IMG/VR virus record: IMGVR_UViG_3300044630_002764
Coordinates: 1 to 41,956 of that record
From: a virus
Length of the DNA: 41,956 bases
Reading direction: 5' to 3' (one strand)
The translations under genes were made by a program, and so were the position numbers. Position 1 is the first letter of the stretch. Every line of letters starts with the position of its first letter. Below, in pieces: positions 1-41,956 of the stretch. The notes under the pieces are model-generated. The model did no database searches and was not told the origin of the DNA. It worked only from the letters and a program-made list of their open reading frames with translations.

Positions 1-1
1 T

Positions 2-3000
2 GATAATCTAGTCACTACCCTCAAACTTCCCTTGGCACCTTTTACATGGGCGTATAATAAAGTCAAAGAGACTGATTTTAGTGTCATGAAGGATATCTTT
101 AGTATTGATAATCTAGTCACTACCCTCGAAATTCCTTTAACACCCTTTGCATGGGCATATGGTAAAATCAAAGAGATCGATTTTAGTACTATGTTTACTA
201 TAGAAGATATAATAGATGTTGCTAAAATTCCTTTAAAACCTTTTACATATCTTTCTAACAATCTTCCTACCAGTCTTGATTATAGTAAATTCTTTTCTAT
301 AGAAACTGTAACCAAAACATTTAAAGCAGCTTTAAAACCGTTTACTTGGATTTATAACAAAGCTTCTGCCAAAGATTTTAGTGAGTACATATCATTAGAA
401 GATCTTTCTGGTGTTGGAAAAACTGTACTAAAGCCCTTTACATATATTGGTGGATTAGTTACAAAGACTAACTTTTCTGAGTATCTCTCTTTACAGCCAC
501 TCAAAGATGTTGGTAAAACTTTGTTAAAGCCGTTTGAATATATTGGCACAGAAATAAACAAAGTAGATTGGGCTGGATTATTTAGCTTTGATCCTTCCAA
601 AATATTTCCTAATTTATCTAATGATATTTCTGGTGATATTGCGGAGTGGTTCGGTAATATTGATTTGCCAGCTTTTGAACCTAGTAAATGGACAAAGCAA
701 ATACAAGCGCTAGGAACAACAGCCTTTGACTTCCTCACTGACTTGGTAAAAGGCATAAGAATTGATGCTGTTTCTAGTGTATTCACGCAAGCTACAGGGG
801 GTTTAGCAGGAACTGGCAAAGACATTCCTCTCAGCGGTCTAGTTAAAGGCCCTGGTACTGGTACATCGGATTCAATTCCAGTTCGATTATCGAATGGGGA
901 GTATGTAATACCGGCAAAACAAACAGCAGAATACGCGGAAGTTTTGAATCAAATTAGAGCCGGTACGTTTGGCAAAGGATTACCTAAGGGTGTCACGCTA
1001 GGTGAATATGCCGCTGGTATTAAAAAAGGAACATACTCTACTAAAGATAATAAAGGTTTCTTCGATGCACTTGGTAACCTAAAGACTTATGACGCTGCTG
1101 GCAAACCTACAGGGCACTATTGGATGCCGCAATATGCGCCTATAATGGATAAGAAAGGTTCTGACCTGACTGGAGGTTTATTCCCTCGCGATCAAATTAA
1201 CTATAATGGTAAAAATTATTTAGTCTCAGAATTTAATAAATTAGTTCTTAAAGGCGTAAATGCTGCTGGACGCGTTGTCAAAGAAGGTACGGGTAAATAT
1301 TCTTATGATAATACAGGCCTTAAGAAAGACGCTAATATTCTTCAGCAGATGCCTGATGTAACTACTACAAGAACTTTAGAATCAATAACAGGTAAGGACT
1401 TAACAAAGTTACCTAAGTTAGACGGCTTTACGGTACAAGGTTATGATTTTAATAACTTCCCAGGGTATATGGGGTTTCTTGAGAGTTGGCCTGCGGACTT
1501 AGTGAATAAAGCGTCAAAACGTAATCTACAAATAAAAGAAATTATAGATGCTAAAAAGCCACTAGCTAAAGTAGGGAATAAGGAAATCTTTGATCCAGCT
1601 GCCATAGGTATGGTTAGATTTGGAGGTACCTATGCTGACGGTAATAAGCAACTTATAGATGATTCCGGTTCTTGGGGTACCAGCAAATATGAGATTACTA
1701 CACCGTTTGGAACGTCAAGTCTCTATAAACTAGATGATAAAGGGAAAGTGACCAACCTGCTTCTACCTGCGGCTCAGAGTGATGTGCAGCAAGGTGCGCC
1801 AAACGCTATTAAGGATGAGATTACTAAAACGGTTTTTGAAACTCCAATTAAAATTGATACGAAAACTCCGGGTATTCCGACTCTTAAACAACTTTCAGAT
1901 TCTAATCTAGCATATAATGGTTATCCTGTTGATCTTAAAACATTAGCATCCGTTATGGGTACTAGTCAAAAACAAGGTCATTGGTACGAAGATATCCCGA
2001 ATAAGATTTTGAATTTTGTGGAAGACAGTATCATTGGGGCTAAAAATACAGCATCTGCAATTTCAGGTGTATTATTACCTGGCGGCTATGGAATGGAGTT
2101 TGAGAATATGTTGCCAAACTTTACAAAAGATGTAGGGGGCAACATAATCGAAAGCGGAATGAACTTTGTAACTAATAATGGCGCTACTGCCCTAATGCCT
2201 CCTGCAATTAAGTATGAGGCCGTCAAAACGGCCACAGGTAACTTGGTTAATAGTTTTGTCACAGGCGGTACTAATCCCGCTACCACATTGGGTTTGGGTG
2301 TTGATATTAAAAAGTCTCTTGGTAATCTCAAGTTTGAGCCTAATATGCCAACAGAAAAGTATGGTAAAGAGGATCTACCGTTAGATAAGGCGTTCGGTAC
2401 ACCGTTAGATGTTAGCCAGAGAATGCCTGATGATACTGTTGTATTGGATGCTATGGTGATTACATCAGGCGGTGCAAAAGAGGATGATAGATCTTTCTTT
2501 GATACACTTTATGATGCGATTGTTAATCAATATGATAAAGCTAAAAATACCCTAGCACAATTCCCTGAATTTGTCAATAGTGCTATTGATTTTATATTTG
2601 GGAAGGCAGAGGCTAATACAGCAGTACCTAATATTGTTCCGAAGATACTTCCAACAATTTCTGATGCACTTAAAAACGCTTCAGGCGTCGGTACAGCAGG
2701 CGTCCAACTACCAGCTGCATATGATTTTTATGGGCAATATCTTTCTAAGAATAACCCATCTGCTGCCAAAATGCCAGTTATGACTGGATTAACTGGAATT
2801 TGGGAAAGTATGGGTGGCAGCAAAGTTAATGACTTTGTTGATTCTTACTCTATGGACGTCTGGAAGAACTTCAATACAACTTTTGAGATGGGAAAAGATT
2901 ATAGAGAGAGTCAGTATGTTGGTGCTGATGGTATTATCCACGGTGGCGGCGTACCTGTGATTGATAACTCTACTTACACCGGATTGAGACAGCCTAAGAC

Positions 3001-3916
3001 GTCTTTGTTTGATAATCTATTCGGCTGGACTAGTCTGTACGATAATAAAGCACCAGTTGTGGATAGCTTACAAGATGATATTTATGCTTGGTCAAAGTTA
3101 CATCCTAATGCTTGGTCACCGTCAGATATTCCAAAAGGCAAAACTTGGAGTATAATGGACGGAGTTTCTTTCGGGAATATTCCAGATACAGGTGGTATGA
3201 CTGGTCTATTAATAAATACCGCATTGGATGCTAATTTTAATCCGGTTGCAGGCAAGTATATACCTATGAATGGTGACTTTACATATTCAGAAAGCGGTGC
3301 CAAAATACCTACAAAGCCTGACACTTCGGGTTATCAACAAGGATTGGCTATAGACGCCAGCGGTAATTTATCAGGAGGCGGGGGCTGGGAAGACATTGCA
3401 GCTTTAGGTGAGACTATTGGTAATATATTTTCAGGGATCGGCGACTTCTTTTCAAGTAAAGATCGTCGTTCAGTAGATAAATATATTCCGAGTTTAGGTT
3501 CATCCTATGCAGCATTGAATATGATGTATAAGTCATCACAAAAAGATGCTATTTATGGCTGGAAAGCAATGGGTGGTTTGGTAACAGGACCGGGAACAGG
3601 TACATCTGATTCAATACCGACAATGTTATCTAATGGCGAATTTGTTATCAATGCCGCAGCTACAGCAAAGAATCGTGCGTTAGTGGAGGCAATCAATTCA
3701 GGTGCAACAATATCATCTGCAGCTTCTCCAATAATGTCGATACCAACAGCTGCTAAGTCTGCTGACGGTGCTAATTCAGTGACCAATAACAGTGTCATTA
3801 ATATGAATATAACAGGCGATATTTCTCGCCAAACACGTGCTGAGATTTCACAAATGCTACCGCAAATCGCGGCTGGTGTGAATCAGTACAATCGTGAACG
3901 TAATTATAGAGGTTAA
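2..3916 (+). CDS. Tail tape measure protein, 5' end outside window
   Basis: The reading frame is already open at base 2, so the first methionine in the window (base 32) is internal and 1304 residues of the C-terminal part are visible. The first ~200 residues are about six tandem repeats of 32-35 residues, each with a core like LKPFTYI followed by an aromatic/acidic segment (DFS). The motif GPGTGTSDSIP followed by LSNGE occurs twice (about residues 280 and 1192); it is typical of phage tape measure proteins. Position directly before the tail tip genes fits. The protein would set tail length and take part in DNA ejection. Function is inferred from length, motif and context. Confidence 0.85.
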   Translation, partial: DNLVTTLKLPLAPFTWAYNKVKETDFSVMKDIFSIDNLVTTLEIPLTPFAWAYGKIKEIDFSTMFTIEDIIDVAKIPLKPFTYLSNNLPTSLDYSKFFSIETVTKTFKAALKPFTWIYNKASAKDFSEYISLEDLSGVGKTVLKPFTYIGGLVTKTNFSEYLSLQPLKDVGKTLLKPFEYIGTEINKVDWAGLFSFDPSKIFPNLSNDISGDIAEWFGNIDLPAFEPSKWTKQIQALGTTAFDFLTDLVKGIRIDAVSSVFTQATGGLAGTGKDIPLSGLVKGPGTGTSDSIPVRLSNGEYVIPAKQTAEYAEVLNQIRAGTFGKGLPKGVTLGEYAAGIKKGTYSTKDNKGFFDALGNLKTYDAAGKPTGHYWMPQYAPIMDKKGSDLTGGLFPRDQINYNGKNYLVSEFNKLVLKGVNAAGRVVKEGTGKYSYDNTGLKKDANILQQMPDVTTTRTLESITGKDLTKLPKLDGFTVQGYDFNNFPGYMGFLESWPADLVNKASKRNLQIKEIIDAKKPLAKVGNKEIFDPAAIGMVRFGGTYADGNKQLIDDSGSWGTSKYEITTPFGTSSLYKLDDKGKVTNLLLPAAQSDVQQGAPNAIKDEITKTVFETPIKIDTKTPGIPTLKQLSDSNLAYNGYPVDLKTLASVMGTSQKQGHWYEDIPNKILNFVEDSIIGAKNTASAISGVLLPGGYGMEFENMLPNFTKDVGGNIIESGMNFVTNNGATALMPPAIKYEAVKTATGNLVNSFVTGGTNPATTLGLGVDIKKSLGNLKFEPNMPTEKYGKEDLPLDKAFGTPLDVSQRMPDDTVVLDAMVITSGGAKEDDRSFFDTLYDAIVNQYDKAKNTLAQFPEFVNSAIDFIFGKAEANTAVPNIVPKILPTISDALKNASGVGTAGVQLPAAYDFYGQYLSKNNPSAAKMPVMTGLTGIWESMGGSKVNDFVDSYSMDVWKNFNTTFEMGKDYRESQYVGADGIIHGGGVPVIDNSTYTGLRQPKTSLFDNLFGWTSLYDNKAPVVDSLQDDIYAWSKLHPNAWSPSDIPKGKTWSIMDGVSFGNIPDTGGMTGLLINTALDANFNPVAGKYIPMNGDFTYSESGAKIPTKPDTSGYQQGLAIDASGNLSGGGGWEDIAALGETIGNIFSGIGDFFSSKDRRSVDKYIPSLGSSYAALNMMYKSSQKDAIYGWKAMGGLVTGPGTGTSDSIPTMLSNGEFVINAAATAKNRALVEAINSGATISSAASPIMSIPTAAKSADGANSVTNNSVINMNITGDISRQTRAEISQMLPQIAAGVNQYNRERNYRG

Positions 3917-3917
3917 T

Positions 3918-4724
3918 ATGTCATACGGTATCCTGAACGGTACTGCATTGATTGCTAAATTTACTGTACCATTAACAGTTAAGAGTAATCAACCAGTATT
4001 TAGTTCGGATACCCTTTCATTATCTAGAGTTTCGGTAAAACGTAATGTCCAACGTTGGGAGATAGATGCAAATCTTGAACCCCTCGTTGGTACTGCTAAC
4101 GATTTATTTGCGCATCTAGTAACTAAAGGGTCATCCGAAAGTTTTAAAATTAAAATGCCTCAGAACTATGGGGCAGAATTACAAATGGAAAAACCATTAG
4201 AAATAAAAGCAACACTAAACAAAGAAGTTGAAAATCGATTTACAGTAGTAAGTCCTTCAGTTTTTAATTTTGATAGTGTACTTTTAAAGAATATAATTGG
4301 TGTGGGTCAAATTACTTCGGTGGATCCAATACTTCGTACATTGACCGTTCCAAATCTTATTCCCGGAAATCCTAGTCACAGTAAGGCGACTACTTATTAT
4401 ATAGAGTCAGAGACGACTTTTACAGTAGGTGCGGCACTTGCGGGTGTAAGCAGTATACCAATTGTTAAAGATGTCAATAAGAAACTTCCAGCAGGTTTAT
4501 TTATTACTTTTGCTGGTGATTTAAAAGTATACATGGTAATAAGTCATACTACTACTTTAAATATATTTCCAGAATTACGATTACCAATAATCGGTGAAAC
4601 AGTGGTCTATTTTAATGATGTAGAGATGACAGTTAAATATGATACAGATGTGATATCAGGAATGGTATACTCAGATGGCATTATGATGACCACAGGACAA
4701 GTTAAATTAATAGAGGCTTTATGA
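3918..4724 (+). CDS. Tail protein downstream of tape measure
   Basis: 268 residues. I chose the ATG at 3918 because GAGG lies just upstream and it begins two bases after the tape measure stop; an in-frame ATG at 3894 would overlap that gene. The N-terminus (MSYGILNGTALIAKF) and the beta-rich composition resemble distal tail or tail-tip assembly proteins that sit between tape measure and J-like protein in siphoviruses. No catalytic motif is visible. The stop overlaps the next start (ATGA), showing translational coupling. The tail role comes from gene order; the exact family is not recognised. Confidence 0.7.
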   Translation: MSYGILNGTALIAKFTVPLTVKSNQPVFSSDTLSLSRVSVKRNVQRWEIDANLEPLVGTANDLFAHLVTKGSSESFKIKMPQNYGAELQMEKPLEIKATLNKEVENRFTVVSPSVFNFDSVLLKNIIGVGQITSVDPILRTLTVPNLIPGNPSHSKATTYYIESETTFTVGAALAGVSSIPIVKDVNKKLPAGLFITFAGDLKVYMVISHTTTLNIFPELRLPIIGETVVYFNDVEMTVKYDTDVISGMVYSDGIMMTTGQVKLIEAL

Positions 4725-5218
4725 GAAATTTTGCGACAGGGACATTAAAAAATATGTTCGTTATTGCAACCATAGGAAGTATAAATACGACTTCTAGTTA
4801 TAAGAATGAGACGGTAGAGGGTGTTGTTTACCTTGCTGATTCTCGACTAGTTTCTGTATCGCCTATAGTTGTTTCAGATATAAAACAAGTTACATATGGA
4901 ATAGAGTTAGCTAACTCTTTTTTAAGTAGCTTTTCAAATGGAATGTCAGTAACTGTTAAAAATGTATATGTCACTGAAAGTGATGCTACTGTAGTTATTG
5001 CATATAAAGGTGTTATCTCGGGAATCAGTTCCTACTTGAAAACAGATGCTATTGGAGAGTCTTTAATTAAACTAACTTGTGCCAGCCCTATGTATGTTTT
5101 AGACTCAGTTGCTGGATGGCATATCAGCAAAGACTACCCTCCTGTAGCAGGCGATACCTGTTTCGAAAGATCGCAGGATGATGTGTCTAAATTAATGATT
5201 AAATGGGGTAAGAAATAA
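4721..5218 (+). CDS. Small tail tip assembly protein
   Basis: 165 residues. The start overlaps the previous stop (ATGA) and the stop overlaps the next start (TAATG). The C-terminal segment, GDTCFERSQDD leading to IKWGKK, resembles the short C-terminal motif of small phage tail proteins encoded just before the J-like protein, but this is a weak match. Two cysteines are present near the C-terminus. Its place between the 268-aa tail protein and the tail tip protein suggests a role in building the tail tip (inference). Confidence 0.6.
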   Translation: MRNFATGTLKNMFVIATIGSINTTSSYKNETVEGVVYLADSRLVSVSPIVVSDIKQVTYGIELANSFLSSFSNGMSVTVKNVYVTESDATVVIAYKGVISGISSYLKTDAIGESLIKLTCASPMYVLDSVAGWHISKDYPPVAGDTCFERSQDDVSKLMIKWGKK

Positions 5219-8200
5219 TGATAACATTTTCCGATATAGTTAAGACAGGTATAGTATTGTGGGCAATTTGGGAAGAATTCAATAAGCCAGATCCGCCTGA
5301 GAAAACAACAGGTATTACACCTGACGCTAAAACAGGGACAGGGTATTTACCTTTAGTGTATGGGAGAGGTCTTGTAGAAGGTTCACTAGTATATGCTGAT
5401 ACTACTAAGAAATTTACAATGACTGGTGTGACTGCTAATAGTCAGCAAACATTTCAAGCAGGCCCTTCAGCTATTCCTGCTTCTGCATTACAAGTAGTTT
5501 CAATAGATCCTAATGATGCCACAAAGACAATAACTTCGACTCTTACTGTTCCAGCACAATCTGCTTTGAAACTAGATACTACGTACCCCGCAGATGCTGT
5601 CTCTGACTTACTTTATGCACAATATACAATTGCGAGAGGAGATATCAATAGAGTTGTTGAATGCTTAGTGGATGGTAAATATCTTTCTTCGCCAGACTTA
5701 GGAAGTAGTTCTAGACAGAAATGGGATAGTAAACACTCTGGACAAGCAGCACTCAGGATTGATATTCACACAAACGGTGTGGCAGATGAAGTGATGACTG
5801 CTAATCAGCCTAAACGTAAAACGGCTACATTTACTAATATAGCTTATGCTTCTTGTGCTTTTAAACTTAATGCCATCACACCACAATTCACGTCTGTGCC
5901 TAAGGTTAAGTTTTTAATTGAAGGTAGAAAGATAAGAACTACACTTAACGCAGGTAATACAGCTGTATTGGCTGCTAGAGTATACTCTAACAACCCAGCT
6001 TGGGTTTTGTTAGACTACTTATTAGATTGTGGTAGTATTGATAGTTCTTTAAGAATAACAGAATCTATGTTAGACTTAACTTCATTCAAAAATACTGCTG
6101 TTATCTGTGATCAGGTTATAGCAAACCCTGATACAAAAATTATGTCTGCAAGAAGTGGTAAGTTCTATAATCCTACTCAATTAGGAAACACTTCAGCGGC
6201 TCCGTATAATGTAGCACCTTCTTCATCGGAACCATTACGTAAATATGAATGTAATATAGTATTAGATACTTCCAAATCAATTTCTGAAAATGTTAAATCT
6301 ATCTTATTATCGATGCCTGAAGCATCTTTAGTTTGGTCGGGTGGTAAATATAAATTATTACTAGACAATCCTACTGGAGTTGTATTAACAGATTCTGATT
6401 TAGTTTTATCACAAGAGATAATAAAAACATTTCCGCCATCTTCAGCAAAGTATAATTATTGTACAGTAACTTTTAAAAATGAATCGGCAGAATTTGAAGA
6501 AGAGAAAGTGTCATGGCCACCTAAGGTCACAGACTCGGCTCCATATCGGGGTGTCGGCCCTTTTATATATAGCCGATCTACAAAGACTAATTGGGGTGAA
6601 GAGAATAACGGCGCTAATGTAGGGCCAACTCTATTAAATAATTATGCTGTATGGTCAGGCGAATCGGGTAGCTTTACTTTCTCATATAAGCTTTATATAC
6701 CTGCAGCTTTGGCTGATAATTATATTCTCAGAGTCGCTTCGGGTGCTTCAAGTCAACGTGTTATAATGACTAACCTTGAAACGGGTGTTACAGTAATAGA
6801 TAGTACTGCTACTAATTTACTATATGGTAGTTTACCAAAGGCATTAACTGCTGGTCGTTACTCTATTGTGATTCAATGTACAGGTGCAACATTACTTGGG
6901 ATGGCGGGAACATTAACACAGGCTACAAGTGGTGCGCAGATTTGGAATAGTGCAGATCAAACTTATACTGACTTTATCGCAGTTCCTAATAATCCAGGAA
7001 CGTATAATACATTATTAGCTGAAGATGGTTATATACTTTCATCAAATGAAGTATCAGCTTCTGGTATAACGGATTATTATCACGCGGCTTTGCTAGCTAA
7101 ATATACTGTAGAAAAGAGTAGGGATACATACGCAATATCTTTTAGTTATATTATAACTGATAAATTACTAGAGCCAGGTGATATAGTAACATTAACAAGT
7201 AAAACAGTTACTAACTCTGTTCCCACAAGATTAAGAGTATTGCAAGTTGAAATTGATATAAATAATATATGTAAGGTAGATGCTGTATATGCGCCTGTGT
7301 TAAATTCGGATATCACTGAATTCTTAGCGCCTACTATTAATGTACCAGTCACCAGTAATATTGTACCTGTCCCGGGTAGCGTAAATTATACAGCATATAG
7401 CAATTTAACTAATACTGCAATAGGTAGTTTGACATGGACCACAAATGATTCTTTGACTACAAGTTATTCTGTATATTATGCCAAATATGACAGTACTGAT
7501 ATTGCAACATATGAATTAATGGCATCAGATATAGCTGCGACAAGTTACCAAGTTAATGCTATAATTCCATATTTCAGCACTGTTTTTGCGGTCAGAGGTT
7601 ACAGAGCGGACGGTTCTTATTCCGATCTTGTTTTGAGTAATATAGTTTTAATTAATAATGCAATAGCTGCAGATATTATCACACCTTCCTATACTTCATT
7701 TAAAAGAAGTATCACAGGTCTCTTATCACACACATCAATAACCTTTACAAGTAATCGTGTAGCTGATAAACACGAATGGATTGTAAATGAAGTAATCCAA
7801 ACCACTACGACTAACGAAATAATAATAACAACTGCTAGAAATACTCCACTTGTAGTTAAAGTTAGAACAGTAGATGCGGATAATATCGTAAGAGCAGATG
7901 CAAACACGGTAACGTATTCGGAAGATATTGTGTTAAATCTAACTAGTTTTGTATTTAAAAGATCCTCAGCTAATTCACTAACTGCGCCCAGCGGTGGAAC
8001 ATATGCTAGTCCCTCACCTACTGATACAACTTGGTCAGATGGCATACCTCCCGATGATGGGACAAAATTGAGTGTATGGATGTCTTCTCGCACATTTACT
8101 AGTGATGGATTAACACCCCAGGATACTGCATGGAGTTTACCAACACTTTTAGTTTCAGATTCTAAAACCAAATTCGAATTCAGTGTTAATAGCACTGATT

Positions 8201-10491
8201 GGCACGATGTTGCCACAAATCTTGATATTTATATGCGTACAACAGTGATAGCCAATGGCGTCTCAACTATGAATATTGCAAAAATAAAGGGTGAAAGAGG
8301 CGATACAGGTCTTTCGGGACAAGGGCTAGTAAAGGGTATTTGCTTTAAACGAAGTGCTTCCGCAATCACTGGAACGATTTCTGGCGGTTCTTTCACATCA
8401 CCTACAGCAACAGATTGGTCTGATGGGATTCCTTCAGGGACAGATCAACTGTATATGACTACCAGGATCTTTACTAGTAATGGGTTAACACCTCAACAAG
8501 ACGCTTGGACAACTCCTTCTGCAATCTCAAAAGATGGTATAACAGGGCAAGGTGTCAAATTACAATTTAGCGCCACATCACTAACTAATGACTGGCACGA
8601 TACGCCGGCTACTTCCGATCTCTATATGCGTAGCGGTGTCACAACGGATGGTACAACTTACACATATGGTGGAGCCGTATTAATTAAAGGCGAAAAAGGG
8701 AGCCCAGGAGATCCAGGCGTTAGTCCATTAAATGCTGTATTAAGTAATACTTATCAGGGAATTCCGTGCGATAAAGATGGAAACACTCTGGCAGGAGCTT
8801 TTTCTACAGCCACGACTACGATGAAAGTGTACAAAGGCAGTATAGATATAACGTCGTTATGTACATTTTTAGCCACAAAAACCAATGTATCTTGCTCAGA
8901 AGCAAATACCAGTGCTACACAAACAGTTAATGCAATATCTGCCAATACGGGGAGTGTTTCTATAGTTGCTACAGAGACCTCTACCGGAGCGACAATAACA
9001 TCTGTATTTACATTAGCCAAGCAGTTACAAGGCGCCACAGGTACAGGTGTTGATGCAGTCTTGTATGAGTTGACATCGGATAGCTTGACCGCCGTAAAAA
9101 GTTTAACGAATACATACTCTCCAACTTCTATTATATTTTCATCGTTCAAAACTATCGGTAACGGGGCGAAAACAGCTAACCCAGCATATTGGAGAATCTA
9201 CGCAGATGGTACTGAAGTTAATACAGTAGCCGATGTATTAGCTGTAACTTCCGCCACACAATCCGTAACACTCAGTGGTACACCTAATTATATAACAGCT
9301 AAAATATATTCTGCTAATACCAGGCTTGGTGCATCATTACTTGATATACAAATGGTAACGATTGTACCTGCTGGTCCGAAAGGTGCTGACTCTACCGTAC
9401 CAGGTGCGACCGGTACGAGTGGATCGGGGACCGTACTTGTTTATATTAATGGTACAAAGGCAATCACACCTACAAAACCTACTGCGAACCAAACGTATAC
9501 CGCAGGGGCTACCACCTACTCGACGGGTTGGTATGTCAACTCATCTAGCGTGACATTGGGCGATAATGAGATAATGTATCAATGTGAAGGAAGATATGCT
9601 GCAGGCAGTTATACTCTTACGTGGGGTGAACCCTATGTAAGTTTAATCAAAGTAGGGACATTAGATGCTATTACGATCCTGACAGGTTCATTAACTTCAA
9701 ACTCAGATACTGGACAGAAATTAACTATCAATGAGAAAGTGGGTACAGGGGTAGACGCAGTAGACTCTAATGAATTTAGGTGTATTAATGTAAATGGCCT
9801 AGTCGCTTCAATGGGGGATTATCAATCATCGGGTTCTACAGCAGAAACTGTATTTAAAGCTGATTTACCCAATATGAAAAATATACTCACCTCATCTTTT
9901 GGTGGTTTTGGCTATACTTGTTATTTACCCGATCCTGTATCTTATACATATCCCACAGGGTCTAGTTCACAGGGTTTGAGAATTCAAACACGTGATAGTT
10001 CAAATAATACAACTGCTAAAATGTTTATAGAATTGGGCACACTATCCTCTAATAATTCTGGAAGAGCTGGTTACTTCATATATGGTGATGACGCTGTCCA
10101 ATTATGTAACGGTGCTGACGCTATTTCATGTAGTGGTAATATTACTACAACTGGAAATATTACAGGCTATAATGGTTCCGATGAAAGATTAAAACATAAT
10201 ATAGTCAAAATAAAAGACCCCCTATATAAATTAAGTCAGATATCAGGGTATACATTTACATGGAATGATGATTATTATGCTAAACAGAATCAGGATTTAT
10301 TTAAGAAAGATGATATCGGTGTAATTGCCCAAGAGATAAGGGAAGTAATTCCGGAAGCTGTTCATGAGAAAGAAAATGGATATTTAGGTGTTGATTATCA
10401 AAAAATAATTCCACTGCTGATTGAAGCTATTAAAGAGCAACAAGTTCAAATCGAGGAGCTACGTAATGACATTACCCGTCTCTCCAAATAG
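5218..10491 (+). CDS. Tail tip / host specificity protein with S74 chaperone end
   Basis: 1757 residues. The N-terminal part (YLPLVYGRG near residue 40) is like the base of J-type central fibre proteins. An FN3-like stretch lies near 705-800. Residues about 909-1025 and 1041-1165 are a tandem duplication sharing TSDGLTPQ/TSNGLTPQ, DWHD and LYMR. Short collagen-like runs (GERGDTG, GEKGSPGDPG, GPKGADS) act as linkers. The last ~107 residues, starting GSDERLKHNI, are an intramolecular chaperone (Peptidase_S74), which trimerises the fibre and then cleaves itself off before the Ser of SDERLK; the conserved Ser and Lys are present. It should sit at the tail tip and bind the host. Autocleavage is known for the family, not shown here. 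Confidence 0.88.
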   Translation: MITFSDIVKTGIVLWAIWEEFNKPDPPEKTTGITPDAKTGTGYLPLVYGRGLVEGSLVYADTTKKFTMTGVTANSQQTFQAGPSAIPASALQVVSIDPNDATKTITSTLTVPAQSALKLDTTYPADAVSDLLYAQYTIARGDINRVVECLVDGKYLSSPDLGSSSRQKWDSKHSGQAALRIDIHTNGVADEVMTANQPKRKTATFTNIAYASCAFKLNAITPQFTSVPKVKFLIEGRKIRTTLNAGNTAVLAARVYSNNPAWVLLDYLLDCGSIDSSLRITESMLDLTSFKNTAVICDQVIANPDTKIMSARSGKFYNPTQLGNTSAAPYNVAPSSSEPLRKYECNIVLDTSKSISENVKSILLSMPEASLVWSGGKYKLLLDNPTGVVLTDSDLVLSQEIIKTFPPSSAKYNYCTVTFKNESAEFEEEKVSWPPKVTDSAPYRGVGPFIYSRSTKTNWGEENNGANVGPTLLNNYAVWSGESGSFTFSYKLYIPAALADNYILRVASGASSQRVIMTNLETGVTVIDSTATNLLYGSLPKALTAGRYSIVIQCTGATLLGMAGTLTQATSGAQIWNSADQTYTDFIAVPNNPGTYNTLLAEDGYILSSNEVSASGITDYYHAALLAKYTVEKSRDTYAISFSYIITDKLLEPGDIVTLTSKTVTNSVPTRLRVLQVEIDINNICKVDAVYAPVLNSDITEFLAPTINVPVTSNIVPVPGSVNYTAYSNLTNTAIGSLTWTTNDSLTTSYSVYYAKYDSTDIATYELMASDIAATSYQVNAIIPYFSTVFAVRGYRADGSYSDLVLSNIVLINNAIAADIITPSYTSFKRSITGLLSHTSITFTSNRVADKHEWIVNEVIQTTTTNEIIITTARNTPLVVKVRTVDADNIVRADANTVTYSEDIVLNLTSFVFKRSSANSLTAPSGGTYASPSPTDTTWSDGIPPDDGTKLSVWMSSRTFTSDGLTPQDTAWSLPTLLVSDSKTKFEFSVNSTDWHDVATNLDIYMRTTVIANGVSTMNIAKIKGERGDTGLSGQGLVKGICFKRSASAITGTISGGSFTSPTATDWSDGIPSGTDQLYMTTRIFTSNGLTPQQDAWTTPSAISKDGITGQGVKLQFSATSLTNDWHDTPATSDLYMRSGVTTDGTTYTYGGAVLIKGEKGSPGDPGVSPLNAVLSNTYQGIPCDKDGNTLAGAFSTATTTMKVYKGSIDITSLCTFLATKTNVSCSEANTSATQTVNAISANTGSVSIVATETSTGATITSVFTLAKQLQGATGTGVDAVLYELTSDSLTAVKSLTNTYSPTSIIFSSFKTIGNGAKTANPAYWRIYADGTEVNTVADVLAVTSATQSVTLSGTPNYITAKIYSANTRLGASLLDIQMVTIVPAGPKGADSTVPGATGTSGSGTVLVYINGTKAITPTKPTANQTYTAGATTYSTGWYVNSSSVTLGDNEIMYQCEGRYAAGSYTLTWGEPYVSLIKVGTLDAITILTGSLTSNSDTGQKLTINEKVGTGVDAVDSNEFRCINVNGLVASMGDYQSSGSTAETVFKADLPNMKNILTSSFGGFGYTCYLPDPVSYTYPTGSSSQGLRIQTRDSSNNTTAKMFIELGTLSSNNSGRAGYFIYGDDAVQLCNGADAISCSGNITTTGNITGYNGSDERLKHNIVKIKDPLYKLSQISGYTFTWNDDYYAKQNQDLFKKDDIGVIAQEIREVIPEAVHEKENGYLGVDYQKIIPLLIEAIKEQQVQIEELRNDITRLSK

Positions 10492-12505
10492 TATCTCATT
10501 ATCACAGGTTAATATAGAATTGGGCCTCACAAGTAATACAGCTATCTCATTAAATAATACAGCAGTCAGGGCTCTCTTTGGAAGAACTTCAGGGACAATT
10601 TCTATGTCTGATGGGTGGGGAAAGAGTAGCGTTGTAAAACTCGGTACGCCTACGTTTACAGCGGCTACGGGTGGCGCAGGTACTGTTTCGTTTACATGGA
10701 ATGCGATTACTAGCGCCACAAGTTATGATGTTACATTCAACGGCACTACCACAAATCAAACAAGCACGACATTTGCTAGAACAAGTGGAGTCAATGCCGG
10801 TTCATATGCCTTATCTGTAGTGGCTAAAGCAACTGGCTTCACGAGTTCAGATGCCGGTGTATCCACCACTGTCAATGTAACCTCTCCTAAATTAGCGACC
10901 CCACTATATTCAGTAGTAGCTGGTGGTGTTAACTCGGTATCTTTCGCATGGACTGCAGTCTCTAATGCTACAAGTTATGATGTGACGTTTAATGGCAATA
11001 CTACAAATCAAACTGGTCTTACATTTAACATCGCATCGGGCGTTGCCGCAGGGACTTACTCTTTGAGTGTTGTGGCCAAGGCCGCAAACTACACTAACTC
11101 AGATGCTGCTACATCTGGTAATATAATCGTAACAAATGCTAAACTCTCTACACCTTCGTTTACGGCGGCCACCGGTTCAGTCAATCAAGTATCATTTACA
11201 TGGAGTGCAGTTACAAACGCTACAAGTTATGATGTGACGTTTAATAGTGTAACAACTACTCAGACTAGCACAACATTTACAAGCGTTAATACTTTGACCC
11301 CGGGCACATATTATCTTTTTGTTAAAGCGAAAGCAGCCAACTATCCCGATTCAGATGTCGGTACCAGTTCTGCGGTTGCAACGGCAGCGGTACCAGCGCC
11401 TTCAGCACCTACGTTCTCATTCAGTAATGTGTCTAGTTCTGGATTTAGAATAACCTTGTCGGCCACTAACGCATTGAATTACTACTTATATACGTATCCG
11501 GATTATCTGTCGATAGGTAATAACACGACAGGCGTATTTGATATAAGTGGAAAGAGCCCTTCTACCACTTACCAATATGTTGCGTTTACTCAGAGCAGTG
11601 ACGGTACAACTTCTTCGTGGTCTTCCGTTGCCAGTCAAGCGACAAGTGCAGCAGCGATAGTGCCATCAACTCCTACATATAATATTTCACTATTAACAGC
11701 TAATAATTATAGAATTACATTGAGCAGTACGAATGCAAATTATTATTATTTGTATGAAACAACAGGCGGCGGATTTGAATACATAGGTTATACGCCTGAT
11801 GGTATTTTTAACATCTCGGGTAAAGCACCGAGCACTACACAAACCTATCAAGCCTATGCTACTAACGGTACTAATTCTGGTAATGTTAACTTCAGTGTCA
11901 CAACAAGTGCTGCACCTGTACTTCCAGGTACGGTTACATTAACCACTAGCAACATCACAAGCACTACAGCAAGGATTACTGCAACAACCAATTCAGGAAG
12001 CGCACCAACTAATTTCCACTTGTTTAGAAATATTAATGGCACTAACACCTTTATACGGTCTGCAGTCAATGGTATATTTGATCTGTACGATATGACACCT
12101 GGTACAACCTATGGCCCCTATCGTTCTTATGCGGAAAATGCTGTAGGCATCTCAGCATATTGGTCTAATGATGTGTATGTCACTAACACAGCTGCGGCTA
12201 CATTTACACCTGTATCAACAGTAGGTAACGTGGCAACTGCCGGTGGAAGTTGGTCTTATTCTTGGACTGCACCGACTTCTGGTTTACGTACATTTAAATC
12301 TGAAAACCCGTCTACTTCTGTCGATACAGTTATGGAAATTTACAAAAATGGCTTTTTGGAGGTAAGTAACGATGATTCTTCGGGTAATGCAGTTAATCTC
12401 GGTTCTTATATCCAGTATACTGTAGTAGCAGGACAGATGTATGAAATTAGAGTGCATTTATACGGGGCAACTTCAACAGGCACATTTAACTTCACAATAA
12501 CTTAA
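10466..12505 (+). CDS. FN3-repeat tail fibre/tip decoration protein
   Basis: 679 residues from the ATG at 10466, which has GAGGAG upstream; an in-frame ATG at 10421 lies deep inside the previous gene and lacks a site. The start overlaps the end of the tail tip gene by 26 bases. The N-terminus (SLSQVNIELG, then GTISMSDGWGKS) is a segment seen at the start of other phage fibre-like proteins. It is followed by three close repeats of ~85 residues with SFTW and ATSYDVTFN, then three more distant FN3-like units, and a C-terminal PPC-like beta domain (DTVMEIYKNG, SNDDSSGN). Most likely a virion surface protein contacting cell-surface sugars; binding partner unknown. Confidence 0.7.
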   Translation: MTLPVSPNSISLSQVNIELGLTSNTAISLNNTAVRALFGRTSGTISMSDGWGKSSVVKLGTPTFTAATGGAGTVSFTWNAITSATSYDVTFNGTTTNQTSTTFARTSGVNAGSYALSVVAKATGFTSSDAGVSTTVNVTSPKLATPLYSVVAGGVNSVSFAWTAVSNATSYDVTFNGNTTNQTGLTFNIASGVAAGTYSLSVVAKAANYTNSDAATSGNIIVTNAKLSTPSFTAATGSVNQVSFTWSAVTNATSYDVTFNSVTTTQTSTTFTSVNTLTPGTYYLFVKAKAANYPDSDVGTSSAVATAAVPAPSAPTFSFSNVSSSGFRITLSATNALNYYLYTYPDYLSIGNNTTGVFDISGKSPSTTYQYVAFTQSSDGTTSSWSSVASQATSAAAIVPSTPTYNISLLTANNYRITLSSTNANYYYLYETTGGGFEYIGYTPDGIFNISGKAPSTTQTYQAYATNGTNSGNVNFSVTTSAAPVLPGTVTLTTSNITSTTARITATTNSGSAPTNFHLFRNINGTNTFIRSAVNGIFDLYDMTPGTTYGPYRSYAENAVGISAYWSNDVYVTNTAAATFTPVSTVGNVATAGGSWSYSWTAPTSGLRTFKSENPSTSVDTVMEIYKNGFLEVSNDDSSGNAVNLGSYIQYTVVAGQMYEIRVHLYGATSTGTFNFTIT

Positions 12506-12507
12506 TT

Positions 12508-12684
12508 ATGAAAAAATTATACTTCACCGCAGCTACGGAATATGTTGTGCAAGATTCACAGCTTCCGGAACCATTTAATATTGCCAGTTTTGAAGCGGAA
12601 GATTTTGATGTTACAGTTAGTTACATCTTACTTCCAGGCAATACTTATGAAATTTTAACAAATATTGGAGGACAATCCGCATGA
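12508..12684 (+). CDS. Small hypothetical late protein (58 aa)
   Basis: The gene begins two bases after the fibre stop and ends in an ATGA overlap with the holin-like gene. The predicted protein starts MKKLYFTAATEYVV and is beta-rich with PGNTYEI near its end. No signal peptide or membrane segment is evident. The tight coupling to the fibre and holin genes supports it as a real late gene. Function is not recognised; it might be a small structural or assembly factor. Confidence 0.55.
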   Translation: MKKLYFTAATEYVVQDSQLPEPFNIASFEAEDFDVTVSYILLPGNTYEILTNIGGQSA

Positions 12685-12863
12685 GATATTTATTTGCAAG
12701 ATTAAAAGAACCATCTACATGGTTCGGTATTATTTCAGCTACGTTAGCTATCTTAAGTTCATTCAAAGTGTTAGTATTAACACCTGAAGAAATGGATAGT
12801 TTACTCGCGCTGTCGGTTGCCGTTTTGGGTGGCGGCAGTATTACGTCTAAAGATCCACAGTAG
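12681..12863 (+). CDS. Putative holin (60 aa)
   Basis: 60 residues, start overlapping the previous stop. The N-terminus, ARLKEPSTWFGIISATLAIL, has the EPSTW-G pattern common in small phage holins, with one hydrophobic segment at about residues 14-30 and a second, glycine-rich one at about 37-52. Holins make inner-membrane lesions that start lysis. It is the last gene of the late block and is followed directly by a terminator. The recognised endolysin is not next door but 7.7 kb downstream. The call rests on size, hydrophobicity and the N-terminal pattern. Confidence 0.6.
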   Translation: MRYLFARLKEPSTWFGIISATLAILSSFKVLVLTPEEMDSLLALSVAVLGGGSITSKDPQ

Positions 12864-12868
12864 TACAC

Positions 12869-12898
12869 CGCCCTGACAGCAATGTTGGGGCGTTTTTT
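12869..12898 (+). terminator. Rho-independent terminator after late genes
   Basis: A hairpin with CGCCC pairing to GGGCG around a GCAA-type loop is followed by six T residues. It closes the late tail/lysis transcription unit six bases after the holin stop. Confidence 0.8.
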
Positions 12899-13146
12899 AC
12901 GCAGGCTATACGAGAGTAATGGGGCAGTTTTTGCGTGGCGTGTGGGTATGCTTCTGGAGAGATTTCGGGAGGCCTCGCCGTTCATGGGCTGCGGGACGGG
13001 GCAAAATCTGGGCGTCTGTGGCACGGGAATTTGAGGCATCACTGACGGGTCAGGCACCGCTAAAAATGGCGTGTACCCCAGTTCCTGGTCACACAATCGT
13101 GGCTCTCGGTGAAAATCTGGCTCACGGTGAAACGGCTGAGTTTGAA
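12899..13146. other. GC-rich intergenic stretch without recognisable gene
   Basis: About 250 bases, clearly richer in G and C than the surrounding DNA. A 92-codon frame can be read on + (12919-13197), but it has no ribosome binding site, an odd Trp/Arg-rich composition and runs into the boundary motif, so I do not call it a gene. The stretch ends in the CCCGTTGAATTAACCCT motif. It may be structural or acquired DNA. Confidence 0.6.
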
Positions 13147-13212
13147 CCCGTTGAATTAACCCTTCCGACCTCCCCCCAATTAACCCTTAGGCTATAGTTG
13201 TTAGTAGTTAGT
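13147..13212. repeat. Boundary element copy 1 (late/early junction)
   Basis: The first 32 bases (17-mer CCCGTTGAATTAACCCT, then TCCGACCTCCCCCCA) match 40631-40662 with few differences, and both copies end in TTAGTAGTTAGT. Between them this copy has an extra AATTAACCCTT. The two copies lie on either side of the early region, next to the two ends of the late block. The role is unknown; an operator, promoter region or packaging/replication site are possible. Confidence 0.65.
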
Positions 13213-13256
13213 CCCTCTCTTTATCTCCTCTCTAAGAATAATACCTAAAGAGCTTT

Positions 13257-13286
13257 GCGGAAAAGAAGGTATCTTATATGAAGTAC
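13257..13286 (+). promoter_or_regulatory. Promoter-like 30-nt element, copy 1
   Basis: This stretch starts GCGGAAAAGAAG and continues GTATCTTATATGAAGTAC. The last 19 bases, beginning one base earlier, are identical in three intergenic places (13257, 13939 and 34970), each 35-45 bases before a gene start. It is a candidate promoter for the phage single-subunit RNA polymerase, or a leader element; it contains a tiny ATG AAG TAC frame. Promoter function is inferred. Confidence 0.55.
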
Positions 13287-13320
13287 CAATAAGGGTATCT
13301 CATAATTTAAGGAATTTAAA

Positions 13321-13617
13321 ATGATACATTTAACAATTAATACATTAGTGGATAGCTTAATTCGCAGACACGCTTTAGTACCTTACGATCAGTTAGATGC
13401 AGAGGATTACACTGTTATAATTGAGTTTCTTGATGCAGCTAGTACCCGCACTCGTGATGGTCTGGAGACTATTTATGATTGGAATACATTCTATTGGGGT
13501 GGTCAGACTGTATTTTCGTGGGATGCATTAAGACCTCATTTAAATGTGGATTGGTATAAGCTTGTTTTGTATGTTGATCCTATTGTTTCTTATCAAGAAG
13601 GAGATTGGAAAAAATGA
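13321..13617 (+). CDS. Hypothetical protein (98 aa) with DGL-TIYDW motif
   Basis: First gene of a small-gene operon, preceded by AAGGAATTTAAA. Residues ~34-58 (FLDAASTRTRDGLETIYDWN) are nearly the same as the C-terminal part of the 172-aa protein at 20003-20521 (FLNAANTRSCDGLKTIYDWD), so the two share a small module. The C-terminus is rich in Trp and Tyr. No known fold is recognised. The stop overlaps the next start (ATGA). Confidence 0.7.
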   Translation: MIHLTINTLVDSLIRRHALVPYDQLDAEDYTVIIEFLDAASTRTRDGLETIYDWNTFYWGGQTVFSWDALRPHLNVDWYKLVLYVDPIVSYQEGDWKK

Positions 13618-13778
13618 TTTACATTTTAGTATTTGCTTTATTTTTACCTAATGGCACCAAAATTCAAACACATGAATTTGGTTCTATTGAAGAATGTTCA
13701 ACAGTGGGGCATATGTTGAAACAAATTAAAGCTGCAGATTATGCAGAATGTTATCCTAAAGAAGGGGAATACAAATGA
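13614..13778 (+). CDS. Small secreted-like protein (54 aa)
   Basis: The start overlaps the previous stop and the stop overlaps the next start, both as ATGA. The protein begins MIYILVFALFLPNG, a short hydrophobic segment that could act as a signal or anchor, followed by a small domain with two cysteines (EECS and AECYPK). Similar short two-cysteine proteins are common in phages, with no known function. Confidence 0.65.
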   Translation: MIYILVFALFLPNGTKIQTHEFGSIEECSTVGHMLKQIKAADYAECYPKEGEYK

Positions 13779-13936
13779 GTACAGAAGAGTTTATTAAACT
13801 AGGAATGGCCGGAGATGCAATCTTATTTATGATGGTTGTATTTGGGTATCAAATCGTTCGTGACATTTTGCGTGAGCGTAAAGAATATAATAAAGTGAAA
13901 AAGTGGAATCCACCAACACAAAAGTGTTATAAATAA
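13775..13936 (+). CDS. Small membrane protein (53 aa)
   Basis: The start overlaps the previous gene by an ATGA, with GAAGGGGAA upstream as ribosome binding site. One hydrophobic segment (AILFMMVVFGYQIV, residues ~16-29) is followed by a basic tail (RDILRERKEY and onwards). This predicts a single-pass inner membrane protein with a cytoplasmic C-terminus. Function unknown. Confidence 0.6.
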   Translation: MSTEEFIKLGMAGDAILFMMVVFGYQIVRDILRERKEYNKVKKWNPPTQKCYK

Positions 13937-13938
13937 AC

Positions 13939-13968
13939 GCGGGAAAAGGGGTATCTTATATGAAGTAC
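13939..13968 (+). promoter_or_regulatory. Promoter-like 30-nt element, copy 2
   Basis: It starts GCGGGAAAAGGG and continues GTATCTTATATGAAGTAC, the same core as at 13257 and 34970. It lies just after the 53-aa gene and 40 bases before the next start. The three copies differ only within the A/G-rich upstream half. Confidence 0.55.
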
Positions 13969-14007
13969 AATAAGGTACCTCAATCAACTAACTAAAAGGT
14001 AAATCAA

Positions 14008-14196
14008 ATGAACACGTTCGACACACTAGCTTTAAGACAGTCTGAAATAATCTACGTGAAAAATCGTGGACCGCAGTTGGAGTTCTCAAAGATTATAAAT
14101 CTATTGGGAATGCAACAAGCTGCTAAAGGCACTACACACAAACATTACTACAACGGTAATACAATCACAATCACTTGGAGTCCTGCAAATGCTTAA
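14008..14196 (+). CDS. Hypothetical protein (62 aa)
   Basis: Begins MNTFDTLALRQSEI after AAAAGGTAAATCAA. No signal peptide or membrane segment; the C-terminal half (KHYYNGNTITITW) looks beta-rich. Its end overlaps the start of the next small gene. Its position behind a promoter-like element makes it first in its operon. Function not recognised. Confidence 0.65.
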   Translation: MNTFDTLALRQSEIIYVKNRGPQLEFSKIINLLGMQQAAKGTTHKHYYNGNTITITWSPANA

Positions 14197-14350
14197 CATC
14201 GACGATTTATTTTTACAATGCTCTTTACTACAAACTGATATTGACATGGAAAAAGCTGAAGGAGGGGATCAAGACTTAATTGATGTACTTCAAGAAGCTT
14301 TAGATGTCAAACTTAAAGAATTACGCTTACAACGAACTTTCGGAGAATAA
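14189..14350 (+). CDS. Small acidic helical protein (53 aa)
   Basis: The start lies inside the last codons of the previous gene. The protein (MLNIDDLFLQCSLLQTDIDM and onward) is acidic and almost wholly helical, with LIDVLQEALDVKLKELRLQR able to form an amphipathic helix. It ends one base before the next start. Function unknown. Confidence 0.55.
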   Translation: MLNIDDLFLQCSLLQTDIDMEKAEGGDQDLIDVLQEALDVKLKELRLQRTFGE

Positions 14351-14351
14351 C

Positions 14352-14504
14352 ATGAACACTATTGAAAAAGCACAAGCAAAAGTAGATGCACAATTAGAAG
14401 CGATGAGAATCGCTCATGATGAAAGCATCAAAGCTATGGATAATGGCCAAGAAGATATGCTGGCAAAAGTACAGGCTATGTTAGCCGCAATGAAATCTAA
14501 ATGA
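14352..14504 (+). CDS. Small coiled-coil-like protein (50 aa)
   Basis: I chose the ATG at 14352 because CGGAGAATAAC lies directly upstream; an in-frame ATG at 14304 would overlap the previous gene. The sequence is Ala/Met/Lys-rich and helical throughout (IEKAQAKVDAQLEAMRIAHD), consistent with a short coiled coil. The first pseudoknot-ribozyme element begins six bases after its stop. Function unknown. Confidence 0.6.
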   Translation: MNTIEKAQAKVDAQLEAMRIAHDESIKAMDNGQEDMLAKVQAMLAAMKSK

Positions 14505-14510
14505 AAACTG

Positions 14511-14537
14511 AGACCTGAGTAGGTCTATAAAGTGCTT
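14511..14537 (+). ncRNA. Pseudoknot element 1 (PK1), fused to hammerhead 1
   Basis: Stem 1 is AGAC (14511-14514) with GTCT (14523-14526). Loop bases GAGTA (14517-14521) pair with TGCTT (14533-14537) across a 6-nt A-rich linker. The same geometry (4-bp stem, 8-nt loop, 6-nt linker, 5-nt strand) recurs in five other places. This copy starts 6 nt after a stop codon and is followed one base later by hammerhead 1. Confidence 0.75.
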
Positions 14538-14538
14538 A

Positions 14539-14590
14539 AGTGTATACGGGTAAATCCCATACTGATGAGTCCAATTCAGGACGAAACACT
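14539..14590 (+). ncRNA. Type III hammerhead ribozyme 1
   Basis: All core parts are present: CTGATGA at 14562-14568 and GAAA at 14583-14586. Stem III pairs AGTGT (14539-14543) with ACACT (14586-14590). Stem I pairs 14545-14550 with 14556-14561 with one C-A mismatch, loop TAAAT. Stem II is GTCC/GGAC with a 6-nt loop. The cleavage triplet is GTA, giving predicted cleavage between 14544 and 14545. The open helix is stem III. The next gene starts 20 nt downstream, so cleavage would separate it from the upstream message. Activity is inferred. Confidence 0.88.
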
Positions 14591-14610
14591 AACTATTTCG
14601 GAGTATTACA

Positions 14611-14958
14611 ATGTTACCATTAATTATTTTAGGCGCAGCTGCAGCAACAACTCTTACTATCAAAGCTATTAAAAAAGCTAGAGATAATAAAAATAAAAGC
14701 TTTCCATTAGAGTTAACAGAAAGTATTGCAGAGAGTACACTGGCTACTGGAGCGCTTTCAGGCATTGCCGCAGTTGTTGTATGCGCTTTAAAAGGTTTTA
14801 CAATAAATTATTTTGTTGCAACATGGACACACTATTTATTAACTGCGCTGATGTTTGTATCTTTAGTCCAAGTGTTTGTGTGGTCATTATGTGTCTTAGC
14901 CCTAATTGCTACGGCATATATCTTTAATGCACCAATAAACCCACCGTTAGAAAGATAA
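14611..14958 (+). CDS. Multi-pass membrane protein (115 aa)
   Basis: The start follows TTTCGGAGTATTACA, shortly after hammerhead 1. It begins MLPLIILGAAAATT and has about three to four hydrophobic segments: near the N-terminus, near ALSGIAAVVVCAL, and two near the C-terminus (YLLTALMFVSLVQVFVW, LCVLALIATAYIF), with a basic stretch after the first (KAIKKARDNKNK). Inner membrane location is likely. Possible roles (lysis accessory, superinfection exclusion) cannot be told apart. It ends 6 nt before pseudoknot 2. Confidence 0.7.
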   Translation: MLPLIILGAAAATTLTIKAIKKARDNKNKSFPLELTESIAESTLATGALSGIAAVVVCALKGFTINYFVATWTHYLLTALMFVSLVQVFVWSLCVLALIATAYIFNAPINPPLER

Positions 14959-14964
14959 CATAAC

Positions 14965-14991
14965 AGACCTAGACATGTCCATAAACTGTCT
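14965..14991 (+). ncRNA. Pseudoknot element 2 (PK2), fused to hammerhead 2
   Basis: Stem 1 pairs AGAC (14965-14968) with GTCC (14977-14980), three full pairs. Loop AGACA (14971-14975) pairs fully with TGTCT (14987-14991) after the linker ATAAAC. Compared with PK1, both strands of stem 2 have changed together. It starts 6 nt after the upstream stop and directly abuts hammerhead 2. Confidence 0.72.
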
Positions 14992-15044
14992 GTGTATAAG
15001 GGATGTGTATCCCATACTGATGAGGTTCAAAAGAACCGAAACAC
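14992..15044 (+). ncRNA. Type III hammerhead ribozyme 2
   Basis: The core has CTGATGA at 15017-15023 and GAAA at 15038-15041. Stem III pairs GTGT (14992-14995) with ACAC (15041-15044). Stem I has TA/TA, one A-A mismatch, then GGGAT/ATCCC closed by GTGT. Stem II is GGTTC/GAACC with loop AAAA. The predicted cleavage is between 14996 and 14997 after GTA. Stem I and II sequences differ from hammerhead 1 while pairing is kept, which argues for maintained function. Confidence 0.88.
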
Positions 15045-15067
15045 TAACTATTATTTGGAGCATTAAA

Positions 15068-15340
15068 ATGTTAAAATCAATTTCTAAAAAATTACCAGCA
15101 TTAACAAGCGTTTCAGTAGCTACAGCTGTAGCTTCAATGGGTAGTCTTGTATTAAGTACAAGTGCTAAAGTTGCAGTCTCAAGAACAGTTTTGACTGTTG
15201 GAAGATTTGCTATTGTAAGTCCATTCGCTAAAGTAGCGGTTGTTGGCGGAGCTACAGCTTTAAGTCCATTGGTAACAAGTTTAATTGCAGGAACAGTTGT
15301 CTATATCGCAGTAGATAAACTAGTTAAACACTATGCTTAA
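15068..15340 (+). CDS. Hydrophobic/alanine-rich protein (90 aa)
   Basis: I chose the ATG at 15068, behind TTTGGAGCATTAAA; an in-frame ATG at 14975 would run through hammerhead 2. The protein (MLKSISKKLPALTSVSVATA and on) is rich in Ala, Val and Ser with a basic N-terminus and probably two membrane segments (residues ~15-30 and ~55-80), ending in a basic tail (DKLVKHYA). It is probably a small membrane protein. Function unknown. Confidence 0.6.
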   Translation: MLKSISKKLPALTSVSVATAVASMGSLVLSTSAKVAVSRTVLTVGRFAIVSPFAKVAVVGGATALSPLVTSLIAGTVVYIAVDKLVKHYA

Positions 15341-15437
15341 GTATGTAATTGTAGCCGCTTTATTATGTGTGCCTGTCGTAAGAGCAATACTCTACGTAGG
15401 CCTAATGTATTTTATTCAATTTATTTTTGGAGTATAA
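15333..15437 (+). CDS. Tiny membrane peptide (34 aa)
   Basis: This short frame starts inside the end of the previous gene and ends one base before the next start. It encodes MLKYVIVAALLCVPVVRAIL followed by a second hydrophobic run. The overlap pattern matches neighbouring genes, but no clear ribosome binding site is seen, so expression may depend on coupling. Confidence 0.4.
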   Translation: MLKYVIVAALLCVPVVRAILYVGLMYFIQFIFGV

Positions 15438-15438
15438 C

Positions 15439-15615
15439 ATGCCATATTTATTAACAATCGTAGCTTGGGAATTGTTTCGTCAGACTAAAGCCTTTGATAT
15501 CCTCAGAGATGCTTCAGTAGACTTCTGGTCTACAGATCTGGAAACCTTAAGTGATGTGGAGCTAGATGCATGGAAAATGCAATTTAGCAATAACCTAAAC
15601 AGACTATTTAAATAG
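15439..15615 (+). CDS. Hypothetical protein (58 aa)
   Basis: The ATG at 15439 has TTTGGAGTATAAC upstream and is preferred over an upstream non-ATG start. The protein is acidic and helical (LRDASVDFWSTDLETLSDVE) with a hydrophobic start. It ends 6 nt before pseudoknot 3. Function unknown. Confidence 0.6.
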   Translation: MPYLLTIVAWELFRQTKAFDILRDASVDFWSTDLETLSDVELDAWKMQFSNNLNRLFK

Positions 15616-15621
15616 TCTCTT

Positions 15622-15648
15622 AAGCCTGAGCATGCTTTAAAACTGCTT
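15622..15648 (+). ncRNA. Pseudoknot element 3 (PK3)
   Basis: Stem 1 AAGC (15622-15625) pairs with GCTT (15634-15637). Loop GAGCA (15628-15632) pairs with TGCTT (15644-15648) after the linker TAAAAC. There is no hammerhead. The 3' strand touches the ribosome binding site GAGG of the next gene (ATG at 15657), so folding could affect its translation. Confidence 0.72.
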
Positions 15649-15656
15649 GAGGATTT

Positions 15657-16061
15657 ATGCCTTTATTATATTTACTTGTCGGGTTCGTGGCCGGCATTAC
15701 TTTAACATCCACAGAAATTTATAAAAGAAATGAAGTAATCTTTGACGATAAAGATGTCGAAAGAGAATTAGAGCTAGAGTGTATTAGAGCAAGCAATAAA
15801 GTCGAAGTAGAAGGTTTGTATTGGGATCCACAGTCTAAGGATTACTTTGCAGATATAGTGGAATTAGAATTAGATAATTTGATTCTAGCAAAGTTTGTAG
15901 TACAGCATGAAGAAATAACATATAATGTTATTACTTTAAGAACTAAACCAATAATATCTCAACCTTTTAATATACATGCTAAGAAGGTTGTAAAGGAGAG
16001 AGTTAGACCGATACTTGTAACAGAAGAAACGTATTTATATCTTCAACGCTGCCTTGCGTAA
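15657..16061 (+). CDS. Membrane-anchored hypothetical protein (134 aa)
   Basis: The start is 8 nt after the pseudoknot and follows GAGGATTT. An N-terminal hydrophobic segment (PLLYLLVGFVAGITL) suggests an anchor. The rest is an acidic, then basic soluble domain (VERELELECIRASNKVEVEG, later KKVVKERVRP). No known domain is recognised. Confidence 0.65.
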   Translation: MPLLYLLVGFVAGITLTSTEIYKRNEVIFDDKDVERELELECIRASNKVEVEGLYWDPQSKDYFADIVELELDNLILAKFVVQHEEITYNVITLRTKPIISQPFNIHAKKVVKERVRPILVTEETYLYLQRCLA

Positions 16062-16067
16062 GGACTA

Positions 16068-16092
16068 ACTCTAAAGAATTAGTCTTTAGAGT
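16068..16092 (+). other. 9-bp hairpin before terminator
   Basis: ACTCTAAAG and CTTTAGAGT pair perfectly around AATTAGT. A competing pairing, GACTAA (16063-16068) with TTAGTC (16079-16084), is also possible. It lies just after the 134-aa gene and before the strong terminator at 16109, so it may act with it. Confidence 0.45.
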
Positions 16093-16108
16093 ATTGCAGT
16101 GAAAATAG

Positions 16109-16148
16109 CCTCTCCTTCGGGAGAGGTTCCTTTCTTATTTTTTTTTTT
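16109..16148 (+). terminator. Rho-independent terminator with UUCG loop
   Basis: CCTCTCC/GGAGAGG closes a TTCG tetraloop, followed by a T-rich tract ending in at least ten T residues. It ends the operon that carries the ribozymes. Confidence 0.85.
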
Positions 16149-16158
16149 CTGGAATAAA

Positions 16159-16287
16159 ATGAAAGAAATTATGCAATACTCTTTTAACGTGGCAGCTGCT
16201 ATTGCTGTACTCGGCACAGGAATACCTGCAGTAACTATTGGTACAGTTTTATATTTAATAAACAGTAAGTATAAAAATGGGTATTAA
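16159..16287 (+). CDS. Small membrane protein (42 aa)
   Basis: The ATG at 16159 follows CTGGAATAAA; an upstream in-frame ATG at 16099 lies before the terminator hairpin and is less likely. The protein (MKEIMQYSFNVAAAIAVLGT and on) has one long hydrophobic segment and a short basic tail. Its end overlaps the next small gene. Function unknown. Confidence 0.5.
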   Translation: MKEIMQYSFNVAAAIAVLGTGIPAVTIGTVLYLINSKYKNGY

Positions 16288-16438
16288 TTTAATCGTACTT
16301 GCAGTATTTTCATTTGCTATAAGAATAGTTGGTAATAATACAACCATAGAGGATCTAGATAAGTCTGCTCAAAATAAACAGACTAGAAATACAATATTAA
16401 AAAAATCAGGTAAAAAGAAGCGCCCTAACCACTCCTAA
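16277..16438 (+). CDS. Small anchored basic protein (53 aa)
   Basis: The start lies within the end of the previous gene. A hydrophobic N-terminus (MGINLIVLAVFSFAIRIVG) is followed by a strongly basic tail (KKSGKKKRP). The stop codon lies within the following terminator stem. Single-pass membrane protein of unknown function. Confidence 0.5.
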   Translation: MGINLIVLAVFSFAIRIVGNNTTIEDLDKSAQNKQTRNTILKKSGKKKRPNHS

Positions 16439-16481
16439 TATATTAATTTATATTGGGGGTGGTAATTACTCTATTTTTTTT
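16428..16481 (+). terminator. Terminator upstream of RNA polymerase gene
   Basis: ACCACTCC pairs with GGGGTGGT (one T-G pair), the stem continues through TAATA/TATT-type pairs, and a run of eight T residues follows. It isolates the RNA polymerase gene, 15 bases downstream, from upstream transcription. Confidence 0.8.
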
Positions 16482-16495
16482 CGTTAAGGAACCCC

Positions 16496-17254
16496 ATGCG
16501 AATACAGCTAATTAAATCACTGAAACGAAGAATACAATTGGAGATTGCACCTCAAAGCCCTTTAAAGTTTCTAAAAGAATTGTCATTAGAAGAATTAATG
16601 GATACTATAATTTCCAATGTGTACTTATATACTCGTCCTAAAAGAGGGCAAGATAAGGCAATTCTTATGGCAGAAATTATCTCGGTAATCGGGCATTCGA
16701 TTAGAAAAGGAGTAAAGAAAGATTCGTCAGTAGCTGCTAAGGCTGGTGCCTTTATTCTTTACAGCTTCCAAGAATTGGGTTTATTGGAAGCAAAGCTCGG
16801 TGCTGCAGCAAATGGCCATGCTACATATGTGATAGAAATTTTAGATGATGCTGCAATTCAAGGGTTGTGGGAAGGAGTATCTAGAGAGGGTGGTAAAGGT
16901 AAACTCCCATCTGAAATACCTTATGAGCCTTGGACTTCATTCAAACATGTCACAGGTGCTGTATTAGTTAAAACAGGTAGTAAAGTAATACCAACATTAC
17001 TTACCCCAGAAACTCATCCTATTATCTTTGATTCTATTAATAAATCACAAGAGACTGCATGGTGTATAAATAGCGAAATCTATTCACTCGCTAAATGGGC
17101 TTTAAATAATCATACAGATGCTTTCTCGGATATTTGGGAACAAGTTAACCCTCAAGCTAAGACAACTAAGCTTAGAGAAACTAAAGCTATTTTATCTATA
17201 GCAGATAAATTTCTTGATATTCCCTTTTATCATATGTATTATCTTGACTTCCGT
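16496..17254 (+). CDS. T7-family RNA polymerase, exon 1
   Basis: 253 codons, start behind AAGGAACCCC. The region INKSQETAWCINSEIYSLAK matches the T7 polymerase segment NTAWKINKKVL, and the exon ends YYLDFR, the first half of the conserved DxRGR motif (T7 DWRGR). An in-frame stop (17255-17257) lies in the intron, so splicing is needed. Joined to exon 2 the enzyme has 738 residues against 883 in T7; the shortfall is N-terminal, about 170 residues before DxRGR, so the region holding the T7 AT-rich recognition loop is reduced or missing. It should transcribe phage middle/late genes from its own promoters. Confidence 0.9.
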
Positions 17255-18056
17255 TAATCTGGCGGAAATAAAAGAGTGTGAATTCGGGGGATATCTAGAA
17301 CAGACAATCCCGAGCCAAGCTACTGAATACTGTCGAGAGATATGGTTCAGATGAAGGTGTAACGACTATTATGTACTGGCCAAGTGGCTGGGAAGCGCAC
17401 TCCGCACTTTTAAAGATGCGATGATATAGTCTGGTCTGCATGGGAACATGTAGCAGTATGCAGTTCTCTACGTTGGAGAAAAATATGAATGAAATTTGGG
17501 AAGATTATATAAAAGGGTATTACAAAGTATCTACCACTGGAGAGATATGTAGTGTAGATAGACAAGTGCTATTTCATGGGAATTACGCATTACGAAAGGG
17601 AATAATTCTAAAGCAAACTAAAAATAGTAAAGGGTACTTAACAGTTGTGATTTGCATAGACGGCACGAGAAAGACAATTGCTAGCCACAGAGCAATTGCT
17701 GAAACTTTTATTCCAAATCCGCTGGAACTGCCACAAGTGAACCACATAGACGGAAACCCTTTAAATAATGATGTCAATAACTTAGAGTGGTGTACAGCTA
17801 GCGATAATCAAAAACATGCATACGCCACAGGTTTAAAGACTCAAGGTGAAATGCGTTTGAATGCGAAATTGACGGCTGAAGATGTGTACGAAATAGCTGA
17901 TATGATTTACGAAGGATACTCTAATAACAAAATAGCTGAAAAATATGGCGTTACAAAAGGATCGATTGAGGGTATTAAGAAAGGGCGCTCTTGGGCGCAT
18001 TTATTTAAATAGAACTGCATACGGGTGGAGAGTAACGAACTCTGCTGAACAAAACG
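17255..18056 (+). mobile_element. Group I intron in RNA polymerase gene
   Basis: 802 nt. The exon end TTCCGT (17249-17254) pairs with internal guide GCGGAA (17262-17267), with the required U-G pair at the splice site. AATCCCGAGCCAAGC (17306-17320) looks like the P3-P4 region, and ACGACTAT (17362-17369) with ATAGTC (17426-17431) forms P7. The intron would end in G at 18056. Removing it joins DFR to GRKYPTTAYLHE in frame, restoring the polymerase motif. The HNH gene lies in the 3' half. Self-splicing is inferred from the structure. Confidence 0.88.
17485..18012 (+). CDS. HNH homing endonuclease inside intron
   Basis: 175 residues; the ATG at 17485 has TTGGAG upstream. Residues ~1-40 (EIWEDYIKGYYKVSTTGEIC) are a NUMOD4 domain, followed by an HNH_3-type core with HRAIAETFIPNP and VNHIDGNPLNNDVNNLEW, keeping the histidines and asparagines. 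The C-terminus (EDVYEIADMIYEGYSNNKIA, then YGVTKGSIEGIKKG) is a helix-turn-helix DNA-binding segment. It should cut intron-less RNA polymerase genes and drive intron spread. No damage is visible, so it is probably active. Confidence 0.9.
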   Translation: MNEIWEDYIKGYYKVSTTGEICSVDRQVLFHGNYALRKGIILKQTKNSKGYLTVVICIDGTRKTIASHRAIAETFIPNPLELPQVNHIDGNPLNNDVNNLEWCTASDNQKHAYATGLKTQGEMRLNAKLTAEDVYEIADMIYEGYSNNKIAEKYGVTKGSIEGIKKGRSWAHLFK

Positions 18057-19514
18057 GGAAGGAAATATCCAACCACAGCCTATTTACATGAACAATCTAG
18101 TGATATAGCTAAAGGTTTATTGTTACGTAAAGATAAGAAAACAATCGGAGAAGAAGGTTTCTTTTGGCTTTGTGTAAGTATTGCAAGTAACTGGTCGGGC
18201 AATTCAGGGCGTGAAGATGGTGCTAAAACTGATAAGATCCCTCTGAAAGATAGATACCATTGGGTAATGGACAATGAAGAGATTATTCTATCTTATGCGG
18301 TCTCTCCTAAAGTAAATCAGGGTTGGATGGCTGCAGATAAACCTTGGCAATTCCTTGCGGCATGCGTTGAATTTAGAAATGCAATTTCAATGGGTACTCA
18401 CTATTTAGAGTATCAATCTCAGTTAGAATGCTTTATTGACGGCTCCACAAATGGCTCTCAGCATCTGTCTGCATTGACGAGAGATGAGACAACGGCGCCA
18501 TATGTTAATTTAGTGCCATTAGAGCTACCGGGCGATTTATATTCATATGTTGCCTCGCATGTTTGGAATAGAATTACCAATGAAATGCAAAAGATGCCTG
18601 CACTGACAATTCTTGAGTGTGAAGATTTCATAGATGGCTTAATATCTCTCAAAAAGAGAATAGGTTCTTCGGAACCAAAATCAGAAGTCAGGAACCAACT
18701 TGTGGCGCAGATCAGAGCTTACAAATTAAAATGGGCAGATATAGGTTCTAAAGCAGCACCTGTGTTCTGGAATAGAGTTAAAGATATTAAACAAAGAAGA
18801 AAGATTGTTAAACGTAATACAATGACATTACCATATGGTGGTAGTAGTTATGGATTAGGTGAACAACAAATCTTAGATGCAAAGAAACATGGCATAGAAC
18901 TATTAATAAATATGGAACACAAATGGGGCGCTTGGATGGGCCGGTTAGTGTTTGATGATTGTAAAGCTTCATTAGAAAGGCCTATGCAATTATTATCTAT
19001 ATTTGAAAAAGCAGGCAGAGATGCTGAGAAGCGTGGAGAATTTTTACAGTGGAATGTTCCTATAGTAAATTTTCCAGTAATACAAAACTATACAGAAGGG
19101 AAAGTAAAAAGAGTGTATGTACAGTATGGTCCACCAATGGGTGAAAGAACATCTACAGGATACTATGTAAATACACTTCAATTAGCAATATGCTTTATTG
19201 AGGATGTCTCGCCAAGTAAAGGTAAGCAAGCCCAAGGTGCTGCCCCTAACGTAATTCATAGCCTAGATGCAGCGCATTTAGCATTGACCACACATCGTTG
19301 TGATTTTCCAATCACTACAATTCATGATAGTTATGGTTGTTTATTAGCTGACATGCCAAAACTCTACAGGATCGTCCGAGAAACCTTCGTAGAGCTTTAT
19401 AATGAAAACCCTCTTTATCCAATAATGGATGAAATTGAGGGAGACCTAACCGGTGTCGATATGGGCACTCTAGATGTTAATTTGATTACGGAGTCAGAAT
19501 ATGCGTTCGCATGA
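18057..19514 (+). CDS. T7-family RNA polymerase, exon 2
   Basis: 485 codons plus stop, in frame after splicing (first residues GRKYPTTAYLHE). Catalytic motifs are complete: DGSTNGSQHLSA (motif A aspartate), KRNTMTLPYGGSSYG (motif B lysine and tyrosine), APNVIHSLDAAH, and TTIHDSYG (motif C aspartate). The enzyme is therefore expected to be active. The last codons overlap the next gene start at 19501. ATG starts inside this exon, such as 18120, are not real starts. Confidence 0.92.
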   Translation, partial: GRKYPTTAYLHEQSSDIAKGLLLRKDKKTIGEEGFFWLCVSIASNWSGNSGREDGAKTDKIPLKDRYHWVMDNEEIILSYAVSPKVNQGWMAADKPWQFLAACVEFRNAISMGTHYLEYQSQLECFIDGSTNGSQHLSALTRDETTAPYVNLVPLELPGDLYSYVASHVWNRITNEMQKMPALTILECEDFIDGLISLKKRIGSSEPKSEVRNQLVAQIRAYKLKWADIGSKAAPVFWNRVKDIKQRRKIVKRNTMTLPYGGSSYGLGEQQILDAKKHGIELLINMEHKWGAWMGRLVFDDCKASLERPMQLLSIFEKAGRDAEKRGEFLQWNVPIVNFPVIQNYTEGKVKRVYVQYGPPMGERTSTGYYVNTLQLAICFIEDVSPSKGKQAQGAAPNVIHSLDAAHLALTTHRCDFPITTIHDSYGCLLADMPKLYRIVRETFVELYNENPLYPIMDEIEGDLTGVDMGTLDVNLITESEYAFA

Positions 19515-19803
19515 AACTTGTACAATACCAGAATTTTTAAAAGATAGAACAATGTCTTACCAAACATTAACACATCGTATCAGACGTCATGACGTACGTG
19601 TCATACAGGTAGTAGTTGCAAGAGGCAGTGCTGCCCACCTCTACTTCAAAAGCGATTTACAAAAAATGCATGATATTCCGAAGAACTATAAAGACCCTCT
19701 TGTGAGAAAGAGAAGTCGAGAAGCTGTTGATACAACAGATATGATGCGATTCTTGCGTGAACCTATAATGCCTGTGCATAGATGGTATGGGTTTGAATCA
19801 TGA
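19501..19803 (+). CDS. Hypothetical basic protein (100 aa), HTH-like
   Basis: The start overlaps the polymerase stop by 14 bases and follows GGAGTCAGAAT. The protein is basic with TIPEFLKDRTMSYQTLTHRI, which could form a helix-turn-helix, and a C-terminus rich in Arg and aromatic residues. It might be a DNA-binding protein made together with the polymerase. No family is recognised. Confidence 0.6.
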   Translation: MRSHETCTIPEFLKDRTMSYQTLTHRIRRHDVRVIQVVVARGSAAHLYFKSDLQKMHDIPKNYKDPLVRKRSREAVDTTDMMRFLREPIMPVHRWYGFES

Positions 19804-20000
19804 ATGAAGTAATTGATTTTAAAAAACCTGAGAAAAAGAACGCGTATAAAGTATTAACAATCATTGCAGGAGATGATGTGGCATATGATAATCTAGAAAT
19901 ATTCTTAAATGATGGCTGGGATTTGATTGATGTAATTAGTGTCGATGGTGTAGAGGGCTTACACGCATCCGAAACAACGTTTATTTTATATAAGGTATAA
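19800..20000 (+). CDS. Hypothetical acidic protein (66 aa)
   Basis: Start overlaps the previous stop (ATGA). The sequence has the pattern YKVLTIIAGDD then DNLEIFLNDGWDLIDV, which resembles small alpha/beta proteins with a 'FLNDGW' turn common in DUF1737-type proteins, but the match is weak. Soluble, acidic, function unknown. Confidence 0.6.
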   Translation: MNEVIDFKKPEKKNAYKVLTIIAGDDVAYDNLEIFLNDGWDLIDVISVDGVEGLHASETTFILYKV

Positions 20001-20002
20001 AT

Positions 20003-20521
20003 ATGAGTATGCTACCAGAATCAAAAGATCTTAATGAATTTATTAAGCATTTACAAAGATTAGCAATATATAATGGTTGGAGTATTGGCCAGGAAATGCT
20101 AGGAGATTTGCCTGAACACATTCAATCAGAAATGGAAATGACGGGTGATTTTGATTTAGATGATTCACACTTTGAAGATGATACAGCAATGCTATGGGTG
20201 TTTCGTAAAGATGCTACCACAATAGCCGTATCTGTAGAAGATGGGGCGTGTTATTATTACTATGATTGTTTACAAATAAGGGCTGATCCTTTGGAAACTT
20301 ATTATAGAGATAGTATCCCCAATGCAGGGTGTCTTATGACGTGCATCATTAAAGATGGATCAGTTAGAAGACGCATGACTGACGTAGAAAGGACAGTGCA
20401 TACCGACACAATTGCGTTTCTTAATGCAGCTAACACCCGAAGTTGTGATGGTTTGAAAACTATTTATGATTGGGATGCATTTCGAGTCCTTTCAAATTTT
20501 GTTAAGTTCAATAAAGCGTAA
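20003..20521 (+). CDS. Hypothetical protein (172 aa), shares C-terminal module
   Basis: Begins MSMLPESKDLNEF. Acidic N-terminal two thirds with a tyrosine run (GACYYYYDC). The C-terminal module (FLNAANTRSCDGLKTIYDWD) is a near copy of part of the 98-aa protein at 13321-13617. No catalytic motif recognised. It ends 6 nt before pseudoknot 4. Confidence 0.65.
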   Translation: MSMLPESKDLNEFIKHLQRLAIYNGWSIGQEMLGDLPEHIQSEMEMTGDFDLDDSHFEDDTAMLWVFRKDATTIAVSVEDGACYYYYDCLQIRADPLETYYRDSIPNAGCLMTCIIKDGSVRRRMTDVERTVHTDTIAFLNAANTRSCDGLKTIYDWDAFRVLSNFVKFNKA

Positions 20522-20527
20522 TTAACA

Positions 20528-20554
20528 AAGCCTGAGTAAGCTTATGAACTGCTC
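20528..20554 (+). ncRNA. Pseudoknot element 4 (PK4)
   Basis: Stem 1 AAGC (20528-20531) with GCTT (20540-20543). Loop GAGTA (20534-20538) pairs with TGCTC (20550-20554) through four standard pairs and one T-G. The linker is ATGAAC. It lies between a stop codon 6 nt upstream and the endolysin gene. Confidence 0.72.
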
Positions 20555-20578
20555 ACAACAAGCAGAAAGGAGGTGGCT

Positions 20579-20950
20579 ATGCTTATAGCACCAACTCTAT
20601 GCCTCGTAGCTGTAATGTACTTTGAGGCAAGAAACCAGACATCAGATACCATGTTAGGTGTCGGTCAAGTGACAATGGAACTCACCGAAGGAAACGACGT
20701 GTGTGCAACATTACACAAGAAGGGGCTCTTCTCTTGGACTAAGCAAGGTGTTAAAATGCCTAACCCCAAGAGCAAAGCTGATGTGGAAGTATTCGAGCGT
20801 CAACTTAAGTTGGCACATCAGATATTATTTTCAAAGTTGAGATGTACGAAGCTGAAAGGCAAGTATACATACTTCAACGATTACAAATTGGGTCGCAGAT
20901 ATCCTACTCCAGTCAGACTGGTCAGGATAGGTGACTTGGTATTTTATTAA
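20579..20950 (+). CDS. SleB-like cell wall hydrolase (endolysin)
   Basis: 123 residues. ATG at 20579 has a perfect AAAGGAGG upstream; a GTG two codons earlier overlaps that site and is rejected. The N-terminal part, CLVAVMYFEARNQTSDTMLG followed by VGQVTMEL and LFSWT, matches the SleB/Hydrolase_2 fold, with the catalytic glutamate in FEAR. It should cleave peptidoglycan at lysis. It lies in the early/middle region behind pseudoknot 4, away from the holin-like gene at 12681, which may matter for timing. Confidence 0.8.
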   Translation: MLIAPTLCLVAVMYFEARNQTSDTMLGVGQVTMELTEGNDVCATLHKKGLFSWTKQGVKMPNPKSKADVEVFERQLKLAHQILFSKLRCTKLKGKYTYFNDYKLGRRYPTPVRLVRIGDLVFY

Positions 20951-20958
20951 GGACAGAG

Positions 20959-21210
20959 ATGAAAAAGATGCAGTATTCGGAAGCAGTACTTATGTATTTA
21001 TTAGACCTTGAAGCCAATAACTTTGAGGAATATATGGATGAAGTGTGGGAAATAGACGACTTCACACTAGCGCGACCGACAATGTTAGATCGAGCATTAA
21101 GTGATGAAAATGTAGATCATATTTATAAAGATGCAATATTCGCACTAAGAGAGGTTCGCGATGCTCAAAACAATACAGGATTCCTTGATGATGGTTTCAA
21201 CGTACTATGA
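20959..21210 (+). CDS. Hypothetical acidic protein (83 aa)
   Basis: Starts MKKMQYSEAVLMYLLDLEAN after AAGGACAGAG. Very acidic and helical; no membrane segment. Follows the endolysin by eight bases, so it is in the same operon. Small acidic phage proteins often bind host factors, but nothing here shows that. Confidence 0.6.
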   Translation: MKKMQYSEAVLMYLLDLEANNFEEYMDEVWEIDDFTLARPTMLDRALSDENVDHIYKDAIFALREVRDAQNNTGFLDDGFNVL

Positions 21211-21228
21211 CAAATTGTGGGAAAGATT

Positions 21229-21402
21229 ATGTTTGAATATATTCTAGTAGGTTACGCTGCGTTAGTGACGATGCGTATGATACAACTCTATGGCAAATGG
21301 CAGAATGCAATGCAAGCAAACGCAGCCTTAGAAGACCAAATGATTTTAAAGGCATTAAGCCCTAAACGTGGGAGACCTAAGAAAGATGATAAGCTCAACT
21401 GA
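21229..21402 (+). CDS. Small membrane protein with RGRP tail (57 aa)
   Basis: ATG at 21229 is preferred over an upstream GTG at 21217. N-terminal hydrophobic helix (MFEYILVGYAALVTMRMIQL), then a helical segment, and a basic C-terminus with KRGRPKK, which looks like an AT-hook minor-groove binder. Its end overlaps the next start. A membrane-anchored DNA contact is possible (inference). Confidence 0.55.
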   Translation: MFEYILVGYAALVTMRMIQLYGKWQNAMQANAALEDQMILKALSPKRGRPKKDDKLN

Positions 21403-21628
21403 AATAATTCAAAGATTAGATCTCACACCCATGGCGTTGGAAATGGCAATTTATTCAGGCAGGCTACCACCCCCTAATGAAGATGGCGAATGGGAAAGCT
21501 CACGGGTATTACCTTATTTAGAAAACTGGGAGAGGGTGATTAATGCGAGAAGACCTAAACAAACAGAAGAACCACATGCAGATTTCATTAAGTCTCGCAC
21601 AAGTAGAAGAGCTCACGAGTATGCTTAA
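21386..21628 (+). CDS. Small HTH protein, MerR/excisionase-like (80 aa)
   Basis: ATG at 21386. The sequence ISSTEIIQRLDLTPMALEMA followed by IYSGRLPPPNEDGEW and SRVLPYLENWE fits the winged helix-turn-helix layout of MerR/AlpA-type DNA-binding proteins, in which the helix pair is followed by a 'G-LP-P' turn. It could be a transcription regulator of the phage. There is no integrase to suggest an excisionase role. Confidence 0.55.
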   Translation: MISSTEIIQRLDLTPMALEMAIYSGRLPPPNEDGEWESSRVLPYLENWERVINARRPKQTEEPHADFIKSRTSRRAHEYA

Positions 21629-21746
21629 TTTATTAAAAGTATTCATCGGTGAGCCCTCTGTGTTATCAAAGAATGATGGATATTATCCAATGTCTTTAGT
21701 AATTAGAGATTGGCTATTAAACTTAGAGGATGGGTTTAAGGAATGA
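21543..21746 (+). CDS. Hypothetical protein (67 aa)
   Basis: Overlaps the previous gene by 86 bases in another frame; ATG at 21543 follows GAGAGGGTGATTA. An alternative start is the ATG at 21576 (MQISLSLAQVEEL). Helical, with LTSMLNLLKVFIG and a Trp-rich C-terminus. Its stop overlaps the next start. Function unknown. Confidence 0.5.
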   Translation: MREDLNKQKNHMQISLSLAQVEELTSMLNLLKVFIGEPSVLSKNDGYYPMSLVIRDWLLNLEDGFKE

Positions 21747-21910
21747 AGATTTCATTTTTATCACCAGACAGACTTAAGGTCTTTGGCATAGTTCAAGTTG
21801 GCGATAAGTATCGTATGACTGAGGGTGACGCACTCATGTCAAAAGAGAGCCTGATTAAGTTTTTGAGAAATGCATTAACCCAATTGGAGGAAGCAAATGC
21901 TCGTGTTTAA
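21743..21910 (+). CDS. Hypothetical protein (55 aa)
   Basis: Start overlaps the previous stop (ATGA) with TTAAGGA upstream. Encodes MKISFLSPDRLKVFGIVQVG and ends with a helix (SLIKFLRNALTQLEEAN). Its 3' end overlaps the next gene and supplies that gene's ribosome binding site (TTGGAGGAAG). Function unknown. Confidence 0.55.
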   Translation: MKISFLSPDRLKVFGIVQVGDKYRMTEGDALMSKESLIKFLRNALTQLEEANARV

Positions 21911-22271
21911 AACGTTATATGACTTACTAAACTTTAGAAATAATATCACTGAAGATGTAATCACTGATTTAAAACCTTTGTTTCTTCATGAAAACCATGA
22001 TATAGACTTTATGGAACACATCGGGGGTCACATCCATATACTGCAGACTTTCTTTGATTTTGCATTAATACCAATATACGGAGATAGAGAGTCTAATTTG
22101 ATGGTTGATTATGGGTGCTTTGATATTGCTGAGAAAATACCCGGCACTCATCTCAGATATTATAAGTTTTGTAATGTAACAAGTGATACAGGTGGCGCAA
22201 TATATTATATCCCTAATTACTATGCGAACATGAATCCATTTGTAGAACTCAGCGTTAAAGAATCTAACTAG
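21897..22271 (+). CDS. Hypothetical protein (124 aa)
   Basis: ATG at 21897 behind TTGGAGGAAGCAA. Begins MLVFKTLYDLLNFRNNITED; rich in aromatic residues, His and Asp, with no clear metal site. Last gene before the SSB leader. No family recognised. Confidence 0.6.
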   Translation: MLVFKTLYDLLNFRNNITEDVITDLKPLFLHENHDIDFMEHIGGHIHILQTFFDFALIPIYGDRESNLMVDYGCFDIAEKIPGTHLRYYKFCNVTSDTGGAIYYIPNYYANMNPFVELSVKESN

Positions 22272-22281
22272 AGAAACAGGA

Positions 22282-22331
22282 CTGCCTTGTTCCATAGGGT
22301 TGCAAGGCAGACCCCGTTAAATTAACCCTAT
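22282..22331 (+). promoter_or_regulatory. Pseudoknot-capable leader of the SSB gene
   Basis: Stem CTGCCTTG (22282-22289) pairs perfectly with CAAGGCAG (22303-22310). Loop bases ATAGGGTT (22294-22301) are a perfect complement of AACCCTAT (22324-22331), giving an H-type pseudoknot with loops of 4, 1 and 13 nt. It ends 30 nt before the SSB start. It contains one copy of the 17-mer motif. T4 gene 32 (SSB) is autoregulated through a leader pseudoknot; a similar role here is inference. Confidence 0.55.
22313..22329. promoter_or_regulatory. 17-mer motif CCCGTTAAATTAACCCT
   Basis: One of four identical intergenic copies (22313, 35676, 40631, 40783), with one variant at 13147. The centre GTTAA-A-TTAAC is an inverted repeat, as expected for a protein-binding site. 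Here it lies in the SSB leader. Confidence 0.5.
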
Positions 22332-22361
22332 TTTGATTTTTATACTAAAGAGAGAAAAGCA

Positions 22362-22847
22362 ATGGCTGTATTAAAAGATTGTGAATTGTGGTTTGCTAAA
22401 TTAGATCGTCCAAATGGCAAATTCAATAAAGAACAACCCACTTGGGAAGTACAAATTCGTACTACTAGCGCTGAACAAAAGAATGAATGGTTAGCCGCAG
22501 GTATTGCTGTTAAACGTATTGCCCCAGAAGATGAAAGTACTCCTTACTGGCGAGCTAATCTTAAAAAGAAATCTATCGGTGCAGATGGTGAAAAGAAAGA
22601 GCCAGTAAAAGTTGTTGATGGTGCTTTAAATCCTATTGACCCTAAAAGCTTAGGCAATGGGTCTGTCGCCAATATTAGAATATTTGAATACAACTACACA
22701 CATCCAACAAAGGGTCCAGGTGTAGGCTTTGTCTTAATGGCTATTCAAGTCACTAAGCATATTGTGTATATAGCTAAGCCTCGTGAAGATTTTGAAGAAG
22801 CTGATTATGAGACAATTGGTAACAATGAAGCTGAGGATTTATTCTAA
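22362..22847 (+). CDS. Single-strand DNA-binding protein
   Basis: 161 residues, start behind AAAGAGAGAAAAGCA. The N-terminal part (LKDCELWFAKLDRPNGKF, WEVQIRTTS) and the central PGVGFVLMAIQVTKH resemble phage SSB-type OB folds of the T7 gp2.5/DUF2815 kind. The acidic C-terminal tail ending NNEAEDLF is the hallmark that contacts replication partners. It opens the replication module and should coat single-stranded DNA and recruit polymerase and helicase. The leader can form a pseudoknot. The stop overlaps the next start. Confidence 0.8.
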   Translation: MAVLKDCELWFAKLDRPNGKFNKEQPTWEVQIRTTSAEQKNEWLAAGIAVKRIAPEDESTPYWRANLKKKSIGADGEKKEPVKVVDGALNPIDPKSLGNGSVANIRIFEYNYTHPTKGPGVGFVLMAIQVTKHIVYIAKPREDFEEADYETIGNNEAEDLF

Positions 22848-23368
22848 TGTCTGACTGTTACTGCTATTCTGTGTTATTAGAAAATAAATTAATAAAGCAT
22901 ACACCTGACTTTCAATTAGCTTTTGAACTATTTGTAAGTAGTGATGCGAAATCAATTAAGATTTCTAAAAATTATTTTGATTTAAAATCATTAAGAACAA
23001 TAGATGAATGTGAAGCTTGGATGGCTATGCTTGAAAGAACACATTGGAATCCCGAGTTTAGAGAAGCTGTCGGTATTAAAGGTTCAGATAGAATATCTGA
23101 AGCTGTAGATCCAACACATTATAAGACATATTTAGAAGACTATCAATGGTTAGACGCAATGAGTCGTATACCCACATTGAGAGATCCAGCTAAATTTGAA
23201 GCAGCAGTTGAATTACAAATTAGAAAATATTTAGATAGAAACGGTCAAAAAGACAATCCTATCCAGGAATTAATGAAAGCAAGATGGTATCTATCTTATT
23301 TGATAGCATACAAAAAAGCAGGTAGACCAATTCTGGTCAGCGAAATGCAAGCAATTCTAGCATCGTAA
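22847..23368 (+). CDS. DUF3310-containing protein
   Basis: 173 residues. The N-terminal ~85 residues are not recognised. The C-terminal part has PTHYKTYLEDYQWLDAM and later KYLDRNGQKDNPIQELMKAR then YLSYLI, matching the DUF3310 pattern (HY..., KYL-R-G-KD, L-KA-YL) found in many phages, sometimes fused to nucleotide kinases. The biochemical role is unknown. The start overlaps the SSB stop, so the two are coexpressed. Confidence 0.8.
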   Translation: MSDCYCYSVLLENKLIKHTPDFQLAFELFVSSDAKSIKISKNYFDLKSLRTIDECEAWMAMLERTHWNPEFREAVGIKGSDRISEAVDPTHYKTYLEDYQWLDAMSRIPTLRDPAKFEAAVELQIRKYLDRNGQKDNPIQELMKARWYLSYLIAYKKAGRPILVSEMQAILAS

Positions 23369-23375
23369 GTAGTAC

Positions 23376-23408
23376 AAAGGCGTTCTGACTAATAATCGGA
23401 ACGCCTTT
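23376..23408 (+). terminator. Strong hairpin before DNA polymerase gene
   Basis: AAAGGCGTTC pairs perfectly with GAACGCCTTT around a 13-nt loop, followed by ATTT only. It may be a weak terminator or attenuator, or an RNA processing/stability hairpin, between DUF3310 and the polymerase gene. Confidence 0.6.
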
Positions 23409-23422
23409 ATTTCGGAGATTTT

Positions 23423-25291
23423 ATGAATTACGTATTTGATATTGAAACTGATGGATTGTTGAAAGACGTGACTAAAATGTGGATTATGATTATTTATAAT
23501 ATAGACACAGGTAAATATACTCGCTATCTTGAAGGCGATATGCAATGGGTGGAAGTGCTTGATAAAGCTAAAACACTCATCGGTCATAACATTATTAACT
23601 ATGATTTATCAGTTCTTTCTAAGCTATTCAATTATAAATTACCAGAGTCCGTTAAAGTTGTAGATACATTACTATTATCACAAATCTTAGATTATAGAAG
23701 ATTCAGTGATAAGGGTCATAGTTTAAAAGTATGGGGTGAATTTCTCGAGTATCCTAAAGGCGCATTCGAAGATTGGTCTCAGTATAGTGAAGAAATGGGG
23801 AACTATTGCCAACAAGACGTTAGTTTAAACTTTAGAGTATTTGAAATCTTACGTAAAGAGCTTCAAGAAATCAAAGACAGAACTCCCTTAATCATCACCT
23901 ATATACAAGCTGAACATGCAGTAAGTAAATGGTGTGCTGAAGCTAATACAGCAGGTTGGCCATTTAATGTAGAAAAAGCTAAAGAGTTATTTGAAGAATT
24001 ACAAGGTGAAATGGATAAAACATACATGGCTCTCAATTCCAAGTTAGGATTAAAAGTTGTGGCTGTAGATAAAAAGTTGGGTATTGTTGAACCTAAAAAA
24101 CCTAAGTGGACTAAAGAGGGTAAGTACGATGCTCATACAGCTCGTTGGTTTGATGTAGATCCTTGGAGTGGTGTTGAAGAAGAAGATAGAATTGTAGATG
24201 GCCTTTATAGCAGAATCACTATTGAGCCGCTTAGTCTAGACTCAGTCACAGACGTAAAAGTCTTTTTGTATAGACATGGGTGGGTTCCAACAGATTGGAA
24301 CTACAAAATGAATGAAGAGACTCGTAAGAAAGTTAAGACAACACCAAAGATTACAGAGGATTCTCTAGAGTTTTTAGGTGGTGATGGCAAGCTTTATAAA
24401 GACTTTCTGACTGTGAAAGCTAGACAAAGCATTGTAAAGACTTGGCTTGCTAACGTAGATGCTAATGAGCGTCTCCACGGTGATTGTATGGTCATTGGAA
24501 CACCTAGTATGCGTAGCAGACACTCTATTATTGTGAATGTGCCAAGTCCAGAATCTGCATACGGTAAAGAAATGAGAAGTCTCTTTAAATGTAGTCCAGG
24601 TTGGAAAATAGTAGGTTGTGACTCTGCAGGTAACCAAGCTAGGGGCTTAGCACATTACCTAGGTGACCAAGACTTTATTAATACATTACTACATGGTGAT
24701 ATTCATCAATATAATGCAGACATCTTAACAGCCATCTTAAAGAAGATGAAAGTAAATCAAGTAGTGCCTCGTTCAGCCGCTAAAAGAGTATTATATGCAT
24801 TCTTGTTCGGAGCTAGTGGTGGTAAGCTGTGGTCATATATCTTTAACGGTGAGATGAATGATGAGAAAGGTAAGAAGTTAAAAGCTGGCTTTATTAAAGC
24901 TGTTCCTGGGTTTGCGGACTTATTGAGTAAGCTTGAGAACATATATGGTAAAACAAAACAGAATGGCGATGGCTATATACCTTCAATAGCAGGTAATAGA
25001 GTGTATGTAGATAGTTTTCATAAGCTATTAGTATACTTACTTCAATCAGCTGAAAAGATAACTTGTGGCGCAGCATGTATGTTGATGCAACAATACTTGA
25101 AAGAGGAAGAAATTCCTTATCAACCTCTGATCTTATATCATGATGAATTTCAAGTGATGGTACCAGAAGAATATGCAGAAAGAGCTGTACAACTTGGAAT
25201 TAGAGCCTTTGCTGAAGGTCCAAAACTTTTTGGTATAACAATCATGGATGGCAGTGGTTCATTCGGTGATACTTGGTTAGATACTCACTAG
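23423..25291 (+). CDS. Family A DNA polymerase with 3'-5' exonuclease
   Basis: 622 residues, start behind TTTCGGAGATTTT. Exonuclease motifs: FDIETDG (residues 5-11), GHNIINYDL, and YCQQDVSLNFRVFE. Polymerase motifs: GCDSAGNQARGLA (A, ~398), RSAAKRVLYAFLFGA (B, ~450) and YHDEFQV (C, ~571), all with catalytic residues. The layout follows T7 gp5, but the protein is about 80 residues shorter than that 704-residue enzyme, so an inserted thioredoxin-binding loop like T7's is probably absent. It replicates the phage genome with the primase-helicase downstream. Confidence 0.95.
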   Translation: MNYVFDIETDGLLKDVTKMWIMIIYNIDTGKYTRYLEGDMQWVEVLDKAKTLIGHNIINYDLSVLSKLFNYKLPESVKVVDTLLLSQILDYRRFSDKGHSLKVWGEFLEYPKGAFEDWSQYSEEMGNYCQQDVSLNFRVFEILRKELQEIKDRTPLIITYIQAEHAVSKWCAEANTAGWPFNVEKAKELFEELQGEMDKTYMALNSKLGLKVVAVDKKLGIVEPKKPKWTKEGKYDAHTARWFDVDPWSGVEEEDRIVDGLYSRITIEPLSLDSVTDVKVFLYRHGWVPTDWNYKMNEETRKKVKTTPKITEDSLEFLGGDGKLYKDFLTVKARQSIVKTWLANVDANERLHGDCMVIGTPSMRSRHSIIVNVPSPESAYGKEMRSLFKCSPGWKIVGCDSAGNQARGLAHYLGDQDFINTLLHGDIHQYNADILTAILKKMKVNQVVPRSAAKRVLYAFLFGASGGKLWSYIFNGEMNDEKGKKLKAGFIKAVPGFADLLSKLENIYGKTKQNGDGYIPSIAGNRVYVDSFHKLLVYLLQSAEKITCGAACMLMQQYLKEEEIPYQPLILYHDEFQVMVPEEYAERAVQLGIRAFAEGPKLFGITIMDGSGSFGDTWLDTH

Positions 25292-25299
25292 GAGATGTT

Positions 25300-26100
25300 A
25301 TGACTATAGCTTTAATTGATGCAGATATTCTATGTCATCAGTGTTGTTACAATAGAGAAGATAAAAACTTTATTGAGCTAGACATGAACGGAAATAAAAT
25401 TCCTAAAGAATATACTGCAGAAGAAGATAGAAAGTATATGGAATCTGTATGGCGTAATTTCCAATCAGAACTAGAACAAATAGTTGAAAATACATTTGCT
25501 TCAGATTACTGTGCCGCTGTTAAGGGTGATTGGAATTTTAGAGATGATGTGTACTCAGAGTATAAAGCTAATAGAGCTAAACCTGGAGCACTTCGTAATG
25601 AGTTCGTTCCTGCTGTAAGAGAATTGGCTATCTTTGAAGAGCTTGTAGTACCTGCACACGGAAGAGAAGCTGATGATTTACTTAGAATTTGGGCAGAAGA
25701 GTGTAGGGCAGTGGGGGTAGATTTTATTATATGTTCAATAGATAAAGATCTGCTAATGATTCCTGGTAAGCATTATAACATTAAAAGTAAAGAAGTTAGT
25801 GTCGTGACAGAAGAAATGGGTATGAGAAATTATTATGAACAGCTACTCAAAGGAGATAGTACTGATAATATCCCAGGTATCTACAATTTAGGGAATGTGA
25901 AAGCTAAAAAGATCTTAGCAGATTGTAAGACAGAGCTTGAATTTCAAGATGCCGTAATAGGGCAATATATTAAGGCTTATGAAGAAGATTGGGCCTCATT
26001 TCTATTAGCTAATGGCAAAATGATACATCTTCAAGAGACACTTAATGATTATTTCTCTTTTGAGAAGTGGCCTACAGCACTTGAGTTATTATATGAGTAG
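25300..26100 (+). CDS. 5'-3' exonuclease (FEN-like)
   Basis: 266 residues; ATG at 25300 has TAGGAGATGTT upstream and is preferred over an in-frame ATG at 25273 inside the polymerase gene. Acidic metal-binding motifs are visible: LIDADILCH, HGREADDLLRIWAEE, CSIDKDLLMIPG and GDSTDNIPGIYNLG followed by KAKKIL (helix-hairpin-helix-like). This is the PIN/FEN family that includes T7 gp6. It likely removes RNA primers and degrades host DNA. Confidence 0.92.
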   Translation: MTIALIDADILCHQCCYNREDKNFIELDMNGNKIPKEYTAEEDRKYMESVWRNFQSELEQIVENTFASDYCAAVKGDWNFRDDVYSEYKANRAKPGALRNEFVPAVRELAIFEELVVPAHGREADDLLRIWAEECRAVGVDFIICSIDKDLLMIPGKHYNIKSKEVSVVTEEMGMRNYYEQLLKGDSTDNIPGIYNLGNVKAKKILADCKTELEFQDAVIGQYIKAYEEDWASFLLANGKMIHLQETLNDYFSFEKWPTALELLYE

Positions 26101-26581
26101 TAAATTTACTGGAAGTATTCTGCATATAGCCGCTAAATCAGTAAGTAGATTTAATAATGGCCATTGGAATTTTGATAAACAAATGGGAGAGAAAGAGTAT
26201 GTGGGTTTCATATATATTATATTTGATACAGTCCTCAAAAAGTATTATCTTGGGAAAAAGAACTACAGAGGTGCTGGCAAGCTCAATCGTGGAGTGGAGT
26301 CGGATTGGAAAAGATACAAGAGCAGCTCTTCTTGTCTTAAAGCTCACTTCGCAGAAAGGCCCAAAGAAGAATTCCTCTTCATCTGTTTAGAAGAATACAA
26401 AAAGAAAGGTTCATTAGCTTGGGCAGAAACATGGTCTTTATGTTTTGTAGAAGCACCTACAACCGATGTTTGGTATAATAAAAGAATTGAACCAATCTCT
26501 TGGAATGTTATTGAACATGTAACAAACAAGCATAAAGATAGGCTGCAACTTACAATAGGAGGTATCATCCCAGATGAGTAA
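26093..26581 (+). CDS. GIY-YIG family endonuclease
   Basis: 162 residues from the ATG at 26093, overlapping the exonuclease end by eight bases. VGFIYIIFDTVLKKYYLGKK resembles the N-terminal GIY-YIG strands, followed by GVESDWKRYKSSS as in SegE-type phage nucleases (VESDW-Y-S), with a possible catalytic Glu in WAETW. It could be a free-standing homing endonuclease or, given its place between exonuclease and helicase where T7-like genomes keep recombination nucleases, a resolvase-like enzyme. Overlaps the next start. Confidence 0.75.
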   Translation: MSSKFTGSILHIAAKSVSRFNNGHWNFDKQMGEKEYVGFIYIIFDTVLKKYYLGKKNYRGAGKLNRGVESDWKRYKSSSSCLKAHFAERPKEEFLFICLEEYKKKGSLAWAETWSLCFVEAPTTDVWYNKRIEPISWNVIEHVTNKHKDRLQLTIGGIIPDE

Positions 26582-28202
26582 GAAAATTATCAATAAGAAC
26601 CAACCTTGTAAAAAGTGCGGTTCTTCAGATGCTGTTCAGATCTATGAAGACCTTAAGTCTTATTGTTTCAGTTGTTTAACCCCTTTTCCAGCAAATAAGG
26701 ATTATGAAGATATGTCAGATTTTGCAGTAGTAAAAACTAATAAGCAAGCATTCAATCTAGATGTTTCCAAATTTCCTTCGAGTGCTTTGAAAGATAGAAA
26801 GATTAGTAAAGAAGTTTGTGAGTTCTTTGGTGTTAAAGTAGCATTCAATGAGAATGGTGAAGTAGATACTCACTACTATCCATATGGTAAAGATGGTGCT
26901 TATAAAGTAAGGGCATTGCCAAAGACGTTTACTTGGATTAAGAAGTCTCCAGAACTATTTGGCATGTGTAAGTTTAATGGTGGTGGTAAGAGATTGATTA
27001 TCACTGAGGGTGAGATTGATGCAATGAGTGTTGCTCAAGCATCGTTTTCTAAATACAGTAAGATATATCCCGTAGTAAGCTTACCATCTGCAAGTATGAC
27101 TAAAGCAATCTTAGAAAACAGAGATTGGATTAGATCATTTGGAGAAGTAGTACTATGTTTAGATCATGATGAGGCTGGAGATAAAGCAACCAAAGAAGCC
27201 ATTAAGATTATCGGATTTGATAAAGTAAAACTTGTAAAATTACCTTTGAAAGATGCTAATGCAGTTCTAGTAGAAAAGTCTAGTCAAGAATTAATGACAG
27301 CAATTTTTGAAGCTACTAAGTATATTCCTGCAGGCATATTGAGAAAAGAACAACTCTGGGATGCAATGGTGAATTACAATTCAATACCATCTGTACCATA
27401 TCCAGATTGTTTAAGAGGTGTGAATGAGAAAACAAAAGGCATGCGGCCTTCCGAGATAGCATTATTTATCTCGGGAACGGGATCTGGCAAGAGCTCAATT
27501 CTTAGAGAGATTATATTACATCTCATAAGAACAACTAATAGTAAAATAGGCATCGTCTCATTAGAAGAAAGTCCTGCGGAAACTACTAGAAAATTATGTG
27601 GATTAGCTATCGATAGAAACCCTGCATCTGAAGAGATTCCAATAGGCGATCTTAAGGCAGGTTATGATGAAGTGTTTGGTGATGATAGAATTCTTTTATT
27701 AGATCACCAAGGCTCTATGAGTGATACATCAATCGTTGAGAAATTAGAGTTTATGGCTTTATCAGGTTGTGAATATTTATTCATCGATCATATAACGATC
27801 TTGGTATCTGAAGGTGTTGATGGCTTAACAGGTAATGAAGCCGTAGATAAGACAATGAATGACTTGCTTAGATTATGCCAAAGACATCCTGTGTGGATAG
27901 GCTTGGTTAGTCATTTAAGAAAAGCACCAACTGGTGGTAAGTCTTTTGAAGAAGGTAAACTACCATCAATAGATGATATTAGAGGTTCTGGTTCTATTAA
28001 ACAAGTCTCTTTTGATATCATTTCATTTGCTAGAGACTCTACAGCAGAGACAGAGGCTGATAGGAATCATATCAAAATGCGTGTATTAAAGTCACGCTAC
28101 ACAGGATTAACAGGAGTTGTTAAAGGTGCTAATTATATCTATCAAACAGGTAGATTAATGCCATCAGAAGCAGATCCTTCAGAAGAATTTTTCGCAATTT
28201 AA
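26574..28202 (+). CDS. Primase-helicase (T7 gp4-like)
   Basis: 542 residues. Zinc-binding cysteines C12, C15, C31 and C34 (CKKCG ... CFSC), TOPRIM motifs ITEGEIDAMS and LCLDHDEAGDKA, then the RecA-like helicase with Walker A SGTGSGKSS (~301), VSLEESP, LFIDHI (Walker B), VSHLRKAP and GSGSIKQVSFDI. This is the full T7 gp4 plan of N-terminal primase and C-terminal DnaB-type helicase. It makes primers and unwinds DNA at the fork. The start overlaps the GIY-YIG stop. Confidence 0.95.
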   Translation: MSKKIINKNQPCKKCGSSDAVQIYEDLKSYCFSCLTPFPANKDYEDMSDFAVVKTNKQAFNLDVSKFPSSALKDRKISKEVCEFFGVKVAFNENGEVDTHYYPYGKDGAYKVRALPKTFTWIKKSPELFGMCKFNGGGKRLIITEGEIDAMSVAQASFSKYSKIYPVVSLPSASMTKAILENRDWIRSFGEVVLCLDHDEAGDKATKEAIKIIGFDKVKLVKLPLKDANAVLVEKSSQELMTAIFEATKYIPAGILRKEQLWDAMVNYNSIPSVPYPDCLRGVNEKTKGMRPSEIALFISGTGSGKSSILREIILHLIRTTNSKIGIVSLEESPAETTRKLCGLAIDRNPASEEIPIGDLKAGYDEVFGDDRILLLDHQGSMSDTSIVEKLEFMALSGCEYLFIDHITILVSEGVDGLTGNEAVDKTMNDLLRLCQRHPVWIGLVSHLRKAPTGGKSFEEGKLPSIDDIRGSGSIKQVSFDIISFARDSTAETEADRNHIKMRVLKSRYTGLTGVVKGANYIYQTGRLMPSEADPSEEFFAI

Positions 28203-28211
28203 GGACAGATA

Positions 28212-29207
28212 ATGGCTGCACAGATATTAACACCAAGAGCCAGTTATGGTACGGACTACTTAGCTGCTATCAGCTTTGCAGAAGAACAAACTAGTGTTAT
28301 ATGGTTTGCTGAAGAAGTAGAAGTAGAGAAAGATATACATGAGCTTAAGACAAACTGCACAGAAGCAGAGTATCATGGCATCATTAGTACTTTGAAATTG
28401 TTTACACATTATGAGTTACATGTAGGTTTAAATTATTGGCAAGGTTATGTTTCTAAACATTTTCCGAGACCCGATATTCAGAGAATGGCATCTGTATTTG
28501 CGATGTTCGAATTAAATGTACATGCGCCATTCTACAATAAGATCAATGAGTTATTGGGCTTAGATAATGAAGAGTTCTACAACTCTTACTTGGATGACCC
28601 TATTCTTAAAGATAGAATGGAGTGGTTAGAAAAGAGAGCTGCTTCATCTGAAACTACATATGATAAGCTTAAATCAGTAGGCATCTTTAGTATGATTGAG
28701 GGTGCTATTCTTTATTCTAGTTTTGCCTTTCTTAAGCACTTTAACAATGATGGTAAAAACAAGTTTCAAAACATCAATGCGGGCATTAATTTTTCTGCTA
28801 TTGATGAGAACATGCATTCCAGAGCAGGAGCCTGGATCTTTAATACCTTACTTCACGAAGCTTTGGAAGACGGTAGTGAATACATTCCTTTAGATAAGCT
28901 TGCAAATGAATTAGAAGTAACAGCTTGGATTCTATTTGAGCATGAGCGTCAGATTATTCATAAGATCTTTGAGAAGGGTCCAATACCTGGTATTAATGCT
29001 AGAATGTTAGAAGCATTTGTACAACATAGATTAGATACTTGTTTAGAGCAAATGGGGTATCCACCTGTATTTGAACCTGAGTATAATCCAATTAAAGATT
29101 GGTTTTATTTGGATATTGACTCATCTACACTACACGATACGTTTATTGCTATTGGCAATGACTATAAAAGAGATTGGAATAAAAACAAATTTAGCTGGAA
29201 GGTATAA
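28212..29207 (+). CDS. nrdB: Ribonucleotide reductase beta subunit
   Basis: 331 residues, start behind AAGGACAGATA. The ferritin-like core has FELNVHAPFYNKI, with a histidine followed four residues later by a tyrosine in the place of the radical Tyr, and a second cluster with IEGAILYSSF and SAIDENMHSRAG supplying Glu and His iron ligands. The spacing of the first Glu (four before His) differs from the three seen in E. coli NrdB, so I do not assign every ligand. It provides the radical to NrdA; the ATG of nrdA overlaps its stop. Confidence 0.93.
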   Translation: MAAQILTPRASYGTDYLAAISFAEEQTSVIWFAEEVEVEKDIHELKTNCTEAEYHGIISTLKLFTHYELHVGLNYWQGYVSKHFPRPDIQRMASVFAMFELNVHAPFYNKINELLGLDNEEFYNSYLDDPILKDRMEWLEKRAASSETTYDKLKSVGIFSMIEGAILYSSFAFLKHFNNDGKNKFQNINAGINFSAIDENMHSRAGAWIFNTLLHEALEDGSEYIPLDKLANELEVTAWILFEHERQIIHKIFEKGPIPGINARMLEAFVQHRLDTCLEQMGYPPVFEPEYNPIKDWFYLDIDSSTLHDTFIAIGNDYKRDWNKNKFSWKV

Positions 29208-30922
29208 TGACGAGTATTTATAGAAACTTATCCGCAGAAAGAAAACAACTCCAAGAAGAAGGTAAACTTCCTGATTGGGTCATCACTAATAGTTGGCAAA
29301 TACTAAAGGAAAAATATGTTTCCGAAAGATATCCTGATTTGGCTAGCGTGTATAAGCGTATTGCAGACCATGCTGCTACATATACTGACTGTCCTTCTTA
29401 CTGGTCTGATAAATTTTTCGAGTTATTATGGAAAGGTTGGCTAATCCCTTCCACACCCGTGTGTGCCAATATGGGCACAGGGTTTGGCGCACCAGTCAGT
29501 TGTTCAGGTAGTTATGTAGGTGACACTGTATTTGATTTTTATGAAAAACAGAAAGAGGCAGCACTGCTGTCAAAGGAGGGTTATGGGACGTCAAGTTACT
29601 TGGGTGATATCCGCGCTCGTGGCAGCGACATTACTGGCGTCGCTGGTAGTGCTTCTGGCGTATTACCTGTGTTTAAAGGGTTTGTGCGTGTAGCACAAGA
29701 CATCAGTCAAGGCTCACAGCGAAGAGGTGCATGGGCAGGTTATATTGAAGCTACACATGATGACTTTGATGAGATTGTAATTCATGTAACAAAGAATCCA
29801 GAGGATGCTAATTTAGGTTGGATTATCACAGATGAGTTTGTAGAAGCTCTTGAAAATGGTGATGAAGAAGCAAATAGAAGATTCACAGAGATAATGAAGT
29901 TGAGAATGTTTGGAAGAGGTTATTGTTTCTTTGTTGATAAAGTAAATAGAGCCAACCCGCCTATGTATAAAGAAAGAGGCTTAAAAGTAAAAGCGTCTAA
30001 TCTGTGTACAGAAATCACTTTGTTTAGTGGTATTGATTATACAACTGGAGAAGACTATACATACTCTTGTGTATTGAGTAGTATGAATGCAACTAAGTAT
30101 GACGAGTGGAAAAATACAGATGCCATCTTTATAGCCACCGTATTCCTTGATTGTGTAAATGAGGATCAGATACGTATCACTGAGAAAATTCCAGGTCTTG
30201 AAAGAATTGCCAGATTTGCTAGAGATAGCAGAGCTTTGGGGTTAGGTTTACTAGGCTTTCATACATATCTCCAAGATCATAATATCCCATTCGAATCATT
30301 TGATGCTCATCTCTTTAATCAGAATCTATTTAAAGAGATGCAAACAAAGACTATCGAAGCTTCTAAATGGATGGCAAAAGAATGGGGTGAACCTCAATGG
30401 TGTGAAGGGACAGGATTGCGTAATACACATTTGATGGCGATAGCTCCCAATCTTTCATCAGCACTAATCGCGGGTGGCGCAAGTCAGGGTATTGAGCCTA
30501 TCTATAAAAATGTATTTGTTCAGAATAGTGCAGGTGGTAAGATGAAACGATCTAGTCCTGCGTTAATGAAGATAATCAAGAGAGAGGGTCTAGATGAGAA
30601 AGAAACTCTTGATGATATTGTGGCACATAAGGGCTCTGTACAGCATGTAACTTGGTTAACTGATCATGAAAAAGATGTATTTAAAACAGCATTCGAGATT
30701 GATCAAAAGACTATATTAAGATTAGCTGCAGCTAGACAACCTTTTATTGACCAAGCTCAATCTATTAACTTGTTCTTTGATTCAGATACGAGTGAGGAAT
30801 ACATCTCGGAAATACACCAAGAGGCTTTTTTAAATGAAAACATTAAATCGTTGTATTACATTCGCACGGAGAATGGCGTTAAGTCGAATACAACGGGGGA
30901 GTGCGTGGCTTGCCATGGATGA
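29207..30922 (+). CDS. nrdA: Ribonucleotide reductase alpha subunit, short form
   Basis: 571 residues, much shorter than E. coli NrdA (761). The N-terminus starts near the catalytic domain, so the ATP-cone activity domain is absent and dATP inhibition is probably lost. Active-site residues: VSCSG (~97), SNLCTE (~263-268, the Asn/Cys/Glu triad), SCVLSS (~286), LYYIRTE (radical-transfer tyrosines, ~548) and the C-terminal redox pair ECVACHG. With NrdB it makes deoxynucleotides for phage replication. The gene start overlaps the nrdB stop. Confidence 0.93.
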   Translation: MTSIYRNLSAERKQLQEEGKLPDWVITNSWQILKEKYVSERYPDLASVYKRIADHAATYTDCPSYWSDKFFELLWKGWLIPSTPVCANMGTGFGAPVSCSGSYVGDTVFDFYEKQKEAALLSKEGYGTSSYLGDIRARGSDITGVAGSASGVLPVFKGFVRVAQDISQGSQRRGAWAGYIEATHDDFDEIVIHVTKNPEDANLGWIITDEFVEALENGDEEANRRFTEIMKLRMFGRGYCFFVDKVNRANPPMYKERGLKVKASNLCTEITLFSGIDYTTGEDYTYSCVLSSMNATKYDEWKNTDAIFIATVFLDCVNEDQIRITEKIPGLERIARFARDSRALGLGLLGFHTYLQDHNIPFESFDAHLFNQNLFKEMQTKTIEASKWMAKEWGEPQWCEGTGLRNTHLMAIAPNLSSALIAGGASQGIEPIYKNVFVQNSAGGKMKRSSPALMKIIKREGLDEKETLDDIVAHKGSVQHVTWLTDHEKDVFKTAFEIDQKTILRLAAARQPFIDQAQSINLFFDSDTSEEYISEIHQEAFLNENIKSLYYIRTENGVKSNTTGECVACHG

Positions 30923-31043
30923 TACAATAATCTTGAGTGGTAGCAGTAGCCAACGACGTAAGCAGTTACGTGCATTTAAACGTAAGTATAAAACAGTAAC
31001 ACCTGATGAGTGGTGGCCTAATCGCTACTACGGTAGCAATTAA
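30915..31043 (+). CDS. Small basic protein (42 aa)
   Basis: Starts inside the last codons of nrdA (ATG at 30915). Sequence MDDTIILSGSSSQRRKQLRA and a Trp/Tyr-rich end (DEWWPNRYYG). A GGGGGAG lies about 14 bases upstream, so coupled translation is more likely. It ends 4 nt before pseudoknot 5. Function unknown. Confidence 0.5.
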   Translation: MDDTIILSGSSSQRRKQLRAFKRKYKTVTPDEWWPNRYYGSN

Positions 31044-31047
31044 AAAC

Positions 31048-31073
31048 AGACCTAGACATGTCTTTAAACTGTC
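31048..31073 (+). ncRNA. Pseudoknot element 5 (PK5)
   Basis: Stem 1 AGAC (31048-31051) with GTCT (31060-31063). Loop GACA (31055-31058) pairs with TGTC (31070-31073); the fifth pair seen elsewhere is an A-C mismatch here. Linker TTAAAC. It lies 4 nt after a stop and 25 nt before the ligase start. Confidence 0.68.
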
Positions 31074-31098
31074 CTTTTAATCGACTTTGGAGAATACA

Positions 31099-32412
31099 AT
31101 GATAAATAGTAAAGAGATTTATGATGCAGTTGAGAGAATCGCTGATGAGCCTAGTAAGATCGCTAAGACATTAATGCTAGAATGGGCTATACAGAATATA
31201 CAAGGTTTCAGAGCTGTTTTGATTTATGCATATAACCCATTCTTGATGTATAATCTTCGAAACGTCCTTGCATTGATGCGTAGCACTGAAGAAGGTAGTG
31301 ACTTTAGTTTAGACACGTATAAGTTATTGGATGCATTATCTGAGAGATTATTGACAGGTGGAAGAGCTTTAAAAGCAGTCAGGAATCATTTAATGGATCT
31401 CAATGCCGACTCTGAAGAGTTATTCCGTAGGATTTTAAAGAAAGATTTACGTGGTGGATTTGATGTTAAGACTATCAATAATGCTTGTAAGGGTTTAATC
31501 CCCGTGGCAAGCTATATGAGATGTAGTTTACCGAAAGATGTAAAGATGGAGAACTTTAAGTACCCTGCTTATTCTCAGGAAAAGGCAGATGGACTGTTTG
31601 TCAATATAACACTTGTTGATGATTCATTAACAATGTTGTCTAGAACATATCAGCCAATGCCTATTGATAAATACTCAAGGATATTAGACACTAATGAGAT
31701 GGTTGATGGTTACCAATACCATGGCGAGTTATTAGTTGAAGTTGGAGGTAAAGTTGTCTCTCGTAAAATAAGTAATGGTATCTTAAATAGAGTAAATAAA
31801 GGAGGGGATTTCGGGCCTACTGAAGTTCCAATCTTTATTGCATGGGATATGGTACCTGTTAAAGATATTAAAAATGGTTTATGTGAAATACCTTATGTTG
31901 AGCGATTCCTAATGCTCGAAGAGACACTACCATGTGATTGGCAGATAATTCAAACAGTTGTAGTATATAGTTACGCTGAAGCTCGGATACACTTTGATGC
32001 TTTAGTTAAAAGAGGTAAAGAAGGTTCAGTACTTAAAGATATGCAAGCTATTTGGAAAGATGGTAAATCTACGCAGATAGTTAAACTTAAACAAGAACAC
32101 GAATGTGAACTGAGAATTATAGACTTTGTAGCTGGAACTGGTGCTAATGAGTTTACATTTGGCTCATTGGCTTGTACAACAGAGTGTGGGGAGCTTGCTG
32201 TAAATGTAGGTAATCTAACAGATGCTTTAACATTTGAAATTAATGCCAATAAAGAGGATTGGAGATTTGCAATTATAGCTGTCACATATTCGACAGCTAT
32301 ACAAGATAAGAAAGGAAGATATTCATTGTTCGAACCAAAATTTGTTGAGAGAAGATATGATCTCGATGAAGCTAACTATTTAAGTGATTTACTAACTGGA
32401 GATTCAAAATGA
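31099..32412 (+). CDS. ATP-dependent DNA ligase
   Basis: 437 residues; ATG at 31099 behind TTTGGAGAATACA. The nucleotidyl-transfer motif EKADGLF (~160) gives the lysine that carries AMP, followed by YHGELLVE (motif III), EGSVLKDMQAIW (motif IV) and VKLKQEHECELRI (motif V), then an OB-fold region. This is the compact phage ligase plan as in T7 gp1.3, with a longer N-terminal helical part. It seals nicks in replication. The stop overlaps the next start. Confidence 0.92.
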   Translation: MINSKEIYDAVERIADEPSKIAKTLMLEWAIQNIQGFRAVLIYAYNPFLMYNLRNVLALMRSTEEGSDFSLDTYKLLDALSERLLTGGRALKAVRNHLMDLNADSEELFRRILKKDLRGGFDVKTINNACKGLIPVASYMRCSLPKDVKMENFKYPAYSQEKADGLFVNITLVDDSLTMLSRTYQPMPIDKYSRILDTNEMVDGYQYHGELLVEVGGKVVSRKISNGILNRVNKGGDFGPTEVPIFIAWDMVPVKDIKNGLCEIPYVERFLMLEETLPCDWQIIQTVVVYSYAEARIHFDALVKRGKEGSVLKDMQAIWKDGKSTQIVKLKQEHECELRIIDFVAGTGANEFTFGSLACTTECGELAVNVGNLTDALTFEINANKEDWRFAIIAVTYSTAIQDKKGRYSLFEPKFVERRYDLDEANYLSDLLTGDSK

Positions 32413-33224
32413 AGATTAAACTCGGAAAAAAATATATAACACGTGCTGGCGAAGTAGTATCTGTAGTTAGAGAAGATGGGACCGAGTCTTACCCCTATAC
32501 TGTTGAATCAGCCTCTTTTTCAGGCATTTATACAGTTGATGATGAAGGTTTTCGATTTAATTTTAATGCCGCAGATGAGTATGATTTAGTGAAACGTTTT
32601 GATAAAGGTTTTAGATTGGAACATGGAAAATCTTATAAGACTCGTGATGGATTGGCAATCATTAAGGTTATGAAAGATTCGACTGTTGATAATAAGTATT
32701 GTTTCTATACAACTGATACTGAGCCTGACCGTACATACACCAAGAAAGGTAAATGGTGTACAACTATGGGTGAACATGCTAACGATCTTGTTGAGTTAGT
32801 TTCTAATACACTTGTAATCACTGAAGGTAAGCGATACTTATTGAAGAATGGCGTAGTGCTTACAGTAACTCGTGTAGATTCCGATTCTAATGCTGGCGGT
32901 TTTTATGTAATTAAAGGCAATACACAAATAGGTTCTGAGTTTGGTTATGGGCGAAACGGTCAAATCTATGAAGACAAAGTTAGTGAGTATGACATATCGG
33001 CTCTCTTTGAAGGCTTGGCTGATATAAAGGTTGGTAGCACCTACAGAAATGCACGAGGGCTTTTAGTTAAAGTTGTTTATATTAACGCTACCATACCTAA
33101 TTGCCAACAGGTCTTAGGTGTTATCGAAACCGAGGATAGGTACATTATAAGACAATATGATTTAAACGGTAAGTATTATTCAGACCGTATATCAGATTTT
33201 GATCTTCTTGAATTTGTAGCTTAA
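32409..33224 (+). CDS. Protein of four tandem TR-G modules (271 aa)
   Basis: Four ~65-residue repeats: they start at about residues 1 (LGKKYITRAGEVVSVV), 67 (HGKSYKTRDGLAIIKV), 136 (EGKRYLLKNGVVLTVT) and 204 (VGSTYRNARGLLVKVV). Each ends in a D/E-Y-DLV-like motif. The pattern G-K-Y-TR-G followed by a hydrophobic strand suggests a small SH3/KOW-like beta barrel (inference). Single-module relatives lie at 34498, 35322, 39106, 39318 and 39916, and one is fused to the downstream kinase. Function unknown; coupled to the ligase by ATGA. Confidence 0.75.
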   Translation: MKIKLGKKYITRAGEVVSVVREDGTESYPYTVESASFSGIYTVDDEGFRFNFNAADEYDLVKRFDKGFRLEHGKSYKTRDGLAIIKVMKDSTVDNKYCFYTTDTEPDRTYTKKGKWCTTMGEHANDLVELVSNTLVITEGKRYLLKNGVVLTVTRVDSDSNAGGFYVIKGNTQIGSEFGYGRNGQIYEDKVSEYDISALFEGLADIKVGSTYRNARGLLVKVVYINATIPNCQQVLGVIETEDRYIIRQYDLNGKYYSDRISDFDLLEFVA

Positions 33225-33263
33225 TTTAACATGGCCAAGGATGGCCTCAATTTGGAGATCTAT

Positions 33264-33926
33264 ATGAAACTTGAAGTAGGTAATTTCTATTACAATCGTA
33301 ATGACGCAATAGTAGAGCTGGTGGAAAAGAAAGCATTAGGTAAATATCCATATAAAGTCTTATTAACTAGCGGTGATTCGTATTTTGTCGATAAGAATGG
33401 TAGAGATCTCGGCGATATGACAATGACAGGCAGAGACTTATTAAGTGAGGCTGGAAAAGTGAAGAAAGCAATATTTACAATCGGTATTAGTGCAAGCGGT
33501 AAAAGTACTTGGGCAAAACAACAAGCAGCTTATAAGGTAATTGATAGAGATGTTATCAGACGTGAGCTTTTGATGGCGCATTGTGACTTTAATCCAGAGA
33601 CTCAAAACATGTGGGACTTCTGGGATTTTGATACTATGGAATCGGAATGTCAGATATTGAGAGAAATGATGTTTAAAGAGTATGTGGGTGCCGGGCGTAA
33701 TATTATCTTCTGTGACACCAATCTTAAACTCCCTTACGTAGAAGATACATGTCCTATCATTCAAGAGTTACTCTTTAGAGATTATCGTGTTAAATATAAG
33801 AAATTCCCAATTGCTTTGGAGGAAGCTCAACGTAGGAATAGTCTTAGAACCCACGCCGTCAATCCACATGTGATAGAAAATCAAATTGTTGCTTATGCTA
33901 AATTGGAGAAAGAATATGGAAGCTGA
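33264..33926 (+). CDS. P-loop kinase with N-terminal TR-G-like module
   Basis: 220 residues; the ATG at 33264 has TTTGGAG upstream, while an upstream ATG at 33231 has none. Residues 1-65 (LEVGNFYYNRNDAIVELV ... YFVDKNGRDLGDM) are a diverged copy of the module in the preceding gene. Residues ~70-220 are a P-loop kinase: IGISASGKSTWAKQ (Walker A), VIDRDVIRREL and CDTNLKLP, as in the polynucleotide kinase/AAA_33 family. It may phosphorylate 5' ends of nucleic acid. A hammerhead leaves 5'-OH ends, a possible substrate (speculation). Confidence 0.8.
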   Translation: MKLEVGNFYYNRNDAIVELVEKKALGKYPYKVLLTSGDSYFVDKNGRDLGDMTMTGRDLLSEAGKVKKAIFTIGISASGKSTWAKQQAAYKVIDRDVIRRELLMAHCDFNPETQNMWDFWDFDTMESECQILREMMFKEYVGAGRNIIFCDTNLKLPYVEDTCPIIQELLFRDYRVKYKKFPIALEEAQRRNSLRTHAVNPHVIENQIVAYAKLEKEYGS

Positions 33927-34125
33927 TAACTTAAGATTGTCCTACAATGAGTTAAAAGACGAGTTAGGTATTTCGGATATTATAGAACTTTCTGAATTGT
34001 TGCATCACGCCACACTCATGTTGAGAGATTCGAAATCCAGTATCTATGAGTTAAGAGTTGAAGTTAAGTTCCAACAATCTCGTTGGAGAGCCTTAAGAAA
34101 ATTTGTTAAAGGAAATGGGTTATGA
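33916..34125 (+). CDS. Hypothetical helical protein (69 aa)
   Basis: ATG at 33916 with GGAGAAAGAAT upstream; overlaps the kinase stop. Begins MEADNLRLSYNELKDELGIS; helical with a basic C-terminus (KFQQSRWRALRKFVKG). Function unknown. Confidence 0.6.
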   Translation: MEADNLRLSYNELKDELGISDIIELSELLHHATLMLRDSKSSIYELRVEVKFQQSRWRALRKFVKGNGL

Positions 34126-34150
34126 TAGAGCTAAAGTGGAGAGACAAAGA

Positions 34151-34345
34151 ATGTTAGACAAATTGACTGAAGAACAAAAAAGAGATAAAGAACAAGAACA
34201 TTATGAAGCCTGGCTAGAAGAGTGGGGAGGTTTACTAGATGAAAAAGAAAATTATGTACCATTAAAATTCGAAGATGATGAAGATTGGATTGATGATGAT
34301 GAAGAATATGATGAATGGGATTGGGACGACGAGGAGGAAGAATGA
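34151..34345 (+). CDS. Highly acidic protein (64 aa)
   Basis: The start MLDKLTEEQ at 34151 (GGAG 10 bases upstream) is chosen because the next gene starts with the related MILGKLTEEQ; an in-frame ATG at 34115 is the alternative. The C-terminal half is almost all Asp, Glu and Trp (DDDEEYDEWDWDDEEEE). Such tails can mimic DNA, but no function is shown. Stop overlaps the next start. Confidence 0.6.
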   Translation: MLDKLTEEQKRDKEQEHYEAWLEEWGGLLDEKENYVPLKFEDDEDWIDDDEEYDEWDWDDEEEE

Positions 34346-34494
34346 TATTAGGTAAATTAACTGAAGAACAAGAATGGGACTATGACCCTTCTGATGATAG
34401 TGAACCATTATTTGAAGAAGACGATGATGAGATTCGTGGACCACATGGTTATAACAGAAACTGCATGTGCTATTCATGCAATCCGCCGGGATAG
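34342..34494 (+). CDS. Acidic protein with C-terminal cysteine cluster (50 aa)
   Basis: Start overlaps the previous stop with GAGGAGGAAG upstream. It shares the N-terminal LTEEQ start with its neighbour, has an acidic middle (EEDDDEI), and ends RNCMCYSCNPPG, a cluster of three cysteines that could bind a metal. The two genes look like a diverged duplication. Function unknown. Confidence 0.6.
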   Translation: MILGKLTEEQEWDYDPSDDSEPLFEEDDDEIRGPHGYNRNCMCYSCNPPG

Positions 34495-34497
34495 CTT

Positions 34498-34704
34498 ATG
34501 ATAATTCCAGTAGTAGGGCGAGAGTACATTAGCAATTTAGGCAGTACTAGAGTTAAAGTGCTACATGAAGGTAAAATGCATTGTATTAGCACTGGTGGTG
34601 AAAATCGTTGGGTAGACTCTATTACGTATCAAGATATAGTGACTGGTGACGTTTACACAATGAATGTTAGTAATTTTTGTTATAGGTTCAGATATGACAG
34701 GTGA
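34498..34704 (+). CDS. Single TR-G-like module protein (68 aa)
   Basis: Begins MIIPVVGREYISNLGSTRVK, which fits the diverged start of the repeated module (G-x-Y ... G ... V-V). The rest (ITYQDIVTGDVYTMNVSNF) fits less well. Start behind CGGGATAGCTT. Assignment to the module family is tentative. Confidence 0.55.
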   Translation: MIIPVVGREYISNLGSTRVKVLHEGKMHCISTGGENRWVDSITYQDIVTGDVYTMNVSNFCYRFRYDR

Positions 34705-34849
34705 AGCGGTAATAACAATAGGTGTGTCAGAGTATATGGTACTATTGAAAGATCAAAGTTTCCTGAATTGTTTAAAAAATGCAGGAGTAGATAACTGGGA
34801 TGGCTATGAGTATGCCTTAGAATTACTCGAGGAGGATGAAGATGACTGA
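34694..34849 (+). CDS. Hypothetical acidic protein (51 aa)
   Basis: ATG at 34694, inside the end of the previous gene, with AGGTTCAG upstream. Sequence MTGEAVITIGVSEYMVLLKD and an acidic end (LELLEEDEDD). The last codons hold the ribosome binding site (GAGGAGG) of the next gene. Function unknown. Confidence 0.5.
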   Translation: MTGEAVITIGVSEYMVLLKDQSFLNCLKNAGVDNWDGYEYALELLEEDEDD

Positions 34850-34967
34850 AGAATCATTTAACGATGTTATGAAAACACTTATTATTCTTTTGTCATCATT
34901 ATTTGGTGGAATAACCTTGGGCATCTTCATAGGGGCAGTATATGTCGGCTTCCAATGGGCGATATAA
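34842..34967 (+). CDS. Small membrane protein (41 aa)
   Basis: Start overlaps the previous gene and follows GAGGAGGATGAAG. One or two hydrophobic segments (LIILLSSLFGGITLGIFIGA) with an acidic N-terminus. Function unknown. The third promoter-like element begins two bases after its stop. Confidence 0.6.
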   Translation: MTEESFNDVMKTLIILLSSLFGGITLGIFIGAVYVGFQWAI

Positions 34968-34969
34968 TC

Positions 34970-34999
34970 GCGGGAAAGATGGTATCTTATATGAAGTAC
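34970..34999 (+). promoter_or_regulatory. Promoter-like 30-nt element, copy 3
   Basis: Starts GCGGGAAAGATG and continues GTATCTTATATGAAGTAC, matching the copies at 13257 and 13939. The next gene starts 45 bases downstream. The repeat occurs only in intergenic positions on the + strand. Confidence 0.55.
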
Positions 35000-35043
35000 A
35001 ACATATAAGTAGTATTCTTAATTTAACCAAGAGGTTTAATCAA

Positions 35044-35241
35044 ATGAATTTTAATCTAGGAAGTTTTTTAATTGGGTTTGTAGTGGCAGTAGCATTAAGT
35101 TTTACAGCAGCTAAGTTACATTATAGCGGCTATAAAGAAGTAAGACAAACCAACATCGGAGGTATCGTAATCGATGGGCGACAAATCTATGAGTTAGTAG
35201 AACTCTCAGATCCAGATCAAGGTCGTGTCAGAACAAAGTAA
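35044..35241 (+). CDS. Membrane-anchored protein (65 aa)
   Basis: The ATG at 35044, behind AAGAGGTTTAATCAA, is preferred over the in-frame ATG at 34942, which would read through the promoter-like element. N-terminal hydrophobic helix (LGSFLIGFVVAVALSFTAA), then a soluble part with IGGIVIDGRQIYELVEL. Single-pass membrane or exported protein of unknown function; it ends just before a terminator. Confidence 0.65.
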   Translation: MNFNLGSFLIGFVVAVALSFTAAKLHYSGYKEVRQTNIGGIVIDGRQIYELVELSDPDQGRVRTK

Positions 35242-35248
35242 AACAAAT

Positions 35249-35311
35249 AACCCCTTATTCAAACAATCCTACGGGAGAGTTTGGGTGAGGGGTTTTAATT
35301 CTTATTTTTTT
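35249..35311 (+). terminator. Rho-independent terminator
   Basis: AACCCC pairs with GGGGTT and the stem continues to CAAAC/GTTTG, followed by TTTT and a later run of seven T residues. Confidence 0.8.
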
Positions 35312-35321
35312 CGGAGGTAAT

Positions 35322-35618
35322 ATGTCAGTAGATTTACAAAAGACTTACCAAACTCGCGCTGGAGACCGTGTCATACTCTTAGGTGTTAAGACAATCTCTA
35401 ATGAGTATCCTGTGATCGGGAAATACTTCTGCAGTGGATACAAAGAATGGATATTCGAATGTTGGACATTCGATGGCAGGGTGGATTTGGCGTTCGAGGA
35501 ACAGCCTGAAGATTTGCTCGAAATACCCCAAATTTCAGCCGGAAACAGGCCCACACGGGCTGACTGGGCGGCGGGCGTGCAACACCCGTGGCACGTGCCT
35601 GTCGGGACACCTGCGTAG
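35322..35618 (+). CDS. TR-G module protein with GC-rich tail (98 aa)
   Basis: ATG at 35322 behind TTCGGAGGTAAT. Residues 1-~70 are a classic module copy: KTYQTRAGDRVILLGV, YPVIGKY, WTFDGR and DLLEI. The last ~27 residues (SAGNRPTRADWAAGV and on) have no match in the other modules and are encoded by DNA that is abruptly GC-rich, so the original stop was probably lost by an insertion or fusion here. Confidence 0.65.
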   Translation: MSVDLQKTYQTRAGDRVILLGVKTISNEYPVIGKYFCSGYKEWIFECWTFDGRVDLAFEEQPEDLLEIPQISAGNRPTRADWAAGVQHPWHVPVGTPA

Positions 35619-35675
35619 GCCAGCGTCCGAAAAAAGTACCGTTAACGGGTTTGAGTTTCATTGCGTGTGTCTCAC
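35540..35675. other. GC-rich island overlapping gene end
   Basis: This stretch has runs such as GGGCGGCGGGCG and the palindromes GGCACGTGCC (35591 area) and CCGTTAACGG (35639-35648), and then meets the 17-mer at 35676. Like the stretch at 12899-13146, it is GC-rich and ends at the same motif. Confidence 0.55.
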
Positions 35676-35692
35676 CCCGTTAAATTAACCCT
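35676..35692. promoter_or_regulatory. 17-mer motif CCCGTTAAATTAACCCT
   Basis: Exact copy of the motif at 22313, 40631 and 40783, in the 203-nt gap between the 98-aa gene and the 211-aa gene. The rest of the gap is AT-rich, with TTGAAG and TGTATAT at roughly promoter spacing but no convincing consensus. Confidence 0.5.
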
Positions 35693-35821
35693 ATTCTCTA
35701 AAAATGAAACTAGGGTATTTGAAGTAAAAACACGCTAAATTTCTGTATATCGGCAAGTGTCGCATCAAGGATCATAATGTATATACCAAACTAATTATAT
35801 TATATTATTTGGAGTTACAAA

Positions 35822-36457
35822 ATGTCAACATTAACTATTCAACAAGCTTTCATGGTAAACGGTCAAGCTTTCGCAACTAAAGCAGAAGCAATGTCATTTA
35901 TCCGTAGACCTTTAATCCTAGCTGCTATGTTAGAAGCTACAGGAAATCAAGAGTCTTTGGCTAACTGGTTGACAGAGAATCAAGAAACAGTTGAATCAGC
36001 ATTCGAATCTTCTAACATTCGTCGTGTAACTAAAAGTGATTATGTGAAATTGGATAAAGCATTAGAAGCTATTAAAGATTCTGCTAATCCAGCATTCGCA
36101 TTCATTACCGATAACTTAGTTGCAGTTCGTGAATCTTTCAGATGGCCTGCGGTTAAACGTATGACACCTGAAGAAAAAGCGGCTGAAGCAACAACTGTAT
36201 TGTTTAATGCATCTGAAAACAAAGAATTAGCATCTTGGGTTGTTGAAAACCAAGCTGCAGTACTTGAAGCTTATAATGCAGGTGTTGAGAAACGTGAAGT
36301 TAGTGAGAAAGCTGTTCAAGGTTTGGCGCAATACCAAGCTGACAAACGCGCTCGTGAAGATGCAGAAGCAGAAGCACAAGGCCCAGAAGCTGTAGTAGCT
36401 TTAGAAGCTAAACGTGAAGCTAATCGTTTGAAACGCGAAGCAAAAGTAGGCAAGTAA
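35822..36457 (+). CDS. Helical repeat protein (211 aa)
   Basis: Start behind TTTGGAGTTACAA. Three repeats with ~46-residue spacing: LANWLTENQETVESAF (~46), FAFITDNLVAVRESF (~93) and LASWVVENQAAVLEAY (~139), each followed by a basic turn such as IRRVT or VEKREV. The C-terminus is a charged helix. It stands alone between a long leader and a terminator and uses regular codons such as CGT, suggesting strong expression. Possibly a virion or abundant early protein; family not recognised. Confidence 0.65.
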   Translation: MSTLTIQQAFMVNGQAFATKAEAMSFIRRPLILAAMLEATGNQESLANWLTENQETVESAFESSNIRRVTKSDYVKLDKALEAIKDSANPAFAFITDNLVAVRESFRWPAVKRMTPEEKAAEATTVLFNASENKELASWVVENQAAVLEAYNAGVEKREVSEKAVQGLAQYQADKRAREDAEAEAQGPEAVVALEAKREANRLKREAKVGK

Positions 36458-36466
36458 GTAATATAT

Positions 36467-36498
36467 CCCCATTGACCATTCCGGTTGATGGGGTTTTT
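36467..36498 (+). terminator. Rho-independent terminator
   Basis: CCCCAT pairs with ATGGGG, an inner ACC/GGT extends the stem, and TTTTT follows directly. Confidence 0.8.
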
Positions 36499-36523
36499 AA
36501 TTGAAATCTAATAGGAAAAATAA

Positions 36524-37246
36524 ATGAGCAAAATAACTGCAATCGTATATATCTCAAACGAAATTAAAAAAGAATTCGCTTCTTACGCTAGTCGTAAAGG
36601 TTATCATCATCCTGTGGCAGCCCTTGAGCTTATCAATCTCGGATTGGCATCAGTAAGATCCGAGGATTACCCAAAAATAAGTCAAGAGAATAGTGCGCAA
36701 ATTCGTTTTAACTCATCTTTAGAAAAGGACAGTTTTAAAAGCTCAGTGCCTAAAGGCTTTCAAAAAGGTGGAGCTTTCAATAATTATTTGGGGTTAGCTT
36801 TAACTAAAGGCTTGGAGTTAGTAAATAGTATTAAAGAAGAAACTTTTCAAGTAGATAGAATTCGTGAGGTAAGGATTGATTGTTTAGAAGAAAGAGGTGT
36901 AGCCTTATTGAATCTGATCTACCCTAAAGAAATCACAATCATTGACGATCTGACAGTGAGCTTAAAGCTTATAAATAAGCGTTACCAACAACTGTTAGAG
37001 CTTGTCGATCTTCATAGCAGTACTATTAAGATTAATAATGATCCAGATGCAGGTAAGTTTAAACTTGTAGATTCAAGAAACAATGATATAGTATTAGAGA
37101 AAAATGGTATTAAACTTCTTGTCACAGGAGGCGATAACACTATTGTAATGCAGACATTTGTGAATATGACTGAAGCTCAATTACATGTATTATGCCGTGA
37201 TGCATTGGTATATCTTATCGATACTGCGGGTATGTTAGACGACTAA
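36524..37246 (+). CDS. Hypothetical protein with RHH-like N-terminus (240 aa)
   Basis: Start behind AATAGGAAAAATAA. The first ~45 residues (VYISNEIKKEFASYASRKGY, ALELINLGLAS) resemble a ribbon-helix-helix DNA-binding fold: strand, helix, KG turn and a second helix ending in GL. The remaining ~190 residues are not recognised. It could be a DNA-binding regulator. It ends 8 nt before pseudoknot 6. Confidence 0.6.
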   Translation: MSKITAIVYISNEIKKEFASYASRKGYHHPVAALELINLGLASVRSEDYPKISQENSAQIRFNSSLEKDSFKSSVPKGFQKGGAFNNYLGLALTKGLELVNSIKEETFQVDRIREVRIDCLEERGVALLNLIYPKEITIIDDLTVSLKLINKRYQQLLELVDLHSSTIKINNDPDAGKFKLVDSRNNDIVLEKNGIKLLVTGGDNTIVMQTFVNMTEAQLHVLCRDALVYLIDTAGMLDD

Positions 37247-37254
37247 TAAGCTTT

Positions 37255-37281
37255 AAGCCTGAGTATGCTTCTCAACTGCTC
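37255..37281 (+). ncRNA. Pseudoknot element 6 (PK6)
   Basis: Stem 1 AAGC (37255-37258) with GCTT (37267-37270). Loop GAGTA (37261-37265) pairs with TGCTC (37277-37281), linker CTCAAC. It starts 8 nt after the stop and 49 nt before the next start. Confidence 0.72.
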
Positions 37282-37303
37282 ATAACTACTAAGAGGTATT
37301 AAA

Positions 37304-37747
37304 ATGTTTGATATTAAAGGCTTTAAACAAGTAGCAACCTATTGTGAATTGACAGGGAACTTCTATTGGAATAAAAGTCACAGCAGGGCAGGGCTAAATT
37401 GCTCAAGTGTACATACCGGCACTGGCACACATCTTAATCATAATTTTAAGGCGATAGTTTTCAAAAAGAAGTATATACTCACACACAGAGTCGTTTGGTT
37501 CTTTCATAAAGGTGTCTTGCGTGAGGATGAGAGAATTCTATTTAAAAATCTAAACGCGTTTGATACTCGTATTGAAAACCTTTATTCAGTATCTATAATT
37601 AGAAACGATGTCCGCGAGCATATTCGTTATATTTCGCTTAAGAACGGTGAAAAAAGATTTGGTGTTTATAAATATAAACACCCGCGCAGAACTTTCAAGA
37701 CATTAGAAGAAGCTATTACTTACAGGGACTCATTATGCACGCGTTAA
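37304..37747 (+). CDS. HNH-AP2-like protein, catalytic site decayed
   Basis: 147 residues. The N-terminal layout TGNFYWNKSHSRAG, ILTHRVVWFFHKG and then LNAFDTRIENLYSV follows phage HNH_3 endonucleases (GxFxWK-R, HRxxW, IDHxNGxxxDNRxxNL). The first His of HR is kept, but the central 'DH' is replaced by FK and DN by DT, so nuclease activity is doubtful. The C-terminus (RFGVYKYKHPRRTFKTLEEA) resembles an AP2 DNA-binding domain. It may be a decaying homing nuclease or one reused as a DNA-binding protein. Confidence 0.65.
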   Translation: MFDIKGFKQVATYCELTGNFYWNKSHSRAGLNCSSVHTGTGTHLNHNFKAIVFKKKYILTHRVVWFFHKGVLREDERILFKNLNAFDTRIENLYSVSIIRNDVREHIRYISLKNGEKRFGVYKYKHPRRTFKTLEEAITYRDSLCTR

Positions 37748-38124
37748 TTGATTCACCAGAGATCTTAACCTCTAATCAGTTTGTTAAGAAAGGGATGCCA
37801 TTCGTTAAAACGCAATTTGACAAATACCCTGTCGTTGGGTTTGAGTTTGACGGGAAAGATTGGAACAATGTCGATGGTTTCTTAACGTTTAAACGTTTAG
37901 ATATCATTTTTCCTAACATGACAATAACTGGTGTTTATCATCAGTCTATGATCTTTGAAATATTATCTTTTGATGAATTAAGTTCAGAAGATAAGCTGTA
38001 TATTAGTGCTTGGTTTGTGGCTGTACAACTGATGACTTACGAGCTTAGAGCCTTATCATCAGGCAATTTTGAGAACCCGACTTGGGAGCCTGGTTATTAT
38101 ACAATGGAGTTAGATAAATGTTAA
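37735..38124 (+). CDS. Hypothetical protein (129 aa)
   Basis: Starts inside the end of the previous gene (ATG at 37735, AGGGAC upstream). Begins MHALIDSPEILTSNQF; acidic with aromatic residues. No known domain. Overlaps the next start by seven bases. Confidence 0.6.
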   Translation: MHALIDSPEILTSNQFVKKGMPFVKTQFDKYPVVGFEFDGKDWNNVDGFLTFKRLDIIFPNMTITGVYHQSMIFEILSFDELSSEDKLYISAWFVAVQLMTYELRALSSGNFENPTWEPGYYTMELDKC

Positions 38125-38309
38125 TCTTTTCAGAAATCGGTGGTGCCACACATTATTTCACAGACTCAAGTATTGGTGAAGTAAATATTAAACGTAAAGC
38201 TGAATATACAGAGATTTGTATTCATCAAGTGTTTGTTCCAACAGCTCATGTATATCGTGTAGATGAATTTACACGTGTAGAAATTCACAACTATTTAAAG
38301 GCTCTGTAA
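38118..38309 (+). CDS. Hypothetical protein (63 aa)
   Basis: ATG at 38118 with GGAGTTAGATAA upstream. Begins MLIFSEIGGATHYFTDSSIG; predicted beta-rich. Stop overlaps the next start (TAATG). Function unknown. Confidence 0.55.
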   Translation: MLIFSEIGGATHYFTDSSIGEVNIKRKAEYTEICIHQVFVPTAHVYRVDEFTRVEIHNYLKAL

Positions 38310-38635
38310 TGAAAAAGAAATATACTGTGGTAGGTTTATATTTTAGGGGAAACGAGGCGCAAAGTTCTTATGACGATATTAGAGAAGGTTGGTCGGGGTT
38401 CTTAGAAAGAGAGCCTTCGAATCCACATGATAAAATGGCTGTCAAAGTTATTATGTATCATCCACTTCAAAACAAATTTAGATTCATTGGCTATTTACCG
38501 AGAGGCTCTTCAGATAATATGCAAGGCGATTTCGTGACAATTAAGTTTGATGAGAATAAAGAGTTTGTTATGCAGACTGCCTTTCCAGATGCACTCTCAG
38601 TTTGTGCTCGTGTCAGAAAGGAGGGGAGGTTATGA
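38309..38635 (+). CDS. HIRAN-domain protein (108 aa)
   Basis: The sequence VVGLYFRGNEAQ, FLEREPSNPHDKMAVKV and FIGYLPRG matches the HIRAN pattern (G-xx-RG, L-REP-N-xD-AV-V, G-YLPR). HIRAN domains in HLTF-type helicases bind 3' ends of single-stranded DNA, and stand-alone copies occur in bacteria and phages. The protein is just the domain. It could act at replication forks or breaks (inference). Overlaps both neighbours slightly. Confidence 0.8.
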   Translation: MKKKYTVVGLYFRGNEAQSSYDDIREGWSGFLEREPSNPHDKMAVKVIMYHPLQNKFRFIGYLPRGSSDNMQGDFVTIKFDENKEFVMQTAFPDALSVCARVRKEGRL

Positions 38636-38847
38636 CAGATTCATTGGATTTACATATTCATATAAACATTGATGCCGACATGACAGGGCATATAACATGT
38701 GAGTTGTTTAACGAATTAGTGGCTAAAGACAAAGTATTTCAAGAAGCTTATTTTGAATTTAAAGATGTCGTTAATAGAGTTTATGAGGAAGTCGAAGAGA
38801 ACCGTATTATCGACAATATCATCTATCATTGTTTAACAGGAGAGTAG
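38632..38847 (+). CDS. Hypothetical acidic protein (71 aa)
   Basis: ATG at 38632 with a strong AAGGAGGGGAGG upstream. Begins MTDSLDLHIHINIDADMTGH; acidic, helical C-terminus. Function unknown; the strong site suggests good translation. Confidence 0.6.
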   Translation: MTDSLDLHIHINIDADMTGHITCELFNELVAKDKVFQEAYFEFKDVVNRVYEEVEENRIIDNIIYHCLTGE

Positions 38848-38849
38848 TA

Positions 38850-39041
38850 ATGGACGATTCATATTACTCATGCAAGAAATGTGGGGAGCTTATGATTAAC
38901 AAGACAAGTGAGCCTTGTCATTTACATGCGCCTGATGATCTTACAGTTTTATGTCGATTCATAGGGAAAGGGATTTGGCAAACTTTAGCATTTCCAGTTT
39001 CATTCTTAGTAAAAGTTCTACACTTACGTGAGCAAGGCTAA
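38850..39041 (+). CDS. Small zinc-ribbon-like protein (63 aa)
   Basis: ATG at 38850 behind AGGAGAGTAGTA. The N-terminus YSCKKCGELM with later EPCHLH gives Cys and His in a possible zinc-binding pattern. The C-terminal part is hydrophobic (IWQTLAFPVSFLVKVL), possibly membrane contacting. Function unknown. Confidence 0.6.
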   Translation: MDDSYYSCKKCGELMINKTSEPCHLHAPDDLTVLCRFIGKGIWQTLAFPVSFLVKVLHLREQG

Positions 39042-39082
39042 GATGAAATTTTTCGTTTGGAGAGCTTACTTCAATATACAAT

Positions 39083-39119
39083 TTAATCCCTAATGAGGTA
39101 AAGTCATGAAATTAGAAGT
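39083..39119 (+). repeat. 37-nt direct repeat, copy 1
   Basis: Identical to 39893-39929. It covers the ribosome binding site and the first codons of a module gene (TTAATCCCTAATGAGGTAAA, then GTCATGAAATTAGAAGT). Upstream of this copy lie only the last codons of a gene (YNLIPNEVKS frame) without the rest, showing a recent cassette duplication. Confidence 0.8.
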
Positions 39120-39321
39120 CGGTAAAAAGTACCTAGATAAGTTTGGAGCCAAGGTTATTATTGTTTATGAACATGAAGAACCCTTTAACAACTTATACCC
39201 CTTCTGTGGTATAACATTAGAAACATTCGACAGTAATCCAGACTCCGCGTGGTATACGCCAGAGGGAAAATATATTTTGGGTGACACCAGTGACTATGAT
39301 TTAGTGGAGGAAGTACAATGA
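39106..39321 (+). CDS. TR-G-like module protein (71 aa)
   Basis: Starts MKLEVGKKYLDKFGAKVIIV behind GAGGTAAAGTC. Ends SDYDLVEEV, the standard module end, with YTPEGKY in the middle. A stand-alone single module, about one quarter of the 271-aa protein. Four module genes follow each other with ATGA overlaps, which points to tandem duplication. Confidence 0.7.
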   Translation: MKLEVGKKYLDKFGAKVIIVYEHEEPFNNLYPFCGITLETFDSNPDSAWYTPEGKYILGDTSDYDLVEEVQ

Positions 39322-39542
39322 AACTAAAGTTAGGGAAGAAGTACAAAGATCGAAACGGCCAAGAATGGGAGATTATATACATAAGTGATAAGGAGATTAT
39401 ATACCCTGTAGTTGCAATGTATACACACGACTATGGTGCTATAGAGCCTAAAACGCATATGTTAAATGGTAAATTTGTGAGTGTTGATCATAAGCTTGAC
39501 TATGATTATTCTGAATATGATCTGATTGAGGAAGTAGTATGA
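39318..39542 (+). CDS. TR-G-like module protein (74 aa)
   Basis: Start MKLKLGKKYKDRNGQEWEII overlaps the previous stop; ends SEYDLIEEVV. The middle has YPVVAMY and HMLNGKF. Same family as its neighbours, clearly diverged in sequence. Confidence 0.7.
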   Translation: MKLKLGKKYKDRNGQEWEIIYISDKEIIYPVVAMYTHDYGAIEPKTHMLNGKFVSVDHKLDYDYSEYDLIEEVV

Positions 39543-39919
39543 AATTTAAACGCGGCGATAAAATTACTTCAAGAAATATGAAGGGTACAATAGTGCACGT
39601 TGACGAGAATCCTGCGGTAGGTCTACCATATTTATGTGTATTCATTAAAGGTTCTCGCACCAGCGCTCAATGGCTCGGTGGAGATGATTTAGCCTTAGAA
39701 TCTAAATTCAAAGTAGGCGATGTGGTTGTGAATGGTAATGGTTTAGAGTACACTATTGTGAGTATGTGTGACAGTGATCAAGAGAAGTATACAATGATTA
39801 CGATACTTAATAAGAACACAGTCCATGCCGATGTGTGTTGGTTCACTAAAGATGGGGTACATTGTCTTGAACTCCCTAATTCACTATATAACTTAATCCC
39901 TAATGAGGTAAAGTCATGA
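39539..39919 (+). CDS. Double module protein, diverged (126 aa)
   Basis: Two halves: residues 1-~58 (FKRGDKITSRNMKGTIVHV) and ~59-126 (KFKVGDVVVNGNGLEYTIV ... WFTKDGVHCLEL). Both fit the module loosely, with changed TR-G positions. The C-terminus YNLIPNEVKS is also found as a fragment upstream of 39106. Start overlaps the previous stop. Confidence 0.6.
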   Translation: MKFKRGDKITSRNMKGTIVHVDENPAVGLPYLCVFIKGSRTSAQWLGGDDLALESKFKVGDVVVNGNGLEYTIVSMCDSDQEKYTMITILNKNTVHADVCWFTKDGVHCLELPNSLYNLIPNEVKS

Positions 39920-39929
39920 AATTAGAAGT
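39893..39929 (+). repeat. 37-nt direct repeat, copy 2
   Basis: Second copy of the repeat at 39083-39119, spanning the end of the 126-aa gene and the start of the 133-aa gene; this is likely the parent context because the upstream gene is complete here. Confidence 0.8.
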
Positions 39930-40317
39930 TGGTAGAAAGTATGAAACAAGAACGGGCGCCATTATAGAAGTCGTTTATATAAACACTCCCTATGAAGATT
40001 TTAAGTACCCTGTAGTCGTTATTAGAAGAGGTGAATTCAATTTGGACACATTCACCTATACAATTGACGGAGTTTTTGATCTGGATAATCCTATATCCAG
40101 CATGACTCTTGTTAAAGAATTACCTAAATTTAAATCGGGTGAAACTTGGTTAACACGTGGTGATGATGAAGCTGTCATTGTATCAGTCAATTCGGAGTCT
40201 GTTATCGTGGTAATTGAACCCAATACAGACAATCATGAATCCTTTTTCCTCAATGGCGATGGTTACTATTACAGCATTGGTGAACTAAATGACCGTGATT
40301 TAATTAGTAAGATTTAA
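39916..40317 (+). CDS. Double TR-G module protein (133 aa)
   Basis: Residues 1-~70 are a standard module (LEVGRKYETRTGAIIEVV, YPVVVI, YTIDGVF, MTLVKE). Residues ~71-133 are a second one (KSGETWLTRGDDEAVIVSV ... FFLNGDGYYY, NDRDLISKI). A strong terminator follows. Confidence 0.7.
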   Translation: MKLEVGRKYETRTGAIIEVVYINTPYEDFKYPVVVIRRGEFNLDTFTYTIDGVFDLDNPISSMTLVKELPKFKSGETWLTRGDDEAVIVSVNSESVIVVIEPNTDNHESFFLNGDGYYYSIGELNDRDLISKI

Positions 40318-40322
40318 ACATT

Positions 40323-40410
40323 CTCCCAACACTCCCCTCTAATATCTATATGCCTTCGGGTGTATGGGTGTTGGAGGTGGAGTGTTGGGAGCCCCTTATT
40401 TTTTTTTTTT
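40323..40410 (+). terminator. Very strong terminator
   Basis: A perfect 13-bp outer stem (CTCCCAACACTCC with GGAGTGTTGGGAG) encloses an inner stem around CCTTCGGG, and a run of more than ten T residues follows. It closes the module-gene operon. Confidence 0.9.
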
Positions 40411-40419
40411 GCTTAAGAA

Positions 40420-40623
40420 ATGAACAATACAATTAATGGCCCAACAATAATGAACTCTCTAGGAGTTCTTCAAACAGTAGTATATTCTCAACCACATGTT
40501 ATAACCACAGGGATAGATACAGAAACAATTCCACCGTTAAGTATGGATACCGAGTTAAATTGGTATATGTCTGATGGAACCTATTGTCATTCTTCACGTT
40601 CTACGTTCTATGTTGTCGCTTAG
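40420..40623 (+). CDS. Hypothetical protein, degenerate module (67 aa)
   Basis: Begins MNNTINGPTIMNSLGVLQTV. The C-terminal part NWYMSDGTYCHSSRSTFYVV recalls the second half of the modules (Y-x-x-G-Y ... DLV), with the first half missing the TR-G motif. Ribosome binding site is weak, so expression is uncertain. Confidence 0.45.
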   Translation: MNNTINGPTIMNSLGVLQTVVYSQPHVITTGIDTETIPPLSMDTELNWYMSDGTYCHSSRSTFYVVA

Positions 40624-40630
40624 AGTTAAC

Positions 40631-40686
40631 CCCGTTAAATTAACCCTCTCCGCCTCCCCCCCAGTATATAATAGTTAGTAGTTAGT
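40631..40686. repeat. Boundary element copy 2 (early/late junction)
   Basis: 17-mer CCCGTTAAATTAACCCT, then CTCCGCCTCCCCCCA, and a final TTAGTAGTTAGT, matching 13147-13212. It sits just before the terminase genes, where phages often have packaging start or control sites. Confidence 0.65.
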
Positions 40687-40799
40687 AATTATTAATATCT
40701 TTATAAATATATTAATAATAAATAATATATTTTAATATATAATTTAACGGGTTAATCTTGTGTAAATACCCCTTTATATTAACCCGTTAAATTAACCCT
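40687..40799. other. AT-rich tract with 15-bp inverted repeat
   Basis: About 55 bases of nearly pure A and T are followed by AATTTAACGGGTTAA (40741-40755) and its exact reverse complement (40779-40793), 23 nt apart. The right arm lies within another 17-mer motif (40783-40799). Such a layout could be an origin of replication, an operator pair or a packaging site. Confidence 0.5.
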
Positions 40800-40861
40800 T
40801 AAAAACTAAATAAAATAAGATTAAGAAAATTGCTAACTCCTTGAAAGAGAAACGAAAAAAC

Positions 40862-41284
40862 ATGAATAAAGAAATCAGCCCAATGACGAGAATTCGTAAG
40901 GTGCAAGCAGGTACTCACAGCTCTAAGGCTAGACTGACAGAGTTACGTTTTGATCCTATATATGAATTAGTAAGGAAATTCAGACAATTAGAAGATGAAT
41001 TAGAATATCATGAGAAGTGGAGAAACAATGAAATTGTAGTGTTAACGTCAACGGGTAAAACCCGTAATTATAATGTTGAAGTACACATGAACTTATATGA
41101 CAAGTTGACCAGCATCTCAGAGAAATTATTAAGATATTATTATGGTAGGGTGCCTGAAACAGATACGGGTAATGCTGTTGAAAGAGCGGCATTAGTAATT
41201 AATTTAAGCAATAGTGGTGACACATACACCATAGGAGATACAGAAGATGAATTTGATGATAGTCTTGTTAATGTGGAGCATTAG
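40862..41284 (+). CDS. Probable small terminase subunit
   Basis: 140 residues from the ATG at 40862 (an upstream TTG at 40841 is possible). Begins MNKEISPMTRIRKVQAGTHS; helical, with RFDPIYELVRKFRQLEDELE resembling the N-terminal part of small terminases and an acidic C-terminal tail. The assignment rests mainly on its place one short step upstream of the large terminase gene. It would recognise the packaging site. Confidence 0.6.
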   Translation: MNKEISPMTRIRKVQAGTHSSKARLTELRFDPIYELVRKFRQLEDELEYHEKWRNNEIVVLTSTGKTRNYNVEVHMNLYDKLTSISEKLLRYYYGRVPETDTGNAVERAALVINLSNSGDTYTIGDTEDEFDDSLVNVEH

Positions 41285-41384
41285 TCTTAGTGTTGGTTTG
41301 TTAATGTCAGAAGTCCCACTTAAGCCCTTATGGTTTATGATACTAATTACAGATATTTTAGAATTGGTGTATTATGTTAATTAA
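41247..41384 (+). CDS. Small membrane protein (45 aa)
   Basis: ATG at 41247 inside the end of the small terminase gene, with ATAGGAGATACAGAAG upstream. Hydrophobic throughout (MNLMIVLLMWSISLSVGLLM), likely two membrane segments. Function unknown. Confidence 0.5.
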   Translation: MNLMIVLLMWSISLSVGLLMSEVPLKPLWFMILITDILELVYYVN

Positions 41385-41511
41385 TATGTTACTGTTAAGT
41401 TCATTCTATTGGATGGAAACAAATACATGGGCTTATATGATGGTTACTCAATTATGTTTATTTATATTGTGTGATGTATTAGATATCATAAGGGAAAAGC
41501 ATGGCTATTAA
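41374..41511 (+). CDS. Small membrane protein (45 aa)
   Basis: Overlaps both neighbours. Begins MLINMLLLSSFYWMETNTWA, with two hydrophobic runs and a short charged end (IREKHGY). The last codons supply AAGGGAAAAGC, the ribosome binding site of the large terminase. Function unknown. Confidence 0.45.
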   Translation: MLINMLLLSSFYWMETNTWAYMMVTQLCLFILCDVLDIIREKHGY

Positions 41512-41956
41512 TTTACATCCAGCCCAATCAGATATTTATAAAGCTTTATTCGTTGAACGATCAATTAGATATAGTACCGTATGTTGTGCTAGGGGTTGGG
41601 GCAAGTCATATATGGCTGCCGTTTGTGCTATTACGGCTATATTTGAGTTACTCGAATTACCAGAGAGAGTGCCTAATAAGAAGGTTTATATTATTGCGCC
41701 TACTTACGATCAGGTTAAAGACATTTATTATCCACTAATTAATTTTGAATTAGGAATAGAAAACTACGCCACTAAATCTTCAAGAGACCTCGGACGCTTT
41801 TGGTTTAGAGGTGGTGTAGAACTAATCTTATTATCATATGAATCAGTGGAGCGTATGCGTGGTAAAGGTGCTTACTTTGTTGTATGGGATGAAACATCAT
41901 CTTGTACTAAAGGTATTGGTGCTGAAGATGCATGGCAGTCTGTTATACAACCTACG
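41501..41956 (+). CDS. terL: Large terminase subunit, 3' end outside window
   Basis: The first 152 codons are visible. CCARGWGKSYMAAV is the Walker A-type motif of the ATPase and AYFVVWDETSS the Walker B region with its catalytic Glu; SYESVERMRGKG lies between them, as in this family. The ATPase pumps DNA into the prohead; the nuclease half is beyond the window edge. The gene opens the late block, which presumably continues through portal, head and tail genes. Confidence 0.9.
   Translation, partial: MAINLHPAQSDIYKALFVERSIRYSTVCCARGWGKSYMAAVCAITAIFELLELPERVPNKKVYIIAPTYDQVKDIYYPLINFELGIENYATKSSRDLGRFWFRGGVELILLSYESVERMRGKGAYFVVWDETSSCTKGIGAEDAWQSVIQPT

Follow-up and report, generated by a model that had tools for sequence, protein, structure and literature searches.

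The window analyzed here, meaning the whole stretch of DNA under study, is a 41,956-base virus record whose main genes all share one orientation. Its T7-like RNA polymerase gene is split by an HNH endonuclease reading frame, and among named phages the closest polymerase is that of DSS3_VP1 (36%). Relatives of the window carry polymerases 79–92% identical to its own on contigs of 19–79 kb. The HNH insert (17250–18057) interrupts the polymerase gene near position 17250; a related insert in L132 and L134–L136 occupies another point of that gene (window-equivalent about 18830) with a 217-bp flank in common, a pattern that suggests a mobile intron or homing element. Approximately 1.5–2 kb upstream of the polymerase gene, three small reading frames are separated by two type III hammerheads, HH1 and HH2:

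14304..14504, + strand: ORF of 66 aa, upstream of HH1; charged, without a predicted membrane segment
14539..14590, + strand: type III hammerhead HH1; predicted cut 14544/14545
14611..14958, + strand: ORF of 115 aa, probable small membrane protein; hydrophobic, inside the predicted 452-nt RNA 14545–14996
14992..15044, + strand: type III hammerhead HH2; predicted cut 14996/14997
15068..15340, + strand: ORF of 90 aa, downstream of HH2; hydrophobic

A blastn search with the hammerhead locus against named phages returned no related sequence, and neither PHROG nor Pfam gave a convincing match for the proteins of 14611–14958 and 15068–15340. The last frame (ORF 14975–15340) has its first start codon upstream of HH2, but the plausible start is 15068, placing HH2 between genes. 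An earlier, sequence-only reading of this DNA put each hammerhead between genes for small membrane proteins. This is accurate for HH2 but not for HH1, since the ORF before it is charged.

Both hammerheads have a complete core (CUGANGA, GAAA and the UH cleavage site), with GUA as the cleavage triplet. HH1 reads AGUGUA / UACGGGUAAAUCCCAUA CUGAUGA GUCCAAUUCAGGAC GAA ACACU and HH2 reads GUGUA / UAAGGGAUGUGUAUCCCAUA CUGAUGA GGUUCAAAAGAACC GAA ACAC, where the slash marks the predicted cut. Each is open at stem III, which has 5 bp in HH1 and 4 bp in HH2; stem II has 4 and 5 bp, respectively, and stem I has 5 and 7 bp with the third pair mismatched (C.A in HH1, A.A in HH2). Two type III hammerheads within 14539–15044, with cuts at 14545 and 14997, are what the sequence-only reading had proposed, and our predictions agree with it; its three stems are likewise all present, except that stem I contains one mismatch in each ribozyme. 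Folded in isolation, both RNAs adopt the hammerhead shape as their minimum-energy structure, except for the stem I pairs adjoining the mismatch. Adding 100 nt of flanking sequence makes an alternative slightly more favorable for HH1, whose minimum-energy fold is then no longer the ribozyme.

The Rfam hammerhead model (RF00008), the check suggested at the outset, scored HH1 at 34.6 bits (E = 1.8e-7) and HH2 at 31.6 bits (E = 1.3e-6) within this record and had zero matches in 14 control genomes. Neither site reaches the curators' 48.5-bit gathering cut-off, which is a database inclusion rule rather than a biological feature. Because most of the phage relatives examined also score below 48.5 bits, the cut-off is strict for this group. 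A scan for core plus stems across both strands of the 42 kb identified HH1 and HH2 as the sole sites, whereas the loose core pattern alone gave 11 sites in the window against 3.1 expected, indicating that the stems carry the specificity.

To judge conservation, we turned to other phages. An initial pattern scan of viral sequences produced mostly chance matches, with convincing hammerheads in about 9 of 120 stretches. Across 21 distinct hammerheads (19 picked by core letters only, plus the window's two), pairing is nearly complete in all three stems, and variable stem positions show 3–5 pair types, as expected of compensatory change. Loop motifs that might make the loop I–loop II tertiary contact also recur, GGAUGUGU..AUCC with CAGAA or CAAAAG. 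Within the window's own relatives, a single type III hammerhead lies in the same region of L125, L129, L130, L131 and L132; L134 and L137 have a variant in which an additional U follows CUGAUGA, and the other relatives have none. One additional base, U or A, separates CUGAUGA from stem II in L134, L137, L293–L295 and L297. In L132, the nearest relative, a copy of the HH1 module is 98.8% identical over 83 nt and stands before a homologue of the window's second gene (15068–15340; 41% identity over 59 aa), implying that the module moves as a unit, independently of the downstream gene. Comparison of gene 14611–14958 with the second gene downstream of the L132 hammerhead did not support homology between the two.

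The sub-cut-off Rfam scores, the mismatched stem I and the short stem III might be taken as signs that the hammerheads are degenerate or inactive remnants. This is highly improbable, as every core base is intact, the closest relative is conserved and the stems are kept by compensatory change across phages. The same L132 copy and compensatory changes bear out the original suggestion that stem pairing is under selection. Because phage hammerheads found by sequence alone keep their stems in this way, we conclude from structure and conservation that HH1 and HH2 are real hammerhead ribozymes.

A separate type III family occurs in Bacteroidota-like phages (L139–L141, L145, L155, L158–L171 and L428), including the cultured Flavobacterium elemo phages, with Flavobacterium sp. 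BAL314 as a host. These hammerheads are preceded by a conserved leader, GACTATAAA..GGGTAAGTCTACTCTGG or CCACGAACCCAAATAGGTAGTATGTGCGAG, and followed by an ATG approximately 10–20 nt downstream. Where tested, the leader had no Rfam match. The idea that some large RNA already known lies upstream in these phages was rejected, since Rfam matched tRNAs only.

By position, the two ribozymes would cut the polycistronic message and free gene 14611–14958, as had been proposed from the sequence; the freed RNA would measure 452 nt (14545–14996). A tandem pair flanking one gene is indeed what the window contains, although the idea itself was published in 2011 for single phage genes (PMC3088659). The arrangement, two like-oriented type III hammerheads bracketing 452 nt, also resembles retrozyme-like elements (general knowledge; PMC7761336), raising the question of whether cleavage followed by ligation circularizes or splices the RNA and frees a 452-nt circle. 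We consider this very improbable: most relatives carry one hammerhead only, and when circles were sought in published phage cases, none was seen (PMC3088659).

The earlier account was incomplete in one respect, having missed a conserved structure before each hammerhead that recurs elsewhere in the genome. The 27 nt directly upstream of each form an H-type pseudoknot, which adjoins the ribozyme at a distance of 0–1 nt. Seeding a motif search with the sequence preceding each hammerhead revealed six copies within the window, every one of them intergenic and on the coding strand:

14511..14537, + strand: pseudoknot element 1, 6 nt after the stop codon 14502–14504
14965..14991, + strand: pseudoknot element 2, 6 nt after the stop codon 14956–14958 and 0 nt before HH2
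15622..15648, + strand: pseudoknot copy without hammerhead
20528..20554, + strand: pseudoknot copy without hammerhead
31048..31074, + strand: pseudoknot copy without hammerhead, AGACA/UGUCC
37255..37281, + strand: pseudoknot copy without hammerhead

In this fold, helix P1 is AGAC/GUCU or AAGC/GCUU, and helix P2 pairs the loop bases with the tail. Element 1 has AGAC (14511–14514) with GUCU (14523–14526) as P1 and loop GAGUA (14517–14521) with tail UGCUU (14533–14537) as P2. Element 2 has GAC/GUC as P1, and its P2, AGACA (14971–14975) with UGUCU (14987–14991), replaces the consensus GAGCA/UGCUC, a compensatory change within this genome.

The element recurs at more than 200 distinct viral sites. 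A loose pattern had at least 119 matches in viral contigs, compared to about 2 expected by chance from a base-count estimate, and the reversed-pattern control had 0. Because our scanner itself demands pairing, we counted covariation only on sets obtained with patterns that omit the tested pairs. For P2, a scan leaving three loop and three tail bases free gave 101 distinct sites, at which 290 of 303 cells pair, against a shuffle mean of 229 and a maximum of 247. The pair types are diverse (GAG/CTC, AAG/CTT, GAA/TTC, AGG/CCT, GGA/TCC and AGT/ACT, along with AGA/TCT, GCC/GGC, AAT/ATT, TAG/CTA, GGC/GCC and GGG/CCC). Within the hammerhead modules, 78 of 80 P1 cells pair (shuffle maximum 68), with types including AATC/GATT, AGAC/GTCT, GCTC/GAGT, TATC/GATA and CGTC/GACG. 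The shuffles ignore sequence kinship; the many distinct Watson-Crick combinations are independent of it. At most sites the element starts 4–18 nt after a stop codon, which links it to the preceding gene's 3′ end. Searched with the covariance models of Rfam 15, it had no relevant match up to E = 10. Given the strong covariation, the wide occurrence and the lack of an Rfam family, the pseudoknot may be a new class of phage RNA.

Six intergenic copies near gene starts had led us to suspect a promoter for the phage polymerase, with the hammerhead trimming the 5′ leader of the new transcript. The copies do share one strand, and those lacking an intervening hammerhead sit 9–26 nt ahead of start codons. 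However, both helices covary, and a double-stranded promoter needs no pairing; the element is tied to upstream stop codons; and G001 and G004, relatives of 75–79 kb with an 81% identical polymerase, lack both the element and the hammerhead. On these grounds we rejected the promoter, which is improbable in light of all three. Separately, the window holds two further repeated same-strand elements, ACCCCGTTAAATTAACCCT and GCGGGAAAAGGGGTATCTTATATGAAGTAC (at 13145, 22311, 35674, 40629, 40768, 40781 and 13257, 13939, 34970), that are candidates for phage promoters or regulator sites.

Many metagenomic viruses contain the pseudoknot, and so do crAss-like phages, Lactobacillus phages, including KC5a of Lactobacillus gasseri, and spacers of one bacterial CRISPR array. 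tRNA genes follow it closely in L174, L214, L229 and the crAss-like phage cr124_1; in cr7_1 it precedes the primase gene, and in the Lactobacillus prophage Lj771 it lies between the minor head and scaffold genes (these sites are L430, L431, L174, L214, L229 and L429). A CRISPR array in Ignavibacteria (L420, 1700–3150, and L427, CP054675.1; repeat GTCTCAATTCCACTATGGTTCAATTCAAAT) contains at least five different spacers with the pseudoknot consensus, as if the host had repeatedly captured the phage element.

How closely are pseudoknot and hammerhead coupled? The order stop codon, pseudoknot, hammerhead, Shine-Dalgarno, ATG is found in at least five phage groups. A pattern for the element followed by a hammerhead core, with no pairing required, matched 25 stretches in viral contigs, where well under 1 is expected by a base-count estimate. 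The 19 distinct hammerheads among them are those counted above for stem pairing. The coupled groups differ in hammerhead sequence: L154/L166/L296/L298/L304/L306/L308; L290/L291/L293/L295/L300/L301; L292/L299; L294/L297; and the window's clade. The gap between the two parts is 0–1 nt in most modules and 6–16 nt in some. In G032, which has two hammerheads 760 nt apart, a pseudoknot adjoins one and a GC hairpin, GGGAGCUAACGCUCCC, the other. This replacement is our best evidence that the important feature is stable folding of the newly made 3′ end. The L076 hammerhead is likewise adjoined by a 10-bp hairpin.

An abutting structure is not universal, as the Bacteroidota-like phage hammerheads have a different leader. 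In the 40 nt upstream of 25 hammerheads, mostly without the element, the mean folding z was -1.0, compared to -0.3 and -0.2 in control windows. The excess of folding just upstream of these hammerheads is modest, and the notion that a stable hairpin adjoins every hammerhead is only partly true.

One challenge to coupling comes from the frequency of the pseudoknot. When pseudoknots were sampled regardless of hammerheads, a hammerhead-like core came next in only 1–2 of 228, indicating that the pseudoknot also functions independently. One could argue that the hammerheads perform plain processing and that the pseudoknot, perhaps a binding site or a signal for translation or readthrough, merely shares their intergenic gaps. 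It is far commoner than hammerheads, it also precedes tRNAs and ordinary genes, and phage intergenic space is scarce, so elements crowd together. Still, the gap is 0–1 nt in most modules of several different phage groups, a GC hairpin takes the same position in G032, and we regard independence as unlikely.

Instead, we favor, with a probability of roughly 0.6, the view that HH1 and HH2 are genuine hammerheads and that each is the second half of a two-part RNA-processing module with the pseudoknot, made for cleavage and presumably for end protection. The sequences themselves show that the ribozyme structure is conserved, that the pseudoknot exists and covaries, and that the two adjoin each other repeatedly in different phages. 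From these we infer cleavage in vivo, protection of the ends and any effect on gene expression.

Hammerhead cleavage leaves 2′,3′-cyclic phosphate and 5′-OH ends. In a type III hammerhead, almost nothing stays on the upstream product, and both hairpins go with the downstream product. The module in the window, running from the stop codon through 6 nt, the H-type pseudoknot, 0–1 nt and the hammerhead to the Shine-Dalgarno sequence and start codon, would exploit both sides of the cut. The polycistronic transcript would cut itself at 14544/14545 and 14996/14997. Each upstream mRNA would then end in a compact pseudoknot, a few bases and a 2′,3′-cyclic phosphate, an end that should hinder 3′-to-5′ exonucleases. 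Each downstream mRNA would start with a 5′-OH and the hairpins of stems I and II, features that should impede 5′-end-dependent decay. Gene 14611–14958 would be freed as a 452-nt single-gene mRNA (14545–14996) with both ends structured. The window also encodes, at 33231–33926 and 31087–32412, a polynucleotide-kinase-like protein and an ATP-dependent ligase; these could in principle act on 5′-OH ends, but no evidence ties them to the hammerheads.

More tentatively, and with less confidence than we place in the module, we suggest that the 27-nt pseudoknot is a widespread, hitherto unrecognized phage RNA class that forms or protects mRNA 3′ ends directly after stop codons. Hammerheads would have been recruited repeatedly to the spot immediately after it, or after a hairpin, acting as self-cutting "terminators" and determining the position of the protected end. 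Protection of the 3′ end by the pseudoknot is only one reading among others. For the role of hammerheads in phages, an upstream partner structure offers a testable answer: defined, protected mRNA ends.

Among known RNAs, the type III members of RF00008 share with HH1 and HH2 the core CUGANGA...GAAA, the UH site, the three stems and the open stem III. The window's ribozymes differ in their short stem III (4–5 bp), mismatched stem I, sub-cut-off scores and preceding pseudoknot. The preQ1-I riboswitch is an H-type pseudoknot RNA, and pseudoknots of its kind are similar to our element in consisting of a single hairpin, about 30 nt in all, with pairing between its loop and the 3′ tail. The element, however, is found after stop codons of diverse phage genes and not in metabolic leaders, and it lacks an Rfam match at E up to 10.

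Neither the pseudoknot nor its association with hammerheads was described in the literature searched, with most subscription journals outside it. The pseudoknot directly upstream of each hammerhead may be the new part of this system, though an earlier description is possible. According to PMC3088659, HHphage of haloviruses HF1/HF2 also places a hammerhead shortly before a start codon, 13 nt away within the early region, and a 5′ end has been mapped at most three nucleotides from the cleavage site; it differs in belonging to an archaeal virus, in its variant core and in the one ribozyme described. A close parallel is with the clustered hammerheads that Perreault et al. (2011) reported flanking prophage genes in Clostridium scindens, Azorhizobium caulinodans and Agrobacterium tumefaciens (ardA). 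These tandem ribozymes cleave in vitro, the Agrobacterium set also in E. coli, and were proposed to turn long transcripts into operon- or gene-length mRNAs (PMC3088659). Like the window, these clusters set several hammerheads around single genes in phage messages. Unlike them, as far as the sections considered here describe the clusters, the window belongs to a phage with a T7-like RNA polymerase, both of its ribozymes are type III, and each follows a pseudoknot, whereas those sections mention no conserved structure directly upstream (PMC3088659).
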